NCBI GenBank assembly: GCA_015233895.1
Contig: JADFXG010000017.1
Coordinates: 1 to 61,317, forward strand
Reading direction: 5' to 3'
Length of the DNA: 61,317 bases
Origin: Nitrospirota bacterium
GTDB lineage: Bacteria; Nitrospirota; Thermodesulfovibrionia; Thermodesulfovibrionales; Magnetobacteriaceae
The notes beneath the pieces are model-generated. The model was not told where the DNA came from and ran no database searches. It saw nothing but the letters and a program-made list of their open reading frames with translations. Below, piece by piece: positions 1 through 61,317 of this stretch; the first letter of the stretch is position 1, and each line of letters opens with the position of its first letter. A program made the translations under genes and the position numbers.

Positions 1-174
1 TTTCTCCAGCGAAACCGCACTTCTAAAGCTCCTGTATCTGTCGATTCAGAACCTCCCCATAGGGGATGCCCCTGTTCAGAAAAATGGAGCCAGCCTTTAA
101 GAAACTGGAGCCAAACTATTTCTCAACCTGCTTTATTTTTCGAGGGCAGGCTAATATTGGATATCACTGTGTGA
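1..174 (+). pseudogene. IS256-family transposase, C-terminal fragment with frameshift
   Basis: The window opens inside the 3' end of a transposase gene. Frame 2 reads SSETALLKLLYLSIQN, a typical IS256-family C-terminal helix. Around base 85-100 the homology moves to frame 1 (EKWSQPLRNWSQTISQ, then ALFFEGRL), which runs to a TGA at 172-174. The frame change between two contiguous halves of one conserved tail shows an inactivating indel. A terminal repeat follows at 188-211. The family call comes from motif memory, not a search. Confidence 0.7.
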
Positions 175-187
175 CGGAGTTTCAGAC

Positions 188-211
188 TTGACACAGTTTA
201 ATGAATTTATC
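188..211 (+). repeat. Right terminal inverted repeat of the IS256-family element
   Basis: The reverse complement of this stretch contains TTCATTAAACTGTGTCA. It aligns without gaps to TTCAAAAAACTGTGTCA at the left end of the IS copy at the other edge of the window (60812-60837). It lies just after the transposase stop codon, where the right end of the element is expected. Confidence 0.6.
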
Positions 212-291
212 CCTACAGGCTGCCTAAAATCAGTAAAAAAGTTTTAACTATAGATGGACACAGATACACACAGATAAATTAAATTGTTATT

Positions 292-1455
292 TCAGAACTC
301 GTAGTCTATTGTCAGAGACGTAAACAGCGCTCTCATTCTGTCCATATTGTACCAGTACCTGATGTAATCGTTTTTAGATGTGACGTAATAATCGGCGCTG
401 CACTTTATTTTCATCTTGCTTAAATCTATAAAGGCTGTCTCAGCCGTTTTGGGTTTAAGGATAAGTGCAAGCCCAACGGTGTTTGAATTAAAGGCGCTAT
501 ATCTGTAGTCAACTCCTATGTATTGGTCATCTCTTTTATACTGGCTGATGGATTTCATGAAGTCGGCAGCCCCTTGTGTATAAAACCTGTATCTTGCCCC
601 AAGAGTTACCGTTTTTGAGATTTCACGATATAGTTCAGCCTCAAACGTGTGAGCGTTTATATCCCACGTGTCGGTATAGAGTCTGTACTTAAAGTGCAGG
701 CTTGTAAGGGGATCAAGAGCCTTTACAAGTTTAAGCGCCAGTGCGTGGCCTATCCTTTGCTGAGGGTAGCGCTCAAATACGGTGAATGTAGTTGTGGTCA
801 GGTAGTAGTAGGGAGAGGCCATATAGCCGTCTTTATCTATAAATGAATAAATAAACTGCCCGGAAAATGTGGGAGAAAACAGTTGGGTAACAGACATATC
901 TATTTCAGCTTCATTTCTGTCATCTGTTGAGAGTGCTCTTGCAAACGATGGATGCCACTTGTCAAAAGCATAAGACACAGACAACCCCAAAGCTGTGTTT
1001 TGCTCATTAAGAAGTCTTGTATAATCGGCATATACCGAGCGCCCTGTATAATCCCTTTCAGTGGAATAGTAGCCACCAAGTGTTAATGTGTTTTCGTAAT
1101 CCTTGTACATGGCAAAGAAATTGGGAGCATACCGCACCTCGTCAAATGTCCCATGCTTTCGGGTAGCGCTTGTCACGGCATCAACGGCCTTTTTCCGCCC
1201 TCCGTTATACATGGTCGCAGAGGTGATGGCATCTACACTGAATTTACCTCCTAGAAGAAAGTTGCTGGTTATTCTTTTGTAAATTCCTATGTTTGGAGAA
1301 TATACTTTAGTGTCGCCGCTATCATAGTAGAAATCATAACCGAGAGAGATTTTGTCTTTTAACTCCTCAGCGCTAAGGAGCGCTAAGGAAAGAAGCACCA
1401 ATAGAGTAAGGAAAAGCAGAGCGCCAATTTTAGATAATTTCTTATGCCGCCTCAT
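292..1455 (-). CDS. DUF3570 outer-membrane beta-barrel protein
   Basis: A signal peptide (LLFLTLLVLLSLALLSAEE) is followed by alternating aromatic/polar strands and a C-terminal Tyr-Glu-Phe typical of an outer-membrane barrel. The protein has about 387 residues. I chose ATG 1455 because it overlaps the upstream stop as ATGA and has GGGAGG at better spacing than ATG 1467. The most striking detail is two tandem copies of VDA[IV]TSAT, at residues about 74-81 and 91-98. They resemble the FMN-attachment motif of ApbE substrates. DUF3570, DUF4266 and a thioredoxin-like protein are known to co-occur, often with ApbE; no ApbE lies in this window. It probably sits in the outer membrane as part of an extracytoplasmic redox system. 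The family call is good; the function is inferred. Confidence 0.8.
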   Translation of the reverse strand: MRRHKKLSKIGALLFLTLLVLLSLALLSAEELKDKISLGYDFYYDSGDTKVYSPNIGIYKRITSNFLLGGKFSVDAITSATMYNGGRKKAVDAVTSATRKHGTFDEVRYAPNFFAMYKDYENTLTLGGYYSTERDYTGRSVYADYTRLLNEQNTALGLSVSYAFDKWHPSFARALSTDDRNEAEIDMSVTQLFSPTFSGQFIYSFIDKDGYMASPYYYLTTTTFTVFERYPQQRIGHALALKLVKALDPLTSLHFKYRLYTDTWDINAHTFEAELYREISKTVTLGARYRFYTQGAADFMKSISQYKRDDQYIGVDYRYSAFNSNTVGLALILKPKTAETAFIDLSKMKIKCSADYYVTSKNDYIRYWYNMDRMRALFTSLTIDYEF

Positions 1456-1679
1456 CTGCAGCCGCATCCTCCCTGAAATGTCCCCTCACCGCCCTCAGCA
1501 GCCTCTCTAATCAAAAACACGTGCCCCTCCAACTCGCTCCTTCCCTCCATCGGGCTAAAAAACATCCTGTCCTCAGCCAAAAACTCCCTCTCATACGGCT
1601 TAACTATGGCAAGTTTTTCTGAACACGACGATAAAAAGGCAACTGCAATAATCACTATCGCTAAAGTAATCAGTTTCAT
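1452..1679 (-). CDS. DUF4266 small lipoprotein
   Basis: This is a 75-residue protein with a lipobox (LSSC, Cys19), so it is expected to be a lipoprotein. The mature part begins with KPYEREFLAEDRM and ends in a Gly/Cys-rich GGCGCR tail, the hallmark of the short DUF4266 family. Its start overlaps the tlpA stop as ATGA, and its stop overlaps the start of the DUF3570 gene, so the three genes are translationally coupled. The two C-terminal cysteines could be substrates for the neighbouring thioredoxin-like protein or bind a cofactor; this is inference. No enzymatic function is established. Confidence 0.8.
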   Translation of the reverse strand: MKLITLAIVIIAVAFLSSCSEKLAIVKPYEREFLAEDRMFFSPMEGRSELEGHVFLIREAAEGGEGTFQGGCGCR

Positions 1680-2206
1680 TTGAGTAAAGCCCCAATTGCA
1701 GATTTGAGAGTGCCGATATTTGCAGCTGTAAATGACCCAGGGAAAATATTTGCAATTTTACCGGTTTTATCTATCAGATATGTGGCAGGCATACCACGAG
1801 GTTTGTAATCATTTGCGATTTTCTTGTCTTTGTCGTACAAAACGGTGAAGTTTAAATTTTTACCGGTTTTAGCCTCAAGTCCTTTAAGGAAATCAACGGC
1901 TTTAGCGGCATTATTGTCAACAGACGCTGCCACAATAGCGAGCCCCTTGTCTTTAAACTCATCGGCAAGCGTGATAAACTCAGGCATTTCATCCTGACAG
2001 CCGGTACACCAACTAGCCCATATATTTAGAAGAACCACTTTACCGGCAAAATCCGACAGCGAATACACCTTTGATGTATCAAACAACCCTGGAAGTTTAA
2101 AGTCAATCGCCGGCTGACCCTCCATAGTTATTGCGTATGCAAAAGTAACCGTACAGACAATCAGAGCAAAAGCAATCAGTGATATTTTTACAAGTTTTGT
2201 AAACAT
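1676..2206 (-). CDS. tlpA: TlpA-like periplasmic thioredoxin
   Basis: The protein has 176 residues with an N-terminal signal sequence or anchor (residues about 5-25). A thioredoxin fold follows, with active site WASWCTGC (Cys67 and Cys70) and the cis-proline motif GMPATYL. Such proteins are periplasmic thiol-disulfide reductases that keep cytochrome c haem-binding cysteines or other exported thiols reduced, fed with electrons by CcdA. A good Shine-Dalgarno sequence (AAGGAGG) precedes ATG 2206. It is the first gene of the tlpA-DUF4266-DUF3570 set and lies downstream of two CxxCH lipoproteins and ccdA on the same strand. That context supports a role in maturing haem or cysteine-containing exported proteins. 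Confidence 0.9.
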   Translation of the reverse strand: MFTKLVKISLIAFALIVCTVTFAYAITMEGQPAIDFKLPGLFDTSKVYSLSDFAGKVVLLNIWASWCTGCQDEMPEFITLADEFKDKGLAIVAASVDNNAAKAVDFLKGLEAKTGKNLNFTVLYDKDKKIANDYKPRGMPATYLIDKTGKIANIFPGSFTAANIGTLKSAIGALLK

Positions 2207-2218
2207 TCTCTACCTCCT

Positions 2219-2851
2219 TTAATTACATTTTGATGAGTTTATGTTGGGATACAAATAACCGTCAGCGCCACCCTGAGGCACTGCCGTATGGCAAGCGTTA
2301 CATGAGTACATGTTCGATGAATCGGATGGATTTGAATTGTTATAAGCACTTGTAAAGATGTGGCGGCTCCTGCTGTTACCGATTACGGTACCATCGCTTG
2401 TTATCAGCCGCACGTAGTAGTTTCCGGTTAAGGATGAAAGTTTTCTTGACAGAATAAATATATTTCCTGTTCCATTACCTCCGGTGGATGACGCGTCGGT
2501 GTAGTTTGAGGAGTCGTAAACCACGTTTAAAGTACTATCTACAAATTGAACATACAGTGTGGTGTTACAGGCATCTGTTACATTATCAACGTCTGATACA
2601 GTAACTGACTTAAATACAGTTCCTCCGATAAGCAGATGTCTGTTAGTTTCAAGATCAGTATTGTGACAGTACAGACAATCCCTGCCCTGATTGTGCCAAC
2701 CGGTGTTTGAGCTGGAGGACGATGCGGATGAGCTGCTACTGCCGCCTCCACTGCCTGAGCCGCACGAAACCGTAAGCAGAGCCATCAGCACAAGTAAAAT
2801 AGAGCCAAAGTACGTTCCTCTTATCGCAAGTCTATAGCAATTACACGCCAT
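2219..2851 (-). CDS. Di-haem c-type cytochrome-like lipoprotein (copy 1)
   Basis: The N-terminus carries a membrane segment and a lipobox (LTVSC, Cys30), then a Gly/Ser-rich tether. The mature domain has two CxxCH motifs, CLYCH at residues 59-63 and CNACH at 184-188, flanking a beta-rich domain of about 110 residues (IGGTVFKSVTVSD, then GTGNIFILSRKLSSLTG). Two haem-binding sites at the ends of one domain suggest a surface or periplasmic electron carrier. It is a close paralogue of the next gene upstream and sits 12 bases before tlpA. I do not recognise a named family for the central domain. The haem attachment is inferred from CxxCH. Confidence 0.7.
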   Translation of the reverse strand: MACNCYRLAIRGTYFGSILLVLMALLTVSCGSGSGGGSSSSSASSSSSNTGWHNQGRDCLYCHNTDLETNRHLLIGGTVFKSVTVSDVDNVTDACNTTLYVQFVDSTLNVVYDSSNYTDASSTGGNGTGNIFILSRKLSSLTGNYYVRLITSDGTVIGNSRSRHIFTSAYNNSNPSDSSNMYSCNACHTAVPQGGADGYLYPNINSSKCN

Positions 2852-2870
2852 GCTCGTCTGTGTGCCTCCA

Positions 2871-3536
2871 TTAATTACATTTGGATGCGTCTATATTGGG
2901 ATACAAACGGCCGTCTGCATTGAATTGTGGCGTTGCATTATGACAAACGTTACACGAGTATCTGTTTAATAAGTCAGCTGGAGTTGAATTGTCGTAATTG
3001 CTTGTAAATGTATGAAGATTCCTGCTTTGGCCGATTGTTATATTGTCGCCTGTCACAAGCCGCATGTAATACTCTCCGGTTAAGGATGAAAGTTTTCTTG
3101 AAAGAATAAATATGTTTCCTGTCCCATTATCTGCATTTGACACTGTATCAACGTAATTTAATGAGTCGTAAACAACAGTAAAAGAAGGATCAACCAATTG
3201 TACATGAACATTAGCATTACAGGCATTGGATACATTATCAGTGTCTGAAACAGTTACGGTTTTAAACACTGTCCCTCCGATAAGTAATTGCTTGGTGCTG
3301 CCGGCAAACACAGTGCTATGACAGTATAGACAATTCAGCCCCTGATTATGCCAACCGGGTGTTGTGCCGGAGGCTGTGGAGGTAGTTGTCGTTGTGGTGG
3401 AGAAATATGTGGAGCCTGAGGATGACGAACCACCGCCTCCACCGCCTGAGCCGCATGAAAGAACAACCAAAGCCATTAATGCAAGTAGTACAAAGCCTAC
3501 AACAACTTTTAGAGATCTTTTAAAGACATTTCCCAA
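2871..3536 (-). CDS. Di-haem c-type cytochrome-like lipoprotein (copy 2)
   Basis: This paralogue of the 2219-2851 product has the same plan: lipobox (VVLSC, Cys28), a Gly/Ser/Thr-rich tether, GWHNQG plus CLYCH at residues 69-73, a beta-rich middle, and CNVCH at 195-199. The two copies differ mainly in the tether and in scattered surface residues, so they arose by tandem duplication. The start appears to be TTG at 3536, with no strong Shine-Dalgarno sequence. The gene begins 7 bases after the ccdA stop, so co-expression with ccdA is likely. CcdA and TlpA could supply the reducing power needed to attach its haems. The electron-transfer role is inferred. Confidence 0.7.
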   Translation of the reverse strand: MGNVFKRSLKVVVGFVLLALMALVVLSCGSGGGGGGSSSSGSTYFSTTTTTTSTASGTTPGWHNQGLNCLYCHSTVFAGSTKQLLIGGTVFKTVTVSDTDNVSNACNANVHVQLVDPSFTVVYDSLNYVDTVSNADNGTGNIFILSRKLSSLTGEYYMRLVTGDNITIGQSRNLHTFTSNYDNSTPADLLNRYSCNVCHNATPQFNADGRLYPNIDASKCN

Positions 3537-3542
3537 ATCTGT

Positions 3543-4370
3543 TTACCATGCAGAAAGAACAGAGAGTTTTCCGGTAAGCAGCAGTAACCCAAGAGTTATC
3601 AATAAAACACCGCCCAGAACTTCAACAAGAGCAAAGAATTTACCAAATTTTCTGACAAAATTAAGAAATGTTGCCCAGAAAGCTCCGGCAATTATAAAAG
3701 GAATCCCTAATCCCAGTGAAAACACGGCAAGAAACAGCATACCCTGATAGACTGTGCTCTGTCTTGAGGCTAAAAGCAGGACTGAGCCGAGAATTGGACC
3801 AATGCAGGGGCTCCAGCCGGCACCAAAGGTAAGCCCCACGACAAATGAGCTAAACACACCAGCCGCCGCATTATTCTCTGCTTTAAGCTGTCTGTAAAGA
3901 AGCAAATGGGCTGAAAAAAAATACAGTGCAAACACAATAGCCCAGGCGCCCATAACTGCCATAAAATCCTGCTGCCCGATAAATTCAAAAGCAAACGCTC
4001 CGGCTATGAGAAGTCCAATTCCTGCAAAGATTTTAACAAAATCCTCCCGCAAAAAAAGGTTTGTAAAGTGTAGGCCAAAAAATATAACGAGAGCACCGCC
4101 TATGCGGTTTATGTACTGCTGGTAGTCAACAAGAAAACGCCCAAGTGCTGTAGCAGTTGCCCCCATAATAATAAACACCACAGAAAACCCCAGCACAAAA
4201 AAACATATTGGAACGAGAGTTTTAGCTATATTTCGTTTAACGCTGCCGGAATCCGCACCACCCTCCACTCCAGCAATAAAAGACAGGTAAGCTGGTACAA
4301 TCGGAAGCACACACGGAGCAAGAAACGTCAAAATCCCTGCCGTGAAAACTGTAAAAAGTGATAAGTCCAT
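3543..4370 (-). CDS. ccdA: CcdA/DsbD-family thiol-reductant membrane transporter
   Basis: This polytopic membrane protein of 275 residues has the two conserved CcdA cysteines, in LAPCVLPIVPAYLS (Cys20) and GAGWSPCIGPILGS (Cys189). CcdA moves electrons from cytoplasmic thioredoxin across the membrane to periplasmic proteins such as TlpA/ResA for cytochrome c maturation. It is longer than a minimal CcdA because of extra hydrophobic segments between residues about 105 and 160. AAGGGGG precedes ATG 4370. It is the first gene of the run leading to the two di-haem lipoproteins and TlpA, which fits a dedicated maturation unit. Confidence 0.9.
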   Translation of the reverse strand: MDLSLFTVFTAGILTFLAPCVLPIVPAYLSFIAGVEGGADSGSVKRNIAKTLVPICFFVLGFSVVFIIMGATATALGRFLVDYQQYINRIGGALVIFFGLHFTNLFLREDFVKIFAGIGLLIAGAFAFEFIGQQDFMAVMGAWAIVFALYFFSAHLLLYRQLKAENNAAAGVFSSFVVGLTFGAGWSPCIGPILGSVLLLASRQSTVYQGMLFLAVFSLGLGIPFIIAGAFWATFLNFVRKFGKFFALVEVLGGVLLITLGLLLLTGKLSVLSAW

Positions 4371-4474
4371 CTTAGACCCCCTTCACGCGGTTTAACAATT
4401 TACAATGTTGTCTTATTAAACAAATACCCGGTACATAAAGTCAAGCTGATGTGATTGCGGGTTTATTGGTTAAC

Positions 4475-5332
4475 TTACTCTGGATTTGGTACTTCAGAGG
4501 GTGTTGGTTTTGGGGGCAGTTCCAAGGTAACAACGCTTCCCTTTTGCCCGTAACCATCCAGCTCTTTACCGTCGAAAACTATTTTAACGCCTCCGGCATT
4601 ACCCAGTTTTAATACAAAATTGTCATCAGCGACCCATTGCACAGTTTCCAGAGGTTTGAGAAACATTTGTTTTGTTTCTTTGCCGTCTATTTTAACACTG
4701 AGCCACGTTAAATCCGATGCCTTCAGCGACAGAGTATGCCGTTTTGCATTAGTTGCAACCGGAGACGGACTAACGGCAGGCTGCTGCACCTGTGTTACTT
4801 GTGCGGAGGTATCCTTAGCCGGTTGAGGCACTGTCTGATGCACCGCTTGAGGTGTGTTGTCATGGTTTGACGAGTTAACTGTATCTATAAATTCTTTGAT
4901 ATTTGTTTGTGCTTTGTTAATAATATCTGTTTTTAACCGCGGACTTTTAAATTTGTGGCTATACAAAAAATAAACAACCGGACAGGCTATCAAAATGATA
5001 ATCACCGCATTTAGATATTTATATGATTTTACCGGTTTTACAGTATCAGTCTTGATGGAGATAAAATCATTGGTCTTAGTAACGCTGTGAGTGTCTGTCT
5101 GTACTTTATTGCTCTCACCATGATATACCCTCAGTCCCTCGGAAGGATCCAGTCCGAGAGCTTTAAGATATGTCTGTATGTGGCCTTTGACATAAGTCTC
5201 ACCGGGGATTTTATGAAATTCCTCTTTTTCAAGCGCTCTGAGATAATACAAACGTATACGAGTTCTCTTTGAAAGATCCTCAATGGAAACTCCAGCCTCA
5301 TTTCGACACCTTGTTAAGTACTCTCCTATCAA
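4475..5332 (-). CDS. rodZ: RodZ-like helix-turn-helix membrane protein
   Basis: Residues 1-65 form a Cro-type HTH_25 domain (IGEYLTRCRNEAGVSIEDLS, then IPGETYVKGHIQTYLKALGL). A single membrane segment lies near residues 103-124, followed by a Gln/Pro-rich periplasmic linker and a C-terminal DUF4115-like beta domain (WLSVKIDGKETKQMFLKPLE). This architecture is that of RodZ, which links the actin-like MreB filament to the cell-wall elongation machinery. The start is TTG 5332 with GAGGT 9 bases upstream. No mreB is nearby. It is separated from ccdA by about 100 bases and is probably its own unit. Confidence 0.8.
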   Translation of the reverse strand: MIGEYLTRCRNEAGVSIEDLSKRTRIRLYYLRALEKEEFHKIPGETYVKGHIQTYLKALGLDPSEGLRVYHGESNKVQTDTHSVTKTNDFISIKTDTVKPVKSYKYLNAVIIILIACPVVYFLYSHKFKSPRLKTDIINKAQTNIKEFIDTVNSSNHDNTPQAVHQTVPQPAKDTSAQVTQVQQPAVSPSPVATNAKRHTLSLKASDLTWLSVKIDGKETKQMFLKPLETVQWVADDNFVLKLGNAGGVKIVFDGKELDGYGQKGSVVTLELPPKPTPSEVPNPE

Positions 5333-5466
5333 ACCAACTGCACCTCAGTCAAAATTTCTATAAACACACTCATATAAATAAACACAAATTATTACAGAAA
5401 ATCAAGTGTGTATATGAAACAAACTGTAAACAACTTAGTGGATTCCTGTTAGAGACTTAAATGTCT

Positions 5467-6918
5467 TTAGTTCTGAAGTCCCATAATTACAGAGCTCTTA
5501 ACTGGTGATACATTAGTGGGTGTAGGTGTGACACCTGTATTTAACGACATTAACACAATATCCTTTCCAGTTATATACGTGTTTGCGGAAAGTGCCTGAG
5601 TGTGAGTTGTAAATGAACCTGAGGAGCCATCAGGTGCAACTTTAACAACCCAGAAATCAGAACCTCCAGCTCCGTAAGAGTCAGTGTTTCCAGCTAACAA
5701 GTAGCCGCCATAAGATGTCTGAGCAATAGAATAAGAGCTCGCAAAATCATCGCCAGGTCCACCATAAGCATTTTGCCACTGAATCTCACCATTACTAAAT
5801 AGCTTCAAAGCCCATACGTCATAAGCGCCTGATCCGAAAGAATTAGTGCTTCCGGCTACAAGATAGCCTCCATCGGTTGTCTGAAGGATAGAGTAAGCAA
5901 AGTCATTTCCAGTACCGCCGTACGTTTTTTGCCACTCTATGGCTCCAGTGGGATCTAATTTAAGCACCCATACATCCTCATCCCCTGTCCCAAAAGCGTT
6001 AGTGTAACCAGCAACAATGTACCCACCATAGATACTCTCTATTGCTGAAAATGTAAAGGACTGATTTCCATTACCGTACGTCTTTGCCCATATCACATTA
6101 CCATCAGCATCTAATCTGATAAATAAAATATCAGCAGTTAAATCACATACAGATATCCTGTTTCCTGCAATGATGTACCCACCGTCTGATATCTGCTTTA
6201 TGGAATAAGAATTTTCTACTTCTGTAGTCCCATACGTTTTTTGCCACTTTATAGTTCCGTTAGAATTAAGCTTAAGCACCCATATATCATCTGAACCTGC
6301 ACCGAAGGTGCCTGTATAACCTAATACAATATATCCGCCATCAGATGTTTGCTCTATGGATTTAGCATATTCTATGCCTGATATGCCAGCTCCTGTGTTG
6401 GAACAACCTATTACGTTGTAGCATGTACCATGTCCACCATAAGTGTTCTGCCATGTTGGCGTTCCGGCAGAGTCTAACTTCAATATCCACATATCATAGC
6501 AGCCGGCACCAAAAGAATTAGTATAACCTGCAACAACATAACCACCATCTGTTGTTTGTTTTATTGATTGAACACTGTCGTTATCAGCTCCCCCGTATGT
6601 GTATTGCCAGTCTATTGAGTTAGATTTACTCATCTTAATTACCATCATGTCTTTGTTACCATAACCAAATGACCATGTGTAACCTCCAACTATGAATCCG
6701 CCATCTGTTGTGCTTGATATAGAGTAAGCGGCATCGTTAGAACTGCCACCAAGTGTTAATGCATATGTATCTGTACTGCCTGAAATGTTCTGAGATGAGG
6801 TTGTAACGCAAGCACCTTTATGTATTCCGTAAAGCAAAAATAACACTACCGCTGTTAACACAATTATGTAATAAAATAGTCCTTTGTACTTTACCAAATA
6901 AGTCATTACAGTCTCCAT
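5467..6918 (-). CDS. Membrane-anchored seven-repeat beta-propeller protein
   Basis: One N-terminal membrane segment (residues about 13-32) is followed by seven repeats of about 50-65 residues. Each follows the pattern T[YL]GG..ND...SI.QT.DGGYIVAGYT.SFG.G..D.W.LKL...G...WQ. Seven such units suggest a seven-bladed propeller exposed outside the cytoplasm. Repeat 3 carries an insertion with extra cysteines. Proteins of this style are annotated as delta-60-repeat or generic secreted propeller proteins, with binding rather than catalytic roles. I see no catalytic motif. ATG 6906 (MTYLVKYKG) is an alternative start with GGAG close by. Confidence 0.6.
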   Translation of the reverse strand: METVMTYLVKYKGLFYYIIVLTAVVLFLLYGIHKGACVTTSSQNISGSTDTYALTLGGSSNDAAYSISSTTDGGFIVGGYTWSFGYGNKDMMVIKMSKSNSIDWQYTYGGADNDSVQSIKQTTDGGYVVAGYTNSFGAGCYDMWILKLDSAGTPTWQNTYGGHGTCYNVIGCSNTGAGISGIEYAKSIEQTSDGGYIVLGYTGTFGAGSDDIWVLKLNSNGTIKWQKTYGTTEVENSYSIKQISDGGYIIAGNRISVCDLTADILFIRLDADGNVIWAKTYGNGNQSFTFSAIESIYGGYIVAGYTNAFGTGDEDVWVLKLDPTGAIEWQKTYGGTGNDFAYSILQTTDGGYLVAGSTNSFGSGAYDVWALKLFSNGEIQWQNAYGGPGDDFASSYSIAQTSYGGYLLAGNTDSYGAGGSDFWVVKVAPDGSSGSFTTHTQALSANTYITGKDIVLMSLNTGVTPTPTNVSPVKSSVIMGLQN

Positions 6919-7035
6919 AATATTCCATCAAAAACAATTCCGATACTTTTCTCATTTATAAAAAACTCAAAAGATGCTGTTGAATTATTACAGAGGAGTG
7001 TTTCTTAACTTTGAAATCATTCCCCAGTAATTGCA

Positions 7036-8409
7036 CTAGAATTGATACACTGAAGATACAATGAACTTATTGTTTATATCTGCTAAATCAACTGCTAAAT
7101 CAAGCTGTAAATGATTTACTATTACTGTTCCAACACCTCCGGTTACATGCCAAAGATTCTTACCACCGTCAAAGCCTAAATCTTTCATATTCTGATTTGT
7201 GGTACATTCCAATGAATGTTTTGGTACATAATAGGTGCCAAGCCTCACGGCTAACGGTAATTCTTTTGTGATGTTAAACATATATTCAGTCCCTAAATGG
7301 TACTCAACTATATCATTGATTTTAAAATCTGAAGCAGAATATGTCGCTCTTGGATCACTTGTTGAACCCGTATATGCATCGTATGCGACGTGAAAATCTC
7401 TCATTAGTTGTGAATACAACACATATTTCGCTTCTGTGGATATCAGCAAGTTCTGTATGGGTCTCACGGAAACACCAAATGAATAGGAGTCAGGAACTTT
7501 AAGTTTGTTTGTAAAATTATACGAGATTACCTGGGCGCCACCCAAGCTGCCTAAACTATTTAAAAAACCTGTTATATTATATGAAGTTTTATAATCATAC
7601 TCAGGCATGATGGCACCGTTTACGCCAAAGTTTAACCATGACAGCGGCTTATAGAGAATACCAAAGCGGTAACCCACTTTTGCACCAGAACCATTGGAAG
7701 AATTATTGTTATCTGAAAAATATGTTGTGTCAGATGATGTTGCAAAACCACCCGCTATTGATTCAGAAAAAGAACTTTTTAAAGTCATATGTATTGAGCT
7801 AAGCCCGGCTCCAAACATGAGTTTATTGTCAAAAAAACTTTTAGATAAACTAAGACCGTATTCATCTATAGATAGATTGGTTTCAATTGGCCAGATTGCA
7901 TACCCGTTGGTAGAGTTGTGAAAAGAAACTGTAGAATTTTTAACTATATCACCAGTTTTGCTATAAAATAAGGCTATATTTAATGCTTTATTAAAAATCG
8001 GTGTCGAAAATGAGCCATACGATAGTTTTGAGGATGTTCCACGTTCTGTGGTTTGGCCAACTGTAACAATATCATTAGGACCGCCAACGCCGCTATAGTG
8101 ATATGACCCGCTGTTACCATTTTGAGTGCCATCGCTATATTGTAACGATATTTGCATTTTATCAAGCTGGGCTGTACCAGCCGGGTTTGCTATAGGAGCA
8201 GTAGTGTCATCTGCTGTGCTAACAAATGCTCCACCCATACCCAATGCTCTTGCCCCGGGAGGTGAAAAGTTAAAATCCACACCCACCCACTCAAACGTAT
8301 TGTCTATGGCTAGTGCCTGGGATACAAACAACAATATTGAAATGAATAAAATAACAATCCCTAACGACTTTTTCTTTAAAGTTTCTGTTCTGATAAGATT
8401 AATAAACAA
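7036..8409 (-). CDS. OmpP1/FadL-like outer-membrane channel
   Basis: A signal peptide is followed by the characteristic N-terminal block ARALGMGGAFVSTADDTTA, then IANPAG. This is the plug region seen in OmpP1/FadL and PorV/UPF0164 barrels. The remaining 400 residues alternate hydrophobic and polar residues and end in a C-terminal phenylalanine (SSVYQF), the usual outer-membrane assembly signal. FadL relatives import hydrophobic molecules; PorV relatives act in secretion. The sequence alone does not separate the two. The start is TTG 8409 with GGAGG 7 bases upstream. Confidence 0.75.
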   Translation of the reverse strand: MFINLIRTETLKKKSLGIVILFISILLFVSQALAIDNTFEWVGVDFNFSPPGARALGMGGAFVSTADDTTAPIANPAGTAQLDKMQISLQYSDGTQNGNSGSYHYSGVGGPNDIVTVGQTTERGTSSKLSYGSFSTPIFNKALNIALFYSKTGDIVKNSTVSFHNSTNGYAIWPIETNLSIDEYGLSLSKSFFDNKLMFGAGLSSIHMTLKSSFSESIAGGFATSSDTTYFSDNNNSSNGSGAKVGYRFGILYKPLSWLNFGVNGAIMPEYDYKTSYNITGFLNSLGSLGGAQVISYNFTNKLKVPDSYSFGVSVRPIQNLLISTEAKYVLYSQLMRDFHVAYDAYTGSTSDPRATYSASDFKINDIVEYHLGTEYMFNITKELPLAVRLGTYYVPKHSLECTTNQNMKDLGFDGGKNLWHVTGGVGTVIVNHLQLDLAVDLADINNKFIVSSVYQF

Positions 8410-8502
8410 CTGATTGCCTCCATTTACAAAACTTATTATAAACTCATAGTGAGCTTCATCTAATTAATCATTAAGTATTCCACTTTTACAAAACTTACCT
8501 AA

Positions 8503-10284
8503 TCACTTCTTTTTCACAAACACGAAGTCACCTCCGTCATCACCAGAATTTCTGATAGCATTATATTCTGGTGTCTGGTTTCCTTTTCCAAGAACTCTCT
8601 CTTTCACTCGTTGTTTTACAAAAAACTCCTCAGCTGTAAAGAAATTATCCTCAATATTTAAAAGTCCATCTAAAAAAGCCGAAGCAAATATAGAATGCCC
8701 ACTGCCTCCGTCATCAGACACAGGCTCATTTCCACCGCTTGCCATAAGTGTTCTGCTTGCTTTAAAAAGCATTTTTTTCACATATTCAACTCTGTCATCC
8801 TGGTAGTTTATATTTGCACCTTTGGAGTTGTTTGATGTTAGCCTTATCTCAACACCCCTATTAAATGTCCCTGAATAACAACTGTCTGCTACTATTAATA
8901 TTTGTTTCGCTCTTATAAGATTCAGCTCTGATGTTATCTCATCAACTAAAATCCATTTAGTCGTTCTGCTGTCTACAGCGTCAACAGGCAGCCAATAACC
9001 TTTCTGGTTACCCTTTTCAAAATACCCGTGTCCTGCATAGTAAACAAGAAACTTATCGTCTGCTGAAAGCTTCTCTCTGTACATGTTTATTTCATCTATT
9101 ATATTGTCCTTCGTTGCATTCTCATCAAGCATTGTTTTTACTTCAAAACCATACTTATCTTTAAGTACCTCAGCAACCTTCTTAGCATCCCCAACTGCTG
9201 TAGTAAGACCCGGGATATTTTTGTATTTGTTTATTCCTATTATGAGAGCAAAATACCTGCCTTTCAGTTCAAAAGGAAGTTTATCTTCTTTTATAATTTT
9301 TACTGTCTTGATAGTTTTATTTCTATCCAAATCGACTGCTGTTATCTCAATTTCACTTTGTCCTTGCTTAAGTAGTACTGTTGAATAAAATTCACCCTCT
9401 TTTTCCATACTTGCTTCAGCGCCATTTATATAAACCAAAGCTATTGCTGATTTGCCTGAGACAGAGGCTTTTACAACTGCTTTTTGACCGCTAACAACAT
9501 TGCCTTGAGCATTATAGTTATTATTATTTACTTTTATGTCTGAAATCAAAGGAGGCGTAGTATTCTTCACTATAATATGTGGTGTGGGAGAGGGTGATGG
9601 TGATGGAGATTGTGTCGGCAATGGTTTCTGAGCAACTTGTTCTTGCGCTTTTACTAAAACAAGTTTTTTCGTAAATGTTTTTCCACCTTCATCAACGGCC
9701 AATATGTTGAATTTATTCTCGCCTCCAAGCAAGGGCACGGTAGCTGAAAAAATCTTATTTTCATCAATCGGGATTTCCTGACCATCAATAAGCAACTTAA
9801 CCTTACCTTTGCCGCCCTTTATTGAACCGCTTATTTCAACTGATTCAATGTTATTTGCAAATGTTAGATTATTTTCCACAGGCCCCTTAAGAGCTATAGT
9901 TAATGGTGGGGGCGAGGGTGCTGACTGCGGTGTATCTTTTTGGGCATCTGTTTTAGGAGAGGAGGAGGCAACGGCACATGTCTTCTCTGCTTCTTTTAAC
10001 ATCTTATTTGGTGAGTACTCTTCTGTGAACATTCCCACCTTTATGGATTGATCAGTCGGCTCAGTCATTATTGCTTTCTTAAAAGATGCAATGGCGAGTT
10101 CACAATCACCATTTTTAAGAGCAGCAACACCATTTTTATAGTGAGTATTTGCTTCACTGAAATACGAAAATGCTTCTGCATCAGCAAATTCAAAAAGGTG
10201 ATTTAATGAAAGCTTGCCTAATATGGGAAAAAGCATAAAAACCACCACCAAACACAGTATTGCTCTCATCACTCTTGTCGCCAT
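8503..10284 (-). CDS. Secreted caspase-like (C14) protein with TPR-like and Ig-like regions
   Basis: The protein has 593 residues. Order: signal or membrane segment (1-25), TPR-like helices (40-105), a Pro-rich linker, two Ig-like/beta regions (about 130-210 and 245-335) split by a second Ser/Pro linker, and a caspase-like p20 domain (about 340-590). The catalytic dyad is visible as YAGHGYF (His419) and VADSCYSGTF (Cys469). Peptidase C14 domains of this type cut proteins after basic or acidic residues in signalling or defence contexts. Exported versions with Ig-like stalks are poorly characterised. It lies next to an OmpP1-like barrel on the same strand, so an envelope role is possible. The domain call is firm; the role is unknown. 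Confidence 0.8.
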   Translation of the reverse strand: MATRVMRAILCLVVVFMLFPILGKLSLNHLFEFADAEAFSYFSEANTHYKNGVAALKNGDCELAIASFKKAIMTEPTDQSIKVGMFTEEYSPNKMLKEAEKTCAVASSSPKTDAQKDTPQSAPSPPPLTIALKGPVENNLTFANNIESVEISGSIKGGKGKVKLLIDGQEIPIDENKIFSATVPLLGGENKFNILAVDEGGKTFTKKLVLVKAQEQVAQKPLPTQSPSPSPSPTPHIIVKNTTPPLISDIKVNNNNYNAQGNVVSGQKAVVKASVSGKSAIALVYINGAEASMEKEGEFYSTVLLKQGQSEIEITAVDLDRNKTIKTVKIIKEDKLPFELKGRYFALIIGINKYKNIPGLTTAVGDAKKVAEVLKDKYGFEVKTMLDENATKDNIIDEINMYREKLSADDKFLVYYAGHGYFEKGNQKGYWLPVDAVDSRTTKWILVDEITSELNLIRAKQILIVADSCYSGTFNRGVEIRLTSNNSKGANINYQDDRVEYVKKMLFKASRTLMASGGNEPVSDDGGSGHSIFASAFLDGLLNIEDNFFTAEEFFVKQRVKERVLGKGNQTPEYNAIRNSGDDGGDFVFVKKK

Positions 10285-10799
10285 AGCACAGCCCCCTTTA
10301 ACCTAATTAAATCATCATGAAATTAATTTAATTGCCAATATAGCCTGAAGTTTTTATTAAGAACGCTTTGTGAACACAAGCACAGTTGGTGTTTATGATT
10401 TGATTCATAGCAAAATTTACATAAACAAGAGAAAACAGTGTTTTGTACGGAGATTGCGGCGTTACTACTGCGCGTATTGCTTTGCGACAGACAGGCAGAC
10501 AGATGACACAACTAACTAGGTTCCTTTTTAGCAAAACATACGAATCTATCGTTTCAATTTTAATTTGCAATAGATTCACTTAGCTAAATTAACAAATATC
10601 AAAATTACTTGTCAATAGAAAAAATGTTAGTCAATAAAAAACTTTTTAGCTTTTGTAACCATATTATCGGAAAAAAGTAATAAAATTTATATACTATTTA
10701 TCCACAAACACAAATGTATTAAACGCAGGGTAAAGCGTCTGCAATCTCCAAACTTTAGCACTTATGGTATAATATGTTAGATGGCATGAATGGTACAAA
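10285..10799. other. AT-rich divergent intergenic region
   Basis: About 515 bases lie between the divergently read caspase-like gene and the Crp/Fnr gene. I see no convincing ORF here: the short minus-strand frames lack ribosome sites and family resemblance. A small inverted pair, TTGTG-aa-CACAA, lies at 10368-10379. The promoter of the regulator lies at the right end. Confidence 0.5.
10765..10773 (+). promoter_or_regulatory. Extended -10 promoter of the Crp/Fnr-type gene
   Basis: TGGTATAAT is a perfect extended -10 element (TG-N-TATAAT). No good -35 is visible, which is usual with extended -10 promoters. The predicted transcript start, near 10780, gives a short leader of about 20 bases before ATG 10800. 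Confidence 0.55.
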
Positions 10800-11498
10800 A
10801 TGAGATATCCGGTAGAAAATAAATCTAAAAAAATAGTTATGTTTGAGACTCACCCGCTATTTTTGTCAACAAGCGGCGGGGAACTCACCTCTTTACACAA
10901 ACAATCCAAACCATTCAATTTAAAAAAAGAACAGACCCTTTATATGCAGGGTTTGGAGTCAAAGTCGTTGTTTTTTTTAGAGAGTGGTTACATAAAACTT
11001 TCAAAGATAAATTATGACGGCAGAGTGTTTATTCTTGATATAGTGGAGCCAGGTGAATTCTTTGGTGAAATGACACTTGCCGGGGAAAAGGAAAGAAGCA
11101 CAGGGGCAGATGCTATGGATAACTGCTCAGGGCTTGAAATAAAAAAAGAGACTTTTGAGGGTTTTTTAAAATCCAGGCCTGACCTTGCAATTAAACTTAT
11201 ACAGATGATAGGCGACAAAAGGCTCAACATGGAAAACATGCTGCGAGATATGATATTTATGGACATAGAAACCCGCATTGCATCCTTGCTGCTTAAATAT
11301 GCCGATGGCGATATGTTAAAAATCTCACTGACACACCAGGAGATAGCCGATATGACCGGCTCTACAAGGGTCTCTGTATCAAGAACCATTATTAAGTTCA
11401 GAAACAAAGGATTAATAGAGACATCATGTGAACGAATAAAGCTGAAAAACATTGAAAAATTAAGCGAATATCTTCAAAAGGAACAACACTTAAATTAA
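10800..11498 (+). CDS. Crp/Fnr-family transcriptional regulator
   Basis: The N-terminal cyclic-nucleotide-binding-like domain (residues about 20-140) shows the family signature: LYMQGLESKSLFFLESGYIK, then EPGEFFGEMTLAG. A C-terminal winged helix (about 155-230) contains LTHQEIADMTGSTRVSVSRT, the recognition region. There is no N-terminal cysteine cluster, so it is not an FNR-type iron-sulfur oxygen sensor. The ligand cannot be told from sequence. The start at 10800 has a weak ribosome site; ATG 10839 (MFETHPLF) is an alternative. It is divergent from the caspase-like gene and faces the ADH gene, so it may be monocistronic. Confidence 0.85.
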   Translation: MRYPVENKSKKIVMFETHPLFLSTSGGELTSLHKQSKPFNLKKEQTLYMQGLESKSLFFLESGYIKLSKINYDGRVFILDIVEPGEFFGEMTLAGEKERSTGADAMDNCSGLEIKKETFEGFLKSRPDLAIKLIQMIGDKRLNMENMLRDMIFMDIETRIASLLLKYADGDMLKISLTHQEIADMTGSTRVSVSRTIIKFRNKGLIETSCERIKLKNIEKLSEYLQKEQHLN

Positions 11499-11523
11499 CC
11501 CCTCAAAAAACAACCTAATTATT

Positions 11524-12717
11524 CTATAATCGTTCAGTTAAAATTTCAATAAGGTCATTTTTAGACAGAGAGACCGGGTTTTCTTTAATGCCGGTTTCGG
11601 AGGCTATCTTTTCAAAATCGGCTGATTTTATACCATAAGCCGATAATTTTGGAATTTTAAGCAATTCAGTCCACTCATCAATTTTGCCGGTAAGAGAGTT
11701 TAAATTGGCATTTATATCATCATACGGTGAGTCTGTAAGACTGGCTCCTGCTTGCGCATATTTATGGAGAGCGGCATTGGCAGAGGGCATATCTTTAGCG
11801 GCTTCTTTTAGACGGGCAATATTTTTTCTTGTACAGGCGCCTACAAGTGTTCCACAGACAACACCGTGAGGTATTTCAAAATAACTTCCTATGGATGAGG
11901 CAAAGCCATGCACAACGCCAAGACCGGCATTAGCCAGTGTTACTCCTGAAATAAAAGCGGCATAAGCCATAGATGCCCGCACATTAAGGTCATCAGCGTG
12001 GGTTGTCGCACAGAGCACAATGTTTTTGCGGCAAAGGCGGATAGCATCCATAGAAAGCGCATCTGTAACGGGAGATGCTTTAGTGGAGAGAAATGATTCC
12101 AAAAGTTGAGTAAATGCATCCATAGCACAAGCAGAGGTAACGCCTGAAGGACAAGACAGATGAAGACGTGGATCAATAACTGCCACATCAGGCACAAAGT
12201 TGTCGTGTCTTAGTGACCGCTTGAAACCATTTACGCCAACACGGCTGAGTACAGCGTTTTTAGTGGCCTCACTCCCGGTACCGGCAGTTGTTGAAACGGC
12301 AATAAAGGGGAGCTTTTTACCGCTGTGGTTTAGCCCCTTACCCACACCCTCAAGATAGTCAAAGACGGAACCGTTAACAGGTAACATTGCTGAGACCGCT
12401 TTACCTGCATCAATGACACTGCCTCCGCCAATAGCCAGCACTGCACCAATATTGTTATTGCGGTATTTATCAGCTATTTTATCAATTAGTTCAGGGGTGG
12501 GTTCAGCCGTTATGGTTTCATGATAAAAGGTAACGGCGTGTTTTTGTAAATCATCTGAGAGCGCCTCAAATTTACCTGAGTTAACCAGAGATTTACCGCC
12601 TGTCAGTAGAATTATGGTTTTTGCGGTATTGGCAACAATTTTACCAAGTGTTTGGAATTTGCCGTCGCCAAAGTAAACATAAGGAGTTTTAGCAAAAGTA
12701 AATGGATTTATCACCAC
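11524..12717 (-). CDS. Iron-containing (type III) alcohol dehydrogenase
   Basis: This is a dehydroquinate-synthase-like/Fe-ADH fold protein of about 397 residues. The nucleotide-binding motif is AIGGGSVIDAGKAVSAM, with STTAGTGSEAT following. Of the four usual metal ligands, Asp is seen in AMDAFTQLLESF and two His in VVHGFASSIGSYFEIPHG. The ligand that is usually His after DA[LF]T is Gln here, as in some subfamilies. The start is GTG 12717, overlapping the stop of the ABM gene, with AAGGA just upstream. The longer reading to 12780 adds non-homologous residues inside the ABM frame. Substrate unknown; it probably reduces an aldehyde or keto compound with NAD(P)H. Confidence 0.85.
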   Translation of the reverse strand: MVINPFTFAKTPYVYFGDGKFQTLGKIVANTAKTIILLTGGKSLVNSGKFEALSDDLQKHAVTFYHETITAEPTPELIDKIADKYRNNNIGAVLAIGGGSVIDAGKAVSAMLPVNGSVFDYLEGVGKGLNHSGKKLPFIAVSTTAGTGSEATKNAVLSRVGVNGFKRSLRHDNFVPDVAVIDPRLHLSCPSGVTSACAMDAFTQLLESFLSTKASPVTDALSMDAIRLCRKNIVLCATTHADDLNVRASMAYAAFISGVTLANAGLGVVHGFASSIGSYFEIPHGVVCGTLVGACTRKNIARLKEAAKDMPSANAALHKYAQAGASLTDSPYDDINANLNSLTGKIDEWTELLKIPKLSAYGIKSADFEKIASETGIKENPVSLSKNDLIEILTERL

Positions 12718-13019
12718 ATTGTCCTTGCTGTGGGGTAGATTACAGAGTGGGCAACACCCTCTCTGGGCTTGTCCATCCACGGCTCTACGGTTTTACGCCA
12801 CAGGAGGTAGTGGCTGGTGTCTTTATGTGCTTTTGATGCCGCCTCAGATTCATACGCCTCATAGAGCAGAAATCTTCCGGGGTCATCCTTACACTGTAAA
12901 ACGTCAAAGCGCATATTGCCGGGTTCTTTTACTGAGGCCTCATGGTTTTTTCCGGTTGCCTCTATAAAATCACCAATATGCTCCGGTTTAACATACACGG
13001 TTACTGCTGTTACAATCAT
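12711..13019 (-). CDS. Antibiotic biosynthesis monooxygenase (ABM/LsrG-like) domain protein
   Basis: This 102-residue protein forms a single dimeric alpha+beta barrel domain: VTAVTVYVKPEHIGDFIEAT, then REGVAHSVIYPT at the end. The conserved core, with N-terminal strand, FxxAxxxN-like helix and RFLLYEAYES strand, matches the ABM/YgiN/LsrG group. These small enzymes oxygenate quinones or isomerise phospho-sugars, or serve as accessory subunits. The gene overlaps the downstream Fe-ADH by a few bases, so the two are translationally coupled and probably handle the same metabolite. The exact reaction is unknown. Confidence 0.8.
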   Translation of the reverse strand: MIVTAVTVYVKPEHIGDFIEATGKNHEASVKEPGNMRFDVLQCKDDPGRFLLYEAYESEAASKAHKDTSHYLLWRKTVEPWMDKPREGVAHSVIYPTARTMW

Positions 13020-13165
13020 AATACACTCCGTTTTCTTAAATTGTGACTGGTTTAGTGTAAACGAATCGAACAGCCAAAGTCAAATTTGAAAATGAATTGG
13101 TTTATATCAAGTAGCAGTCACAAGCAAATGCAGGCGGCGGTGATTCATGGTTCAACAGGTTATAG

Positions 13166-13195
13166 TTGCAGTAATAACAAACTATGTTCTATTAT
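13166..13195 (+). promoter_or_regulatory. Candidate sigma-70-type promoter for the STAND/SARP regulator
   Basis: A TTGCAG -35 (13166-13171) and a TATTAT -10 (13190-13195) are separated by 18 bases, upstream of the TTG start at 13242. The match is moderate and rests on inspection only. Confidence 0.35.
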
Positions 13196-13241
13196 AGCAG
13201 TACATGACTGTTTCACCCTTTCGAGGGTAGGTTACTGACTA

Positions 13242-16200
13242 TTGGAAAACATATCTATACATAAAATATCAAAACCGGTTCTGTATAATGTCTTTTACAG
13301 GGAACGTATTGATGATAAGCTGACCGAGGGTTTGAAAAGGAAGGTGCTGTGGGTAAGCGGCCCTGCAGGCTCTGGTAAGACTACGCTTGTCTCCAGTTTT
13401 ATTGACAGTAAGAACATTACGTGTATTTGGTATCGAATTGATAGTTACGATGATGATATAGCTTCTTTTTTTTATACTATGGGAATAGCTGCAAAAAAAG
13501 CCGGACGTAATAAAAAAAAGCAATTGCCTCTGCTCACTCCGGAGTATCTCGGCGGAGTTTCCAGATTTACTGAAAACTACTTCAATGAGTTGTATCAGAA
13601 AGTATCAACTCCATTTATTATTGTGCTTGACGATTATCATGCCCTCTCACATGACTCTAAACTGCACAATATTGTTTACACGGGTTTATCTGTCCTGCCA
13701 AAGGAAAATGTTTGGGTAATAATCATAAGCAGAGAAACCCCTTTACCGATATTTTCTCCTATGATAATAAGAAACGAGGTATATAATCTTGGATGGGAGG
13801 ACATAAAATTTACATATCAGGAAACAGCTGATTTGCTTACCCATATGCACGGTACAATGTCTCAGGATGAAATTAATAGCAGGTATAACGTATCAGACGG
13901 TTGGGTGTCTGCGCTTATCGTACGAAATGAAAAATTCAATTCCGGAGACTACAGCTCATGGCTTTCATCTAACAGAGAGACGATATTTAATTATTTTACC
14001 TCAGAGATCTTTGGCTTTTTAGAAAAAAATACTCAGGAGTTTCTGCTTAAAACAGCATACATACGGGAAATGACGGTTCAGGTTGCACAGTCTCTATCCG
14101 GCTACACAGGCGCAGGTAAAGTGTTGGACTACATGGTAAAGAAGAATTATTTTATAGAAAAACACGGCTTAAAAGAAACCACGTACAGCTATCATCCTCT
14201 GTTTCGCTTGTTTTTACTGGAAAAAGCAGATGCATTTTTTTCTCAGCAGGAGCAGTGTGCTATCAGAAGAAAGGCAATAGAAATTCTTATGAAACATAAC
14301 TTTACGGATGATGCCTCAGGGCTATGTATTGAAAACTCAGACTGGGAAACTCTTTCATCCATAATCTTGCTTAATGCAGCTCAATTTTTAACGCAAGGAC
14401 GAACAGAGACACTTCTGAGATGGCTAAATGCACTTCCAGATAATCTTATAGAAAATCAGCCGTGGTTTTTGTATTTTAAGGGTTGTTGCTTTTTCCCGAC
14501 TAACACCACTCTGGCGCTCAGCCTTTTTGAAAACGCTTTTAACGGCTTTATTGCTATTAAAGACATGGATGGAATATTGCTTTCATGGTCAGGATATGTT
14601 GATGTCGTCTTTGTAGAGCGTGGAATTTTTTTCAGACTTGACAAGTGGATTGATTGGATTGATGCCAATGTTGATAGGAACTTCAACTTTCCGTCACTTA
14701 ATGTTGAAATTAGTGTGGTTAGTTCTATGATAGGTATTTTAATTTTCCGTAAGCCTGAGATGGCTTCAGCCGAGGTGTGGCTAAACAGAGCATTAGAATT
14801 AATGGACAATGATATTGACCTTAATGTCAGAATAGGACTGGCTGCAAAATTGCATCTATTTTTTATGTACAGGGGGACTTTTCTAACATGCAGGGCAATT
14901 GTAAAGAAAATGACTCCTTTTTTAAAAAATCACTCCGTTGAGCCCATGACGCAGCTTATGTGGTCAATGGTGGAATGCGTACAATTTCATATCATAGACA
15001 CAAATATTAAGAAGTTTTTGGATGTTGTCCAAAATGGGCTTACCATATCGGCAGAAAATGGAGTTTTTGTTTTTGAACCGGTACTTTGTACGTTGGGAGC
15101 ATATGGGGCATTATCGGACGGAAAATTTGACAAGGCGGAGGAGTTTATAAATTATGCTTTTTCAAAACTACCTCCCAACAGCTACTTTGATCAGGCAAAC
15201 CTTCACTGCGTGCTGGTTTACAGGGATTTACTTCTTGAGAACTACTCAGGTGCAGTTAACAACGGCAACTTACAGATGTTTTTTGCTAAAATGACCGAAG
15301 GCCCGTTTCTTTCAATGTACACTCACCTTGGGTTATCACAAGCCTGTTTTGAAATGAAAATGTATGACGATGCCTTAAATCATATGACGCTGTCGCGTCA
15401 GAGTGTTGAGGGCGTTATTGGTTTTGAAATTGATTTTATTTTTTTATATCCTGAGGCATATTATTACCTGACACTGGGCGACAGAGAGCGGGGATTGGTA
15501 CTGTTACAGAAGGCGCTAAAAAAGAGTTCGCAATTAAACATAACAAATATGGTATTTTGGCGGCCTAAAGTAATGAGACAACTTTTTGTTGAAGCGCTGA
15601 AAGCTGATATTGAGACCGAATATGTGCGTAAGGTAATACGCGAACGCTCAATATTACCTGAGGAGCCTTATTATGAACTTAAAGAGTGGCCCTTTCTTTT
15701 CAGGTTCTATACGTTTGGCAAATTTCATATTGTTAAGGATGATAACCCCATAGTGTCTAAAGGTAAGTCTCAGAAAAATGCTATGGCTTTACTTAAAGCC
15801 CTGATAGCCTCAAACACCTCAGGAGTTAATGAGTCATATATATCCGACATACTTTGGCCTGACTCAGACGGTGATGAGGCATATATGTCTTTTAAATTTA
15901 CACTGCATAAGCTCAGGCAATTTCTGGGAAACAATGAGATAATTATTTTTTCCGGAGGAAACGTCTCTTTGGATTTCAGATACTGTCAGACCGATGTTTT
16001 TTTACTTGATGAGATCCACACAAAAACCATGAAGGAACGTTTATCAGATAACAATGAATTAAGTGACGATAATATCAGCCTCTTAAGAAATCTTACAGAT
16101 ACGGCAATAGAACTCTATAACGGTGAATTTTTGCCAGGAGATGAAAACTATCCGTGGATTAAACCTACAAGGGTAAAGCTAAGAAATCAATTTATGGATA

Positions 16201-16457
16201 TACTTTCTGCGGCTGTTTCTTGTGCACTTAAGAAAGAACAATGGTATGAGGCTCAGCAGTACTGCATGTTAGCCGTTAAGGTTGATGAGCTTGCCGAACA
16301 TTTTTACAGGTCTTTGATTTTCTGCCACACTAAAATGGGAAACACCGTGGAGGCTCACAGAGTCTATAACAGGTTTAGTGAAGTGCTATTTTCAAAATTG
16401 GGCATAAAACCCGGGGTTAATATGGATGCCTATATAAAAAAAACTTTCTTAAAATAA
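13242..16457 (+). CDS. Large STAND-ATPase transcriptional activator with SARP-type wHTH and BTAD domain
   Basis: The protein has 1071 residues. It begins with a MalT-like NTPase module: P-loop GPAGSGKT (residues 40-47) and Walker B PFIIVLDDYH (about 124-133). A long helical, TPR-like middle follows (about 330-820). The C-terminus is an OmpR/SARP-type winged helix (about 825-920: LYTFGKFHIV-like strand, then ISDILWPDSDGDEAYMSFK). A bacterial transcriptional activator (BTAD) helical domain occupies about 950-1071. Such proteins switch on DNA binding when ligand and ATP bind. The TTG start has AGGTT upstream. It stands alone before the sulfur operon, separated by 250 bases, so it may regulate that operon; that is inference. 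Confidence 0.8.
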   Translation: MENISIHKISKPVLYNVFYRERIDDKLTEGLKRKVLWVSGPAGSGKTTLVSSFIDSKNITCIWYRIDSYDDDIASFFYTMGIAAKKAGRNKKKQLPLLTPEYLGGVSRFTENYFNELYQKVSTPFIIVLDDYHALSHDSKLHNIVYTGLSVLPKENVWVIIISRETPLPIFSPMIIRNEVYNLGWEDIKFTYQETADLLTHMHGTMSQDEINSRYNVSDGWVSALIVRNEKFNSGDYSSWLSSNRETIFNYFTSEIFGFLEKNTQEFLLKTAYIREMTVQVAQSLSGYTGAGKVLDYMVKKNYFIEKHGLKETTYSYHPLFRLFLLEKADAFFSQQEQCAIRRKAIEILMKHNFTDDASGLCIENSDWETLSSIILLNAAQFLTQGRTETLLRWLNALPDNLIENQPWFLYFKGCCFFPTNTTLALSLFENAFNGFIAIKDMDGILLSWSGYVDVVFVERGIFFRLDKWIDWIDANVDRNFNFPSLNVEISVVSSMIGILIFRKPEMASAEVWLNRALELMDNDIDLNVRIGLAAKLHLFFMYRGTFLTCRAIVKKMTPFLKNHSVEPMTQLMWSMVECVQFHIIDTNIKKFLDVVQNGLTISAENGVFVFEPVLCTLGAYGALSDGKFDKAEEFINYAFSKLPPNSYFDQANLHCVLVYRDLLLENYSGAVNNGNLQMFFAKMTEGPFLSMYTHLGLSQACFEMKMYDDALNHMTLSRQSVEGVIGFEIDFIFLYPEAYYYLTLGDRERGLVLLQKALKKSSQLNITNMVFWRPKVMRQLFVEALKADIETEYVRKVIRERSILPEEPYYELKEWPFLFRFYTFGKFHIVKDDNPIVSKGKSQKNAMALLKALIASNTSGVNESYISDILWPDSDGDEAYMSFKFTLHKLRQFLGNNEIIIFSGGNVSLDFRYCQTDVFLLDEIHTKTMKERLSDNNELSDDNISLLRNLTDTAIELYNGEFLPGDENYPWIKPTRVKLRNQFMDILSAAVSCALKKEQWYEAQQYCMLAVKVDELAEHFYRSLIFCHTKMGNTVEAHRVYNRFSEVLFSKLGIKPGVNMDAYIKKTFLK

Positions 16458-16707
16458 CTATCCAATAACTAACCAGCCATACGTTAAACTTCAGGCGTCT
16501 TAAAAATTTTCAGGTGGACAATAGTGATATTGTTATAAGGTAGTTGGCCTGGAGCATAGAACATCAAGTCCTAACAATCGTGGTAAAGACATATTTGGTG
16601 GAAGCACACTGAAATTCACCTATATCCTGAGCATTTTTTTGTTCACAATAAATATTGTAATCAGATTGCATAGCAATCTAAACCTTAATATTTTAGGAGA
16701 CATGATT

Positions 16708-16947
16708 ATGGAAAGTACACAAATCAGTCAATCAATAGATGCAAGAGGTAGTGCTTGTCCAGGCCCACTTATGGAGTTAATCAAGGCGGTCAGGTCGGCA
16801 GAAGTAGGATCATTTATCGAACTGTTCACATCAGAAAAAGGATCTGCAAGTGACGTACCTTCATGGTTAAACAAAGTTGGTCAAAAGCTTGTTGATATAG
16901 AGGAGCTGTCAGACCATTGGAGAATCATAGTACAGAAAGTAAAATAA
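16708..16947 (+). CDS. TusA-like sulfur carrier protein
   Basis: This 79-residue protein carries the TusA hallmark, DARGSACPGPLMELIKAVRS, where the single CPxP cysteine bears a persulfide. TusA proteins hand sulfane sulfur between enzymes in sulfur oxidation, molybdopterin or thiouridine pathways. I chose ATG 16708 because AGGAGA sits 7 bases upstream; ATG 16702 is too close. It is the first gene of a unit followed at 24 bases by an SQR-like flavoprotein and a DUF1641 protein, which favours a role in sulfide/sulfur metabolism over tRNA thiolation. Confidence 0.85.
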   Translation: MESTQISQSIDARGSACPGPLMELIKAVRSAEVGSFIELFTSEKGSASDVPSWLNKVGQKLVDIEELSDHWRIIVQKVK

Positions 16948-16971
16948 TATAACAAAAGGGAGAGAGCTATT

Positions 16972-18111
16972 GTGGCTATAAAAATTGTGATTTTGGGAGG
17001 CGGTACAGGTGGTACTGTTGTTGCTAACTTATTGGCAAGGAGCTTGCGTGATAAAATAAAGGTCGGGCAGGTAACAATAAATATGATAACAGATAAGCCT
17101 TACCATATTTATCAACCAGGATTGTTATATGTCACATTTGACAGGATGTTGCCAGAGGATATTGTCAGGGACCAGAGGACTTTGGTTGATCCAATCGTTG
17201 ATGTACTAATTGATCCTGTAGTAAATATTGACAGGGACAACAAAAAGGTTGTTACCGAGACCGGGCGTAATATAAATTACGACTATCTCGTCATAGCTAC
17301 AGGCTCAAGAACAGTGCCTGAACTAATACCGGGTTTAGCAGAAGGTGGCCACACGTTTTATACTATGGATGAAGCGAAGAGGCTTCGCAACACTTTGGCA
17401 GGATTCAACGGGGGTAAGGTTGTTATATCAGTAGGTGTTCCTCATAAATGCCCTGTTGCACCTCTTGAGATGACTTTTCTGCTATATGATTATTTTAGTC
17501 AAAAGGGTATTCTTAATAAGTCTGAAATTTTTTATACATACCCTATAAACAGAGTTCATGCACTTGAACCTGTAAGTAACTGGGCAGTCCAGGAATTTGA
17601 AAGAAAAGGTATTAAATATGAAACACTCTTTAATATGGAGAGGATAGATGCTGACAAAAAAATAGTACATTCTATGGAAGGCACCGAGGTTGGATATGAC
17701 CTCTTAATCGCTGTCCCCCCTCACAAAGGCTCACAAGTTATAGAAACATCAGGAATTGGAAAGGATGGATGGGTTCCTACCGATAAGATATACTTAAATA
17801 ACGACAATCACGAAGATGTTTTTGTTGTTGGAGATACAACAAATATTCCAATAAGTAAAGCTGGTTCCACTGCACACTTTGAATCAGAGGTTGTTGCCGA
17901 AATAATAACATCTAAAATCACAACAGGGGTTTCATTACGGCAATATGACGGTAAGGTCTTATGTTTTGTTGAAAGCGGATTTGATGCAGCCAGCTATATC
18001 TGGTTCAACTATACTACTCCTCCTAAACCAACAACACCTTCAAAAATGCTCCATTGGATGAAGTTAACTTATAACAAACTGTACTGGTCAACTGTTAAGG
18101 GGATATTGTAA
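16972..18111 (+). CDS. sqr: Sulfide:quinone oxidoreductase-like flavoprotein
   Basis: The protein has 379 residues and starts at GTG after a GGGAGAG ribosome site. The FAD-binding Rossmann motif is VILGGGTGGTVVANLL (residues 6-21), with a second FAD motif YDYLVIATGS and the C-terminal VVGDTTNIP-like flavin site. Cys160 in VPHKCPVAPLEMTF corresponds to the conserved redox cysteine of sulfide:quinone oxidoreductases. A second cysteine lies near the C-terminus (KVLCFVESGFD). SQR oxidises sulfide to protein-bound polysulfide and passes electrons to membrane quinone. Linkage with TusA and DUF1641 supports this over the related flavocytochrome or NDH-2 families. The subtype is not resolved. Confidence 0.85.
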   Translation: MAIKIVILGGGTGGTVVANLLARSLRDKIKVGQVTINMITDKPYHIYQPGLLYVTFDRMLPEDIVRDQRTLVDPIVDVLIDPVVNIDRDNKKVVTETGRNINYDYLVIATGSRTVPELIPGLAEGGHTFYTMDEAKRLRNTLAGFNGGKVVISVGVPHKCPVAPLEMTFLLYDYFSQKGILNKSEIFYTYPINRVHALEPVSNWAVQEFERKGIKYETLFNMERIDADKKIVHSMEGTEVGYDLLIAVPPHKGSQVIETSGIGKDGWVPTDKIYLNNDNHEDVFVVGDTTNIPISKAGSTAHFESEVVAEIITSKITTGVSLRQYDGKVLCFVESGFDAASYIWFNYTTPPKPTTPSKMLHWMKLTYNKLYWSTVKGIL

Positions 18112-18174
18112 AAGTTGCTTAACCAATTGGAACAAAGTTGGACATTTAACACAATTACGAGGAGGATATATAAG

Positions 18175-18825
18175 GTGAAAGACAATTCTGCTTTAAATAC
18201 ACAAGAGTGTAATGAAATAATTGGCAAACTCGATGATCTAAGAAAGATACTTTTGAATGTGCAAAGTTCGGGATTGACTGAGATTCCTCAGGAGATTAAG
18301 GCCATGAAAGAATCAGAGAATTTTAAGCAATTAATTAGTATATTTGAAAGCGTTTCCTTTGTTATTAACTCTCTTACAGATGACATGGTTACTCATAATG
18401 CAGGTATGGCAAACAATCTCTATAGTCTTGCATTTGAGGCTTCCGATTCATCCATGGTGGACTCTCTTAGGGGTCTGAAGTCTTTGCAACAATCTGGTGC
18501 GCTGAAAGTACTAATAGAACTTTCAGATGTCATTTCTTTTGCATACAATGCCTTAACTGATGACATGATCCAAAGAATTGTGGCAACGCTTTCCTCATTT
18601 ACAGAGATATTAATGACTCAACAAACACAAGAAATGTTCAAAAGCATGACTGAATGTGTGTCAGATACCGTAGAAAACTTTACAAAAACGCCACCCAAAA
18701 CCGGGTTGCGAAGTATGATTTCTCTTATGAGAGATCCTGAAATTCAAAAAGGAGTAACTTTAATGGCACATTTAACAAGAAATTTTCAACAATGCCTAAC
18801 AAAAAGCCATCAAGAAGCAGAATGA
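18175..18825 (+). CDS. DUF1641 family protein
   Basis: About 216 residues, almost all helical and soluble. It contains two repeat-like segments with the family motif VINSLTDDMV and AYNALTDDMIQ. DUF1641 proteins are commonly encoded next to sulfide:quinone oxidoreductases and TusA/DsrE-type carriers; their function is unknown. GTG 18175 is preferred because GAGGAGGA lies 8 bases upstream. The longer TTG reading from 18115 has no ribosome site and begins 4 bases after the sqr stop. Confidence 0.8.
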   Translation: MKDNSALNTQECNEIIGKLDDLRKILLNVQSSGLTEIPQEIKAMKESENFKQLISIFESVSFVINSLTDDMVTHNAGMANNLYSLAFEASDSSMVDSLRGLKSLQQSGALKVLIELSDVISFAYNALTDDMIQRIVATLSSFTEILMTQQTQEMFKSMTECVSDTVENFTKTPPKTGLRSMISLMRDPEIQKGVTLMAHLTRNFQQCLTKSHQEAE

Positions 18826-18957
18826 AAGGTAAATATCGTGTGTCTAAAAACAATGGAAATAAGGGTATTTGTTGGTTTACGGGGTGAATTTACTTATTTA
18901 GTTGTAGTGCATTAAAAGTGGATGAAGGTAAATAAAAACAAAAAAAGGGAGGTAAGA

Positions 18958-19413
18958 ATGAAAAAGTCGTGTTTAGTTTTAGTTCTTTTAGTTTTAATGG
19001 TTGGTGCATCATATGCTGGGGATATTTCTGGTATGGTAAGCTATGTTGACTCAAGCAAAGGAGTGCTAACGGTACATGGAAAGGACATAGATGTAGGCTT
19101 TGATTGTAATGGTAGCATGTTGAACAAGGTTAATGTTGGAGATATGGTTAAAGTAGAATATGCAGAAAGTAAAGATGGTAATAAGGCAAAGTCAGTTGTG
19201 CGTTTAGATATTAAGGAGCCTCAGACGTTTACTGGAAAAGTAGAGCATTTAAACGTACATGAAGGAATCCTGATTATAGGAGGCGAAACACTTCTTTCAG
19301 GCTTTAGTTGTGAAGGTAGTCTGTTAACCGGTGTCAACGTTAAAGACAAAGTGACTGTCACTTACATTGTAGAGAAAGGAAATAAAATCGCACGTTCTAT
19401 TACAAAGATGTAA
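18958..19413 (+). CDS. Secreted two-repeat OB-like protein with paired cysteines
   Basis: A clear signal peptide ending in GASYAG is followed by two homologous beta-rich repeats of about 60 residues. They begin ISGMVSYVDSSKGVLTVHG and FTGKVEHLNVHEGILIIGG. Each contains one cysteine in F[DS]C[NE]GS and a V[GK]D[MK]V...Y motif, resembling small OB-fold/DUF5666-like domains. A very strong ribosome site (GGGAGGT) precedes ATG 18958. It ends the sulfur gene run before a terminator hairpin. The two equivalent cysteines could carry sulfur or form a disulfide in the periplasm; this is speculation. Confidence 0.65.
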   Translation: MKKSCLVLVLLVLMVGASYAGDISGMVSYVDSSKGVLTVHGKDIDVGFDCNGSMLNKVNVGDMVKVEYAESKDGNKAKSVVRLDIKEPQTFTGKVEHLNVHEGILIIGGETLLSGFSCEGSLLTGVNVKDKVTVTYIVEKGNKIARSITKM

Positions 19414-19478
19414 ACAACATTGTACGATGTTGAATGACTTAAATTAATCTTATTTTACCTTCGTTCCATTTTTTATTT

Positions 19479-19506
19479 GTAGCCCTGTGGTTTTCTACAG
19501 GGCTAC
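19479..19506 (+). terminator. Rho-independent-like terminator after the sulfur gene run
   Basis: GTAGCCCTGT (19479-19488) and ACAGGGCTAC (19497-19506) form a perfect 10-base-pair stem with an 8-base loop, followed by a short T-rich stretch. It lies about 65 bases after the stop at 19413. Confidence 0.65.
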
Positions 19507-19685
19507 ACTTTTAATGATCCTTATTCACTCACAGGGAATAAGATTGACTATGTTTGACACTTATAATGTGATTGTGCAGGAATTAGATGATGACGGAATA
19601 TAAAAAATTAACATAAGCAAGTAAAAACATATCAACTATTAGAAAATTTTTTGCTTTTATTATGCTGAGGGAGGATAGTGGTACT

Positions 19686-19808
19686 ATGAAAATTTTTTGC
19701 GAAAAATATGAGAGCCTTTCAGAAATAAATAATTGCTTTCTATGTCAATATAATAAAACTTGTGATACTTTTACTGAGTACATGTTGGTTAATATCAAAG
19801 TTAAATAA
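19686..19808 (+). CDS. Possible small Cys-rich protein (40 aa)
   Basis: A short frame begins MKIFCEKYESLSEI and contains CFLCQYNKTC, giving four cysteines in 40 residues. GAGGGAGGA lies 10 bases upstream of its ATG, a strong ribosome site. The cysteine spacing suggests a small metal-binding knuckle. It has no recognised family. It lies in a 500-base gap between a terminator and a dispersed repeat. It may be real, but short frames arise by chance. Confidence 0.4.
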   Translation: MKIFCEKYESLSEINNCFLCQYNKTCDTFTEYMLVNIKVK

Positions 19809-19822
19809 TGTTACATTTATTC

Positions 19823-19915
19823 GAGGACGTAACAACACATGAAGTCAGGCAGTCACTCTGTGAGGAGCTTTTGACACATGCCAACAAAGTTAAGCGGTTG
19901 AATGGTGCTTGATAT
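19823..19915 (+). repeat. Dispersed intergenic repeat, copy 1
   Basis: The part GAGGAGCTTTTGACA, then ATGCCAACAAAGTTAAGCG and GTGCTTGATATT, matches the 42063-42166 region at most positions and in the same orientation. The 5' half is more diverged. It overlaps the end of the Lgt-like gene on the other strand. Confidence 0.6.
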
Positions 19916-20982
19916 TACACTTTATCTGCTCTGACAAATAGTAGAATCCTTGAGGCTGTCACTTTGCTCTTACCTAAATAGATAGCGGTACAAATCCACA
20001 CAATTTGTAAAAACATCACAGCAGTCAGTTCTGTAAAAACCCTAATCCCTGCATATGTGTCTATCCGGACTAAAGCCGGTTCTGTTGTTAAACACGAAAT
20101 TATCACTGCAAAAAGTATTGATGCAGCGCACATTATCTGATACCATGAAATTTTCTTATCTCCTCGATAATCGGATCGTATAAATTCAGACAATATTCTC
20201 CATCCCTGCGAAAGTATCAAGGCAATCAGAAACGCCGCTGTAAAATGCGAGTTAACGTATAAAAACATACCGACGCAGGCAATTGAAAGATTGATAACAG
20301 ACGTTATCCCCTGTACCGGTATTATTTTTAATCCATCCCAGCCGTGGGCATAAGATATCTTTTTTGTTTTCCCTGTAAATACAAAATTAAACCGGCTAAA
20401 TATCCGCTGTACAAAAGGGCTGCAGGCATTTAACGGCTTTCCATAACAGCACCCAAAACTTATACACGCAAGACGTCCAAGCCCCTCTCCGGTAGCGTAT
20501 GTTATGGCCATTGCGGCAAGCACTGTCATAACCGGGACAGTATGGTTAGTATATTTACCAAAAATTTCGTTAACTATAAATATGGCGACAGGGGTCATTA
20601 AAAATCCGGCAAAAAAGGCGCCGCCTGTTGTAAAGGTGGAACTTTTCTTTTCCACTACCCGGGCTATGATTTTTGAAGCAGGCATGGACACTGCCAATAT
20701 AGCCGCTATGATGATTGCAGATGCTGACACAGGAATATCCGCTCCCACGGTCAGGATAAAAAACAGGGCAATAGAAATTGCCGTAGCATTAGCTATAAGA
20801 ACTCCGTACCATATAAAATTAATCCCCTCCCATTGCTCAGAACCAATGGACTTTCTTACCGGAATAGTTGCAGCAACCTGCATGTCCTCACGCTGAAGGT
20901 TTTTAAAACCCCATATAAGATAGGTATAACTTAGCACAGTAAAGGTTAGGATAAACAATAGGTTAAAGCTCATATTTGACAC
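19915..20982 (-). CDS. Lgt-like (prolipoprotein diacylglyceryl transferase family) membrane protein
   Basis: A polytopic inner-membrane protein of 355 residues with seven or more hydrophobic segments. The family core is seen as GEGLGRLACISFGCCYGKP (about residues 165-183), followed by IPVQGITS and SEFIRSDYRGD. In Lgt the equivalent arginines and glutamates handle phosphatidylglycerol. Here the signature is Cys-rich (CISFGCC) and an extra N-terminal hydrophobic domain of about 120 residues is present, so it is a paralogue rather than the housekeeping Lgt. It follows psd by 5 bases, so the two are co-transcribed. A phospholipid-linked transfer reaction is likely; the acceptor is unknown. Confidence 0.75.
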   Translation of the reverse strand: MSNMSFNLLFILTFTVLSYTYLIWGFKNLQREDMQVAATIPVRKSIGSEQWEGINFIWYGVLIANATAISIALFFILTVGADIPVSASAIIIAAILAVSMPASKIIARVVEKKSSTFTTGGAFFAGFLMTPVAIFIVNEIFGKYTNHTVPVMTVLAAMAITYATGEGLGRLACISFGCCYGKPLNACSPFVQRIFSRFNFVFTGKTKKISYAHGWDGLKIIPVQGITSVINLSIACVGMFLYVNSHFTAAFLIALILSQGWRILSEFIRSDYRGDKKISWYQIMCAASILFAVIISCLTTEPALVRIDTYAGIRVFTELTAVMFLQIVWICTAIYLGKSKVTASRILLFVRADKV

Positions 20983-20987
20983 TCCTT

Positions 20988-21995
20988 TTAAGGATTTTTT
21001 GTCTCTGCCAGTAAGGATCGCACATCAACGTCGGTTTCCACAAGCGCTCTTCCTAATCCCACAGCTAAACGGCTCTTTACGAAAGTTTTATTCATGTTGG
21101 AGACAATATCAGGCGCAAACGATATTTTCTCCTTTTGAAACAGCAGCACTACCGTACTGCCTCCCGGACGAAACAGGCTTTTGGGTTGCCCCTTATTCAT
21201 GAAAAGTCCCGGTTTAATTGAAACCGGATTGTCGTAAGCTTTATCGCTGTAACACTGGTGGATGTCTCCAATCATAAGCGCAGCAATTTCAGCCATCGCA
21301 ACCAGTCCACATCCTGAACCGCCCGCCACAGAGGTGTCTATAATGGTCAGGCTGCGCCGGTTTTTAGAATACGGAGTAAGTTCAACAGCAAGCGCTCCTG
21401 GGTTACAACTGTGATACCTGCCGCTTATGTCATAGTAATCCACTACAATGCCGGAAACCGGTACATGGTTGTAGTGGTATTTTTCAGGCGTAAGCCGAAA
21501 TATTGCGAACTCTCCCTGATAAAACGCATTGAGCCAATCAGTCTTGTCTTTAGACAGCAACTCTTCAAAGTCAAAGAGTTTGCCTTTTACGGGGAGCGCT
21601 GACATCTCCTTAAGAGACCCCACAATTACTCTGGCATCAGAGGGACAAACTATGGCTTCTTTATTTTCCGGCATTGGGCGAGTTTCATGGTAACGAATTT
21701 TTCTTTCAAAAAGTGCCCGCGGGGTTGATAGTTTCTCAGGGCTGTCAAGACATTCAGCTAAATTAATACCTGTTTCCTTAATAAATTTACTGTGGCTTGT
21801 CAGCTTTGAACAGAGAACGTTTTCGTAATTCAAATAACCTAACAGTGAGGATGCTCTTTGCCCTGTAAGTGCTCTAAAAAGCAGCGGAGCGTTTTCTTTT
21901 ATGTGGGAGTACAGCCAGTGAATCGTTCTGTCGGCAAAAACCTTTTCGGTAACTATTTCGCCCGACCTTCTGTTTATATACTGGTGCGGTATCAC
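20988..21995 (-). CDS. psd: Phosphatidylserine decarboxylase family protein
   Basis: Family features include YINRRSGEI near the start, CPSDARVIVGS, FRLTPEKYHYNHVPVSG, and the C-terminal self-cleavage site in RPGGSTVVLLF, where the serine becomes the pyruvoyl group. Psd makes phosphatidylethanolamine at the inner membrane. I chose GTG 21995, where the upstream gene ends, because this matches the usual N-terminus. A longer reading to ATG 22061 would overlap that gene by 65 bases, and GTG 22013 is also possible. Its position between a large unknown protein and an Lgt-like protein suggests a specialised lipid role. Confidence 0.85.
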   Translation of the reverse strand: MIPHQYINRRSGEIVTEKVFADRTIHWLYSHIKENAPLLFRALTGQRASSLLGYLNYENVLCSKLTSHSKFIKETGINLAECLDSPEKLSTPRALFERKIRYHETRPMPENKEAIVCPSDARVIVGSLKEMSALPVKGKLFDFEELLSKDKTDWLNAFYQGEFAIFRLTPEKYHYNHVPVSGIVVDYYDISGRYHSCNPGALAVELTPYSKNRRSLTIIDTSVAGGSGCGLVAMAEIAALMIGDIHQCYSDKAYDNPVSIKPGLFMNKGQPKSLFRPGGSTVVLLFQKEKISFAPDIVSNMNKTFVKSRLAVGLGRALVETDVDVRSLLAETKNP

Positions 21996-21996
21996 A

Positions 21997-24468
21997 TTAT
22001 CTCTTATCAGCACACTTACTGAGAATCGAATTATACCGCTCGGTTTCTTTATGTGTATCAAGAAGCATTATACTTATGAGTTTTTGAATCTCATCAAGTG
22101 TGAGTGTCTCGTTTAGGAGGCTTTTCTCAAGAGAATCCATAAAATCTTCCAGTGAACGGTTACCAATTATCGGTTTGAGGCAGCGCCGGTATTTTTCATA
22201 GATAAAATCTGACTGACATGGTTCGTTAACCAAGCTCTCTTTCAACAAAGAAAATGCCTCTTTCAAGTGGTTTACTCTCAAAGTGCCCCGATAATATTTC
22301 TCGGCGCTTTCGTTAAACTCATCTGCCGAAAGTTTAAACGGAGCCAGAGCTCCGGATACATTTAAAATCCCTTTGGTAATTCTGGATGATGTGGCAAATT
22401 CTGAAGGAGATTCGATTCTTAATTTCAGGTCGGCTATTGTACCATGAAGATCTAAAAGCTCAATAAGCGGAGCAGCATCCTCCGTAATAACCCTCAGTAG
22501 TCCCATTAAATACTCCCGGTTGAGCACTCTCAGGTAGCCCGGGTACCTTGAGCTTGAACGGATATGTTTTACTTTAGTAAGGATTTTCCTCAGGAACAGG
22601 TTTTTTGTATCGGTTCTTACGTAAAACGTTGGAATACCGATAGCCGTACCGAAGATAATCTGCCGCCTCTCACTTTCCACAAACGGGGTATCCGGTATAT
22701 CTGCGTGTGTTACATCCCCTTTGGCTAACATATAATAGGCATAAAGAGTTATCAGAGTTTGTAGTCCTGCTGAATTACCAAGGTCGGATAAAATACTTTC
22801 AAAAAGAGAATAGTAACGCCCTTCAAAACCAGAGTAACCTATCTCGACGAACTTTCTCATGCGATAAAACAGATATGTGGACATCCTTTCGTCAAATACC
22901 CCCATGTGCATCAGATCCCGTTTGAGACGCTGTTCGTTACCCAGTGAACCGTCAAGGGACGGGGAGCTTTCCGTGCTTAGCACTGCAACGAGGTAATTTA
23001 TAAGGCGATAATCATCAACGTAGTCGCCCTTAAAATTAAAGAGTCGGCTTATTGTTTTGTCAACAAGAGAGGGCCCAAATGGGGTAACAGGCCTGTTCAG
23101 TATTTTAAACCTTGCCTTTTTTTTCCACCTGCGCCAGATCATTCTGAGATGTGTGTAATGAAGCTCGTGCGGCAAAAACCCAAGGATTTTCTCAGGATGA
23201 AAATCGGAAAACTCCAGCCTGTATGGAGCGGCACTGTAGCTGCCTATAAATAGGGGAAGAAAGTGCTCAAACACTTTAATGACAAGGTCTCCTGTGTATT
23301 TTTCATGAGCCGCAGTAAGGCCCCGGAAAGCATTCTGGTGAGAGTCAGCCTTTAAAGCGCTGGTTATCCTGAGGCTTCCAAGGCTTAAGTGAGTGCCGTT
23401 ATTTGAAAGACAGATATTGGATATGTTTGGCAAAACTACGAGATTGTTCGTTATGATACCAGCATCTTTCAGTTTGCCTATGGTGTTAAGCTGGCTTCTG
23501 CTTAGCACCTCATGGCAGAGCTTCATATAGGCATACTTTTTCTCTCCCTCGTTCCAGCCGGAAAGACAAGGATTAGCAAACAGTTCACGGTAAAATGAGT
23601 CTGAAATGCACTCGTTGAGCCGCTTTAACCGCACCGGCGGATGCGGAGAGTTGAACACTATTACTTGCTGGCCGGACGCTTTTAGTTTGAATTTCTCGTT
23701 TGCATAGGCGCTAAGGAGATGGGTAAAAAGAAAGCGTTTTGAGGTTTCTGCCGCTATTGCCTTACCTCCGCTGAAAGCGGGCATAAGCGGGGTTATGTAG
23801 AAAGAATGAGTTTCCGGGGAGGTATTATCACTTATAAAATTTCCAAGCAGCCGCTTCCCTGTCTGCACAGCAGTGTCCGTTACTTTATTTTCCCTGTTTA
23901 AGCGCCATGAAATGGAATCGGACAGGGCAAGCTTTAGCAGGTAGCTAACAGGAACTCGTACTAACTCTTCACCGTTTTCAAAAAGTATAAAATTTGCAGC
24001 GTCTTTTCTTGGCTCTGACAGAGGGTCTTGCTTGTTTGCAAGCAAGTCGTAATCTAACATTGCACTTGATGCTTTGCTTAGCAGCTTGCGGGGGAAACGT
24101 ACCCAGCTATTGTCCCAGATACCCTCGTGATTAGTCTGTATGAAATTTTCAACTTCAAGGACTGTTTTTGCCGGAGTTTCACCTGCTGCCTGCCGTTTTT
24201 TAATGTTTTTAAAATAATTAGAATCAAGTATATATCTCGGTAGATCTGCAGAACCCGGGGTTCCAATGACAACCGTTTGAAGCTCTGTCTCAGACCCTGC
24301 CGTAGTGTCGCAGGCGGTAAACGGAAGCGATTCAAGCAAACGCTCCGGAGATGTCCGGTCAACACCCAGTTTATCAAAAAATGCCTGAATCGTTTTGTCA
24401 GAACCGTTTGTATCGAGGTTTTCATGTAATCGCAATGAGTCAGTATCTTTTATATTGCCCAGTTTCAT
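21997..24468 (-). CDS. Large conserved-looking protein of unknown function
   Basis: About 823 residues, with no signal peptide and no membrane segments, so probably cytoplasmic. I do not recognise a family. It is rich in basic and aromatic patches, for example HELHYTHLRMIWRRWKKKAR near the middle and GYSGFEGRYYSLFESILSDL. It also has ESERRQIIFGTAIGIPTFYV, which reads like a conserved core. The C-terminal quarter is helical. ATG 24468 is used; a TTG two codons earlier has no better ribosome site. The start overlaps one arm of a palindrome. It is the first gene of an operon with psd and an Lgt-like gene, so a role in phospholipid handling is plausible but unproven. Confidence 0.65.
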   Translation of the reverse strand: MKLGNIKDTDSLRLHENLDTNGSDKTIQAFFDKLGVDRTSPERLLESLPFTACDTTAGSETELQTVVIGTPGSADLPRYILDSNYFKNIKKRQAAGETPAKTVLEVENFIQTNHEGIWDNSWVRFPRKLLSKASSAMLDYDLLANKQDPLSEPRKDAANFILFENGEELVRVPVSYLLKLALSDSISWRLNRENKVTDTAVQTGKRLLGNFISDNTSPETHSFYITPLMPAFSGGKAIAAETSKRFLFTHLLSAYANEKFKLKASGQQVIVFNSPHPPVRLKRLNECISDSFYRELFANPCLSGWNEGEKKYAYMKLCHEVLSRSQLNTIGKLKDAGIITNNLVVLPNISNICLSNNGTHLSLGSLRITSALKADSHQNAFRGLTAAHEKYTGDLVIKVFEHFLPLFIGSYSAAPYRLEFSDFHPEKILGFLPHELHYTHLRMIWRRWKKKARFKILNRPVTPFGPSLVDKTISRLFNFKGDYVDDYRLINYLVAVLSTESSPSLDGSLGNEQRLKRDLMHMGVFDERMSTYLFYRMRKFVEIGYSGFEGRYYSLFESILSDLGNSAGLQTLITLYAYYMLAKGDVTHADIPDTPFVESERRQIIFGTAIGIPTFYVRTDTKNLFLRKILTKVKHIRSSSRYPGYLRVLNREYLMGLLRVITEDAAPLIELLDLHGTIADLKLRIESPSEFATSSRITKGILNVSGALAPFKLSADEFNESAEKYYRGTLRVNHLKEAFSLLKESLVNEPCQSDFIYEKYRRCLKPIIGNRSLEDFMDSLEKSLLNETLTLDEIQKLISIMLLDTHKETERYNSILSKCADKR

Positions 24469-24531
24469 GTACAAGCTATTGTACGTATAAATTGTTGCAT
24501 CATTATTAAGGTTTGATTAACATTGTGTTAA
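24469..24531 (-). promoter_or_regulatory. Two palindromes upstream of the lipid operon
   Basis: GTACAA-gcta-TTGTAC (24469-24484) abuts the predicted start of the large unknown protein. TTAACA-ttg-TGTTAA (24517-24531) lies 32 bases further upstream. Either could be an operator for a dimeric repressor. No regulator is known for it. Confidence 0.35.
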
Positions 24532-24682
24532 ATAACAGAGGTACACCATAATAAAAAACTTAAAAAAACTATGAGTATGGCTATGAAATCTACGGCACTT
24601 TTATGAAGATTTGTTTCCTTTTTATGATTGCTAATGTTAGTATAAACGGTATGTTGTAAACAAAGGAGAGTGTAGTCAGAGG

Positions 24683-25573
24683 ATGAAAATACGGTTTTGT
24701 GGCGTCAGGGGATCAATCCCTACTCCTGGTAAAGAAACTGTCAGATATGGCGGTAACACGTCCTGTATTGAGCTTACAGGCAAAGAGGGCACTATTTTGA
24801 TTTTTGATTCCGGTACCGGCATAAGAACAATTGGGGAGAGGCTTGCTCCAAAGTCCCCGCTAACTATCCATCTGTTTCTGTCTCATACCCACTGGGACCA
24901 TATTCACGGTTTTCCGTTTTTTATCCCGGCCTATATCCCTAAAAATGTAATCAATATCTATGGCCCTCCCCACTTCGATAAAACCCTGAGCGAGATTATG
25001 GCACAGCAGATGGTCTATTCGTATTTCCCTGTAAACTCCGATGAACTCTCAGCTACAATTAACTACCGAGACTTAAAGGAGGAAACACTTCAGGTAGGCG
25101 AGTTTACGGTAAAGTCAAAACTTATGAACCACCCCGTAACTTGTTTTGGTTATCGTGTGACAGAGGGTGATAATAGTATTGTTTATACGGGAGATAACGA
25201 ACCCTACTATAATTTTATGGCAAATTCCGTGGTTGACGACAGTGAGCGCGAGGAAATCGAAATGATAGTCAAAGAGCAGAATTCAAGAACCGTGGAATTT
25301 GTAAGAGGAGTTGACGTACTGATTTGTGATGCGCAATACTTAGATACTGAGTACCAAACAAAAATCGGCTGGGGCCACAGTACAACTTTCCATGCCCTTG
25401 ACCTTGCTATTAAGGCTGAAGTTAAACACCTTGTGATATTTCATCATGAACCCTCACGCTCTGATGATAAAATGGATGAACTTCTACAGTACACCATTGA
25501 CAAGTGCAACGAGCTGCAGCACAAAGGTTTAAAGATAACTGCAGCTATAGAGGGTGAGGAGATTGATTTATAA
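24683..25573 (+). CDS. Metallo-beta-lactamase-fold hydrolase
   Basis: The 296-residue protein starts MKIRFCGVRGSIPTPG and carries the zinc-binding HxHxDH motif in LFLSHTHWDHIHGFPFF. Further ligands are LMNHPVTC, VYTGDNEP and a late IFHHEPSRSDD. The VRGSIPTPG opening is typical of a bacterial branch often found near cyclic-nucleotide or signal-transduction genes and related to class II 3',5'-cyclic phosphodiesterases and RNase Z. The substrate is not known. An adenylate cyclase lies about 4 kb away, so cAMP hydrolysis is one option, but nothing proves it. AGGAG precedes ATG 24683. Confidence 0.85.
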   Translation: MKIRFCGVRGSIPTPGKETVRYGGNTSCIELTGKEGTILIFDSGTGIRTIGERLAPKSPLTIHLFLSHTHWDHIHGFPFFIPAYIPKNVINIYGPPHFDKTLSEIMAQQMVYSYFPVNSDELSATINYRDLKEETLQVGEFTVKSKLMNHPVTCFGYRVTEGDNSIVYTGDNEPYYNFMANSVVDDSEREEIEMIVKEQNSRTVEFVRGVDVLICDAQYLDTEYQTKIGWGHSTTFHALDLAIKAEVKHLVIFHHEPSRSDDKMDELLQYTIDKCNELQHKGLKITAAIEGEEIDL

Positions 25574-25645
25574 ATAAAACTGTGAGTGCCTTAATGTTAA
25601 GATTCACTAACAATGCTGTACAAAAAAACAAGAGGAGGTAATTTT

Positions 25646-26509
25646 ATGAGACAAAGCGGGATGTTAAAGTTAATGTTGTTAGTTGCAGCTGTTGCGTTTG
25701 TGTTATCTGGTTGCGCTGACCTTCAGTACGCACCAAAGCACTCTGTTTGGTATTACCACAAGGAACTCCCTGAGGCTGACAATGCAATAGCAAAGGCACA
25801 GGCTTCAGGAAAAGACAAAGAGTGTCCGGATCTGTTTAGTAAAGCGGCAAAGATGAGAGACGATGCTTATGATACGTACCTTGAGTGCCACACTACCGAG
25901 GGTATTGAGATGGCTAAGAAGGCAACCCAGATGGCTAATGTCCTTTGCCCTGTTAAACCACAACCACCTGCACCTGAACCAGTCAAGCCTGAAACCAAAA
26001 CAAAGGCGCTCGGATGGAAAGAAGTTGCAAAAGTTACTCTGGTTAACTTTGCTACCAACAAGAGTAACATAGAGGCCAAGTACAGTGCCGAACTAAAGAA
26101 GGCTATTGAGTTTGCTAAACTGTACCCTGATACGAGAATTGATGTTGACGGACATACCGACAACAGGGGTTCAAAGAAACTCAATGACACTCTTTCATTG
26201 AAACGTGCTGAGACAGTGGCAGGCTATCTTGAGAAACATGGTATCAGCCAATCCCGTATCAATTCAAACGGTTATGGTTTTTCAAAGCCTGTAGCTACTA
26301 ACACCACAGAAGTTGGCAGAGCAAAAAACAGACGTGTGGAGATTCGTATGTCTTCACAGGTTGAAATGGACTCCGACGACTCTGCAAAAGCTGTGAAACA
26401 AGAGCTGAAAAAAGTTAAAAAAGTTAAAAAAGGCAAGAAAGCCAAAAAAGTTAAAAAGGCTGAAAAAACTGAAAAGAAAACTGAAAAGAAAACTGAAAAA
26501 CCAAACTAA
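25646..26509 (+). CDS. OmpA/Pal-family peptidoglycan-binding lipoprotein
   Basis: A lipobox (LSGC) ends the signal peptide. After a helical linker region the OmpA_C domain (about residues 115-240) shows TRIDVDGHTDNRGSKKLNDT and the conserved VGRAKNRRVEIRM, which bind diaminopimelate in peptidoglycan. The last 45 residues are an almost pure Lys/Glu/Thr tail with repeats of KKVKK and EKKTEK. Such a tail is unusual and may contact nucleic acid, lipopolysaccharide or wall polymers. GAGGAGGT sits ahead of ATG 25646, so the longer reading from 25613 is not used. A terminator follows. Confidence 0.85.
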   Translation: MRQSGMLKLMLLVAAVAFVLSGCADLQYAPKHSVWYYHKELPEADNAIAKAQASGKDKECPDLFSKAAKMRDDAYDTYLECHTTEGIEMAKKATQMANVLCPVKPQPPAPEPVKPETKTKALGWKEVAKVTLVNFATNKSNIEAKYSAELKKAIEFAKLYPDTRIDVDGHTDNRGSKKLNDTLSLKRAETVAGYLEKHGISQSRINSNGYGFSKPVATNTTEVGRAKNRRVEIRMSSQVEMDSDDSAKAVKQELKKVKKVKKGKKAKKVKKAEKTEKKTEKKTEKPN

Positions 26510-26545
26510 AGCATGAAATAAGCGTATCAATTGACTCTACTTAAG

Positions 26546-26584
26546 TCCACGGGCAAATGGCAGACAAAAGCCTTTGCCCGTGGA
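26546..26584 (+). terminator. Strong hairpin after the OmpA-like lipoprotein gene
   Basis: TCCACGGGCAAA (26546-26557) and TTTGCCCGTGGA (26573-26584) form a perfect 12-base-pair stem with a 15-base loop, 37 bases after the stop. A T-tract is missing, so it may stabilise mRNA rather than terminate. Confidence 0.5.
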
Positions 26585-26746
26585 TTACAATCTCTGGCGT
26601 TGCTGCCTCTTTTTTCTAACCGTTGCTATTGACTAATTTGCGTGGATTTGTTTTAATTAAGGCTATGTTCAAAATAAGCGATCTGACAACACCGGAAGAC
26701 TAGGATATGTTTTTCCTGAGAGATTTAAAAGGTTAACGAGGCAGGG

Positions 26747-28246
26747 TTGTCAGTTTCGCTACAAAACAAGACACTTGACTTTGTTCAGTCCCCAGAGGAT
26801 ATATTTAATCTTATGAGCGCTGCCGTAAACGATGCTTTAGCTGTATTGGACATCGGCAACAACATAGTTTTTTGGAATGAGCACTCTGAAAAATATTTTA
26901 AATATAAACAAGAAGAGATAACCGGTAAAAACTTCCTTAGAACTTTAATATCTAACAAATATCATCAAACAATACTAAAAAATATTGACAGACCTGAGCC
27001 AGGCGCATATATCTCTGATGCTAAAACCATTTATGCAGAGGCGATAGCAAAAGACCATGCAAAAATATATTGCAAAATATCGCTCTCTGTAATGAAAATT
27101 AAGGAGCAGCTCTATACAATTTTATATTTCAGGGATGCAACCGACTATAAACTTAAAAAGAACCTGCTGACACTAAAAAAGTCTATGGAATTTGTGAAAA
27201 TAGGCGTCTGTGTTACCGACATGGAGGGCGTGATAGTCACGACAAACTCGGCATTGGCTCAAGTGCACGGATTAAACATATCTGATTTAACAGAAAAAAA
27301 GGCCAGAGATGTGCTACCTTGTCTGTCACATATAAAGAGCATGGATGAATTTAAAAACTACAGCGCAGAGCGTCTCTGTAAGAATAACGCTTCTGGCAAA
27401 GATATGTATGTTAAAATCGAGTCAGAAATCGTGCTGGATGACGATAAGAGTCCGATAGCTGTTATAATAACCTTTGAGGATATAACTAACAGCAAAAATA
27501 TGCAGTTGCAAATATGCCAATACAATGAGCACCTTGAGAGTTTGGTAAAAGAACGCACACAAACTCTTTCTGAGACCAATAAACAGCTTCGCGATGAGAT
27601 TGTAAAACGCACCGAGATGGAGGAACAAATCCGCGGAAATGTAAAGGATTTGAACATGCTGCTTAAAGAGGTGCATCACCGGGTGAAGAACAATTTGCAG
27701 ATTATCGTAAGCCTGTTGAGCCTTCAGTCTGCAACCATCTCAGACCCCCTGCTGCACGACATATTTAAAGACAGCGAAACCCGCATCAGAGCGATGGCTC
27801 TGATTCACGAAAAGCTATACGAATCCACAGATATGTCAACGCTGGATTTTGGCGAATACCTGCACTCACTGGCCTCTGAGCTGTTAAGCTCATACAGCCT
27901 CAGACACGGTGGCATAGAGCTTAAGACAGATATCGGCGTTCACAGTCTCGATATTGATATAGCAATTCCCTGCGGGTTGGTCATTAATGAGTTTATTACA
28001 AATTCTCTGAAATACGCATTCCCAGGCAATTCCGGCGGACAGATAAAGGTCAGCTTCCACAGAGGACAAGACGATAAACTTTACCTTACGCTCAGCGACA
28101 ATGGCGTGGGTCTGTCAAAAGACATAGATATTAAAAAAGTAAAATCGTTGGGTTTACAGTTAATACATGATCTTATTGTAAGGAAACTAAAAGGAACAAT
28201 AGAGATAAACACAGACGGTGGAACAGAATTTAAGATAATAATTTGA
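26747..28246 (+). CDS. PAS-domain sensor histidine kinase (HisKA_2 type)
   Basis: The protein has 499 residues and no membrane segment, so it is a cytoplasmic sensor. Two PAS domains occupy about residues 15-130 and 140-260; the first starts near VNDALAVLDIGNNIVFWNEH. A short coiled coil follows, then the HisKA_2 phosphoacceptor LLKEVHHRVKNNLQIIVSLL and a HATPase domain with NEFITNSLKYAFPG and SDNGVGLS. The TTG start at 26747 has GAGG close upstream. The REC-GAF gene begins 13 bases after its stop and is the likely partner. The signal is unknown. Confidence 0.85.
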   Translation: MSVSLQNKTLDFVQSPEDIFNLMSAAVNDALAVLDIGNNIVFWNEHSEKYFKYKQEEITGKNFLRTLISNKYHQTILKNIDRPEPGAYISDAKTIYAEAIAKDHAKIYCKISLSVMKIKEQLYTILYFRDATDYKLKKNLLTLKKSMEFVKIGVCVTDMEGVIVTTNSALAQVHGLNISDLTEKKARDVLPCLSHIKSMDEFKNYSAERLCKNNASGKDMYVKIESEIVLDDDKSPIAVIITFEDITNSKNMQLQICQYNEHLESLVKERTQTLSETNKQLRDEIVKRTEMEEQIRGNVKDLNMLLKEVHHRVKNNLQIIVSLLSLQSATISDPLLHDIFKDSETRIRAMALIHEKLYESTDMSTLDFGEYLHSLASELLSSYSLRHGGIELKTDIGVHSLDIDIAIPCGLVINEFITNSLKYAFPGNSGGQIKVSFHRGQDDKLYLTLSDNGVGLSKDIDIKKVKSLGLQLIHDLIVRKLKGTIEINTDGGTEFKIII

Positions 28247-28259
28247 AGAGGTGAAAAAC

Positions 28260-29129
28260 ATGAATCAGACAGATGCAGGCACCAGAATTCCGACAGGGAT
28301 AAGAGTGGTGGTGGTAGAGGATGAGATAATCGTTGCCAGGGACATCGAGATGAAGTTAAAAAAACTGGGGTACAATGTTTTGGATATTGCCGCATCGGGA
28401 GAGGAGGCGATACAAAAGGCAGGGGATCTATTGCCTGACCTTATTCTTATGGACATAACCCTTGAGGGTAAGATGGACGGCATTGAAGCTGCCGGTCAAA
28501 TTGATACACTTTATAACATTCCTATCGTGTATCTGACCGCTCATACTGATTTGGACACTCTAAGCCGTGCACGTGTGACGGAACCATACGGTTATATAAT
28601 CAAACCGTTTGCAGTCAGAGATTTGCTGGTGACAATCAGCATGGCCCTCTATAAGCACAGAATGGAGGCCAGAAATAAGGTCATAAATACAATTTTAAAG
28701 GTTTTTTTGAAACCAATTACTTTGAAAGAAAAATTAGAGCAGTCACTTACTTTGATAACGTCAATTCCGAGACTTTTTCTTCAAACCAAGGGCGCCATCT
28801 TTTTAGTTGAGGATAATCCTGATGTGCTTGTGCTGAAAGCATCTATAGGAACGCCGGATTGTGAACAAATAACCATTGGTAAATGTCTGTGCGGTGTGGT
28901 TATAGCAACTAAAGAGATAGTGTTTGCCGAAAGAATAGATAAACGCCATGAACTTAATCAGGATGCCGTGCCGCATGGCCACTACTGTGTGCCTATACTT
29001 GCTGCGAGTAAACTCATGGGGGTGATCTGTGTCTATGTGCCTGATGGACACAGAAGAGACATAGCCGATGAAGAGGTGCTGACTTCTTTTGCAGATATAA
29101 TAGCTAACGTACTGAGCTATTCAAAATAA
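28260..29129 (+). CDS. Response regulator with REC and GAF domains
   Basis: Residues about 10-130 are a receiver domain: VVVVEDEIIVARDIEMKLKK, the phosphoacceptor Asp in LILMDITLEG, and the conserved Lys in YIIKPFAV. A GAF-like domain (about 150-289) follows, with CLCGVVIATKEIVFAE and VPILAASKLMGVICVY. There is no DNA-binding domain, so output is through GAF ligand or protein contacts. ATG 28260 is chosen because AGAGGTG lies 7 bases upstream; GTG 28251 is part of that site. It is co-transcribed with the HisKA_2 kinase. Confidence 0.85.
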   Translation: MNQTDAGTRIPTGIRVVVVEDEIIVARDIEMKLKKLGYNVLDIAASGEEAIQKAGDLLPDLILMDITLEGKMDGIEAAGQIDTLYNIPIVYLTAHTDLDTLSRARVTEPYGYIIKPFAVRDLLVTISMALYKHRMEARNKVINTILKVFLKPITLKEKLEQSLTLITSIPRLFLQTKGAIFLVEDNPDVLVLKASIGTPDCEQITIGKCLCGVVIATKEIVFAERIDKRHELNQDAVPHGHYCVPILAASKLMGVICVYVPDGHRRDIADEEVLTSFADIIANVLSYSK

Positions 29130-29159
29130 TCAGTATCTAATTTTAATTCAATCGTATAA

Positions 29160-29188
29160 CTTAAGGGAGGGCTCGCCCCTTCCTTAAG
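29160..29188. terminator. Bidirectional terminator hairpin between convergent genes
   Basis: CTTAAGG (29160-29166) pairs with CCTTAAG (29182-29188), and the inner GAGGG/CCCCTT bases extend the stem to about 12 pairs. It sits exactly between two genes that face each other. Confidence 0.6.
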
Positions 29189-29197
29189 GGTACCAAT

Positions 29198-31204
29198 TTA
29201 CTTGTCTTTCATGTAAATAACTTCATCAAATATTTCATCAACAATCTCAGAGGCCTCACCTGTTGGCAAACCTTTAACGTCGTAAACACTGACAGGCTGC
29301 GCTTTACCCTTTACGGCAACCCTACCGACACATTTTACCGACACACTGTAAAGCAAACCTGAGTCTATGTGAGGGCGTATCTCTTTGAAAGTATTTTCCG
29401 AAATAAGAATATGTACTTTGAATTTTCTTGTAAGTCCCTCTACTCTTGAACATAAATTTACATTATCGCCTATTATAGTGTAATCCATCTGTTTTCCCAC
29501 TGCACCTATGTTACCAATGAGAACCTCGCCGGAGTTTATGCCTATGCCTATGTCTATAGGAGCTTTTCCTTCAGAGAGGCGTTTGACCTGTATTTCCTCT
29601 TTTTTAGCTATCATATTCAGAGCACATTTAATGGCATGAACTGCGTGATTATTATCCTCTACCGGTGCTCCCCAAAAACACATGATAGCATCCCCTATGA
29701 ATTTATTAAGAGTTCCACCCCATTTGAAAATTATCTCCACCATGTCACTAAAATACTCATTTAACATTTGCACTACCTCTTCAGGGGTAAGCTTTTCTGA
29801 AATCGTAGTGAACCCTACTATGTCGGTAAATAAAATAGTCAGAGTCTGTTGTTTTCCACCAAGATGTGTTCCTTCGGGATTATTTATAAGAACATTTACA
29901 ATTTGAGGGGATACATATCTTGAAAATATGCCTCGTATCTGCCGTCCCCTTCTTTCCTCAGCAAGAAACTTAACGATGGTTTGCAAGCTAAATAGAGAAA
30001 CCATGGCGGCAACCGGATAGGTTATATTCAGCCAAAGATTTGATTTAATCAATAAATAAAATGAGAAGAACATGTAAACAGATATACAGATGAGCGCTAA
30101 AATGGAACTTAAGGCGGCTCTGAATCTTGAAATCAGTCCAAACAAAATGCCCGCGATACATATTACAATTATTTCAATAACATTTGGGCTCCTTCGTAAA
30201 AAACCTGTGGAAAGGATGTTTTCCACTATATTGGCATTAATACTCACACCTGAGGAATTTGCAGAAACGGCTGTTACCTTCTGGTCATAAGTTGCTAAAG
30301 CCGAGGTTCCTATAAAAACAATCTTGTTGTTAAAAAACCCCTTTTCAATTTTACCTCTTATCACATCAGAGGCAGAAACTGAAATGTAGTTAGTTTTGAT
30401 TCCCCTGTAATTGATGATAACACGTCCACTTAAATCAATAGGGATATACATGTTTCCAAGCTTAATACTGGAGCCGCCGAAGAGTATCATATCTTTCTGT
30501 TTTAACCCCAAAGCAATGCGTGCCGTCTGCAGAGCAAGGTGTGGGTAACAGTCTGTGCCGAAATTAACATAAAGAATTGCGTATCTTATAGCACCATCGG
30601 AATCCGGCAGAGTATAAACATGGCCAAGTGAAGAGAATCGGGCGAATTTCTCAATGGGAGGAAGCACTTTTTCAGGTTTAATAGCCCATTTTTTCCAATT
30701 TATATTGGAGACTGTCTTTACCTCCATAAAGGCCGAATCCCATAGGAAATCTGGCGCATCGGATGACCCGGCAAAAGACGAATCACTGCTTTTAGTAATA
30801 AATGCCGTTGCTAAAACAACATTGCCTGCCACCTTTATAGTTTCTGCCAGTTTATCGTCACTTGCTGCATTTTCAGTTTCGCTTAACATTACATCCACTG
30901 CTATTACTTTTGGCGCATCCTTTGAAATATTACGCAGCAAATCAGCCTCAACATCCCTTTTCCATGGCCAGCGGCCTATTTCTTTTATGCTCTTATCATC
31001 CACATAAACTATTAAAATGTCTTTGGGTGTGTCATCGGTCTTTAGCACATTTTTTACATAAATTCTCAAGTCAAGTAGTTTTGTTTCAAGGTTTTCAGTT
31101 ATAAAAGCCGGATCACGAAGTGCAAGCACAACATAAAACAACGTGATGGTTGCAGTGAGAAAATACAGAAAACGTCTGAGTTTTAATTGTTTTAAATCAG
31201 CCAT
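29198..31204 (-). CDS. CHASE2-domain adenylate/guanylate cyclase
   Basis: An N-terminal membrane segment (about 10-30) leads into an extracytoplasmic CHASE2 sensor domain (about 35-330: ILIVYVDDKSIKEIGRWPWK, then FFNNKIVFIGTSA). Three membrane helices follow (about 335-420), then a class III cyclase domain. Metal-binding aspartates lie in LFTDIVGFTT and KFIGDAIMCFWGAP. Purine-specifying and transition-state residues lie in GKQMDYTIIGDNVNLCSRVE, so the enzyme looks catalytically complete. It should make cAMP in response to an external signal. It is the last gene of the barrel-FecR-lipoprotein operon, and a hairpin separates it from the lipoprotein gene. No Shine-Dalgarno sequence is visible before ATG 31204. 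Confidence 0.9.
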   Translation of the reverse strand: MADLKQLKLRRFLYFLTATITLFYVVLALRDPAFITENLETKLLDLRIYVKNVLKTDDTPKDILIVYVDDKSIKEIGRWPWKRDVEADLLRNISKDAPKVIAVDVMLSETENAASDDKLAETIKVAGNVVLATAFITKSSDSSFAGSSDAPDFLWDSAFMEVKTVSNINWKKWAIKPEKVLPPIEKFARFSSLGHVYTLPDSDGAIRYAILYVNFGTDCYPHLALQTARIALGLKQKDMILFGGSSIKLGNMYIPIDLSGRVIINYRGIKTNYISVSASDVIRGKIEKGFFNNKIVFIGTSALATYDQKVTAVSANSSGVSINANIVENILSTGFLRRSPNVIEIIVICIAGILFGLISRFRAALSSILALICISVYMFFSFYLLIKSNLWLNITYPVAAMVSLFSLQTIVKFLAEERRGRQIRGIFSRYVSPQIVNVLINNPEGTHLGGKQQTLTILFTDIVGFTTISEKLTPEEVVQMLNEYFSDMVEIIFKWGGTLNKFIGDAIMCFWGAPVEDNNHAVHAIKCALNMIAKKEEIQVKRLSEGKAPIDIGIGINSGEVLIGNIGAVGKQMDYTIIGDNVNLCSRVEGLTRKFKVHILISENTFKEIRPHIDSGLLYSVSVKCVGRVAVKGKAQPVSVYDVKGLPTGEASEIVDEIFDEVIYMKDK

Positions 31205-31212
31205 AAAATTGT

Positions 31213-31240
31213 GGGATGAGGCTTATACCGGCCTCATCCC
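31213..31240 (-). terminator. Intercistronic hairpin before the cyclase gene (attenuator candidate)
   Basis: GGGATGAGGC and GCCTCATCCC form a perfect 10-base-pair stem with an 8-base loop in the short gap between the lipoprotein and cyclase genes. On the minus strand it is followed by ACAATTTT and then the cyclase ATG. It could end most transcripts and keep cyclase levels low, or act in translation initiation. Confidence 0.5.
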
Positions 31241-31253
31241 GTTTTCAGTAGTC

Positions 31254-33002
31254 CTATCGCACTGTAAATGAATACTTAGAAGAGAATGCGGCATTATCTG
31301 TGCCGTTATGTTGGTTATTACAATCATCATTTGCTCCTACAGCCCAGTTATAAGTGCCTCCGGTGAATAAAGAATATAAGGCTGTACCGTCTTGATTAAA
31401 TGTGATGCCTGTTGTTGTCGCATCAGGAGTCAGATAACCCCACACCGTTTGGCCACTGGAATCAGTGACATCAATGAAGTATCTTGAAACGCAACCGGTA
31501 GCAGGAGCGCTCCATGTAAAAGTTGGCGTAGCTGTAACTGTGGAATTGTTTGCTGGTGAAACGAGGGTTGGAACACCAACTCCAAGAGCATAGACTGTAT
31601 CTCTCAGCGTTTCAGATGTGCCGTCATTGTGGTTAATAGTAAAGGTGTAAACATCACCTGCCGTTGGAGATGTGCTGCCAAAGCTCTGCCTTGCAGAATA
31701 ATATAACCTGGAGCCATAGCTTTGATAGTGTAAACCTAAATTAGTTACGTTTCTCCCTGATACAGATGCTGAACTAATATGGGATATATAGTCAGAATTT
31801 ACAGTAAACTGAAGCTTATAAGTTCCGTCTTGTGAATTATACAAAATATTCACTGAGGCTGACGAATTATCCGACACCCTTGTGCCATATGTTGTGCCGT
31901 TAATACTGGCATAATTTAATGCGTATGTTTTAGAACCATCCAAACTACCACCGGACAGATACCTGTTTTCAGTTTTTTTGACAATTCCAACACCTTTTGC
32001 ATACCACCAGGTCAAATTACCATACGAACCATCAGAGTTATTAAATGTATAGTAAAACTTGAGACACTCAAATGTTCCTGCAGAAACAGTTACATTGTCT
32101 AAGCCTTGCATTTGGCCGTTACCTGTGACTGTAGATGTTGATGAGGAGCCTGTTGACTCAACTGTGGAGGTCCTGGTAAATGTTCCCGAAAACTGCTCAG
32201 ATTCTGTAATATAGGGTAGTGAAAACAATATGGGCGGGCTATAAACATTATCGGTGTAATAGTTATTACCACTACTATCAGTATTCAAATTATGTTCTTT
32301 GTGGCGATAAAAGCCGGTACTGCCATTTGAATCAACGGTGTACTCCCCTGTTCCTGAGGCAATATCAAGATATAGTTTTTTGCCGGTTATTCCATTTACA
32401 GTTTCAGAGCCGGATACTAGATCCATCTCATATCCAGTATCTGTGCCAACAGAGGTAGTGCGTGTTCTATAGTACTGCCATCTGTCAGTGTTGTCAAGTG
32501 GATAGTAATCAGTCATTGTATAAGATACTTTCATGCTGATAGATAGTGTCACGGAAGCCCCGGAGAGGTCAGAAGTCGTGTAGCCCTTATATTTGACCGC
32601 CGAGGAGCTATCCAGAGCAAGCACCTCAAAATATCTGTTTGAGCCGTTTGGCACATATAACGTTGTTGTCACTGAGGACTGCCCGGCCACAGAGACACTC
32701 TGATCTATCGTTGTCATATCGCTTGCCGATACTTTTATTGTAATGGTAGTTATGTTTGAGGGAATAGAGGCGCTCATCGCAGAGAAGTTTTTCGCAAGAG
32801 ATGATGACGTTGTGCCACTACCTAGTGTGATAGTGACAGGGGTTTGTGCTGAGTTGCTGCTTGCTGATGAGCCGCTGCCTGAAGATGACTTAGAGTCTGA
32901 AGACGACCCTGAGGAGGCACCACTTCTACCATCTCCCCCATTACCGCAACTAGCCAAAGAAACAAATATGATAACTAAAGAAGTTAATAACAAATTTCTC
33001 AT
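31254..33002 (-). CDS. Large secreted lipoprotein of unknown function
   Basis: The protein has 582 residues. The lipobox (SLASC) is followed by a very Ser/Gly-rich tether (about residues 25-50) and a beta-rich region with a transthyretin-like start (ITIKVSASDMTTIDQSVSVA). The middle (about 170-360) contains YYPLDNTDRWQYYRTRTT and repeated Tyr/Gly/Ser strands. The C-terminal 95 residues look like a fibronectin/Ig-type domain (LVSPANNSTVTATPTFTWS). I do not recognise a specific family. GGAGG precedes its ATG. Its place between FecR and the CHASE2 cyclase suggests it may be the external ligand-binding part of that signalling unit. Confidence 0.65.
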   Translation of the reverse strand: MRNLLLTSLVIIFVSLASCGNGGDGRSGASSGSSSDSKSSSGSGSSASSNSAQTPVTITLGSGTTSSSLAKNFSAMSASIPSNITTITIKVSASDMTTIDQSVSVAGQSSVTTTLYVPNGSNRYFEVLALDSSSAVKYKGYTTSDLSGASVTLSISMKVSYTMTDYYPLDNTDRWQYYRTRTTSVGTDTGYEMDLVSGSETVNGITGKKLYLDIASGTGEYTVDSNGSTGFYRHKEHNLNTDSSGNNYYTDNVYSPPILFSLPYITESEQFSGTFTRTSTVESTGSSSTSTVTGNGQMQGLDNVTVSAGTFECLKFYYTFNNSDGSYGNLTWWYAKGVGIVKKTENRYLSGGSLDGSKTYALNYASINGTTYGTRVSDNSSASVNILYNSQDGTYKLQFTVNSDYISHISSASVSGRNVTNLGLHYQSYGSRLYYSARQSFGSTSPTAGDVYTFTINHNDGTSETLRDTVYALGVGVPTLVSPANNSTVTATPTFTWSAPATGCVSRYFIDVTDSSGQTVWGYLTPDATTTGITFNQDGTALYSLFTGGTYNWAVGANDDCNNQHNGTDNAAFSSKYSFTVR

Positions 33003-33021
33003 AATTCCTCCATTTTTATAA

Positions 33022-33810
33022 TCATGGAAATGTTATGTTAATTTTAACTGGCGTTGTATTTGCAGGAGCATTACTGGTGGGCGGTGGTGGCGGCGGTTGC
33101 TGTGGAATCGGCGGAGCCGTAACATTAGACAGAGTGTCAGCAATTGCCTGTGCCTGAGTCATTGTTGGTGCACCTGTATCCTGTGTTTTGGTAGAGCTGT
33201 CAAGGTACGTCGCAGACAAAACAGAAGGAGTTGATTTTTCAGGTTGCGGCATATTCTGCTGATGTTCTGTCACTTTAAGCATCATTCCCGGAGTCAGAAT
33301 TACCGTGCCTTTGACGCTTGCATCTATGCTTTTTATGTCCACAACTCCCTCAAAGCACACCACTGTGGAATAATGCACATTATTTTTCATACCGGTTTCC
33401 ACATAAAAATTAGTTCCTCGTGCTGCCACAACCACATTAGGCGTGTGAACTTCAAAATTGGTTCTGCCCACTATCGTTCTGATTTTACCATCTAAGAGAT
33501 TATAAACAGATTTACCCCTGTCGTCCTTGCTGCTGATAAACTCCTTAACAACAAGCTTAGATTTCTCTCCCAGAGTTAAAACGCTATCATCTATAAAGAG
33601 AATTTTTGTCTTAGACTCTTCCCTGGTTGACACTGTATCGTTTAACAATACATCATCCTTAACCTTTGCCTGCACCTGACCCTGTGGCCTTTCTATAAAA
33701 ACGTTACCTTTCAGTGCAACAACCTTAGCGACATCATCCACTGCCTCAGCAGAGGCCATTGCAAACGCCGATAATATTAGCAGTATGAGAGTAGATTTGA
33801 TTTTTTTCAT
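33022..33810 (-). CDS. FecR-domain periplasmic protein
   Basis: A signal peptide is followed by a FecR domain (about residues 25-180). It starts VVALKGNVFIERPQGQVQAK and contains LNDTVSTREESKTKILFIDD, then FEVHTPNVVVAARGTNFYVE, the classic FecR core. The C-terminal third is low in complexity and Pro-rich (PPIPQQPPPPPPT). FecR domains outside iron-uptake systems are often encoded beside CHASE2-cyclase genes, and here the arrangement is the same. It starts 1 base after the upstream barrel gene stops, so it is co-translated with it. Confidence 0.85.
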   Translation of the reverse strand: MKKIKSTLILLILSAFAMASAEAVDDVAKVVALKGNVFIERPQGQVQAKVKDDVLLNDTVSTREESKTKILFIDDSVLTLGEKSKLVVKEFISSKDDRGKSVYNLLDGKIRTIVGRTNFEVHTPNVVVAARGTNFYVETGMKNNVHYSTVVCFEGVVDIKSIDASVKGTVILTPGMMLKVTEHQQNMPQPEKSTPSVLSATYLDSSTKTQDTGAPTMTQAQAIADTLSNVTAPPIPQQPPPPPPTSNAPANTTPVKINITFP

Positions 33811-34956
33811 TTAAAACCTCACATTCAAAAACAGGCTTGTAATATTTCTGTCGTAGCTGTAAGCCTCAGTGTTAGAATTGTTTTTCGTGTAAGACTCTGC
33901 CAGAGACAGACTCAGGTTTTTTGATAAAACTTCAGTTAATGACCCCGAATAAGTCTGTGCATTATCCGACCGGTTAACGCTTGAACCCTCAAACCTTCCG
34001 TTGTAGTCTTTCCTATAGTACTCTGCATAGACATTAGCCATTAAGTTAAGAGGCAGCAGGACATCAAGGCTGGCAAACCCCTTGTTGCCGTCATATTTCC
34101 AATTGTCAGTGTCTGCAAAATCTTTGTCATAAGCGTATCCCAGTTCTAAAGACATCTTGTCAAACAAGGGCAATCTCTGTTTCAGTCCTATGAGGTGGTT
34201 TCCCCCTGTTCTTTCTGAATTAGTAAGAAAGTTGGCGCCGTCAATAAATTTTGTGTACTTGTAACGATATTCAAGCGCCGTAAAGGTGTCTTTACCCTCC
34301 ATAAGTACAACTGAGGGCGAAAAATAATGGTCATAATCAAACCTGTCGCCGCCTACCAAAACGTACTCAAACCCATACTTACCTTCTAACTTAACAAAAT
34401 CCGAGGCAATGTAACGCACAGACAGTTCAAACAAGCTCTGTGTTATATTGTAATCTTTAAGCCTGTTGTTTATACTCTGATAAAACCCCAAACGAGCCAT
34501 AGCCTCTAACTTATCGGTTTTTACAAAGGAATACCCTCCGCTAAAATAAAGAACCTCTTTCCAGTCATCCTTTCTTGATACATTGGAGGGTAGAAAACTG
34601 TTGTCGGTAACTAAAAGCACATTACTATCGTACTGAATTCCTCCGGAGACATTAACAAACCACGGCTTAGGGCCATACATTTTCTTGATTTTATCAAGAT
34701 AGGCCTGTGCCTCTGTAGCCTGAGGACTACCAGGTGACAAAGCTATGACATTTTCAAAATAGTCTCTTGCCTCATCATATAATTTCTCATCATAATAAAG
34801 GCGGCCAAGCTTAAGGTTCACTTCAGGATTCACAGGGTCCTTAAACAAGGAGCTTTTTAACTCTGAATCTGTTGCCTTAGACTCATCAGCATACAAACCG
34901 GTACTGCAGAAAAAGACGGCAAACAAAATTAGAAAAACAAGTATTAATTTTCTCAT
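33811..34956 (-). CDS. TPR plus outer-membrane beta-barrel protein
   Basis: A signal peptide is followed by TPR helices (about residues 25-95: NPEVNLKLGRLYYDEKLYDE, then ARDYFENVIALSPGSPQA). A C-terminal domain of about 280 residues has amphipathic strands and a final Phe (SLFLNVRF), a barrel assembly signal. The plan recalls Slam/DUF560-like surface-assembly barrels or TPR-barrel secretion proteins. ATG 34956 has AGGAGGG just upstream and gives a clean signal peptide, so the 11-residue longer reading is not used. It is the first gene of the FecR-lipoprotein-CHASE2 cyclase operon and may pass or anchor the exported partners. Confidence 0.7.
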   Translation of the reverse strand: MRKLILVFLILFAVFFCSTGLYADESKATDSELKSSLFKDPVNPEVNLKLGRLYYDEKLYDEARDYFENVIALSPGSPQATEAQAYLDKIKKMYGPKPWFVNVSGGIQYDSNVLLVTDNSFLPSNVSRKDDWKEVLYFSGGYSFVKTDKLEAMARLGFYQSINNRLKDYNITQSLFELSVRYIASDFVKLEGKYGFEYVLVGGDRFDYDHYFSPSVVLMEGKDTFTALEYRYKYTKFIDGANFLTNSERTGGNHLIGLKQRLPLFDKMSLELGYAYDKDFADTDNWKYDGNKGFASLDVLLPLNLMANVYAEYYRKDYNGRFEGSSVNRSDNAQTYSGSLTEVLSKNLSLSLAESYTKNNSNTEAYSYDRNITSLFLNVRF

Positions 34957-35232
34957 GCACCCTCCTACCGCTTGCATTTTCATAAACAAATGACTTTGCG
35001 ATGAGCTATGCTATTGAAAAAAGATTCGACAGGCCATCCGTTTATTCACTACTGAACTCATCACACAAACAGCCGTACTTACAATATTTGAAAGATTTTA
35101 ACACAATACACGAAGATATGTCAAAAATTTTTTTATACACTATTTGTACCGGGTTGCAGTCATAAGCGCCCACTAAAGCAGTGGAGCATTGAAAATTAAT
35201 AACGCCGACAGAAATACTTTTATTAACAGAAA

Positions 35233-35241
35233 TGTTATAAT
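35233..35241 (+). promoter_or_regulatory. Extended -10 promoter of the GAF-GGDEF gene
   Basis: TGTTATAAT at 35233-35241 is a perfect extended -10 element (TG-N-TATAAT), the same pattern as at 10765. It lies in the 336-base divergent gap 34957-35292, in which I see no ORF. The expected transcript start, about 35248, gives a 45-base leader. Confidence 0.5.
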
Positions 35242-35292
35242 ACAAAAAGAGCAATGATAAAATTTTTATAAGGAATAGGGAGGTTGTGGGTT

Positions 35293-36279
35293 ATGCAAAC
35301 AAAAATGTTCAAAAATCTTTGTAATTCGATAAACGAGCTGAATCAACAGGTCTCTTCCGTGCATACAGTGCATCAGATATTGTTTTCGTTGAAAGATGTG
35401 TTAGGAGCATCCTCTGCAGCTCTGGTACTAAAAAACCCTCAGAGCGGGTATCTTGAAATTAATAACCGGTACAACCTGTCGGCCCACTACACGCATTCGT
35501 ATAAACGTGCAACAGGTAAAGCTGCAGTTGGTAAAATACTTCTCACTGACAGTTTCCTTGTTGTTAAAAATACCGATCCTCAGGATGTTTACAATGATGT
35601 TCGTATGGAGACAGACTATTCAGTTGCAGCATTGATAAGGCTTGAGACAGAGGACAGGCCTATGGGGTTTATTGCTGTTTTTTTTGACAGCGAGGTGGAA
35701 ATCACTGCCCATATGAAGGATTATTTGATTGCCATTGCAAATATCTGTTCGGAATCCTTAAGGAAAGAGCGCATATTATCACATCTTAATGAACTTAGGC
35801 GTGTTGACCCAAAATGCGGACTACTTTACTATCACTTTTTTTATAACAGGCTGATTGATGAGTATAACAAGACTCAAAGGACAAAAACGTCTCTTTCTAT
35901 TTGCATGATGGATATGGATAACTTTAAGGAGGTGACATCTATCTATGGTCCGGATACAGCCGATGAGCTTTATTGTGAGATGGCTGATGAACTCAGGGCC
36001 TCTGTCAGGGGAATTGATATTCTGGGAAGGTATGGGATAGATGAGATTATTCTTTATATGCCTGGGACATCAGTAGAAAATGCACATAGTGTCATAAACC
36101 GCTTTGTGGAAAAAATAAATTCAAACCGCTTTACGGATAAGCAATTGCAAACGACACTATCCATAGGAATTGCACAACTTAAAGAAAACGAAAAACTCGA
36201 GGACTTACTTTCACGCACAAAGGCAACCTTGTATAGTGCAAAAGTAACGGGAAAAGGTATCGTTAAGATCTCTGATTGA
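35293..36279 (+). CDS. GAF domain protein with degenerate GGDEF domain
   Basis: About 328 residues. A GAF-like N-terminal half (about 15-150: VHQILFSLKDVLGASSAALV) is followed by a GGDEF-fold half with SLSICMMDMDNFKEVTSIYG and LSIGIAQLKE. The active-site loop, usually GG[DE]EF, reads GRYGIDEIILY, so the second catalytic Gly and the Phe are changed. It is therefore probably an inactive or GTP/c-di-GMP-sensing protein. ATG 35293 has GGGAGG 9 bases upstream; the TTG reading from 35284 is weaker. It is monocistronic, with the tRNA gene following. Confidence 0.8.
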   Translation: MQTKMFKNLCNSINELNQQVSSVHTVHQILFSLKDVLGASSAALVLKNPQSGYLEINNRYNLSAHYTHSYKRATGKAAVGKILLTDSFLVVKNTDPQDVYNDVRMETDYSVAALIRLETEDRPMGFIAVFFDSEVEITAHMKDYLIAIANICSESLRKERILSHLNELRRVDPKCGLLYYHFFYNRLIDEYNKTQRTKTSLSICMMDMDNFKEVTSIYGPDTADELYCEMADELRASVRGIDILGRYGIDEIILYMPGTSVENAHSVINRFVEKINSNRFTDKQLQTTLSIGIAQLKENEKLEDLLSRTKATLYSAKVTGKGIVKISD

Positions 36280-36326
36280 TGCACTTTGATTTCATAATTA
36301 TAGCTTATTAACTGTTCATGATGTAG

Positions 36327-36410
36327 GCCGGTGTGGTGGAACAGGCAGACGCGACGGACTCAAAATCCGTTCCGGGCAACCGGGTGGGGGTTCGATTCCC
36401 CCCACCGGCA
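36327..36410 (+). tRNA. tRNA-Leu (anticodon CAA)
   Basis: The acceptor stem is GCCGGTG/CACCGGC, and the anticodon stem ACGGA/TCCGT closes the loop CTCAAAA with anticodon CAA at 36361-36363. There is a long variable arm (TTCCGGGCAACCGGG) and a T arm GGGGG-TTCGATT-CCCCC. The discriminator is A36410. CCA is not encoded. Length (84 bases) and the long variable arm are right for leucine. Confidence 0.95.
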
Positions 36411-36413
36411 TTC

Positions 36414-36461
36414 AATAAAAACAAGGGGTTAGACGATATTCGTCAACCCCTTGTTTTTATT
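36414..36461 (+). terminator. Rho-independent terminator of the tRNA-Leu gene
   Basis: ACAAGGGGTT pairs with AACCCCTTGT, extended by AATAAAA/TTTTATT outside and GACG/CGTC inside, with a run of T at its end. It begins 3 bases after the tRNA. This is one of the strongest terminators in the window. Confidence 0.85.
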
Positions 36462-36463
36462 CC

Positions 36464-37032
36464 AATTTTGGGGAAGATTTGGAGAAAGTCATATCCGCGT
36501 AAACCCCAACAATCTTCGGTATCCCATTGTAGTGGAGATATTGCTGTGACCAGGCCTCTGCATGATCTCCAAGGTACTCATGCCGCTGTTTGCCCATATA
36601 AAGGCTCGGCGATGCCGGAGATTGTTGAACACTCTCTCTGATAATACAAAAAATAAGCTTCAAATGGATATTATTAGTCCAGATGAATATATATACATGA
36701 TGAATATTGGGTAAAACCATCAAAGACAGCGGTACCGTTTTTGAGGTTGTTTCTGCGAAGTCTCTGCCAACATTAGACAAAAAGTATTCTTTTGTCTAAT
36801 GTTGGACTCCGTCATGGTTTTGTCGGCGGTTTTTCGTTTTGCGGGTGCGCATCGACAAGGTCTTGTGCGCGACGTGTCGTCTCTTTTCGCTGTTTTGAAA
36901 AATATGGTTTAAGACAAAAAACTTCTTGAACTTTCCGGGTTTATTACTACAGACGGAGAGCCAGCGTTAACTTACAAAAGCAATGAGTAAATCGGCCGTA
37001 AATTGAACCTTACAACAAATAAGACAAATGAA
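36464..37032. other. Gene-poor region downstream of the tRNA
   Basis: About 570 bases with no frame that I can defend. A minus-strand frame of 107 codons (36457-36780) runs through the terminator and the inverted repeat and resembles nothing known. The region lies directly 3' of a tRNA gene, a common integration site, so it may be the worn remains of an inserted element; no integrase motif is visible here. Confidence 0.4.
36767..36805. repeat. Perfect 16-bp inverted repeat with 7-base spacer
   Basis: CCAACATTAGACAAAA (36767-36782) and TTTTGTCTAATGTTGG (36790-36805) are exact reverse complements. There is no T-tract beyond the stem and no gene immediately upstream. It could be the end structure of a small non-autonomous element or a terminator of a lost gene. 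Confidence 0.6.
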
Positions 37033-37449
37033 TCAGGAAATTCTTTTAAGTTTAATCGGCTGATCTGTCGAAAAAGAAGCATTGTCCAGCTCTTCTCTAA
37101 CTATCTGGCGAGTCCTTTCCTCATCTGGTTTTTTTGCAAGCTCTTTGGTGATAACTTTTATGCTCTCATCCATTGAGTTAATAACAACGTCTCTTTCGTC
37201 AAATTTCTTATTGAGAGACTCCACATCCCCTTTGAGCGTGCTTACATCTGATTTGAGAGCCTTTATCCCTTCATTCATCGAGCTTATAATAATGTCTCTT
37301 TCATCAAATTTTTTATTGAGAGTGCTTACATCTACTTTGAGAGCGCTTACATCCCCTTTGAGAGCGCTCACATCTACTTTGAGAGATTTTAGCCCCTCAT
37401 TCATTGAGATTAAAATAGCATCTCTCATCTCATCTGTCAACTTTTCCAT
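37033..37449 (-). CDS. Coiled-coil repeat protein
   Basis: This 138-residue protein is almost entirely a heptad coiled coil. The heptads LKGDVSALKVDVS repeat, and two longer units share TLNKKFDERD[IV][IV]I[SN]SM. A basic/acidic C-terminal helix ends with EERTRQIVREELDNAS. The DNA repeats are visible too, showing recent expansion by unequal copying. No enzyme motif, signal peptide or membrane segment is present. AGGGGG lies upstream of ATG 37449. It could be a scaffold or a phage-derived tail/antirepressor helper; the function is unknown. Confidence 0.6.
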   Translation of the reverse strand: MEKLTDEMRDAILISMNEGLKSLKVDVSALKGDVSALKVDVSTLNKKFDERDIIISSMNEGIKALKSDVSTLKGDVESLNKKFDERDVVINSMDESIKVITKELAKKPDEERTRQIVREELDNASFSTDQPIKLKRIS

Positions 37450-37682
37450 AATAAAGCCCCCTAATCCTTATCCGTTTACTATATATTCGGCATTCCTCCC
37501 GTATAAACCCTTAAATATGCTATCTTAAGTCCATGATATTTGTCAAGAAAAAATCTGAAATATCTCCACCAACAACCCCCCTCTATACAAACTCTGTGTG
37601 CGTGGTGTATTATATTCAATATGAGATAATACTAATGTAACTGGAGATTTCATGACAAAAAACACGTTTTTTGGAGGTTTGT

Positions 37683-38243
37683 GTGATAGCAACAAATGAT
37701 TTTAGAAGGGGAACCAAGATAGAGTATAAGGGCGAACCCTATGAGGTTATAGAGTTTCAGCATGTGAAAATGGGCAGAGGCGGAGCCTTTGTAAGAGCTA
37801 AGATGAAAGGCCTCAAAAGCGGTAAGGTTATAGAGGATACATTTAACTCCGGAGACAAGTTTCCTAAAGCCAATCTTGACGCAAGGCAGATGCAGTACCT
37901 GTACTTTCAGGACGGTTACTACTACCTTATGGATATGGAAAGTTACGAGCAATTGCCTATGACTGAAGAGCAACTCGGAGACAGCAAACTGTTTCTCAAA
38001 GAAAACATGATGGTGACAGTGCTTTTTCACAAGGAAAAATCCCTTGCCGTAGAGCTTCCCATCTTTGTAGAGCTTGCTGTTACTGAAACCGACCCGGGTT
38101 TTAAGGGAGACACTGCCTCAGGCGGAAATAAGCCTGCAGTGCTTGAAACCGGAGCGACAATAAAGGTTCCTTTTCACATCAATGAGGGCGATGTCATTAA
38201 GGTTGACACACGTTCCTTTGAGTACATAGAGAGGGTGAAATAA
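37683..38243 (+). CDS. efp: Translation elongation factor P
   Basis: The protein has 186 residues from GTG 37683, where GGAGG lies 5 bases upstream and the start IATNDFRRGT matches the family; the TTG reading from 37671 adds four odd residues. It has the three-domain EF-P layout and a typical C-terminus (INEGDVIKVDTRSFEYIERV). EF-P relieves ribosomes stalled on proline runs. The tip loop reads HVKMGRGGAFV, with Arg32 where many EF-Ps have a modified Lys. Arg at this place is used by the rhamnosylating EarP system in other bacteria, though the surrounding loop is of the Lys type. The stop overlaps the accB ATG. Confidence 0.93.
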   Translation: MIATNDFRRGTKIEYKGEPYEVIEFQHVKMGRGGAFVRAKMKGLKSGKVIEDTFNSGDKFPKANLDARQMQYLYFQDGYYYLMDMESYEQLPMTEEQLGDSKLFLKENMMVTVLFHKEKSLAVELPIFVELAVTETDPGFKGDTASGGNKPAVLETGATIKVPFHINEGDVIKVDTRSFEYIERVK

Positions 38244-38680
38244 TGGATCTGGAAAAGATAAAAGAACTGTCGGATTTCTTAAAGGAAACTGACATAACCG
38301 AGTTTTTTTACGAAGAGGATGGGCTTAAGTTAAAAATACGCAGAGGACTTAGCAGGCCGGCAGTAAGTCAGGCACAGCTGCATACAGAGGCTGCTGATAC
38401 CCCGAAGGTGTCCTTGTCTGAGACAGTAGAAGAGGATAAATACGTAGCTGTGAAATCTCCAATCGTTGGCACCTTCTACCGCTGTCCATCCCCCGGAGCT
38501 CCTAACTTTGTAGAGCTTGGGGATAAAGTTAAAAGCGGACAGGTGCTCTGTATCGTTGAGGCAATGAAACTCATGAATGAAATCGAAAGTGAATGTGACG
38601 GCGAAATAGTTAAGATATTCCACGAAAGCGAAACATCGGTAGAATACGGCGAATCGCTTTTTCATATAAATCCGCTTTAA
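38243..38680 (+). CDS. accB: Biotin carboxyl carrier protein of acetyl-CoA carboxylase
   Basis: The protein has 145 residues. An N-terminal helical region and a variable linker lead to the biotinyl domain (about 67-145) with VKSPIVGTFYRCPSPGAP and the biotin site EAMKLMNE, where Lys109 carries biotin. It carries CO2 from AccC to the carboxyltransferase in the first step of fatty-acid synthesis. Its ATG shares a base with the efp stop (TAATG), so it is translationally coupled to efp, a common neighbour. Confidence 0.95.
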   Translation: MDLEKIKELSDFLKETDITEFFYEEDGLKLKIRRGLSRPAVSQAQLHTEAADTPKVSLSETVEEDKYVAVKSPIVGTFYRCPSPGAPNFVELGDKVKSGQVLCIVEAMKLMNEIESECDGEIVKIFHESETSVEYGESLFHINPL

Positions 38681-38714
38681 CGGCAGCGCCCGTTAGAAGG
38701 TGAGAGTGAAATAA

Positions 38715-40067
38715 ATGTCCCTTTTGAAAAAAATACTGATTGCTAACAGAGGTGAGATAGCCATACGTGTAATTCGTGCTTGTAAGGAGTTGGGGATAAA
38801 AACTGTGGCTATTTACTCAGAAATAGAAAAAGACGCTATGCACGTCCTTTTGGCAGATGAGTCGGTCTGTGTGGGGCCGCCAAAAGCGGCAGATAGTTAC
38901 CTTAACATTCCGTCAATATTAAGTGCTGCTGAGATAACCGACTCCGGTGCAATTCATCCCGGATACGGATTCCTTTCTGAAAACCCGCACTTTGCCGAGG
39001 CGTGCAAAAAATCCAGAATTACCTTCATTGGCCCCACCCCGGAAAACATCAGACTCGGCGGAAATAAGTCCCGTGCTAAGCAGATCCTCCGCAAACACGG
39101 CATTCCGGTTATTCCCGGCAGTGACGGCAACATTATAGATAAAAAGAGTGCCCTGGGCATCGCCAAAAAAATTGGCTATCCCGTAATAATTAAAGCCTCA
39201 GCTGGCGGTGGCGGCAGAGGTATGAGGATAGTCAGAGAGGAGTCAATGCTTGAGCAGGCATTTTCAGCGGCAGAGGCAGAGTCTCTTGCTGCGTTTGGTG
39301 TTGGCGACTTATATATCGAAAAATATATACCCCTTATCCGGCATATTGAGGTTCAGATAGCGGTTGGCAGCGACGGCACAGCTATTCATCTTGGCGAGCG
39401 TGACTGTTCCGTACAACGCCGGCACCAGAAACTCATCGAGGAATCCCCATCACCTGTTATTACGGAAAAACTAAGAGAAAAACTTGGTAAATATGCGATT
39501 AAAGCCGCTGAAGTCCTTAAATACAGAAATGTGGGAACAGTGGAGTTCATTGTTGACAGAGATGACAGCATTTACTTTATGGAAATTAACACAAGAGTGC
39601 AGGTAGAGCACCCGGTGACAGAGGCTGTAACAGGCGTGGATATAATAAAAGAGCAGATACGGCTGGCCTCAGGGCTGCCGCTAAGCATAAAACAAAAAAA
39701 TATAAAAATACATGGACACGCGATTGAGTGCCGTGTTAATGCCGAAGACCCGTACACTTTTGTGCCGTCACCCGGTAAGATTACGTTTTTATACCTGCCC
39801 GGAGGCCCTGGCATCAGAGTTGACACGTACATCTATAGCGGTTGTACCGTGCTGCCTTACTATGACTCGTTAATTGCCAAAGTAATCTCCCACGGCGCTA
39901 CCCGTAAGGATGCCGTTGACAAGATGAAAAGAGCCCTTTCAGAGTTTAAAATTGAAGGGATAAAGACAACAATTCCTTTTCATAAAACAGTTCTTACTAA
40001 TCCTGATTTCCTGAGCGGTGAATTTGACACCGGATATCTTGAAAGACTAAAAGGTGGCCACATTTGA
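38715..40067 (+). CDS. accC: Biotin carboxylase subunit of acetyl-CoA carboxylase
   Basis: A full-length ATP-grasp enzyme of 450 residues: KKILIANRGEIAIRVIRACK, the glycine loop KASAGGGGRGMRIV, the catalytic HLGERDCSVQRRHQKL and MEINTRVQVEHPVTE. It carboxylates biotin on AccB using ATP and bicarbonate. It is 34 bases after accB and shares its last base with the thiE ATG (TGATG), so accB, accC and thiE form one unit. Confidence 0.96.
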   Translation: MSLLKKILIANRGEIAIRVIRACKELGIKTVAIYSEIEKDAMHVLLADESVCVGPPKAADSYLNIPSILSAAEITDSGAIHPGYGFLSENPHFAEACKKSRITFIGPTPENIRLGGNKSRAKQILRKHGIPVIPGSDGNIIDKKSALGIAKKIGYPVIIKASAGGGGRGMRIVREESMLEQAFSAAEAESLAAFGVGDLYIEKYIPLIRHIEVQIAVGSDGTAIHLGERDCSVQRRHQKLIEESPSPVITEKLREKLGKYAIKAAEVLKYRNVGTVEFIVDRDDSIYFMEINTRVQVEHPVTEAVTGVDIIKEQIRLASGLPLSIKQKNIKIHGHAIECRVNAEDPYTFVPSPGKITFLYLPGGPGIRVDTYIYSGCTVLPYYDSLIAKVISHGATRKDAVDKMKRALSEFKIEGIKTTIPFHKTVLTNPDFLSGEFDTGYLERLKGGHI

Positions 40068-40729
40068 TGACTTACAGAGGACTCTATCAAAGCGGTCTTT
40101 GCCTGATTATGGACAGAGGCGACCGTATTAAACCAGCCTTTGACTCAGCGGTGTCTGCTATAGGGAGCGGCGTTAAGTGGATACAGTTAAGAGATAAGAC
40201 AAGCGACAGGCTTCAGATATTTAAAACCAGCAGGGTGCTGCGAGCTCTGACATTGGCAAACGGCGTAAAACTAATTATTAACGACTACCCGGACATTGCC
40301 CTTGCGGTGGATGCTGACGGAGTGCACATCGGGCAGGATGATATGCCGATTAAATATGTCAGAAAGGTTTTTGCTAAAAAGCGGCATATAATAATCGGAG
40401 TATCCACGCATAGCGTGGAGGAGGCGGTAAGGGCAGAGGAGGAGGGCGCTGACTACATAGGATTCGGTCCTGTGTTTCACACAACGACAAAAGATGCCGG
40501 TTCTCCAAAAGGTATTGAGATGCTTTCTCAGGTGCTAAGCCAAGTGTCAATTCCTGTTGTAGCAATAGGCGGGATTGTGCAAGAAAACGTCAAACTCGTG
40601 TTAGAGGCTGGCGCTCATGCTGTTGCCGTTGCCTCCGGTATCATGGAAAGTGAAGACATTGGAAAGACTGCTGCTGAGTTTGTTGATACCGTTTCGAATA
40701 GAATTTCAACAAACATGGTTAAAAGATAA
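40067..40729 (+). CDS. thiE: Thiamine-phosphate synthase
   Basis: This TIM-barrel enzyme of 220 residues has WIQLRDKTSDR (pyrophosphate contacts), LIINDYPDIALAVDADGVHI, IIIGVSTHSVEEA, ADYIGFGPVFHTTTKDAGSP and VVAIGGI. It joins the pyrimidine pyrophosphate and thiazole phosphate to give thiamine phosphate. ATG 40067 overlaps the accC stop; the TTG at 40064 is not preferred. No other thi gene and no TPP riboswitch is seen nearby, so it rides on the acc promoter. Confidence 0.93.
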   Translation: MTYRGLYQSGLCLIMDRGDRIKPAFDSAVSAIGSGVKWIQLRDKTSDRLQIFKTSRVLRALTLANGVKLIINDYPDIALAVDADGVHIGQDDMPIKYVRKVFAKKRHIIIGVSTHSVEEAVRAEEEGADYIGFGPVFHTTTKDAGSPKGIEMLSQVLSQVSIPVVAIGGIVQENVKLVLEAGAHAVAVASGIMESEDIGKTAAEFVDTVSNRISTNMVKR

Positions 40730-40772
40730 GATAGGTTAGCTAAGCATAATATACCATGTATCAATTGTAAAC

Positions 40773-40807
40773 AAAAAAAGGGAGGAGGCATTCCCCCTCC
40801 TCCTCCC
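40773..40807 (-). terminator. Rho-independent terminator of the first flagellin gene
   Basis: Read on the minus strand, GGGAGGAGG (40807-40799) and CCTCCTCCC (40788-40780) form a 9-base-pair GC stem followed by seven T (40779-40773). It lies 18 bases after the flagellin stop and can also end the converging thiE transcript. Confidence 0.85.
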
Positions 40808-40824
40808 GAAAGATTGTCCTAAAA

Positions 40825-41967
40825 TTACCTTATCAATGCAAGCACGTTCTGTGGCGCAGAATTAGCCTGTGCCAGAACAGATATACCGGCCTGTTGCAGA
40901 ATCATGGACTTGGTAAGGTTTGCCGTTTCAGAGGCAAAGTCGGCATCCATTATTCTTGACCGTGCTGCCTGTGTATTCTGTATTATATTGCCTAAGTTGT
41001 TAATAGCCGCATCAAGCTGATTTGACTTAGCTCCCATGTCTGCCTTTGCAGAATTCACAGTGTTTAAAGCCTCGTCAATAACGGCGATAGTGTTTGAAGC
41101 GTTCGATGAGAATGTCACGTGGCCTTGAACATCACGGACTAAATTACCTTGAGCATCGAGTTTAGCAACCTGAAACGCCGCTATCCCGGTGTAAGTGATA
41201 GGGCCGGGCTGCGTTGTAGCTAACGGTGTCGTTGACATAGAAGTACTGTACGTCCAATTTGCCGGAGGCGGTGTTCCATTTCCGTCCATGAACAATTTAT
41301 CTCCTACTGCCATAGTGGTACCGTTTACGACGGCTGTTCCGCTTGTACCGGTACTGGTGTGAATATCTTTTAAATACATGGTCAGCCCATCTTTGAGACC
41401 ATCATTGCTGCCCTTAAATGTTTTGCCGCCTAAGGCATCCGTGTTCAGAGAGGGTATAGAGACACTTATCTGTGCATCGCTTGCTGCATAGCTTGTGTTA
41501 AATTTTGCCGTAACACCAAGGCCTGTCTTTGTGTTAGTGTCATAACTACCGGCAAGCAGCCGCACACCGTTAAATTTGGTCTGCTCAGAGATTCTCCCTA
41601 TCTCCTCTACAAGTGAGTTTGCCTCTTTTTGCATGTAGGCGACATCGGTTGCACCATACTGGCCACTCATTGCTTGCACGCCAAGCTCCCGGATTCTCTG
41701 AAGGTTATTTGTTATCTCATCCATTGCACCCTCAGCAGTTTGAACCATAGAGAGACCGTCGTTTGCGTTTCTTACGCCAACAGTCAACCCTCTTGTTTGA
41801 GAATCCATTCCTGTTGCGATTGCAAGCCCTGCTGCGTCATCTGCCGCTGAGTTTACCCTCAAGCCTGACGATAATCTCGTCATCGCTGTTTGAAGCGGAT
41901 TCTGAGTTTTCCTCAAATTGTTTTGTGCGTTAATTGACATTATGTTTGTGTTTATTACAAATGCCAT
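40825..41967 (-). CDS. fliC: Flagellin, tandem copy 1 (last in reading order)
   Basis: The protein has 380 residues. The N-terminal D0/D1 helices (MAFVINTNIMSINAQNNLRK, then SSGLRVNSAADDAAGLAIAT) and C-terminal D0 (MILQQAGISVLAQANSAPQN) are standard bacterial flagellin. The central 150 residues are the variable, surface-exposed part. It assembles into the flagellar filament after export. AAGGAGG precedes ATG 41967; the 11-residue upstream extension is not used. It is near identical to copies 2 and 3 at both ends, differing mainly around residues 125-180 and 225-250. A leader hairpin with a GGA loop lies upstream. Confidence 0.95.
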   Translation of the reverse strand: MAFVINTNIMSINAQNNLRKTQNPLQTAMTRLSSGLRVNSAADDAAGLAIATGMDSQTRGLTVGVRNANDGLSMVQTAEGAMDEITNNLQRIRELGVQAMSGQYGATDVAYMQKEANSLVEEIGRISEQTKFNGVRLLAGSYDTNTKTGLGVTAKFNTSYAASDAQISVSIPSLNTDALGGKTFKGSNDGLKDGLTMYLKDIHTSTGTSGTAVVNGTTMAVGDKLFMDGNGTPPPANWTYSTSMSTTPLATTQPGPITYTGIAAFQVAKLDAQGNLVRDVQGHVTFSSNASNTIAVIDEALNTVNSAKADMGAKSNQLDAAINNLGNIIQNTQAARSRIMDADFASETANLTKSMILQQAGISVLAQANSAPQNVLALIR

Positions 41968-41991
41968 GATAAACCTCCTTGCACTTTTTCT

Positions 41992-42010
41992 TAATAGCAT
42001 CCGGCTATTA
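41992..42010 (-). promoter_or_regulatory. Leader hairpin with GGA loop, flagellin copy 1
   Basis: On the minus strand TAATAGC-CGGAT-GCTATTA folds into a 7-base-pair stem with a five-base loop CGGAT, about 20 bases before AAGGAGG. GGA shown in a loop is the known recognition element of CsrA/RsmA proteins, which control flagellin translation in some bacteria. The CsrA link is inference. Confidence 0.6.
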
Positions 42011-42062
42011 TTTTAAGTCCGCAGATCTACATACTTTTAATACCGAGTTGTATTCAGAAGCA

Positions 42063-42166
42063 TAACGAGGCGGCGAGGAGCAAGCGACGCAGGCGTACTT
42101 TTTAGTACGTTGAGGAGCTTGCGACAATGCCAACAAAGTTAGGCGATTGAAGGCTACTTGGTATAA
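42063..42166 (+). repeat. Dispersed intergenic repeat, copy 2, with nested stem-loop
   Basis: GCAAGC (42080-42085) pairs with GCTTGC (42117-42122) and, inside it, CGTAC (42094-42098) pairs with GTACG (42105-42109). The 3' half (TGAGGAGCTTGCGACA, then ATGCCAACAAAGTTAGGCG) matches the copy at 19823-19915. It lies between flagellin copies 1 and 2. Confidence 0.65.
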
Positions 42167-42174
42167 GCTCTTTT

Positions 42175-42194
42175 CTACATTTTAGTCACCTCCT
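42175..42194 (-). promoter_or_regulatory. Start-stop mini-ORF with strong ribosome site, upstream of flagellin copy 1
   Basis: On the minus strand AGGAGG (42194-42189) is followed after 8 bases by ATG (42180-42178) directly joined to TAG (42177-42175). A matching unit lies upstream of copy 2. A ribosome loaded here would make no peptide. Confidence 0.4.
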
Positions 42195-42240
42195 GATAAT
42201 GACTATCCCCGCGGCAAAGCCGCAGGGTATCTCAACAACA

Positions 42241-42275
42241 AGAAAAATTCCCCGTGGTAAAAACCACGGAGAATT
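42241..42275 (-). terminator. Rho-independent terminator of flagellin copy 2
   Basis: On the minus strand AATTCTCCGTGG and CCACGGGGAATT form a stem with one mismatch, followed by a T run. A second hairpin (GCGGC-ttt-GCCGC core) lies just beyond at about 42207-42227. Both are 60-130 bases after the copy 2 stop. Confidence 0.7.
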
Positions 42276-42334
42276 GCTAATTTCAAATCATCGGGCATTA
42301 TATCCCACTCATGTTAACCTACTGTTTTCCCATT

Positions 42335-43477
42335 CTACCGTAACAGTGCGAGCACGTTCTGCGGTGACGAGTTGGCCTGTGACAGAACCGATATGCCAGC
42401 CTGTTGCAGAATCATTGACTTGGTAAGGTTTGCCGTCTCAGTAGCAAAGTCGGCATCCATTATTCTTGACCGTGCTGACTGTGTATTCTGTATTATATTG
42501 CCTAAGTTGTTAATAGCAGCATCAAGCTGGTTTGATTTAGCTCCCATGTCTGCTCTTGCAGAATTCACAGTGTTCAAAGCCTCGTCGATAACGGCGATAG
42601 TGTTTGAAGCGTTCGATGTGAAGGTCACATGGCCTTGAACATCGCGGATTAAATTACCCTGAGTATCAAGTTTAGCAACCTGAAACGCCGCTATACCGGT
42701 GTAACTTATAGCGCCAGGTTGTGTTGTAGCTAAGGCTGACGTTGACATAGATGTACTGTATGTCCAGTTTGGCGGAGGCGGTGCTCCAGATTTGCCCATG
42801 AGCAAGGTATCTCCTACTGCCATGGTTTGACCGTTAATGATGGCTGTTCCGCTTGTACCAGTAGTCGTGTGAATGTCTTTTAGATACATGGTCAGACCAT
42901 CTTTGAGCCCATCACTGCTGCCCTTAAATGTCTTGCCGCCTAAGGCATCCGTGTTCAGAGAGGGTACAGCTATACTTATACTTGAATCGCTTGCTGCATA
43001 GCTTGTGTTAAAACTTATCTTTGTCGTAAGGCCTGCCTTCGCAACAGTGTCATAATTACCGGCAAGCAGCCGCACACCATTAAATTTGGTCTGCTCAGAG
43101 ATTCTCCCTATCTCCTCTACAAGTGAGTTTGCCTCTTTTTGCATATAGGCGACATCAGTTGCACCATACTGGCCGCTCATTGCCTGCACGCCAAGCTCCC
43201 GGACTCTCTGAAGGTTATTGGTTATCTCATCCATTGCACCCTGAGCCGTTTGAACCATAGAGAGGCCGTCGTTTGCGTTTCTTACGCCAACTGTCAAACC
43301 TCTTGTTTGTGAGTCCATTCCTGTTGCGATTGCAAGCCCTGCTGCGTCATCTGCCGCTGAGTTTACCCTCAAGCCTGACGATAATCTCGTCATTGCTGTT
43401 TGGAGCGGATTCTGGGTTTTCCTTAAATTGTTTTGTGCGTTAATTGACATTATGTTTGTGTTTATTACAAATGCCAT
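42335..43477 (-). CDS. fliC: Flagellin, tandem copy 2
   Basis: 380 residues with the same conserved D0/D1 ends as copies 1 and 3 (NNLRKTQNPLQTAMTRLSSG; MDADFATETANLTKSMILQQ). The middle is closer to copy 3 than to copy 1 (LAGNYDTVAKAGLTTKISFN; SAPPPPNWTYSTSMSTS-like stretch). AAGGAGG lies just ahead of ATG 43477. Its leader carries the same GGA-loop hairpin, here with loop CGGAC. Tandem copies may boost filament protein output or build filaments of more than one flagellin. Confidence 0.95.
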   Translation of the reverse strand: MAFVINTNIMSINAQNNLRKTQNPLQTAMTRLSSGLRVNSAADDAAGLAIATGMDSQTRGLTVGVRNANDGLSMVQTAQGAMDEITNNLQRVRELGVQAMSGQYGATDVAYMQKEANSLVEEIGRISEQTKFNGVRLLAGNYDTVAKAGLTTKISFNTSYAASDSSISIAVPSLNTDALGGKTFKGSSDGLKDGLTMYLKDIHTTTGTSGTAIINGQTMAVGDTLLMGKSGAPPPPNWTYSTSMSTSALATTQPGAISYTGIAAFQVAKLDTQGNLIRDVQGHVTFTSNASNTIAVIDEALNTVNSARADMGAKSNQLDAAINNLGNIIQNTQSARSRIMDADFATETANLTKSMILQQAGISVLSQANSSPQNVLALLR

Positions 43478-43501
43478 GATAAACCTCCTTGCACATTTTA
43501 T

Positions 43502-43520
43502 TAATAGCGTCCGGCTATTA
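43502..43520 (-). promoter_or_regulatory. Leader hairpin with GGA loop, flagellin copy 2
   Basis: On the minus strand TAATAGC-CGGAC-GCTATTA has the same 7-base-pair stem as copy 1 and a loop that keeps CGGA. It is placed the same distance before AAGGAGG. Confidence 0.6.
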
Positions 43521-43566
43521 TTTTAGTTATCTAAAACTCGTACATCCAACTACCGGTAACCTTTTT

Positions 43567-43585
43567 CTACACTTCACCACCTCCT
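43567..43585 (-). promoter_or_regulatory. Start-stop mini-ORF with strong ribosome site, upstream of flagellin copy 2
   Basis: On the minus strand AGGAGG (43585-43580) is followed after 7 bases by GTG (43572-43570) joined to TAG (43569-43567). It corresponds to the unit at 42175-42194; the flanks ATCAGGAGGTG and TGTAGAAAA are shared. Confidence 0.4.
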
Positions 43586-43655
43586 GATATTTCAGTTTTT
43601 CAAACTATTGGGAATTAAATCCCACTCCTGTTAACCTCCGTGTTACCATATTTTT

Positions 43656-44798
43656 TTATTTCAACAGTGAAAGCACGTTCTGCGGAGACGAATTGGCCTG
43701 TGACAGAACCGATATACCGGCCTGTTGCAGAATCATGGACTTGGTAAGGTTTGCCGTCTCAGTAGCAAAGTCGGCATCCATTATTCTTGACCGTGCTGAC
43801 TGTGTATTCTGTATTATATTGCCTAAGTTATTAATAGCAGCCTCTAACTGATTTGCTTTAGCTCCCATATCTGCCTTTGCAGAATTCACAGTGTTCAAAG
43901 CCTCGTCAATAACAGCTACAGTGTTTGAAGCGTTCGATGTGAAGGTCACATGGCCTTGAACATCGCGGACTAAATTACCCTGAGTATCGAGTTTAGCAAC
44001 CTGAAACGCTGCTATACCGGTGTAACTGATAGCGCCTGGCTGCGTTGTAGCTAACGCTGATGTTGACATAGATGTACTGTATGTCCAGTTTGGCGGAGGC
44101 GGTGCTCCAGCTGTACCCATAAGCAAGGTGTCTCCTACTGCCATGGTTTGACCGTTAACGATAGCTATTCCGCTTGTACCAGTAGTAGTGTGAATGTCTT
44201 TTAAATACATGGTCAGCCCATCTTTGAGCCCATCACTGCTGGCCTTAAATGTTTTGCCGCCTAAGGCATCCGTGTTCAGAGAAGGTACCGCTATGCTTAT
44301 ACTTGAGTCGCTTGCTGAATAGCTTGTGTTAAACTTTATCTTTGTGGTAATGCCTGACTTCGCAACAGTGTCATAATTACCAGCAAGCAGCCGCACACCG
44401 TTAAATTTGGTCTGCTCGGAGATTCTCCCTATCTCCTCTACAAGTGAGTTTGCCTCTTTTTGCATGTAGGCGACATCGGTTGCACCGTACTGGCCACTCA
44501 TTGCCTGCACGCCAAGCTCCCGGACTCTCTGAAGGTTATTTGTTATTTCATCCATTGCGCCCTCAGCCGTTTGAACCATAGAGAGACCGTCGTTTGCGTT
44601 TCTTACGCCAACTGTCAAACCTCTTGTTTGTGAGTCCATGCCTGTTGCGATTGCAAGCCCTGCTGCGTCATCTGCCGCTGAGTTTACCCTCAAGCCTGAT
44701 GATAATCTCGTCATTGCTGTTTGAAGGGGATTCTGGGTTTTCCTTAGATTGTTTTGTGCACTGATAGACATTATGTTTGTGTTTATTACAAAAGCCAT
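43656..44798 (-). CDS. fliC: Flagellin, tandem copy 3 (first in reading order)
   Basis: 380 residues. Its N-terminus, MAFVINTNIMSISAQNNLRK, differs from the others by Ser for Asn in SISAQ, and the C-terminus ends NVLSLLK. It shares most central residues with copy 2. GGAGG lies upstream of ATG 44798. It is the first full flagellin after the leader ORF and the candidate promoter at 45096-45110. No clear terminator is seen between it and copy 2, so some read-through is likely. Confidence 0.95.
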   Translation of the reverse strand: MAFVINTNIMSISAQNNLRKTQNPLQTAMTRLSSGLRVNSAADDAAGLAIATGMDSQTRGLTVGVRNANDGLSMVQTAEGAMDEITNNLQRVRELGVQAMSGQYGATDVAYMQKEANSLVEEIGRISEQTKFNGVRLLAGNYDTVAKSGITTKIKFNTSYSASDSSISIAVPSLNTDALGGKTFKASSDGLKDGLTMYLKDIHTTTGTSGIAIVNGQTMAVGDTLLMGTAGAPPPPNWTYSTSMSTSALATTQPGAISYTGIAAFQVAKLDTQGNLVRDVQGHVTFTSNASNTVAVIDEALNTVNSAKADMGAKANQLEAAINNLGNIIQNTQSARSRIMDADFATETANLTKSMILQQAGISVLSQANSSPQNVLSLLK

Positions 44799-44826
44799 GA
44801 TAAACCTCCGTGTGTCTCATATTAGT

Positions 44827-44847
44827 CTAATAGCATCCGGCTATTAG
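44827..44847 (-). promoter_or_regulatory. Leader hairpin with GGA loop, flagellin copy 3
   Basis: On the minus strand CTAATAGC-CGGAT-GCTATTAG gives an 8-base-pair stem, one pair longer than in copies 1 and 2, with the same loop CGGAT. It lies close upstream of the GGAGG ribosome site. Confidence 0.6.
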
Positions 44848-44898
44848 TTTACAAACAAACTAATTCAAACATTTTCTGAAACAGTTACGCCGCTATCG

Positions 44899-44927
44899 CT
44901 TAATTTATTAATCATTAATAAATTAAG
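44899..44927. repeat. Perfect 14-bp AT-rich palindrome between leader ORF and flagellin copy 3
   Basis: CTTAATTTATTAAT and ATTAATAAATTAAG are exact reverse complements separated by one C. The site is 13 bases beyond the leader-ORF stop codon. It could be an operator for a dimeric DNA-binding protein or a hairpin acting as an attenuator. Confidence 0.55.
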
Positions 44928-44940
44928 GCAACATCAAGTG

Positions 44941-45003
44941 TTATGTATCGTTTATGGTTTTGGGTAGAGGAGTTATTCTTTTTGCTGCAGTTAGTAAAGT
45001 CAT
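44941..45003 (-). CDS. Candidate 20-residue flagellin leader peptide
   Basis: The short frame reads MTLLTAAKRITPLPKTINDT and is preceded by ACAAGGAGGTTGAC, a ribosome site as good as those of the flagellins. It has its own upstream GGA-loop hairpin (45033-45049), like each flagellin gene. It does not match the flagellin N-terminus, so it is not simply a truncated copy. It contains two prolines close together (TPLP). It might be a leader peptide whose translation affects the palindrome downstream. Translation is not proven. Confidence 0.45.
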   Translation of the reverse strand: MTLLTAAKRITPLPKTINDT

Positions 45004-45032
45004 GTCAACCTCCTTGTAATGTTACAATTTCT

Positions 45033-45049
45033 GACAGCATCCGGCTGCC
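45033..45049 (-). promoter_or_regulatory. Leader hairpin with GGA loop, ahead of the leader ORF
   Basis: On the minus strand GGCAGC-CGGAT-GCTGTC folds like the flagellin hairpins. The stem bases differ from AATAGC/GCTATT but keep pairing (one G-U), while the loop CGGAT is unchanged. Compensatory change in the stem is good evidence that the RNA structure is under selection. Confidence 0.65.
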
Positions 45050-45095
45050 GCTTTAAATCTTAAAACTCTAGTTCTATACTTTTCGTTAGTTATGT

Positions 45096-45110
45096 TGCAA
45101 TACTGTATCC
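45096..45110 (-). promoter_or_regulatory. Candidate sigma-54-type promoter of the flagellin cluster
   Basis: On the minus strand GG (45110-45109), ten bases, then GC within TTGCA (45100-45096) matches the invariant GG-N10-GC spacing and the -12 box of sigma-54 promoters. The -24 box (AGGATAC) is a weak match to TGGCACG. Transcription would start near 45085, about 80 bases before the leader ORF. Confidence 0.35.
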
Positions 45111-45307
45111 TTACAATATCTCACACTGCTCTTACGTACGCCTTACTACTTATTACCTTCTTGCAGCCTCTTTGCTGCTCTTAGTCAACTTATCGGCAGT
45201 ATTTTATAAAAACTTAATACTGTGTGAAAAAACTGTTTCAAAACTACTATAATACTTACCGATGGTTCTGAGTATTGTTGATAACTTAAGCTTAGGAGGA
45301 CGGCGGC

Positions 45308-46702
45308 ATGGCGGCTAAACGCACGGAAACAGACACAATGGGAGGCATTGAGGTTGATGCTGACAGGTTGTGGGGAGCTCAAACTGAGCGATCTCTGAGG
45401 TTTTTTTCAATAGGGGCTGAGAAAATGCCGATAGAGGTAATACGCGCCTTTGGAGTTTTAAAAAAAGCGGCAGCCCTTGCTAACAGGGACCTGGGGCAGC
45501 TTTCCGCCGTTAAGGCAGACCTGATTGCTAAAGCCGCTGATGAGATCATAGAGGGCAAACTTGACAGTCATTTCCCGCTTTCCGTTTGGCAAACAGGAAG
45601 CGGCACTCAGACCAACATGAACGTTAACGAGGTAATTGCAAACCGTGCTATAGAGTCAGTTGGCGGCGTTATTGGCTCTAAAGAGCCTGTGCATCCCAAT
45701 GATGACGTTAATAAATCCCAGTCCTCAAACGACGCTTTCCCAACCGCCATGCACATAGCGGCAACCATCACTCTGACAAGAGGGCTAATGCCGTCTGTTA
45801 AAGCTCTCAGGGACGGTTTAAATGATAAATCAGAGGAGTTTTCCAAAATTATAAAAATAGGGCGAACTCATCTTCAGGACGCAGTGCCTCTTACTTTAGG
45901 GCAGGAGTTTTCAGGATATGTGGCACAGCTGGATTTTTGCATAACTGCAACAGAAAACGTTATCCCTTACCTATATGACTTAGCAATAGGGGGTACTGCG
46001 GTAGGAACCGGCCTTAATGCGCACCCTGAGTTTGCAGAGTGTGCCTCAACATATATTTCTAAACAGACCGGATTACCCTTTAAACCCTCACAAAACAAAT
46101 TTGCCGCTCTCAGCTCACACGAGCCGATTGTGTCTGTCTCCGGTGCACTTAAGACTCTGAGCATTGCACTTTTAAAAATTGCAAACGATATCAGATGGTT
46201 AGCATCAGGACCGCGCTCAGGAATTGGGGAGCTGACTCTTCCTGCCAACGAACCAGGCTCATCCATTATGCCAGGCAAAGTAAACCCCACTCAGTGTGAG
46301 GCACTGACTATGGTCTGTGCTCAGGTCATGGGAAACGATGCAACCATAGCGTTTGCCGGCTCTCAAGGCAATTTTGAGCTAAACGTGTATAAACCAGTGA
46401 TTATCTATAATTTATTACAGAGCATAAACCTGCTTGCCGATTCATGCCGGTCTTTTAACGAAAACCTCGTTTGCGGTATAAAAGCCAATGAGGACACTAT
46501 CGCCTCTCATGTAAAAAACTCTCTCATGCTTGTAACAGCGTTAAATCCTGTTGTGGGGTACGATAATGCCGCAAAAATCGCTAAAACCGCCCACCAGTGC
46601 AAAATTACCCTCAAAGAGGCTTGCGTCAAACTTGGGCTTTTGACCGAAGAGGAATTTGACCGGCATGTGGATCCGGCAAAAATGATTTCAAATTCAATTT
46701 GA
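45308..46702 (+). CDS. fumC: Fumarate hydratase class II
   Basis: A full-length enzyme of 464 residues: [20 protein letters not shown] at the start, [39 protein letters not shown] (catalytic His) and the superfamily signature [15 protein letters not shown]. It interconverts fumarate and malate in the TCA cycle and, being class II, needs no iron-sulfur cluster. GGAGGA precedes ATG 45308. It is divergent from the flagellin cluster and appears monocistronic. Confidence 0.96.
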
Positions 46703-46860
46703 AATACAAGGCAGATATTTTTTATTGTATAGAAGAGCTTTTATTCTACAGAGTAAAGCTATATACCATTACAATTCTAATTTAAAATGGGTAAAATATT
46801 ATTATTTACTTTTATGCCAATTTGTTTTAACATATATAATGCTAAGCGAGGTGGTTGATA

Positions 46861-47433
46861 ATGACAAATACAACTACTGTAATTGAAGCAGTGTTTTATC
46901 TGTTGAGTAAGCTTGGACCTTCAGATAAATTGAAACTGATTAAGTTAATTTACCTTGCCGATAAATTCCATCTTATTCGTTATGGCCGCACTGTTACCAG
47001 AGATAAGTACTTAGCTATGGAGCACGGGCCAGTGGGCTCTGTAGTTAAAGATGTTTTGAGTTTTAATTCCAAAAGCCTTTCTGCTAGTGAGCTTAGATGT
47101 GCTTGTGCATTGTTTGAGGAAACTGACACTTACACCTTTAAAGCCAAACAATCTGCCACTGAACGCGATTTTGACATGTTATCTGAAAGTGATATAGAAT
47201 CTTTTGACTTTGTGATTAATCAATTTGGACGTATGACGCAGTGGGAGCTTAGAGATTATACGCATAAATACCCTGAGTGGTATCAACACGAACAGTTATT
47301 AAAAGCTGGGCAAAGCAGAAGTGAACCTATAAACACAAAGGAGTTGCTGTCTTTACTTGATAATGACCCTCTAACTATGCCGATGGAACATCTGACAGAA
47401 TCTGGGAAAATACTTACCGGAAATTATGATTAA
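46861..47433 (+). CDS. Panacea-domain (SocA/DUF4065-like) protein, candidate antitoxin
   Basis: 190 residues. The N-terminal motif LSKLGPSDKLKLIKLIYLAD followed by HLIRYGRTVTRDKYLAMEHG and GPVGSVV is the classic Panacea/DUF4065 signature (SocA, GepA). Panacea proteins serve as antitoxins to many unrelated toxins or as ClpXP adaptors. ATG 46861 follows GAGGTGG at suitable spacing; a TATAAT box lies at 46835-46840. The next gene begins 2 bases after its stop, as expected for an antitoxin-toxin pair. Antitoxin function is inferred from domain and gene order. Confidence 0.8.
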   Translation: MTNTTTVIEAVFYLLSKLGPSDKLKLIKLIYLADKFHLIRYGRTVTRDKYLAMEHGPVGSVVKDVLSFNSKSLSASELRCACALFEETDTYTFKAKQSATERDFDMLSESDIESFDFVINQFGRMTQWELRDYTHKYPEWYQHEQLLKAGQSRSEPINTKELLSLLDNDPLTMPMEHLTESGKILTGNYD

Positions 47434-47435
47434 GC

Positions 47436-47882
47436 GTGGAATTACCGGCAGAGCTAATAATTGAATATCTTTCAGACTTTTGTATATGTCATTTTAAAGA
47501 CTGTAAACACGACCCTGAAGCACCAGCGCACTACTATGTAAATGTGCCAATAACTGATACTTCAAGTTTGCTGTTATGTATAATAACATCGCAAGTAAAT
47601 AGCAGACAAAATTATTATTACAGGTTAAATCCAAAAGCAGCTGATAGCCTTGTTAGCATAAAAAAACAAGATCTGCCATTTACTTTAAAAGACTGCGTTG
47701 TTGATTGTAATAGCGCAGAGCTGATTAAAAAAGCAGAACTGCTTAACAGGATTAATCCTGATATTGGCTTTGATATTAAAGAAAGGGAAATTCCTTCGTT
47801 TCTAAGAAATGCAATAAAACAATCTGTAATAAACAGCCCACTCATTTCTAAATATATTAAAAAAATGCTGGAACAAATTTAA
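47436..47882 (+). CDS. Candidate toxin, possibly PemK/MazF-like
   Basis: 148 residues, starting GTG directly behind the Panacea gene. The pattern HYYVNVPITDTSSLLLCIIT, then KKQDLPFTLKDCVVDCNSAE, resembles the SH3-like barrel of PemK/MazF-type or related small toxins: opening His/Tyr strand, hydrophobic strand ending in Thr, and a late basic/Ser/Val strand. The similarity is weak and no catalytic residue set is certain. Five cysteines are present. It could instead be an uncharacterised small accessory protein. Gene order supports toxin over other options. Confidence 0.5.
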   Translation: MELPAELIIEYLSDFCICHFKDCKHDPEAPAHYYVNVPITDTSSLLLCIITSQVNSRQNYYYRLNPKAADSLVSIKKQDLPFTLKDCVVDCNSAELIKKAELLNRINPDIGFDIKEREIPSFLRNAIKQSVINSPLISKYIKKMLEQI

Positions 47883-47943
47883 TACAATGTTTATTAAATT
47901 TAAGATAAATTTTACATACTGGACAGAGATTAGGTAAAAAATT

Positions 47944-48972
47944 TTGGAAAAGAAAGTACTTGCACATTTCTATGAAAAATTCTTACTGGGCTTAATACCG
48001 CTGGTTCTTATCTCCATAATCGGCACCATTGGGTACTGGTATATAGGAAATAAACATTATACATTTTTAGATTGCTTTTATATGACTTTTTCAACCATAG
48101 CCACTATCGGTTTTGGCGAGATAATAGATATGTCTGATAAACCTCAGGGCAGGTTGTTTACAATATTTTTGGCATTAGCAGGCATTGGAACAATGAGCTA
48201 TTTACTTTCGAACTTTACAGCTTTTATCATAGAGGGAGACCTGAAGGAGGCATTTTGGATAAATAAGATGGAAAAAAAGATAAAACAGCTAACGGATCAC
48301 TATATTATCTGTGGGGCGGAGGGTAACGGTCTTTACATTGCCGGTGAATTAAATTTAACAAAGCGGCCTTCGGTTTTGATAGATATAGATATGAAAAAAA
48401 TAGAAAAAATGCTGGAGACCTGTCCCGATCAGCTCTACATACAGGGGGATGCCACAGACAACAACGTGCTGCTTCATTGCGGCATAGAGAGGGCAAAAGG
48501 ACTGTTTGCCGCAGCCGGAGACGATAACGTTGACCTTGTGATATGCCTCAGTGCCAGACAGTTAAATCCCTCACTTAAAATAGTAGCCCGCTGCCGACAG
48601 TTAAAAAACATCGCCAAAATGGAAAGAGCCGGGGCAGATGTAGTCGTATCCACACATCTTATTGGCGGCATGAGAATGTCCTCTGAGATGTTCCGCCCTG
48701 CTGTCGTCTCATTTCTTGATGTTATGCTCAGGGATAAATCCAAAAATCTCCGCATTGAGGAATTTACGTTGCCGGAGAGTTTTACCCCTAAAAAGTTATC
48801 TGATATCAATTTTAAAAAGCATCCTGATATCTTGCTCCTTGCTATCAAAAGCGCCTCTGAATGGACATATAATCCAAAGGAGGACTTTATTGTAAATCCC
48901 TTGGATACTTTTGTTTTTTTAGCTACGCCGCAGCAAAGAATAGACATCCGTGAGGAACTAAGAGATTTATAA
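47944..48972 (+). CDS. Potassium channel with TrkA-N (RCK) domain
   Basis: 342 residues. Two membrane helices flank the pore helix and selectivity filter, MTFSTIATIGFGEI. The filter is TIGFG rather than the usual TVGYG, a variant accepted in several K+ channels. A cytoplasmic RCK/TrkA-N domain follows (YIICGAEGNGLYIAGELNLT, then YIQGDATDNNVLLHCGIERA) with a nucleotide-binding fold, and a TrkA-C-like end. It probably opens on binding a nucleotide or ion. The TTG start at 47944 is the best available. Confidence 0.88.
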   Translation: MEKKVLAHFYEKFLLGLIPLVLISIIGTIGYWYIGNKHYTFLDCFYMTFSTIATIGFGEIIDMSDKPQGRLFTIFLALAGIGTMSYLLSNFTAFIIEGDLKEAFWINKMEKKIKQLTDHYIICGAEGNGLYIAGELNLTKRPSVLIDIDMKKIEKMLETCPDQLYIQGDATDNNVLLHCGIERAKGLFAAAGDDNVDLVICLSARQLNPSLKIVARCRQLKNIAKMERAGADVVVSTHLIGGMRMSSEMFRPAVVSFLDVMLRDKSKNLRIEEFTLPESFTPKKLSDINFKKHPDILLLAIKSASEWTYNPKEDFIVNPLDTFVFLATPQQRIDIREELRDL

Positions 48973-48986
48973 GCAGCCGACAAAAA

Positions 48987-49667
48987 ATGCCACACTGTGA
49001 GTTAAAAATGATAGAGAAAACGTATTGTGTCGGGGAAATCACTGTGGAGGCTCTAAGGGGTGTGAATCTGATAATAGAAAAAGGGGATTTTACTGCTATA
49101 ACAGGAGTTTCAGGCTCAGGAAAAACAACCCTTTTAAACATAATTGGCTGCCTTGACGTTCCCACCTCTGGCAGCTACAAGCTTAACGGCACTGACGTGT
49201 CTCACTACAACGACGATGCTCTCTCTGCTATACGTAATAAGTTAATAGGCTTTGTGTTTCAACATTTTTACCTGCTGCCCTATATAACAGCCATAGAAAA
49301 CGTTTTGTTACCAGTGCTTTATACAGAAACACCGGTGGATAATCCGAGGGAGCTGGCACTTGATGCACTTACCAGAGTGGGATTGTCCGACAGGGCGGAT
49401 TTTAAACCCGGGCAGCTCTCCGGCGGCCAGCAGCAGCGAGTGGCTATAGCACGCGCCCTTATCAATTCACCGTCCCTTATAATATGTGATGAACCAACAG
49501 GCCAGCTTGACTCTAAAACTGCATCAGAGGTCATGCAAACCCTTGTTGACTTAAATACCGCAGGAAAAACCATTCTGATGGTGACTCACGATGCTGCCGT
49601 GGCAAGGATTGCCAGGAGAGCCTATCACATACGAGACGGTCTTATAAGTAATAACGATTCGCTTTAG
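48987..49667 (+). CDS. ABC transporter ATP-binding protein (LolD/MacB-like)
   Basis: 226 residues with Walker [17 protein letters not shown]-loop [16 protein letters not shown], the ABC signature [15 protein letters not shown], Walker [10 protein letters not shown] and the H-loop MVTHD. Length and motif spelling match the LolD/MacB/FtsE group, which powers lipoprotein release, drug efflux or cell-division complexes. No permease gene is adjacent, so its partner is encoded elsewhere. It starts 14 bases after the K+ channel gene, with no clear ribosome site at ATG 48987. Confidence 0.9.
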
Positions 49668-49676
49668 AAAAATTAA

Positions 49677-51152
49677 TCAAATAAACATGAATCCAAAAAC
49701 TCTGGACCTAATCAATTTGAATCTGAATCTTATAATTTTACCGGCTAATTTTGATATGTTCTTATTACCTTTAAAAGTTACCGGACTCCAGTGGTTGTTG
49801 CCGGTTATGACATCACAATCGTTCAATGAAAATCCGTCAAAAACTGGCGCCTCAAGTCTGGGTTTCAGCTCCAGCACCTCGATTTTGATTTCCCCTCCGG
49901 GGTAAGAAACCGAATTAATCAGCATTTCAGAGCCCTTAAATATACACGGATACGTGTAAAATTCCCCCATAAGCGGGGCCTCAATTCCCACAATGCCGTC
50001 CTCTCTGACTGTGGCAAGGTATATGGCAGGCCGCTCGGCACGGTATTCATTATGGGCACGGCGGGAAAAAAACACAGGATGTGCCCATTGTTTACCCTCA
50101 TACGGAACCAGACCAACTCCGGCATACGTCGTGATTTTTTCGGGATTTTCCTCGTTTGAATAAAGTGCCGATTGCGAAGGGAAAAACCACCGGTTGCCGT
50201 CTCTGCTTAGCGCCAGATGCAGACTTAGAGTGTCGGTGTCTCTGTGGTAGATAGCCGGAAACATTATGTGTGCCATGTCGGCGCCGGGCCACTTATTGTA
50301 GCTGTTTGTGTATATATCGGCAGAGGGTCCCCAGCTAATCTCAGGTGTTAACACTGCCTTTGGAGGTGGAAATTTGCCAAATTGCCGGGACTCGGTTTTT
50401 CTTACTATCCGTTTACCTCCAAATCCATGACGATTCTGCGGAGACCAACCCCTTACGTACAAAACATACTTCTTTTTTTCCTTTATATAACAGGCGACTG
50501 ACTGCGTATCGCTTAAGTACTCCAGTACAGGTTCATCCAGTAGTGTCCAGTGTATTCCATCTGGAGATACTGCCCCATAAAGCCAATTAAACACATCCTT
50601 AACCTTTTTTGCCTGCCCAAGGTGCACAAGTTTATAACGTTCTGGCGCAGGTGCTGAGTCATCCTTAAACACGGTTGCGCCGTGGGCACCGAGAACTCCC
50701 CCTGTGCGCTCATCACCCCAGCCATACACTATATTGTTTGACTTGCTGCCTTTGTACTCTATAAGGCCAAGTTCGGGGCGATGCCAGTGCTTACAATCAT
50801 CCGATTCCATATAACAGAGTTTATCGTTTTCCTGAATTCCTTTTTCACTGAAATCATACGTGCAATACCAAAGGCGGTACTTTCCGTTGTCAAACATAAG
50901 AGTGCTGTAAGCGCCCACTAAGCCAAGCGGATCATCTGCCGCAATCGGATAATCTGAAATCTCAGGTTTTGTTATCTTAAGCTCTATCCCATACGGACTG
51001 AGCCACGGATGCGTTCCATATAAATCCTGATAGAATCTCCAAAATGGCATCCCATATCCAGCCTCAACATACCACCAGTCAAAAAACATGTTTTTAACGC
51101 CAACCCGAAACTGCATAGGAATGTGGATGTCCTCAGATGCCCTAACTAACAC
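49677..51152 (-). CDS. Glycosyl hydrolase-like five-bladed propeller protein
   Basis: 491 residues, no signal peptide. Repeated segments with Asp/Trp/Tyr, such as FDNGKYRLWYCTYDFSEKGI, CYMESDDCKHWHRPELGLIE and LYGAVSPDGIHWTLLDEPVL, have the S.DG..W pattern. This is characteristic of the GH32/43/62/68 beta-propeller superfamily and related phosphorylases. I cannot place it in one family or assign catalytic acids. The GTG start at 51152 has AAGGA 7 bases upstream. It is alone between the ABC gene and the two-component cassette. Confidence 0.6.
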   Translation of the reverse strand: MLVRASEDIHIPMQFRVGVKNMFFDWWYVEAGYGMPFWRFYQDLYGTHPWLSPYGIELKITKPEISDYPIAADDPLGLVGAYSTLMFDNGKYRLWYCTYDFSEKGIQENDKLCYMESDDCKHWHRPELGLIEYKGSKSNNIVYGWGDERTGGVLGAHGATVFKDDSAPAPERYKLVHLGQAKKVKDVFNWLYGAVSPDGIHWTLLDEPVLEYLSDTQSVACYIKEKKKYVLYVRGWSPQNRHGFGGKRIVRKTESRQFGKFPPPKAVLTPEISWGPSADIYTNSYNKWPGADMAHIMFPAIYHRDTDTLSLHLALSRDGNRWFFPSQSALYSNEENPEKITTYAGVGLVPYEGKQWAHPVFFSRRAHNEYRAERPAIYLATVREDGIVGIEAPLMGEFYTYPCIFKGSEMLINSVSYPGGEIKIEVLELKPRLEAPVFDGFSLNDCDVITGNNHWSPVTFKGNKNISKLAGKIIRFRFKLIRSRVFGFMFI

Positions 51153-51246
51153 TCAGCAGTCCTTGTAAAATATCAGTAATATCATGACATTTAATATAAC
51201 CTTTTTCATGGAAAATAAGTAAGGGAATAAGTAAGGAAAAGTGGTA

Positions 51247-51267
51247 AGGGAGGACGCTGCCCTCCCT
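51247..51267 (-). terminator. Terminator hairpin after the REC-histidine kinase gene
   Basis: AGGGAGG (51247-51253) and CCTCCCT (51261-51267) form a 7-base-pair GC stem, 20 bases after the stop at 51287. It belongs to a group of similar G-rich/C-rich hairpins in the window. Confidence 0.6.
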
Positions 51268-51286
51268 ATAATCGCATTGCCCTTAT

Positions 51287-52828
51287 CTATAGATTCCACT
51301 TTTCCACTGGGAGTTCTATTGTAAACAGTGCTCCGTCTGCCGTGTTATTGGCGCTAAGAGAGCCGCCCATATTGTCCTCTATGATAGTTTTTGATATAGA
51401 AAGTCCGATGCCTGTTCCATTTGCGCCTTTGGTTGACACGTAGGGGTCAAAAATTGTCGGCAATATGTGGGCTGGGATTCCACCGGCATTGTCCTGTATT
51501 GTTATCGTTATCTTTGTACCATTGTCTTTAACATTTATGTCCACTTTGCGATCTGGTGTTTGGTTTGACGAAAAGGCGTCTCTTGCGTTATTAAGTAAAT
51601 TAATTATTGTTTGTTTGAATTCGTTTTGATATCCAAAGGCAGTTGCATGTTTATCACCGGCTATGTTTATAGCGATGTCGTTGATTTTGTATTGTTTACC
51701 AATAATATCCAGGGCGTTATTTATTGCATACAGTGGATAAAAAGGTTTTTTTTCTTTTGAAGGCTTAAAAAAATCTCTGAAATCATCTATCGTTTTTGAC
51801 ATATACGATATCTGATTCATCCCTTCCTTTACCAAACCAGACACAAAATCCTTATATTGTTTTCCGTCAAGTCCGGTATTTTCCATCTCCTGAATTATGA
51901 GGGCTAACAAATTAAGTGGCTGCTTCCACTGATGTGCTATTGCATTAATCAGTTCTCCCATTTGTGCTGCTCTGCTCTGGACCTCCAATAATTTTTTAGC
52001 CTTTGCCGCATCGTCTTTAAGCTTACCACGTTCCGCCTCGATAGCCGCTATCTCGGTAAGCGTTATGATGTAGTAGGAGAGAGAAAATTTGCATTTTGTA
52101 GCAACAAACGGTCTTACTTTTCCCTCCAGCCCGTGCTCTTTAAGATATATCACGTGTTCTTTTTCTGCAGCAGTAACTATTGTTTTGAGCCACGAGGTTT
52201 CTGAGCTCAAAATTGGAGTTTCATCGTCAATTTTTGCTACTATAGCGGACAAATCCATGCAGCTTATTTTAAATTCATCAAGATTTTCAAATCCGAGAAA
52301 TTTTAGAAAAGTCCTGTTTATGTATTCTATATCATCTCCATCCATTGTCATCATAAAGGAGGGGTTTGAGTCAAGAATAAACCGCATGGAATTTGTTTTT
52401 TTCTCTATTTCACGTCTTTGAAAAATTGTCAGCGCTGATTTATAAATTGTTTCAAGGAGTTTATCGGGATTAGTGGGTTTGGTAGCATAGCTGTCTATTC
52501 CTATGTCAATGGCCTGAATCAGATACCGAGGTTCATTAAAAGCGGTGAGAACTATAACTGGCACATTGTAGTCTAAGTCTTTTATGGCCTTTGCCATGGT
52601 AAGGCCGTCCATTTTTGGCATCTGAATATCGGTAACAACAATATCCGGCCTGTGTTGCTCAAACAATTGTAACCCCTGAGCGCCGTCCTCAGCCACTAGA
52701 AGCACTCCGACGTCCATTCTAAGAATATCCGCAAGCTCCTCCCTCGTATCCGGCTGGTCCTCAACATAAAGGACAGAGACGAGTTTTAACACTTTTCTTT
52801 TGTCGTATTGTTCTGTTTTCACAATCAT
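51287..52828 (-). CDS. REC-PAS-histidine kinase (hybrid sensor)
   Basis: 513 residues, no membrane segment. An N-terminal receiver domain (about 15-130) has VSVLYVEDQPDTREELADIL, phosphoacceptor Asp in VVTDIQMPKMDG and a conserved Lys in YATKPTNPDK. A PAS-like domain follows (about 145-265), then the kinase core with H-box GELINAIAHQWKQPLNLLAL, N-box NLLNNARDAF and G-boxes DNAGGIPAH and GTGIGLSISKTI. It can receive phosphate at REC and then signal through its own kinase. It is downstream of a membrane kinase and yfiR, and its H-box (AHQWKQPLN) resembles that of the neighbour. Confidence 0.85.
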   Translation of the reverse strand: MIVKTEQYDKRKVLKLVSVLYVEDQPDTREELADILRMDVGVLLVAEDGAQGLQLFEQHRPDIVVTDIQMPKMDGLTMAKAIKDLDYNVPVIVLTAFNEPRYLIQAIDIGIDSYATKPTNPDKLLETIYKSALTIFQRREIEKKTNSMRFILDSNPSFMMTMDGDDIEYINRTFLKFLGFENLDEFKISCMDLSAIVAKIDDETPILSSETSWLKTIVTAAEKEHVIYLKEHGLEGKVRPFVATKCKFSLSYYIITLTEIAAIEAERGKLKDDAAKAKKLLEVQSRAAQMGELINAIAHQWKQPLNLLALIIQEMENTGLDGKQYKDFVSGLVKEGMNQISYMSKTIDDFRDFFKPSKEKKPFYPLYAINNALDIIGKQYKINDIAINIAGDKHATAFGYQNEFKQTIINLLNNARDAFSSNQTPDRKVDINVKDNGTKITITIQDNAGGIPAHILPTIFDPYVSTKGANGTGIGLSISKTIIEDNMGGSLSANNTADGALFTIELPVEKWNL

Positions 52829-52845
52829 GCGGCTCTGCTGAACAG

Positions 52846-54480
52846 TTATATATTTACCAGAGGTAATTCTATCAAAAACTCAGCTCCGTCGTCAACATTA
52901 TGCACTGTAAGTTTTCCGTTCATATTGTTTTCAATTATCATTTTTGACATATAAAGTCCCACACCGGTTCCTTTGCCCTGCTCTTTGGTTGTAAAGTAGG
53001 GCTCAAATATTCTGTCAATTGTGTTTTCAGGGATACCGCCGCCGTTATCACTGAATTTCAGAAAAGCTTTGCTATCGTTCACTCCGACTTGTATTGAGAC
53101 AAGGCCGGGATGAATGGATTTTTCTATTATAACGTCCTTTGAATTAGAAAACAAATTAAGCAGTGCCTGTGAAAACTCATTGGGATAGCCGTTTACCAAT
53201 CCATTGTCTTTGACATCAAGATGTACACTTATATCGCTGTTTTTAAAGCTTGCATCAAACAATGACACAGTGTTTTGCACTGAGGCAGCCAGATAGAAGT
53301 TTTCCCTGACCTTATCTGGCTTAAAAAAGTTTCTGAAATCATCTATAGTGGTTGACATCCCCTCGATAAGCTTCTGCGCTTTAGCCACTGAGGTTGACAT
53401 AATTTCCTGTGTAAGTGCATTGTCGCTGTAGGCCCGGCTAAGTTTATATAGGATAAGACTGATTACATTTATCGGCTGCCTCCACTGGTGGGCAATGTTA
53501 CCAATCATCTCACCCATAGCGGCAAGACGTGACTGCTGAATAAGCATTTTTTCCTGCTCTGTGCGTTTTGCCGCCTCCTCAATAACTCTTTCCTCAAGGG
53601 TTCGGTTTAAATCTTCAAGCAGTGCTGTGTTAAACCTGAGTTCATCCTCTATTCGCTTACGCTCGATAAGTTCTGCATTAAGTTTAACATTTATCTCAGC
53701 CAGTTCACGTGTTCTGATACTTACAAGCTCTTCAAGGTTTCGCCTGTTATACTCAAGTTCGGAGTTCCATGTCTGAATCTGTGAAAGCATTTCGTTAAGA
53801 CCATGGGCAAGCATCCCAATTTCGTCATCACTTTCCACTTTTGCCCGTATTGTGTAATTTCTTTGCGCCTCTACCGTATTCATTACGTCCAGGATGCTAT
53901 ATATGGGACCTATGATCGACTTCTGAAGCTTTGTCATAAAAAATATTGCAATTAAAAATGCAGCAGATGAAACTGAGATTCCAAAGAGAAATTTAGTTAC
54001 AAGGTTTTGGTAGAGGGCTTTTATGTTTGATCTGATATAAACAGTACCAAGATAATTTTTATTGTAGGTAATTGTTTGAAAAACAAGCAAAGAACCCTTT
54101 TCAAAAAAATAACCGTCCTCTCGCGGCAAAGGCGGGGACATCTTTGTCTCACTATTTTCCTTTTCGTATTGCGCAAAAATAGTTCCTTCTTTAGAGTACA
54201 GTACGGCAAGCTCAATGTTTGGCGAGTATTTTAGCATTTTCAGAATCTCAGACGCTCTTTTACTGTCAGAAAATAATATGGCGGCTGCGCTGCTTTTTGC
54301 TATCATTTTGGCCTTTAACGTCAAATCAGTGATCAAAGCCATTTTAAATGAGATGACCCCCTCAACAACTATCACCAAACCTATCATAATAACCACAACA
54401 CCAATGGAAAGAAGATTAACCTGCATTAATCTTTTTCTGATATTTCCTTTAGTAAATATAAGCAAGTCGTTGTTAAACAT
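52846..54480 (-). CDS. Membrane sensor histidine kinase with HAMP domain
   Basis: 544 residues. Two membrane segments (about 20-45 and 165-190) flank a periplasmic sensor domain; a HAMP domain (about 190-245) leads into a coiled coil rich in Glu/Arg. The kinase core shows GEMIGNIAHQWRQPINVISL (H-box), NLFSNSKDVI (N-box) and GTGVGLYMSKMIIENN (G-box). It lies 6 bases after yfiR. In the YfiBNR system YfiR inhibits the periplasmic part of a membrane partner. Here the membrane partner is a histidine kinase, so YfiR probably modulates it. Confidence 0.85.
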   Translation of the reverse strand: MFNNDLLIFTKGNIRKRLMQVNLLSIGVVVIMIGLVIVVEGVISFKMALITDLTLKAKMIAKSSAAAILFSDSKRASEILKMLKYSPNIELAVLYSKEGTIFAQYEKENSETKMSPPLPREDGYFFEKGSLLVFQTITYNKNYLGTVYIRSNIKALYQNLVTKFLFGISVSSAAFLIAIFFMTKLQKSIIGPIYSILDVMNTVEAQRNYTIRAKVESDDEIGMLAHGLNEMLSQIQTWNSELEYNRRNLEELVSIRTRELAEINVKLNAELIERKRIEDELRFNTALLEDLNRTLEERVIEEAAKRTEQEKMLIQQSRLAAMGEMIGNIAHQWRQPINVISLILYKLSRAYSDNALTQEIMSTSVAKAQKLIEGMSTTIDDFRNFFKPDKVRENFYLAASVQNTVSLFDASFKNSDISVHLDVKDNGLVNGYPNEFSQALLNLFSNSKDVIIEKSIHPGLVSIQVGVNDSKAFLKFSDNGGGIPENTIDRIFEPYFTTKEQGKGTGVGLYMSKMIIENNMNGKLTVHNVDDGAEFLIELPLVNI

Positions 54481-54486
54481 CTTTAA

Positions 54487-55047
54487 TTATTTTTCATCAG
54501 CCAGCTCAAGAAGTTGCGAGCTTATAGTAAGCCCGGCTTTCTTTGCTGCTTCATTATTAATCTTGAACCTGACCATATTGTCTCTTATAACAAACTGTAT
54601 GATTCCCCCGTTTTTGTTAAATGATTGTTGGTCTGAAATCGTTAAAACAGGCTTATTCTCAAGATGAGCCAACATTGTTGAAATATCGGCGGTATTGGCT
54701 TGCCCGATAAATAATATGTGACAGTTGGAGATTTTATCTGTGTCATCTACAGCGATTATACTGACTCTTTCTGAAGCATTATATTTTTCTTTTTGTAAAT
54801 TAAGTGCCTGAACAAGCGGTGTGTTGCCAAATACGCAAATATTTAATGTAGTAATGTCATTTGAGCCAGCAGATACCGAACTTGGCCATTCTACAAAGAT
54901 TGTAAAATTCAGGATAAAAGTGGCTTTTGTTTCAAGCTCTTTTTTGGGGGCAGAGAAAACTGCTTTAGGATTAAGCAATAATAAAATAAACGACAGCGTT
55001 ATTATACTTAAAGAAATTATTAAATTTCTGCTGCAATATCTTAGCAT
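54487..55047 (-). CDS. YfiR/DUF4154-family periplasmic protein
   Basis: About 186 residues with a signal peptide ending near AVFSAPKK. The mature part shows the DUF4154 core: ETKATFILNFTIFVEWPSSV, NICVFGNTPL, CHILFIGQ and VRFKINNEAAKKAGLTISSQ with LLELA at the end. YfiR-type proteins sit in the periplasm and inhibit membrane signalling partners, sensing redox or envelope stress. AGGAG lies 12 bases before ATG 55047; TTG 55050 is 3 bases earlier. It is the first gene of a unit with two histidine kinases. Confidence 0.85.
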   Translation of the reverse strand: MLRYCSRNLIISLSIITLSFILLLLNPKAVFSAPKKELETKATFILNFTIFVEWPSSVSAGSNDITTLNICVFGNTPLVQALNLQKEKYNASERVSIIAVDDTDKISNCHILFIGQANTADISTMLAHLENKPVLTISDQQSFNKNGGIIQFVIRDNMVRFKINNEAAKKAGLTISSQLLELADEK

Positions 55048-55149
55048 CAAAACTTGTCACTCCTATCTTTATACGTTACAAGCAACACTTGTTGAAACTA
55101 ATATAACCTTTTTCAGTGGTTCATGTAAAAGGAAAATCCGGATAAATAC

Positions 55150-55176
55150 TTGACAGAATTATGCTATAAGGATAAT
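55150..55176 (+). promoter_or_regulatory. Candidate sigma-70-type promoter of gmd
   Basis: A perfect TTGACA (55150-55155) and GATAAT (55171-55176) are separated by 15 bases, a little shorter than ideal. It lies about 50 bases before the gmd start. Confidence 0.45.
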
Positions 55177-55223
55177 CATAAACAGATAACACAAAAGATT
55201 TGGCTGGAGGATAAGAGCGACAG

Positions 55224-56336
55224 ATGAAAAGGGCATTGATAACAGGGATAACAGGGCAAGATGGCTCCTATCTTGCCGAGTTACTGCTTGATAAAGGGTA
55301 CGAGGTGTATGGTCTCATACGGCGCAGCAGCACGTTTAACACCGTACGAATAGATCATCTGTATGTGGATCCCCACGAAAGTGCAGCAAGGTTTTTTCTT
55401 GAATACGGAGATTTATCTGACTCAGGGACTTTAACTAACCTTATCTATAATGTAAAACCGGATGAGATATACCATCTTGCGGCACAAAGCCATGTCAGGG
55501 TAAGTTTTGATATGCCGGAATACACTGGGGATATAACAGGGCTTGGAACTGTAAGAATTTTAGAGGCTGTCAGAAGAAGCGGTGTAGGAGCAAGGTTTTA
55601 TCAGGCCTCGTCTTCTGAGATGTTTGGCTCAGCGAATCCTCCACAGGATGAGACCACGCCATTTTGTCCGCGTAGCCCTTATGCCGCTGCAAAAGTCTAT
55701 GCCTACTGGATAACCGTAAACTACAGAGAAGGTTACGGAGTGTTTGCCTGTAACGGCATTCTGTTTAATCACGAATCCCCCAGAAGGGGAGAGACCTTTG
55801 TGACACGGAAAATAACCCGTGCTCTTGCCGCAATGATTACAAAAAAACAAAACAAACTGTTCCTTGGTAACCTTGATGCCAGGCGCGACTGGGGTTTTGC
55901 TCCTGAGTACGTCCAATTGCAGTGGTTAATCCTTCAACAGGACTCCCCTGAGGACTATGTTATTGGTACCGGTGAGAGCCGCTCAGTTAGGGAATTTGTG
56001 GTAAGTGCATTTGAATATGCCGGGATTGAGTTAGAGTGGCAAGGCACAGGCGTAAATGAAAAAGGTATTGTTAAATCCTGTGTTAATAAGCTGCCATTTA
56101 AGGCAGGCGATGTTATAATAGAAATCGACAACCGGTATTTCAGACCCACTGAGGTTGACTATCTGCTTGCTAATACTAAAAAATCAAGAGACAAGTTGGG
56201 GTTTGAGTCTAAAATAATATTTAACGAGCTTGTTAAAATCATGGTGGATGCCGACCTTGAGGCTCATGGATTAAGCAGCCCTGGGGAGAGCCGCCAAATT
56301 CTAAAGAACAAGGGATTTAACTGGATAAGGAAATAG
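55224..56336 (+). CDS. gmd: GDP-mannose 4,6-dehydratase
   Basis: 370 residues, extended SDR fold. The NADP-binding motif is [20 protein letters not shown], with [18 protein letters not shown] following. The active site shows SSSEMFG and the catalytic YAAAK of [12 protein letters not shown]. It converts GDP-mannose to GDP-4-keto-6-deoxymannose, the first step to GDP-fucose and related sugars for surface polysaccharide. It is 5 bases from fcl, so the two form the standard GDP-fucose pair. Confidence 0.95.
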
Positions 56337-56341
56337 TTTTT

Positions 56342-57295
56342 ATGATGAATAAAGGTTCAAAAATATATGTAAGCGGCCACAGAGGGCTTGTGGGACGCGC
56401 CGTGATGAGGCGTTTGGAGGTTGGCGGTTACTCTAACATAGTGGTAAGGGGGCGGGAGGAGCTGGACCTTAAATCCCAGGAGGCGGTAAAAGAGTTTTTT
56501 ATGGCAGAGAGGCCGGAATATGTTTTTTTGGCAGCCGCAAAAGTCGGCGGTATAATGGCAAATAACACATATCCAGCCGAGTTCATATATGACAATCTGG
56601 TAATAGAGACAAATGTGGTTCACAACTCTTATTTAAGCGGCGTAAAGAAATTGCTTTTTTTGGGTAGTTCCTGCATTTATCCCAAATTTGCCCCGCAGCC
56701 TATGAAAGAAGAGTATCTCTTAGCAGGCATTTTGGAGCCCACAAACGAGCCCTACGCTATTGCTAAAATAGCTGGTATAATACTCTGTCAGTCATACAAC
56801 AGACAGTACGGTACAGGCTATATCTCAGCAATGCCCACTAATCTTTACGGGCCCTACGATAACTTTGATCTTAACAATTCGCATGTTTTACCCGCGATGA
56901 TAAAGAAATTCCATGACAGCAAAGCTGCAATGGAAAGAGGCGTTGAAAGTCCTGTCGTTCTATGGGGAACAGGCAGCCCCTGCAGGGAGTTTTTACACGT
57001 TGACGACCTTGCTGATGCTCTAATCTTTTTAATGGACAACTACAATGACAACGTAACAATAAACGTGGGTACCGGTACAGATCAGACCATAGCCGAGCTT
57101 GCAGAAATTGTAAAGGATGTCGTAGGTTTTAAGGGTGAGGTAATATGGGACAGTACAAAACCCGACGGCACTCCAAGAAAACTCCTTGATACATATAGAC
57201 TTACAAAACTCGGCTGGAGCCCCAAAATAACCCTGCGGGACGGTATCAGAAGCACTTACGACTGGTTTTGTAAAAACTATGAAAATATCAAATAA
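56342..57295 (+). CDS. fcl: GDP-L-fucose synthase
   Basis: 317 residues, SDR fold with YVSGHRGLVGRAVMRRLE at the N-terminus, the LGSSCIYPKFAPQPMKE substrate loop and the catalytic YAIAK. It epimerises and reduces the Gmd product to GDP-L-fucose with NADPH. Two in-phase ATG codons (56342, 56345) are possible starts. It follows gmd directly and precedes an alkD-like gene by 15 bases. Confidence 0.95.
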   Translation: MMNKGSKIYVSGHRGLVGRAVMRRLEVGGYSNIVVRGREELDLKSQEAVKEFFMAERPEYVFLAAAKVGGIMANNTYPAEFIYDNLVIETNVVHNSYLSGVKKLLFLGSSCIYPKFAPQPMKEEYLLAGILEPTNEPYAIAKIAGIILCQSYNRQYGTGYISAMPTNLYGPYDNFDLNNSHVLPAMIKKFHDSKAAMERGVESPVVLWGTGSPCREFLHVDDLADALIFLMDNYNDNVTINVGTGTDQTIAELAEIVKDVVGFKGEVIWDSTKPDGTPRKLLDTYRLTKLGWSPKITLRDGIRSTYDWFCKNYENIK

Positions 57296-57310
57296 CCTGT
57301 TGATAAAGGC

Positions 57311-58003
57311 ATGAAACAATCCGTTTACACCGGTGACATTGAAACAAAAATTTCAGAAATTATTTTGACACTAAAGTCTCTTTCCAATCCTAAAAACGTA
57401 GAGGGTATGGCAAGGTATGGGATAAATCCGGAAAACACCCTTGGCATAACAATTCCGGCACTTAAGGCAATCGTACGTGAGGTTGGCAAATCACACGGGC
57501 TGGCATTAAAACTCTGGGATAGCTTAATCCATGAGGCAAGAATCCTTGCTGCCCTTATTGATATTCCGAGGGATGTTACCGAGGAGCAGATGGAACGATG
57601 GGTTAAGGACTTTGACTCATGGGATGTCTGTGACCAGGTTTGCAGTAAGCTCTTTGTTAAAACCTCATTTGCCAATGCTAAGGCGAGGCAGTGGTGCAAA
57701 AGAGACGAGGAGTTTGTAAAACGCGCTGGATTTGTCATGATAACAGCCCTCACAGTTTATGACAAAAAAGCAGATGACAATATTTTTCTTGATTTCTTTG
57801 ATTTGATTAAAGAGGCCTCAACTGATGAGCGCAATTTTGTTAAAAAGGCTGTAAACTGGGCGTTGAGACAAATCGGAAAGAGAAACCAGACTCTCAGACG
57901 TGAGGCTGTAAGACTTGCCCACGAGATTTATGATATCAGAACTAAATCGTCAAAGTGGATAGCCTGCGACGCCCTGCGTGAGCTGGGAAAGTATGGTAAT
58001 TAG
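57311..58003 (+). CDS. DNA alkylation repair protein (AlkD-like)
   Basis: 230 residues, close to the usual AlkD length. HEAT-like helical repeats contain the family signatures GINPENTLGITIPALKAIVR, WVKDFDSWDVCDQVCSKLF and VKKAVNWALRQIGKRN. The Asp in DSWD is the residue AlkD uses near the damaged base. Such glycosylases remove bulky or cationic N3/N7-alkylated purines. The unusual site next to gmd-fcl seems to be only a transcript-sharing arrangement. Confidence 0.88.
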   Translation: MKQSVYTGDIETKISEIILTLKSLSNPKNVEGMARYGINPENTLGITIPALKAIVREVGKSHGLALKLWDSLIHEARILAALIDIPRDVTEEQMERWVKDFDSWDVCDQVCSKLFVKTSFANAKARQWCKRDEEFVKRAGFVMITALTVYDKKADDNIFLDFFDLIKEASTDERNFVKKAVNWALRQIGKRNQTLRREAVRLAHEIYDIRTKSSKWIACDALRELGKYGN

Positions 58004-58068
58004 TCTATAGTTTTCTTGAAAACTTTTTGTGCGGACAACACTTACCAGTCGTTGCCAAAAAAACTGGG

Positions 58069-58098
58069 GTTAAGGGGAGGCAGCGCCTCCCCCTTAAC
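58069..58098 (-). terminator. Terminator hairpin between alkD-like and thiolase genes
   Basis: GTTAAGGGGAGGC (58069-58081) pairs with GCCTCCCCCTTAAC (58085-58098) with one bulged base and a 3-base loop. On the minus strand it is followed shortly by seven T, so it ends the thiolase transcript and can also work for the converging alkD-like transcript. Confidence 0.75.
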
Positions 58099-58116
58099 AT
58101 CTATTACTATATCTGA

Positions 58117-59409
58117 TTAACCAGCGTTTTCAACGAGCATAGCAAAGCCCATACCGCCGCCTATACACATGCTAATAATACCGTGTTTGTAACCGTTACG
58201 CTGCATGAGGTTCATGCCGGTAACCATTTGTCTTGCTCCGGTGCAGCCGATAGGGTGTCCGATTGAGATACCACTTCCGAGCTGATTGGGTTTTTCAGTA
58301 GGGATGCCCAGTTCTTTCAGACAGCCGATAGTCTGTGAAGCGAAGGCCTCGTTGAGTTCCCACATGTCGATGTCTTGTACAGACAATTTATTAGCCTTAA
58401 GGAGTTTTCTGATAGCTGGAATTGGTCCCAGTCCCATGTAGGCGGGGTCAAGGCCGCCTGCGGCGAATCCTTTAACCTTTACATAAGGCTTAAGGCCAAG
58501 TTCTTTTGCCTTGTCCGCGGACATCATAATAACAGCGGCGGCGCCGTCGTTAATTCCGGAGGCATTACCGGCAGTTACTGAGCCGTCTTTTTTGAAAGCT
58601 GGTTTCATTTTTCCGAGCTTTTCCATGCTGGTTTCCATTGGGCGTTCATCCGTATCAACAATAGTATCGCCTTTTCTGCCCTTTATTACAACAGGAACTA
58701 TTTCTTTGGCGAAAGTGCCGTCTTTGATAGCTTTCAAAGCTCTGGTGTGGCTGAGGAGGCTGAGCTCGTCCTGTTCCTGACGGGTTATCCCGTAGAGGTC
58801 AACGATATTTTCAGCGGTTATTCCCATATGGTAGCCGTAGAAAATCTCAAACAGGCCGTCAAACACCATAAGATCATGGAGTTCGCCGATGCCGGTCAGA
58901 GCCATACGATAGCCCCACCGTGCCTGAAGCAATGCAAACGGAACATTGCTCATGCTTTCCATACCGCCGGCTACTATAACATCCGACTCACCGGCCATAA
59001 TGGATGTTGCTCCCAGCGCTATTGCTTTTAAACCGGAGGAACAGACCTTGTTGATAGTAAAGGCGGGGGTTTCTTTAGGTATTCCGCCTTTAATCATTGC
59101 CTGTCTGCCGGGATTTTGCCCCTGTCCGGCCTGTAGGACATTGCCTATTATCACATCGTCAATAGCTACGGGTTTAAGAGAAGAATCCCAGTCCTGCACT
59201 TTCTTTTCAAGCTCTATAACGCCCTTGTCTTTTAACTTATCAGGAGCATTGTTTTTCATTTCATCGCTGACTACTGGCCGTAATCCTGTTCTTTTAAAGG
59301 CCTCTTTGATTACCAGAGCTCCCAGATCTATTGCCGACACATCCTTAAGTGTGCCGCCAAATGCCCCTACTGGTGTTCTGACTCCTCCCACTATTACAAC
59401 TTCTCTCAT
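58117..59409 (-). CDS. Acetyl-CoA acetyltransferase (thiolase)
   Basis: 430 residues; most thiolases have about 390-400. The nucleophile Cys lies in TINKVCSSGLKAIALGA. The other active-site regions are WELNEAFASQ, GIGHPIGCTGARQ-like (SIGHPIGCTGARQMV) and CIGGGMGFAMLVE. It condenses or cleaves acyl-CoA. Between VIKEAFKRTGLRP and DDVIIGNVLQAGQG there is an insertion of about 35 charged residues (roughly 43-80) that ordinary thiolases lack. It is monocistronic with a terminator after it. Confidence 0.92.
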   Translation of the reverse strand: MREVVIVGGVRTPVGAFGGTLKDVSAIDLGALVIKEAFKRTGLRPVVSDEMKNNAPDKLKDKGVIELEKKVQDWDSSLKPVAIDDVIIGNVLQAGQGQNPGRQAMIKGGIPKETPAFTINKVCSSGLKAIALGATSIMAGESDVIVAGGMESMSNVPFALLQARWGYRMALTGIGELHDLMVFDGLFEIFYGYHMGITAENIVDLYGITRQEQDELSLLSHTRALKAIKDGTFAKEIVPVVIKGRKGDTIVDTDERPMETSMEKLGKMKPAFKKDGSVTAGNASGINDGAAAVIMMSADKAKELGLKPYVKVKGFAAGGLDPAYMGLGPIPAIRKLLKANKLSVQDIDMWELNEAFASQTIGCLKELGIPTEKPNQLGSGISIGHPIGCTGARQMVTGMNLMQRNGYKHGIISMCIGGGMGFAMLVENAG

Positions 59410-59628
59410 CGTGTAAGTCCTCCTAAGTTTAAGTTAATTTGGTTCATATCATCTCTGGTTTATGCCAATGGGCTGTTTTAAATTAAACACACCATAAACA
59501 TAATAGCTATTGTGTTTTTACTGTGTCAAGAGCATTTTTTAATAGTGTTTAACCAAAGTGAAAAAGTGCGGGGTGAGGCATAGTCAACAGCCCAAATCCG
59601 CCTCTTTTTAATGCCTCTTTTTTCCAGT

Positions 59629-59996
59629 CTATGCTGATCTGAGGATGCCATTGTGTCGTTGAATTGTCGTAAGTTCTAATAACTCCTGAATTGATCTCAT
59701 GTAAACATTGCTATCAATTAAATGCGTTGCGAAACTATGCCTCAATATTGTTCGAGGTTATATTTTCAACCTCGAAATTCCCTAAGAATTTGGAATAATA
59801 GCAATTAAAAAGAATCTTTAAATCGTTAATAGTCGTCGTTGCTTTATGTAACTCTTATAAGACAGATATAATGGATATAGCTCGGTTACGGTGGCATTTG
59901 ACGGTACGTGGTTAATGTATTGTTACCCTTTGAACCCTCCGGATAATAATCTATCACCCACCTTGATTTGTCTCTGCTATAGGGTCTTACCGACAT
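59629..59996 (-). pseudogene. Tyrosine recombinase (phage integrase) remnant
   Basis: Two pieces remain in a 690-base gap. The start (59996 down to about 59886) reads MSVRPYSRDKSRWVIDYYPE, then GSKGN, a common N-terminus of phage-type integrases, and then stops. The C-terminal piece (about 59757-59629) reads LRHSFATHLIDSNVYMRSIQ, then ELLE, which contains the conserved LRHSFATHL box with the catalytic Arg. The middle and the last catalytic Tyr are missing. The gene has lost most of its length and has stops, so it cannot be active. Confidence 0.65.
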
Positions 59997-60100
59997 ATAT
60001 TTTATAGCTGCCTCTTTTTAAGATTTCCATCCTGGATTTTTAATGCTAAATAACAGTGAGGATTTTATTCAAAATTAGAAAAAACTATTTAGAAAAAAAA

Positions 60101-60666
60101 TTAAAGTAAATTCTTGCCACAACATTTTTTGAACTTCTTGCCGCTGCCACATGGACACGGAGCATTTCTTTTTATTCCAGCAACATTTGATCTGTTTATT
60201 TCTTGAACAAAATCAATTTCCTTAAGCGGAGGAGTCCTAAAAGATAAAATTGTATCCTCGCCCTTATAAGTTATGGCAAAATCTCCTTGGCTAATGATGT
60301 CCATGCCTATTAAAATATCACAGCCTGACATTTTCCCTAAAGCAACCTCTAAATCATGGATAAATACTTTATTAGGCAGAAAAACGCAAATATCATAAGA
60401 CGGAACACTAACTGTCGTTTCCACATTGCTAACTATTTTAATTCCAGTAGGGCTTAAGCCTAAATCATCTACAATTTTTTCGTAATCATAGAATTGGTTG
60501 CGCCTGTATCCCAAATTCCTTTGTACGCGCGTGCATTTATAGTGGATAACTCTACAACCGACTCCATATTGCTAAAACTGCCAGAAACATGCACTTCAGT
60601 GGTAAGCTCACGAGCTATTCCATTATAACGCGTGGTAAATGCTCTTGTAATCTGTTTTTCAGGCAA
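60101..60666 (-). pseudogene. Retropepsin-like aspartic protease with SEC-C motif, split by a -1 frame change
   Basis: The first part (60666-60469, TTG start) ends with GIWDTGATNSMITKKL and a TAG. The second part resumes in another frame at KIVDDLGLSPTGIKIVS and runs to 60101. Joining them gives one protein with the Asp-Thr-Gly active site of retroviral-type proteases, a later GCDILIGMDIISQGDF strand, and a C-terminal SEC-C zinc motif (NAPCPCGSGKKFKKCCG). The break falls in a run of six A, so one base has been lost, or a programmed -1 frameshift restores the product. Confidence 0.7.
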
Positions 60667-60811
60667 AGCTTACCCGTGAATGATAAGTTTGAGTATAGCT
60701 TTCAGAGCCAGGGGTACATAATTGAACAAGAAATGTGCCGATTTCATGCTCTTTAATCGTGGCTGCAACTGCCTCTTTCTTTGAATTATAATTGCCGAGA
60801 ACTGTTTGATT
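60659..60811 (-). pseudogene. C-terminal fragment of an unknown gene cut off by the IS
   Basis: A minus-strand frame reads NTLNQTVLGNYNSKKEAVAA, then TIKEHEIGTFLVQLCTPGSE, and stops at TGA 60661-60659. It overlaps the protease TTG start, as in a translation-coupled operon. The frame is interrupted on its 5' side exactly where the IS terminal repeat begins (60812). Only about 50 codons remain; I do not recognise the family. Confidence 0.5.
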
Positions 60812-61317
60812 GAGAGTGTTCAAAAAACTGTGTCATGAAGTCTAATTAGAGAGCATTTTTTGGAAAGTATATTTTCAGAAACTGCCTAACTGAATTATAT
60901 TATCAGTTATAACAAAAAGGAGGGATGACACGATGAGTAAGAGAGAAACACAAGATTTGAAGGAGTTCGATTTTGCATCATTTCAGCAAGAGGCAATCAA
61001 GCAGTTAAAATCCGGCAAGCCTTAAAGTGGTAAAGAGGGAGTAATAACGCCGCTAATAAAACGGATTCTTGAGGCGGCGTTGGAAGGTGAGTTAGACAAC
61101 CACTTGAGTGATGAAAGAGAATCAGGCGGGAGAAACAGGAAAAACGGGTCAACATGCAAAACAGTGAAGACAGATCAAATAGCGTTTGAGTTGGAGACTC
61201 CGAGGGATCGCAATAGTAGTTTTGAGCCTGAGATAGTGAAAAAGAGGCAGACCTATCCTGGTGACGCACTGGAGAGCAAAATCATATCCCTGTACGGTTT
61301 TGGGATGAGTTATAACG
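60812..61317 (+). mobile_element. IS256-family insertion sequence, left part (continues beyond the window)
   Basis: The left terminal repeat at 60812-60837 includes GTTCAAAAAACTGTGTCA, the counterpart of the right end at 188-211. The transposase gene starts about 95 bases inside it and runs off the window end. It interrupts the small gene that precedes the protease. Confidence 0.7.
60933..61317 (+). pseudogene. IS256-family transposase, N-terminal part with premature stop
   Basis: ATG 60933 follows AGGAGG at good spacing and reads MSKRETQDLKEFDFASFQQE for 30 codons to an in-frame TAA at 61023-61025. Homology continues in the same frame after the stop: LIKRILEAALEGELDNHLSD, then ESKIISLYGFGMSY, the typical IS256-family N-terminal region. 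One nonsense change (for example TTA to TAA) has broken the gene, unless a downstream start is used. The frame is open at the window edge. Confidence 0.7.

Follow-up and report, generated by a model that had tools for sequence, protein, structure and literature searches.

Flagellin mRNA leaders of Nitrospirota carry predicted two-site CsrA operators that recur on mini-ORFs

The window, by which we mean the whole 61,317-nucleotide stretch analysed here, carries three flagellin genes and a 20-codon leader ORF on its minus strand. The source organism is a relative of the magnetic Nitrospirota bacteria. The original prediction placed a GGA-loop hairpin ahead of each of these four reading frames, and all four were confirmed: each lies on the minus strand immediately 5' of a ribosome site, which is in turn followed by a start codon. 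The features are listed below; bit scores refer to a covariance model, R1, and ribosome sites were read directly from the letters.

40825..41967, minus strand: flagellin copy 1, 380 aa (ORF; Pfam Flagellin_N and Flagellin_C)
41965..41982, minus strand: ribosome site and predicted CsrA motif of flagellin copy 1, GCAAGGAGGTTTATC-ATG
41992..42010, minus strand: GGA-loop hairpin of flagellin copy 1, taatagc-CGGAT-gctatta (49.9 bits)
42335..43477, minus strand: flagellin copy 2, 380 aa (ORF)
43475..43492, minus strand: ribosome site and predicted CsrA motif of flagellin copy 2, GCAAGGAGGTTTATC-ATG
43502..43520, minus strand: GGA-loop hairpin of flagellin copy 2, taatagc-CGGAC-gctatta (48.1 bits)
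43656..44798, minus strand: flagellin copy 3, 380 aa (ORF; Flagellin_N match)
44796..44813, minus strand: ribosome site and predicted CsrA motif of flagellin copy 3, ACACGGAGGTTTATC-ATG
44827..44847, minus strand: GGA-loop hairpin of flagellin copy 3, the first in transcription order, ctaatagc-CGGAT-gctattag (51.9 bits)
45001..45017, minus strand: ribosome site of the leader mini-ORF, a CANGGAGG motif (predicted CsrA site 2), ACAAGGAGGTTGAC-ATG
45033..45049, minus strand: GGA-loop hairpin of the leader mini-ORF (predicted CsrA site 1), ggcagc-CGGAT-gctgtc, 6 bp including one G-U (39.4 bits)

The covariance model, which describes the hairpin together with the ribosome site, finds exactly these four elements in the window (E = 3e-13 to 1e-9; runner-up E = 0.065), three of the four hairpins having been used to build it and the leader-ORF copy not. 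Because the three flagellins are recent paralogues, only the leader-ORF copy comes close to an independent example inside the window. Its stem does differ in sequence while still pairing, as had been claimed (ggcagc/gctgtc), and the real evidence for covariation comes, at the level of sequence, from related genomes, where the stem co-varies and the loop retains GGA.

Among 83 non-redundant flagellin leaders of one order, 44 have a GGA-loop hairpin, against a mean of 2.5 and a maximum of 6 in shuffles, and no other loop triplet comes close to GGA in this set (the next reaches 15). When stems were chosen blind to loop sequence, GGA stood in 39 of 68 loops, where about 3 would be expected. Both sides of the stem change in 7 of 8 pairs, giving 57 such cells compared with 20.7 after shuffling; raw P values are too favourable here, related leaders being non-independent. 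The claim that the loop GGA is always kept stands for the four window copies and fails for three Ca. Magnetocorallium paralogues, in which the stem is kept around the loops AAGAT, TAAAA and ATGAA. The leaders of some flagellin classes (MAGFTINTN and GTG-start VAFVLNTN) have no hairpin. The window genus has a pentaloop, NGGAN, where the textbook loop has six bases, a feature that, like these two exceptions, we count against CsrA recognition; the textbook hexaloop, CANGGANG, does occur in distant families, for example as GGCACGGAAGCC and GGCAAGGATGCC.

The second element is the ribosome site itself. In all 48 hairpin-bearing leaders with GGAGG this site reads CANGGAGG, which is the canonical CsrA motif, as opposed to 5 of 157 other genes. 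Hairpin and CANGGAGG occur together in 47 of 92 flagellins and in 0 of 408 other genes, the background genes being drawn from 400 kb of genome G000 plus the window and from 400 kb of relatives. The distance from hairpin to ribosome site is mostly 20-37 nt (median 29.5 nt), longer than the 18-21 nt reported as optimal or found in Campylobacter (PMC4894983), which likewise counts against the CsrA reading. R1 picks out flagellin leaders and mini-ORFs, and its scores stay at or below about 24 bits where genomes without flagellin were tried; matches below about 27 bits, which mostly precede unrelated genes or lack a GGA hairpin, were not counted. A sample of 118 genomes from the wider phylum gave no strong match outside the order, a result that comes from the R1 search only and so is not evidence of absence. 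The short pattern AGCCGGAYGCT proved unspecific, 7 of its 11 genome matches having no flagellin leader around them, and the combined model of hairpin and ribosome site is therefore needed.

The original prediction had named csrA and fliW as genes to look for, and the genome has both, in the order flgL-csrA-fliW with fliW directly after csrA. CsrA conserves L4 and R44, which we take to be RNA-binding residues. True flagellins occur in 34 of 60 genomes; fliW is found in every one of these 34 and in none of the remainder, while csrA is found in 33 of them, the one lacking it being a genome of 56% completeness, and in 1 of the 26 others. Co-occurrence this strict between the two genes and flagellin suggests a role for CsrA that is here dedicated to flagella.

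We consider it very probable that the flagellin mRNA leaders are two-site CsrA operators controlling flagellin translation. A single CsrA dimer would bridge two places, the hairpin's GGA loop as site 1 and, 20-37 nt further downstream, the ribosome site CANGGAGG as site 2. Because site 2 overlaps the Shine-Dalgarno sequence, bound CsrA would block the 30S subunit and repress flagellin translation. FliW would lift this repression, and flagellin not yet secreted would compete for it, so that flagellin synthesis would be under feedback. The double-site layout put forward in the original prediction is supported: the outcomes which that prediction named as refuting it did not occur, since csrA and fliW are in the genome and relatives keep the GGA loop on a co-varying stem, and the uniform CANGGAGG ribosome site adds stronger support. 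That prediction is not wrong but incomplete, having missed the CANGGAGG feature, the spread across the order, an unused upstream Shine-Dalgarno and further mini-ORFs.

Unexpectedly, the predicted operator also precedes several short reading frames, beginning with the leader ORF of the window, around which three further features lie.

44899..44927, minus strand: perfect, AT-rich inverted repeat that follows the mini-ORF and is conserved within the genus; it has no T-run and so is not a clear terminator
44941..45003, minus strand: leader mini-ORF of 20 codons and a stop, MTLLTAAKRITPLPKTINDT, the peptide poorly conserved (MTLITAATIIILHHKLINDT in G002)
45190..45217, minus strand: predicted sigma28 promoter TTAAGTTT-N12-GCCGATAA, upstream of both the leader ORF and the flagellin cluster, with a predicted transcription start

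The promoter matches the consensus at 11 of 12 positions at the orthologous G001 locus and is identical in G003. About seven short ORFs with a CsrA-type leader occur in Ca. Magnetocorallium, and the flagellin that heads flaG-fliD-fliS in G002 has shrunk to 25-29 codons in G000, G001 and G003, the remnant still preceded by a CsrA-type leader. The most likely role of the operator on mini-ORFs, a weaker inference than that drawn for the flagellins, is either translational coupling, which would bring a downstream operon (flaG-fliD-fliS) under CsrA, or decoy CsrA-binding capacity on sigma28 transcripts. That the leader mini-ORF instead encodes a functional micropeptide, or is merely a dying flagellin remnant whose CsrA leader has no role, seems to us rather unlikely. 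Remnants do arise, as the reduced head of flaG-fliD-fliS demonstrates, and there the flagellin N-terminus is still recognisable in the peptide. In the window leader ORF, however, the peptide-coding part has diverged (44/57 nt, and on inspection most changes alter the amino acid), whereas 45/50 nt of the leader have been kept, and in the Magnetocorallium mini-ORFs the peptides differ in both sequence and length while hairpin and CANGGAGG stay. Returning to coupling and decoys, we tentatively propose, while thinking it less likely than not, that flagellin-leader mimics form a dedicated CsrA layer in Nitrospirota of this family: sigma28 transcripts bearing a flagellin-type operator and a throw-away ORF of 20-35 codons, which might be free-standing (Magnetocorallium), head a flagellin mRNA (the window) or head flaG-fliD-fliS, and might serve either as decoys for CsrA or as coupling switches, with sigma28 setting the timing. 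The head of flaG-fliD-fliS would then be a flagellin cut down to its operator and first codons.

In many sigma28 flagellin mRNAs an extra Shine-Dalgarno without a start codon (AAAGGAGGTGA) lies shortly after the predicted transcript start. Two related elements lie in the window.

42175..42196, minus strand: unused Shine-Dalgarno and start-stop, TCAGGAGGTGACTAAA-ATG-TAG (ATG-TAA in G003)
43567..43587, minus strand: unused Shine-Dalgarno and start-stop, TCAGGAGGTGGTGAA-GTG-TAG, also in G001, G002 and G003

Order-wide, 10 of 38 leaders have a near-perfect copy (at least 10/11 match) compared with 0.25 in shuffles, and AAGGAGG is the commonest 7-mer; the window copies match at only 8-9/11, include a start-stop and have no promoter identified nearby. 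The unused Shine-Dalgarno suggests that 5' stability may matter for flagellin mRNAs. It lends something to the idea that the hairpin acts through structure alone, as a 5' protective hairpin or ribosome standby affecting mRNA stability or translation efficiency without CsrA, as do the three Magnetocorallium paralogues that retain the stem around a non-GGA loop and the fact that the hairpin does not sequester the ribosome site. We nevertheless judge this idea very unlikely, since it leaves unexplained both the enrichment of GGA in the loop and the occurrence of CANGGAGG in 48/48 leaders, where the base before GGA is free to vary and an A would aid ribosome pairing. That the hairpin is a transcription signal (attenuator or terminator, riboswitch aptamer or promoter element) is scarcely credible: leader hairpins are frequently attenuators or riboswitches, and flagellar genes of other bacteria carry c-di-GMP riboswitches, but the stems have no T-run after them, the hairpin matches no Rfam family, an Rfam scan of the window returned a single tRNA only and hence no known riboswitch, sigma28 promoters in relatives lie well upstream, and free stem sequence with pairing kept points to an RNA-level element.

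In a 2015 survey, CsrA-FliW control in Nitrospirota was proposed only from the presence of fliW (PMC4682653). RNA-level sequence evidence for such control of flagellin now reaches this phylum, magnetotactic lineages included, and goes beyond the textbook hag and flaA cases in the start-less Shine-Dalgarno on many sigma28 flagellin mRNAs and the CsrA leader on mini-ORFs. The mini-ORFs, with the reduction of a flagellin to its operator, suggest a possible origin of new CsrA-controlled transcripts, in which the target gene decays and the operator stays. The unused Shine-Dalgarno after sigma28 promoters offers a testable claim of mRNA stabilisation outside Bacillota.

Sponges of the CsrB/RsmZ type are non-coding RNAs with many GGA hairpins. 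Like them, mini-ORF transcripts could bind CsrA away from its targets; unlike them, they have only about two GGA sites, a ribosome site and mini-ORF, and a sigma28-like promoter, and we rejected a CsrB-like class for the Magnetocorallium transcripts on the grounds that two sites and a short ORF do not make a many-hairpin non-coding RNA. The Bacillus subtilis hag leader and its CsrA-FliW-Hag partner switch (Yakhnin 2007; Mukherjee 2011; reviewed in PMC7652899) share with the present system two CsrA sites (here predicted) in the flagellin leader, one over the Shine-Dalgarno, and adjacent csrA and fliW. The Nitrospirota case differs in having several tandem flagellins and mini-ORFs, each with its own operator, a pentaloop in the window genus, and an unused 5' Shine-Dalgarno or start-stop upstream, and in being known from sequence. 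In Campylobacter jejuni the flaA leader is 45 nt long, presents its two GGA motifs in hexaloops separated by 21 nt and is able to titrate CsrA (PMC4894983). Both systems combine a GGA hairpin with a GGA motif in the ribosome site, show covariation between related leaders and have FliW as an antagonist, here a predicted one (PMC4894983), whereas here the predicted leaders are often longer than 100 nt, separate mini-ORF transcripts bear the operator, and site 2 is CANGGAGG, with no hairpin demonstrated there, in place of a hexaloop. Finally, STAB-SD, a 5' stabiliser of Bacillus thuringiensis cry mRNAs (reviewed in PMC4113751), is likewise a strong start-less Shine-Dalgarno near the mRNA 5' end; both a near-perfect Shine-Dalgarno near the 5' end without an ORF (order-wide) and an encoded RNase J (610 bits, above the curated cut-off) are found here. 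The putative Nitrospirota stabiliser differs from STAB-SD in that it belongs to flagellin mRNAs of another phylum and is joined with a predicted CsrA operator.

The window, contig C17, is part of a 3.7-Mb genome, and its minus strand carries a 20-codon leader ORF followed by three flagellin genes of 380 aa, copy 3 being the first transcribed. The closest match of the flagellin is one in MAG Nitrospirae nDJH6bin1 (G003; 97% identity), with Ca. Magnetominusculus and Ca. Magnetocorallium among the next best. Ahead of each of the four genes stands a hairpin whose loop is CGGA[TC], with a ribosome site next; re-reading of the sequence showed the hairpin coordinates and stems of the original prediction to be correct. 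The cluster has a predicted promoter, conserved in two relatives of the same genus (G001 and G003):

45190-45217, minus strand: predicted sigma28 promoter TTAAGTTT-N12-GCCGATAA, ahead of the leader ORF

A pair of GC-rich hairpins lies 3' of copy 2 (42206-42272). Within it, CCGTGGTTTTTACCACGGGGAATTTTTC (minus strand) looks like an intrinsic terminator, so a separate promoter may be required for copy 1; none was found.

The hairpin recurs upstream of flagellin genes in related genomes, with GGA kept over varying stems. We collected 92 flagellin leaders from relatives, 83 once near-duplicates were removed, and a GGA-loop hairpin is present in 44 of the 83 (mean 2.5, maximum 6 in 100 dinucleotide shuffles), as against 15 leaders for the second commonest loop triplet. 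In 36 distinct pentaloop hairpins, seven of eight stem pairs change on both sides in at least one sequence (57 cells versus 20.7 in shuffles; covariation score 0.506 versus 0.184), figures inflated by selection of this set for pairing. Free of that bias is a test in which the best stem was picked blind to loop sequence, and here GGA occupies 39 of 68 loops, with about 3 expected. Distant families retain GGA on different stems (GGGC, AGGC, GGATGC, GGACGC, CGGC), and several of their loops are the exact hexaloop CANGGANG, the CsrA motif given in PMC4894983. Leaders of one genus are non-independent; counted by genus, at least one leader with both hairpin and ribosome-site motif occurs in 16 of 16 flagellated genera sampled. 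The hairpin is real.

Among the leaders collected, the MAGFTINTN and VAFVLNTN flagellin classes have no hairpin, and three Magnetocorallium flagellins retain the stem without GGA. Elsewhere in the window's genome, two flagellins on contig C37 have ATCTA-AGGA-TAGAT upstream of a GGGGGTGGA site, and one on contig C2 has ACAAGGATGT, near the SELEX consensus for CsrA, RUACARGGAUGU (PMC7652899); no stable predicted fold was found for this ACAAGGATGT. By eye, both loci have sigma54-like promoters. A tandem cluster in another relative (L148, G007:C33:46800-64200) encodes flagellins of ~600 aa each; several of these genes have a GGA hairpin and, far upstream, AAAGGAGGTG.

The ribosome site carries a second constraint. 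In all 48 hairpin-bearing leaders containing GGAGG the Shine-Dalgarno is CANGGAGG, found in just 5 of 157 other genes of this genome and eight relatives. Among flagellins with CANGGAGG, CA is fixed at two and three bases before GGA, while the base directly preceding GGA varies (T 29, A 22, C 11, G 3). An A there would favour ribosome pairing, yet the position is free. The fixed CA is demanded by CsrA and not by ribosome binding alone. Of the 92 flagellins, 47 have both hairpin and CANGGAGG, a combination seen in none of 408 other genes; this supports the proposed reading of these leaders as CsrA-controlled.

We built a covariance model, R1, that spans hairpin, spacer, ribosome site and start; it finds the four sites of the window at 39-52 bits, the next match scoring 12.6. 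Fifteen flagellated genomes from other families yielded only flagellin leaders above 33 bits, and seven flagellin-less genomes gave no match above ~24 bits. Directly 3' of the copy 3 stop, AACACGGAGGTTAACAGG (43627-43645, minus strand) includes an extra CANGGAGG without start codon and scores 12.6 bits with R1.

The genome encodes both regulators that the original prediction called for, in adjoining genes on contig C3:

Contig C3, between flgL and fliW: csrA, 74 aa, L4 and R44 conserved
G000:C2:113341-113682: second fliW, separate from csrA

The csrA product has matches to 1y00 (E. coli CsrA) and to the CsrA chain of 5dmb, an entry that contains FliW as well. Two fliW genes are common in the window's family, possibly one per flagellin class. 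True flagellins are present in 34 of 60 genomes; fliW occurs in 34 of these 34 and 0 of the 26 others, and csrA in 33 (the exception is 56% complete) and 1 of the 26. The analysis shows the predicted CsrA sites, the two proteins and the way these are distributed together.

In the window's family R1 finds flagellin leaders and, besides these, a second group. In three species of the window's genus, in Magnetocorallium (G009) and in G007, non-flagellin matches of ~27 bits or more stand ahead of short ORFs. In G000, G001 and G003 a 25-29 codon ORF with a flagellin-like start (MDLIIDTMITYLNVQRG) ends 3 bases before flaG of what we take, from sequence and order, to be flaG-fliD-fliS:

G000:C3:215468-215531, minus strand: flagellin apparently reduced to 29 codons, CsrA operator kept, before flaG-fliD-fliS (L265)

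In G002 a complete flagellin of 336 aa takes this position, and its sigma28 promoter and leader are related. The flagellin before flaG seems to have been pared down until operator and initial codons were left, plausibly with flaG coupled to what remained. Magnetocorallium has about seven operator-bearing ORFs of 21-35 codons, most with an upstream sigma28-like -10 (CCGATAT or similar) and several with terminator-like hairpins 3'; four to five form one repeated family, so some may be mere duplicates. The ~400-bp repeated unit (L289-L293) comprises the -10, GGA hairpin, mini-ORF, conserved CCTGTTACCCT stretches and a GCGGGAG...CTCCCGC terminator-like hairpin, and by eye its CTGTTACC..TTTTTGTAA appears complementary to its own ribosome site. 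By eye, G007 has CCGATAAG upstream of a GGA hairpin and ACATGGAGG, and a similar 26-codon ORF (L278) after them. One Magnetocorallium mini-ORF directly precedes a flagellin, as does the leader ORF of the window. The latter, compared between G000 and G002, keeps 45 of 50 operator bases and 44 of 57 ORF bases, the differences being mostly amino-acid-changing by inspection; in the few species compared, this favours an RNA role over a peptide. Operator-bearing mini-ORFs may be decoys, coupling devices or remnants.

Many leaders contain another, apparently unused, Shine-Dalgarno. Of the 38 leaders that have a good sigma28 promoter, 10 match AAAGGAGGTGA at 10 or more of its 11 positions, 23-58 nt 3' of the -10 element (shuffles predict 0.25 leaders); AAGGAGG is the commonest 7-mer of these stretches in an unprompted count. 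By inspection, most have no start codon at usable distance, and in the window and its genus a similar site precedes a start joined straight to a stop (ATG-TAG, GTG-TAG or ATG-TAA):

42175-42196, minus strand: Shine-Dalgarno and start-stop
43567-43587, minus strand: Shine-Dalgarno and start-stop

The unused Shine-Dalgarno matching AAAGGAGGTGA is without the CA of the CsrA motif, so the two Shine-Dalgarnos of a leader seem differently constrained. In the copy 1 leader a ~130-bp dispersed repeat (42039-42164) lies between start-stop and hairpin; it has similar copies at other places in the genome (L217, L223, L230; partial at 19861-19915) and in G003 and G002 (L267, L135), and is absent from the orthologous G003 leader. 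Also in the window is:

46855-47433, plus strand: SocA/Panacea-domain protein (Pfam PF13274), a possible antitoxin

The next ORF (47436-47882) has no Pfam match.

By analogy with the hag and flaA systems, a CsrA dimer would span hairpin loop and ribosome site, keeping the 30S subunit off; FliW would take CsrA away, and free flagellin would sequester FliW. CsrA binding, repression and FliW feedback would then operate on these leaders as well. The CsrA-controlled flagellin leader is an already known type; the unused Shine-Dalgarno and the mini-ORFs are the new elements. Among known elements, the STAB-SD found on cry mRNAs comes closest to the former; it shields the 5' end, and we propose a similar 5' protection here; the genome encodes RNase J. 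The likeness to B. subtilis hag and C. jejuni flaA lies in the layout, a hairpin loop plus the ribosome site, but the spacing between the two sites is shorter in C. jejuni and longer in these Nitrospirota leaders.
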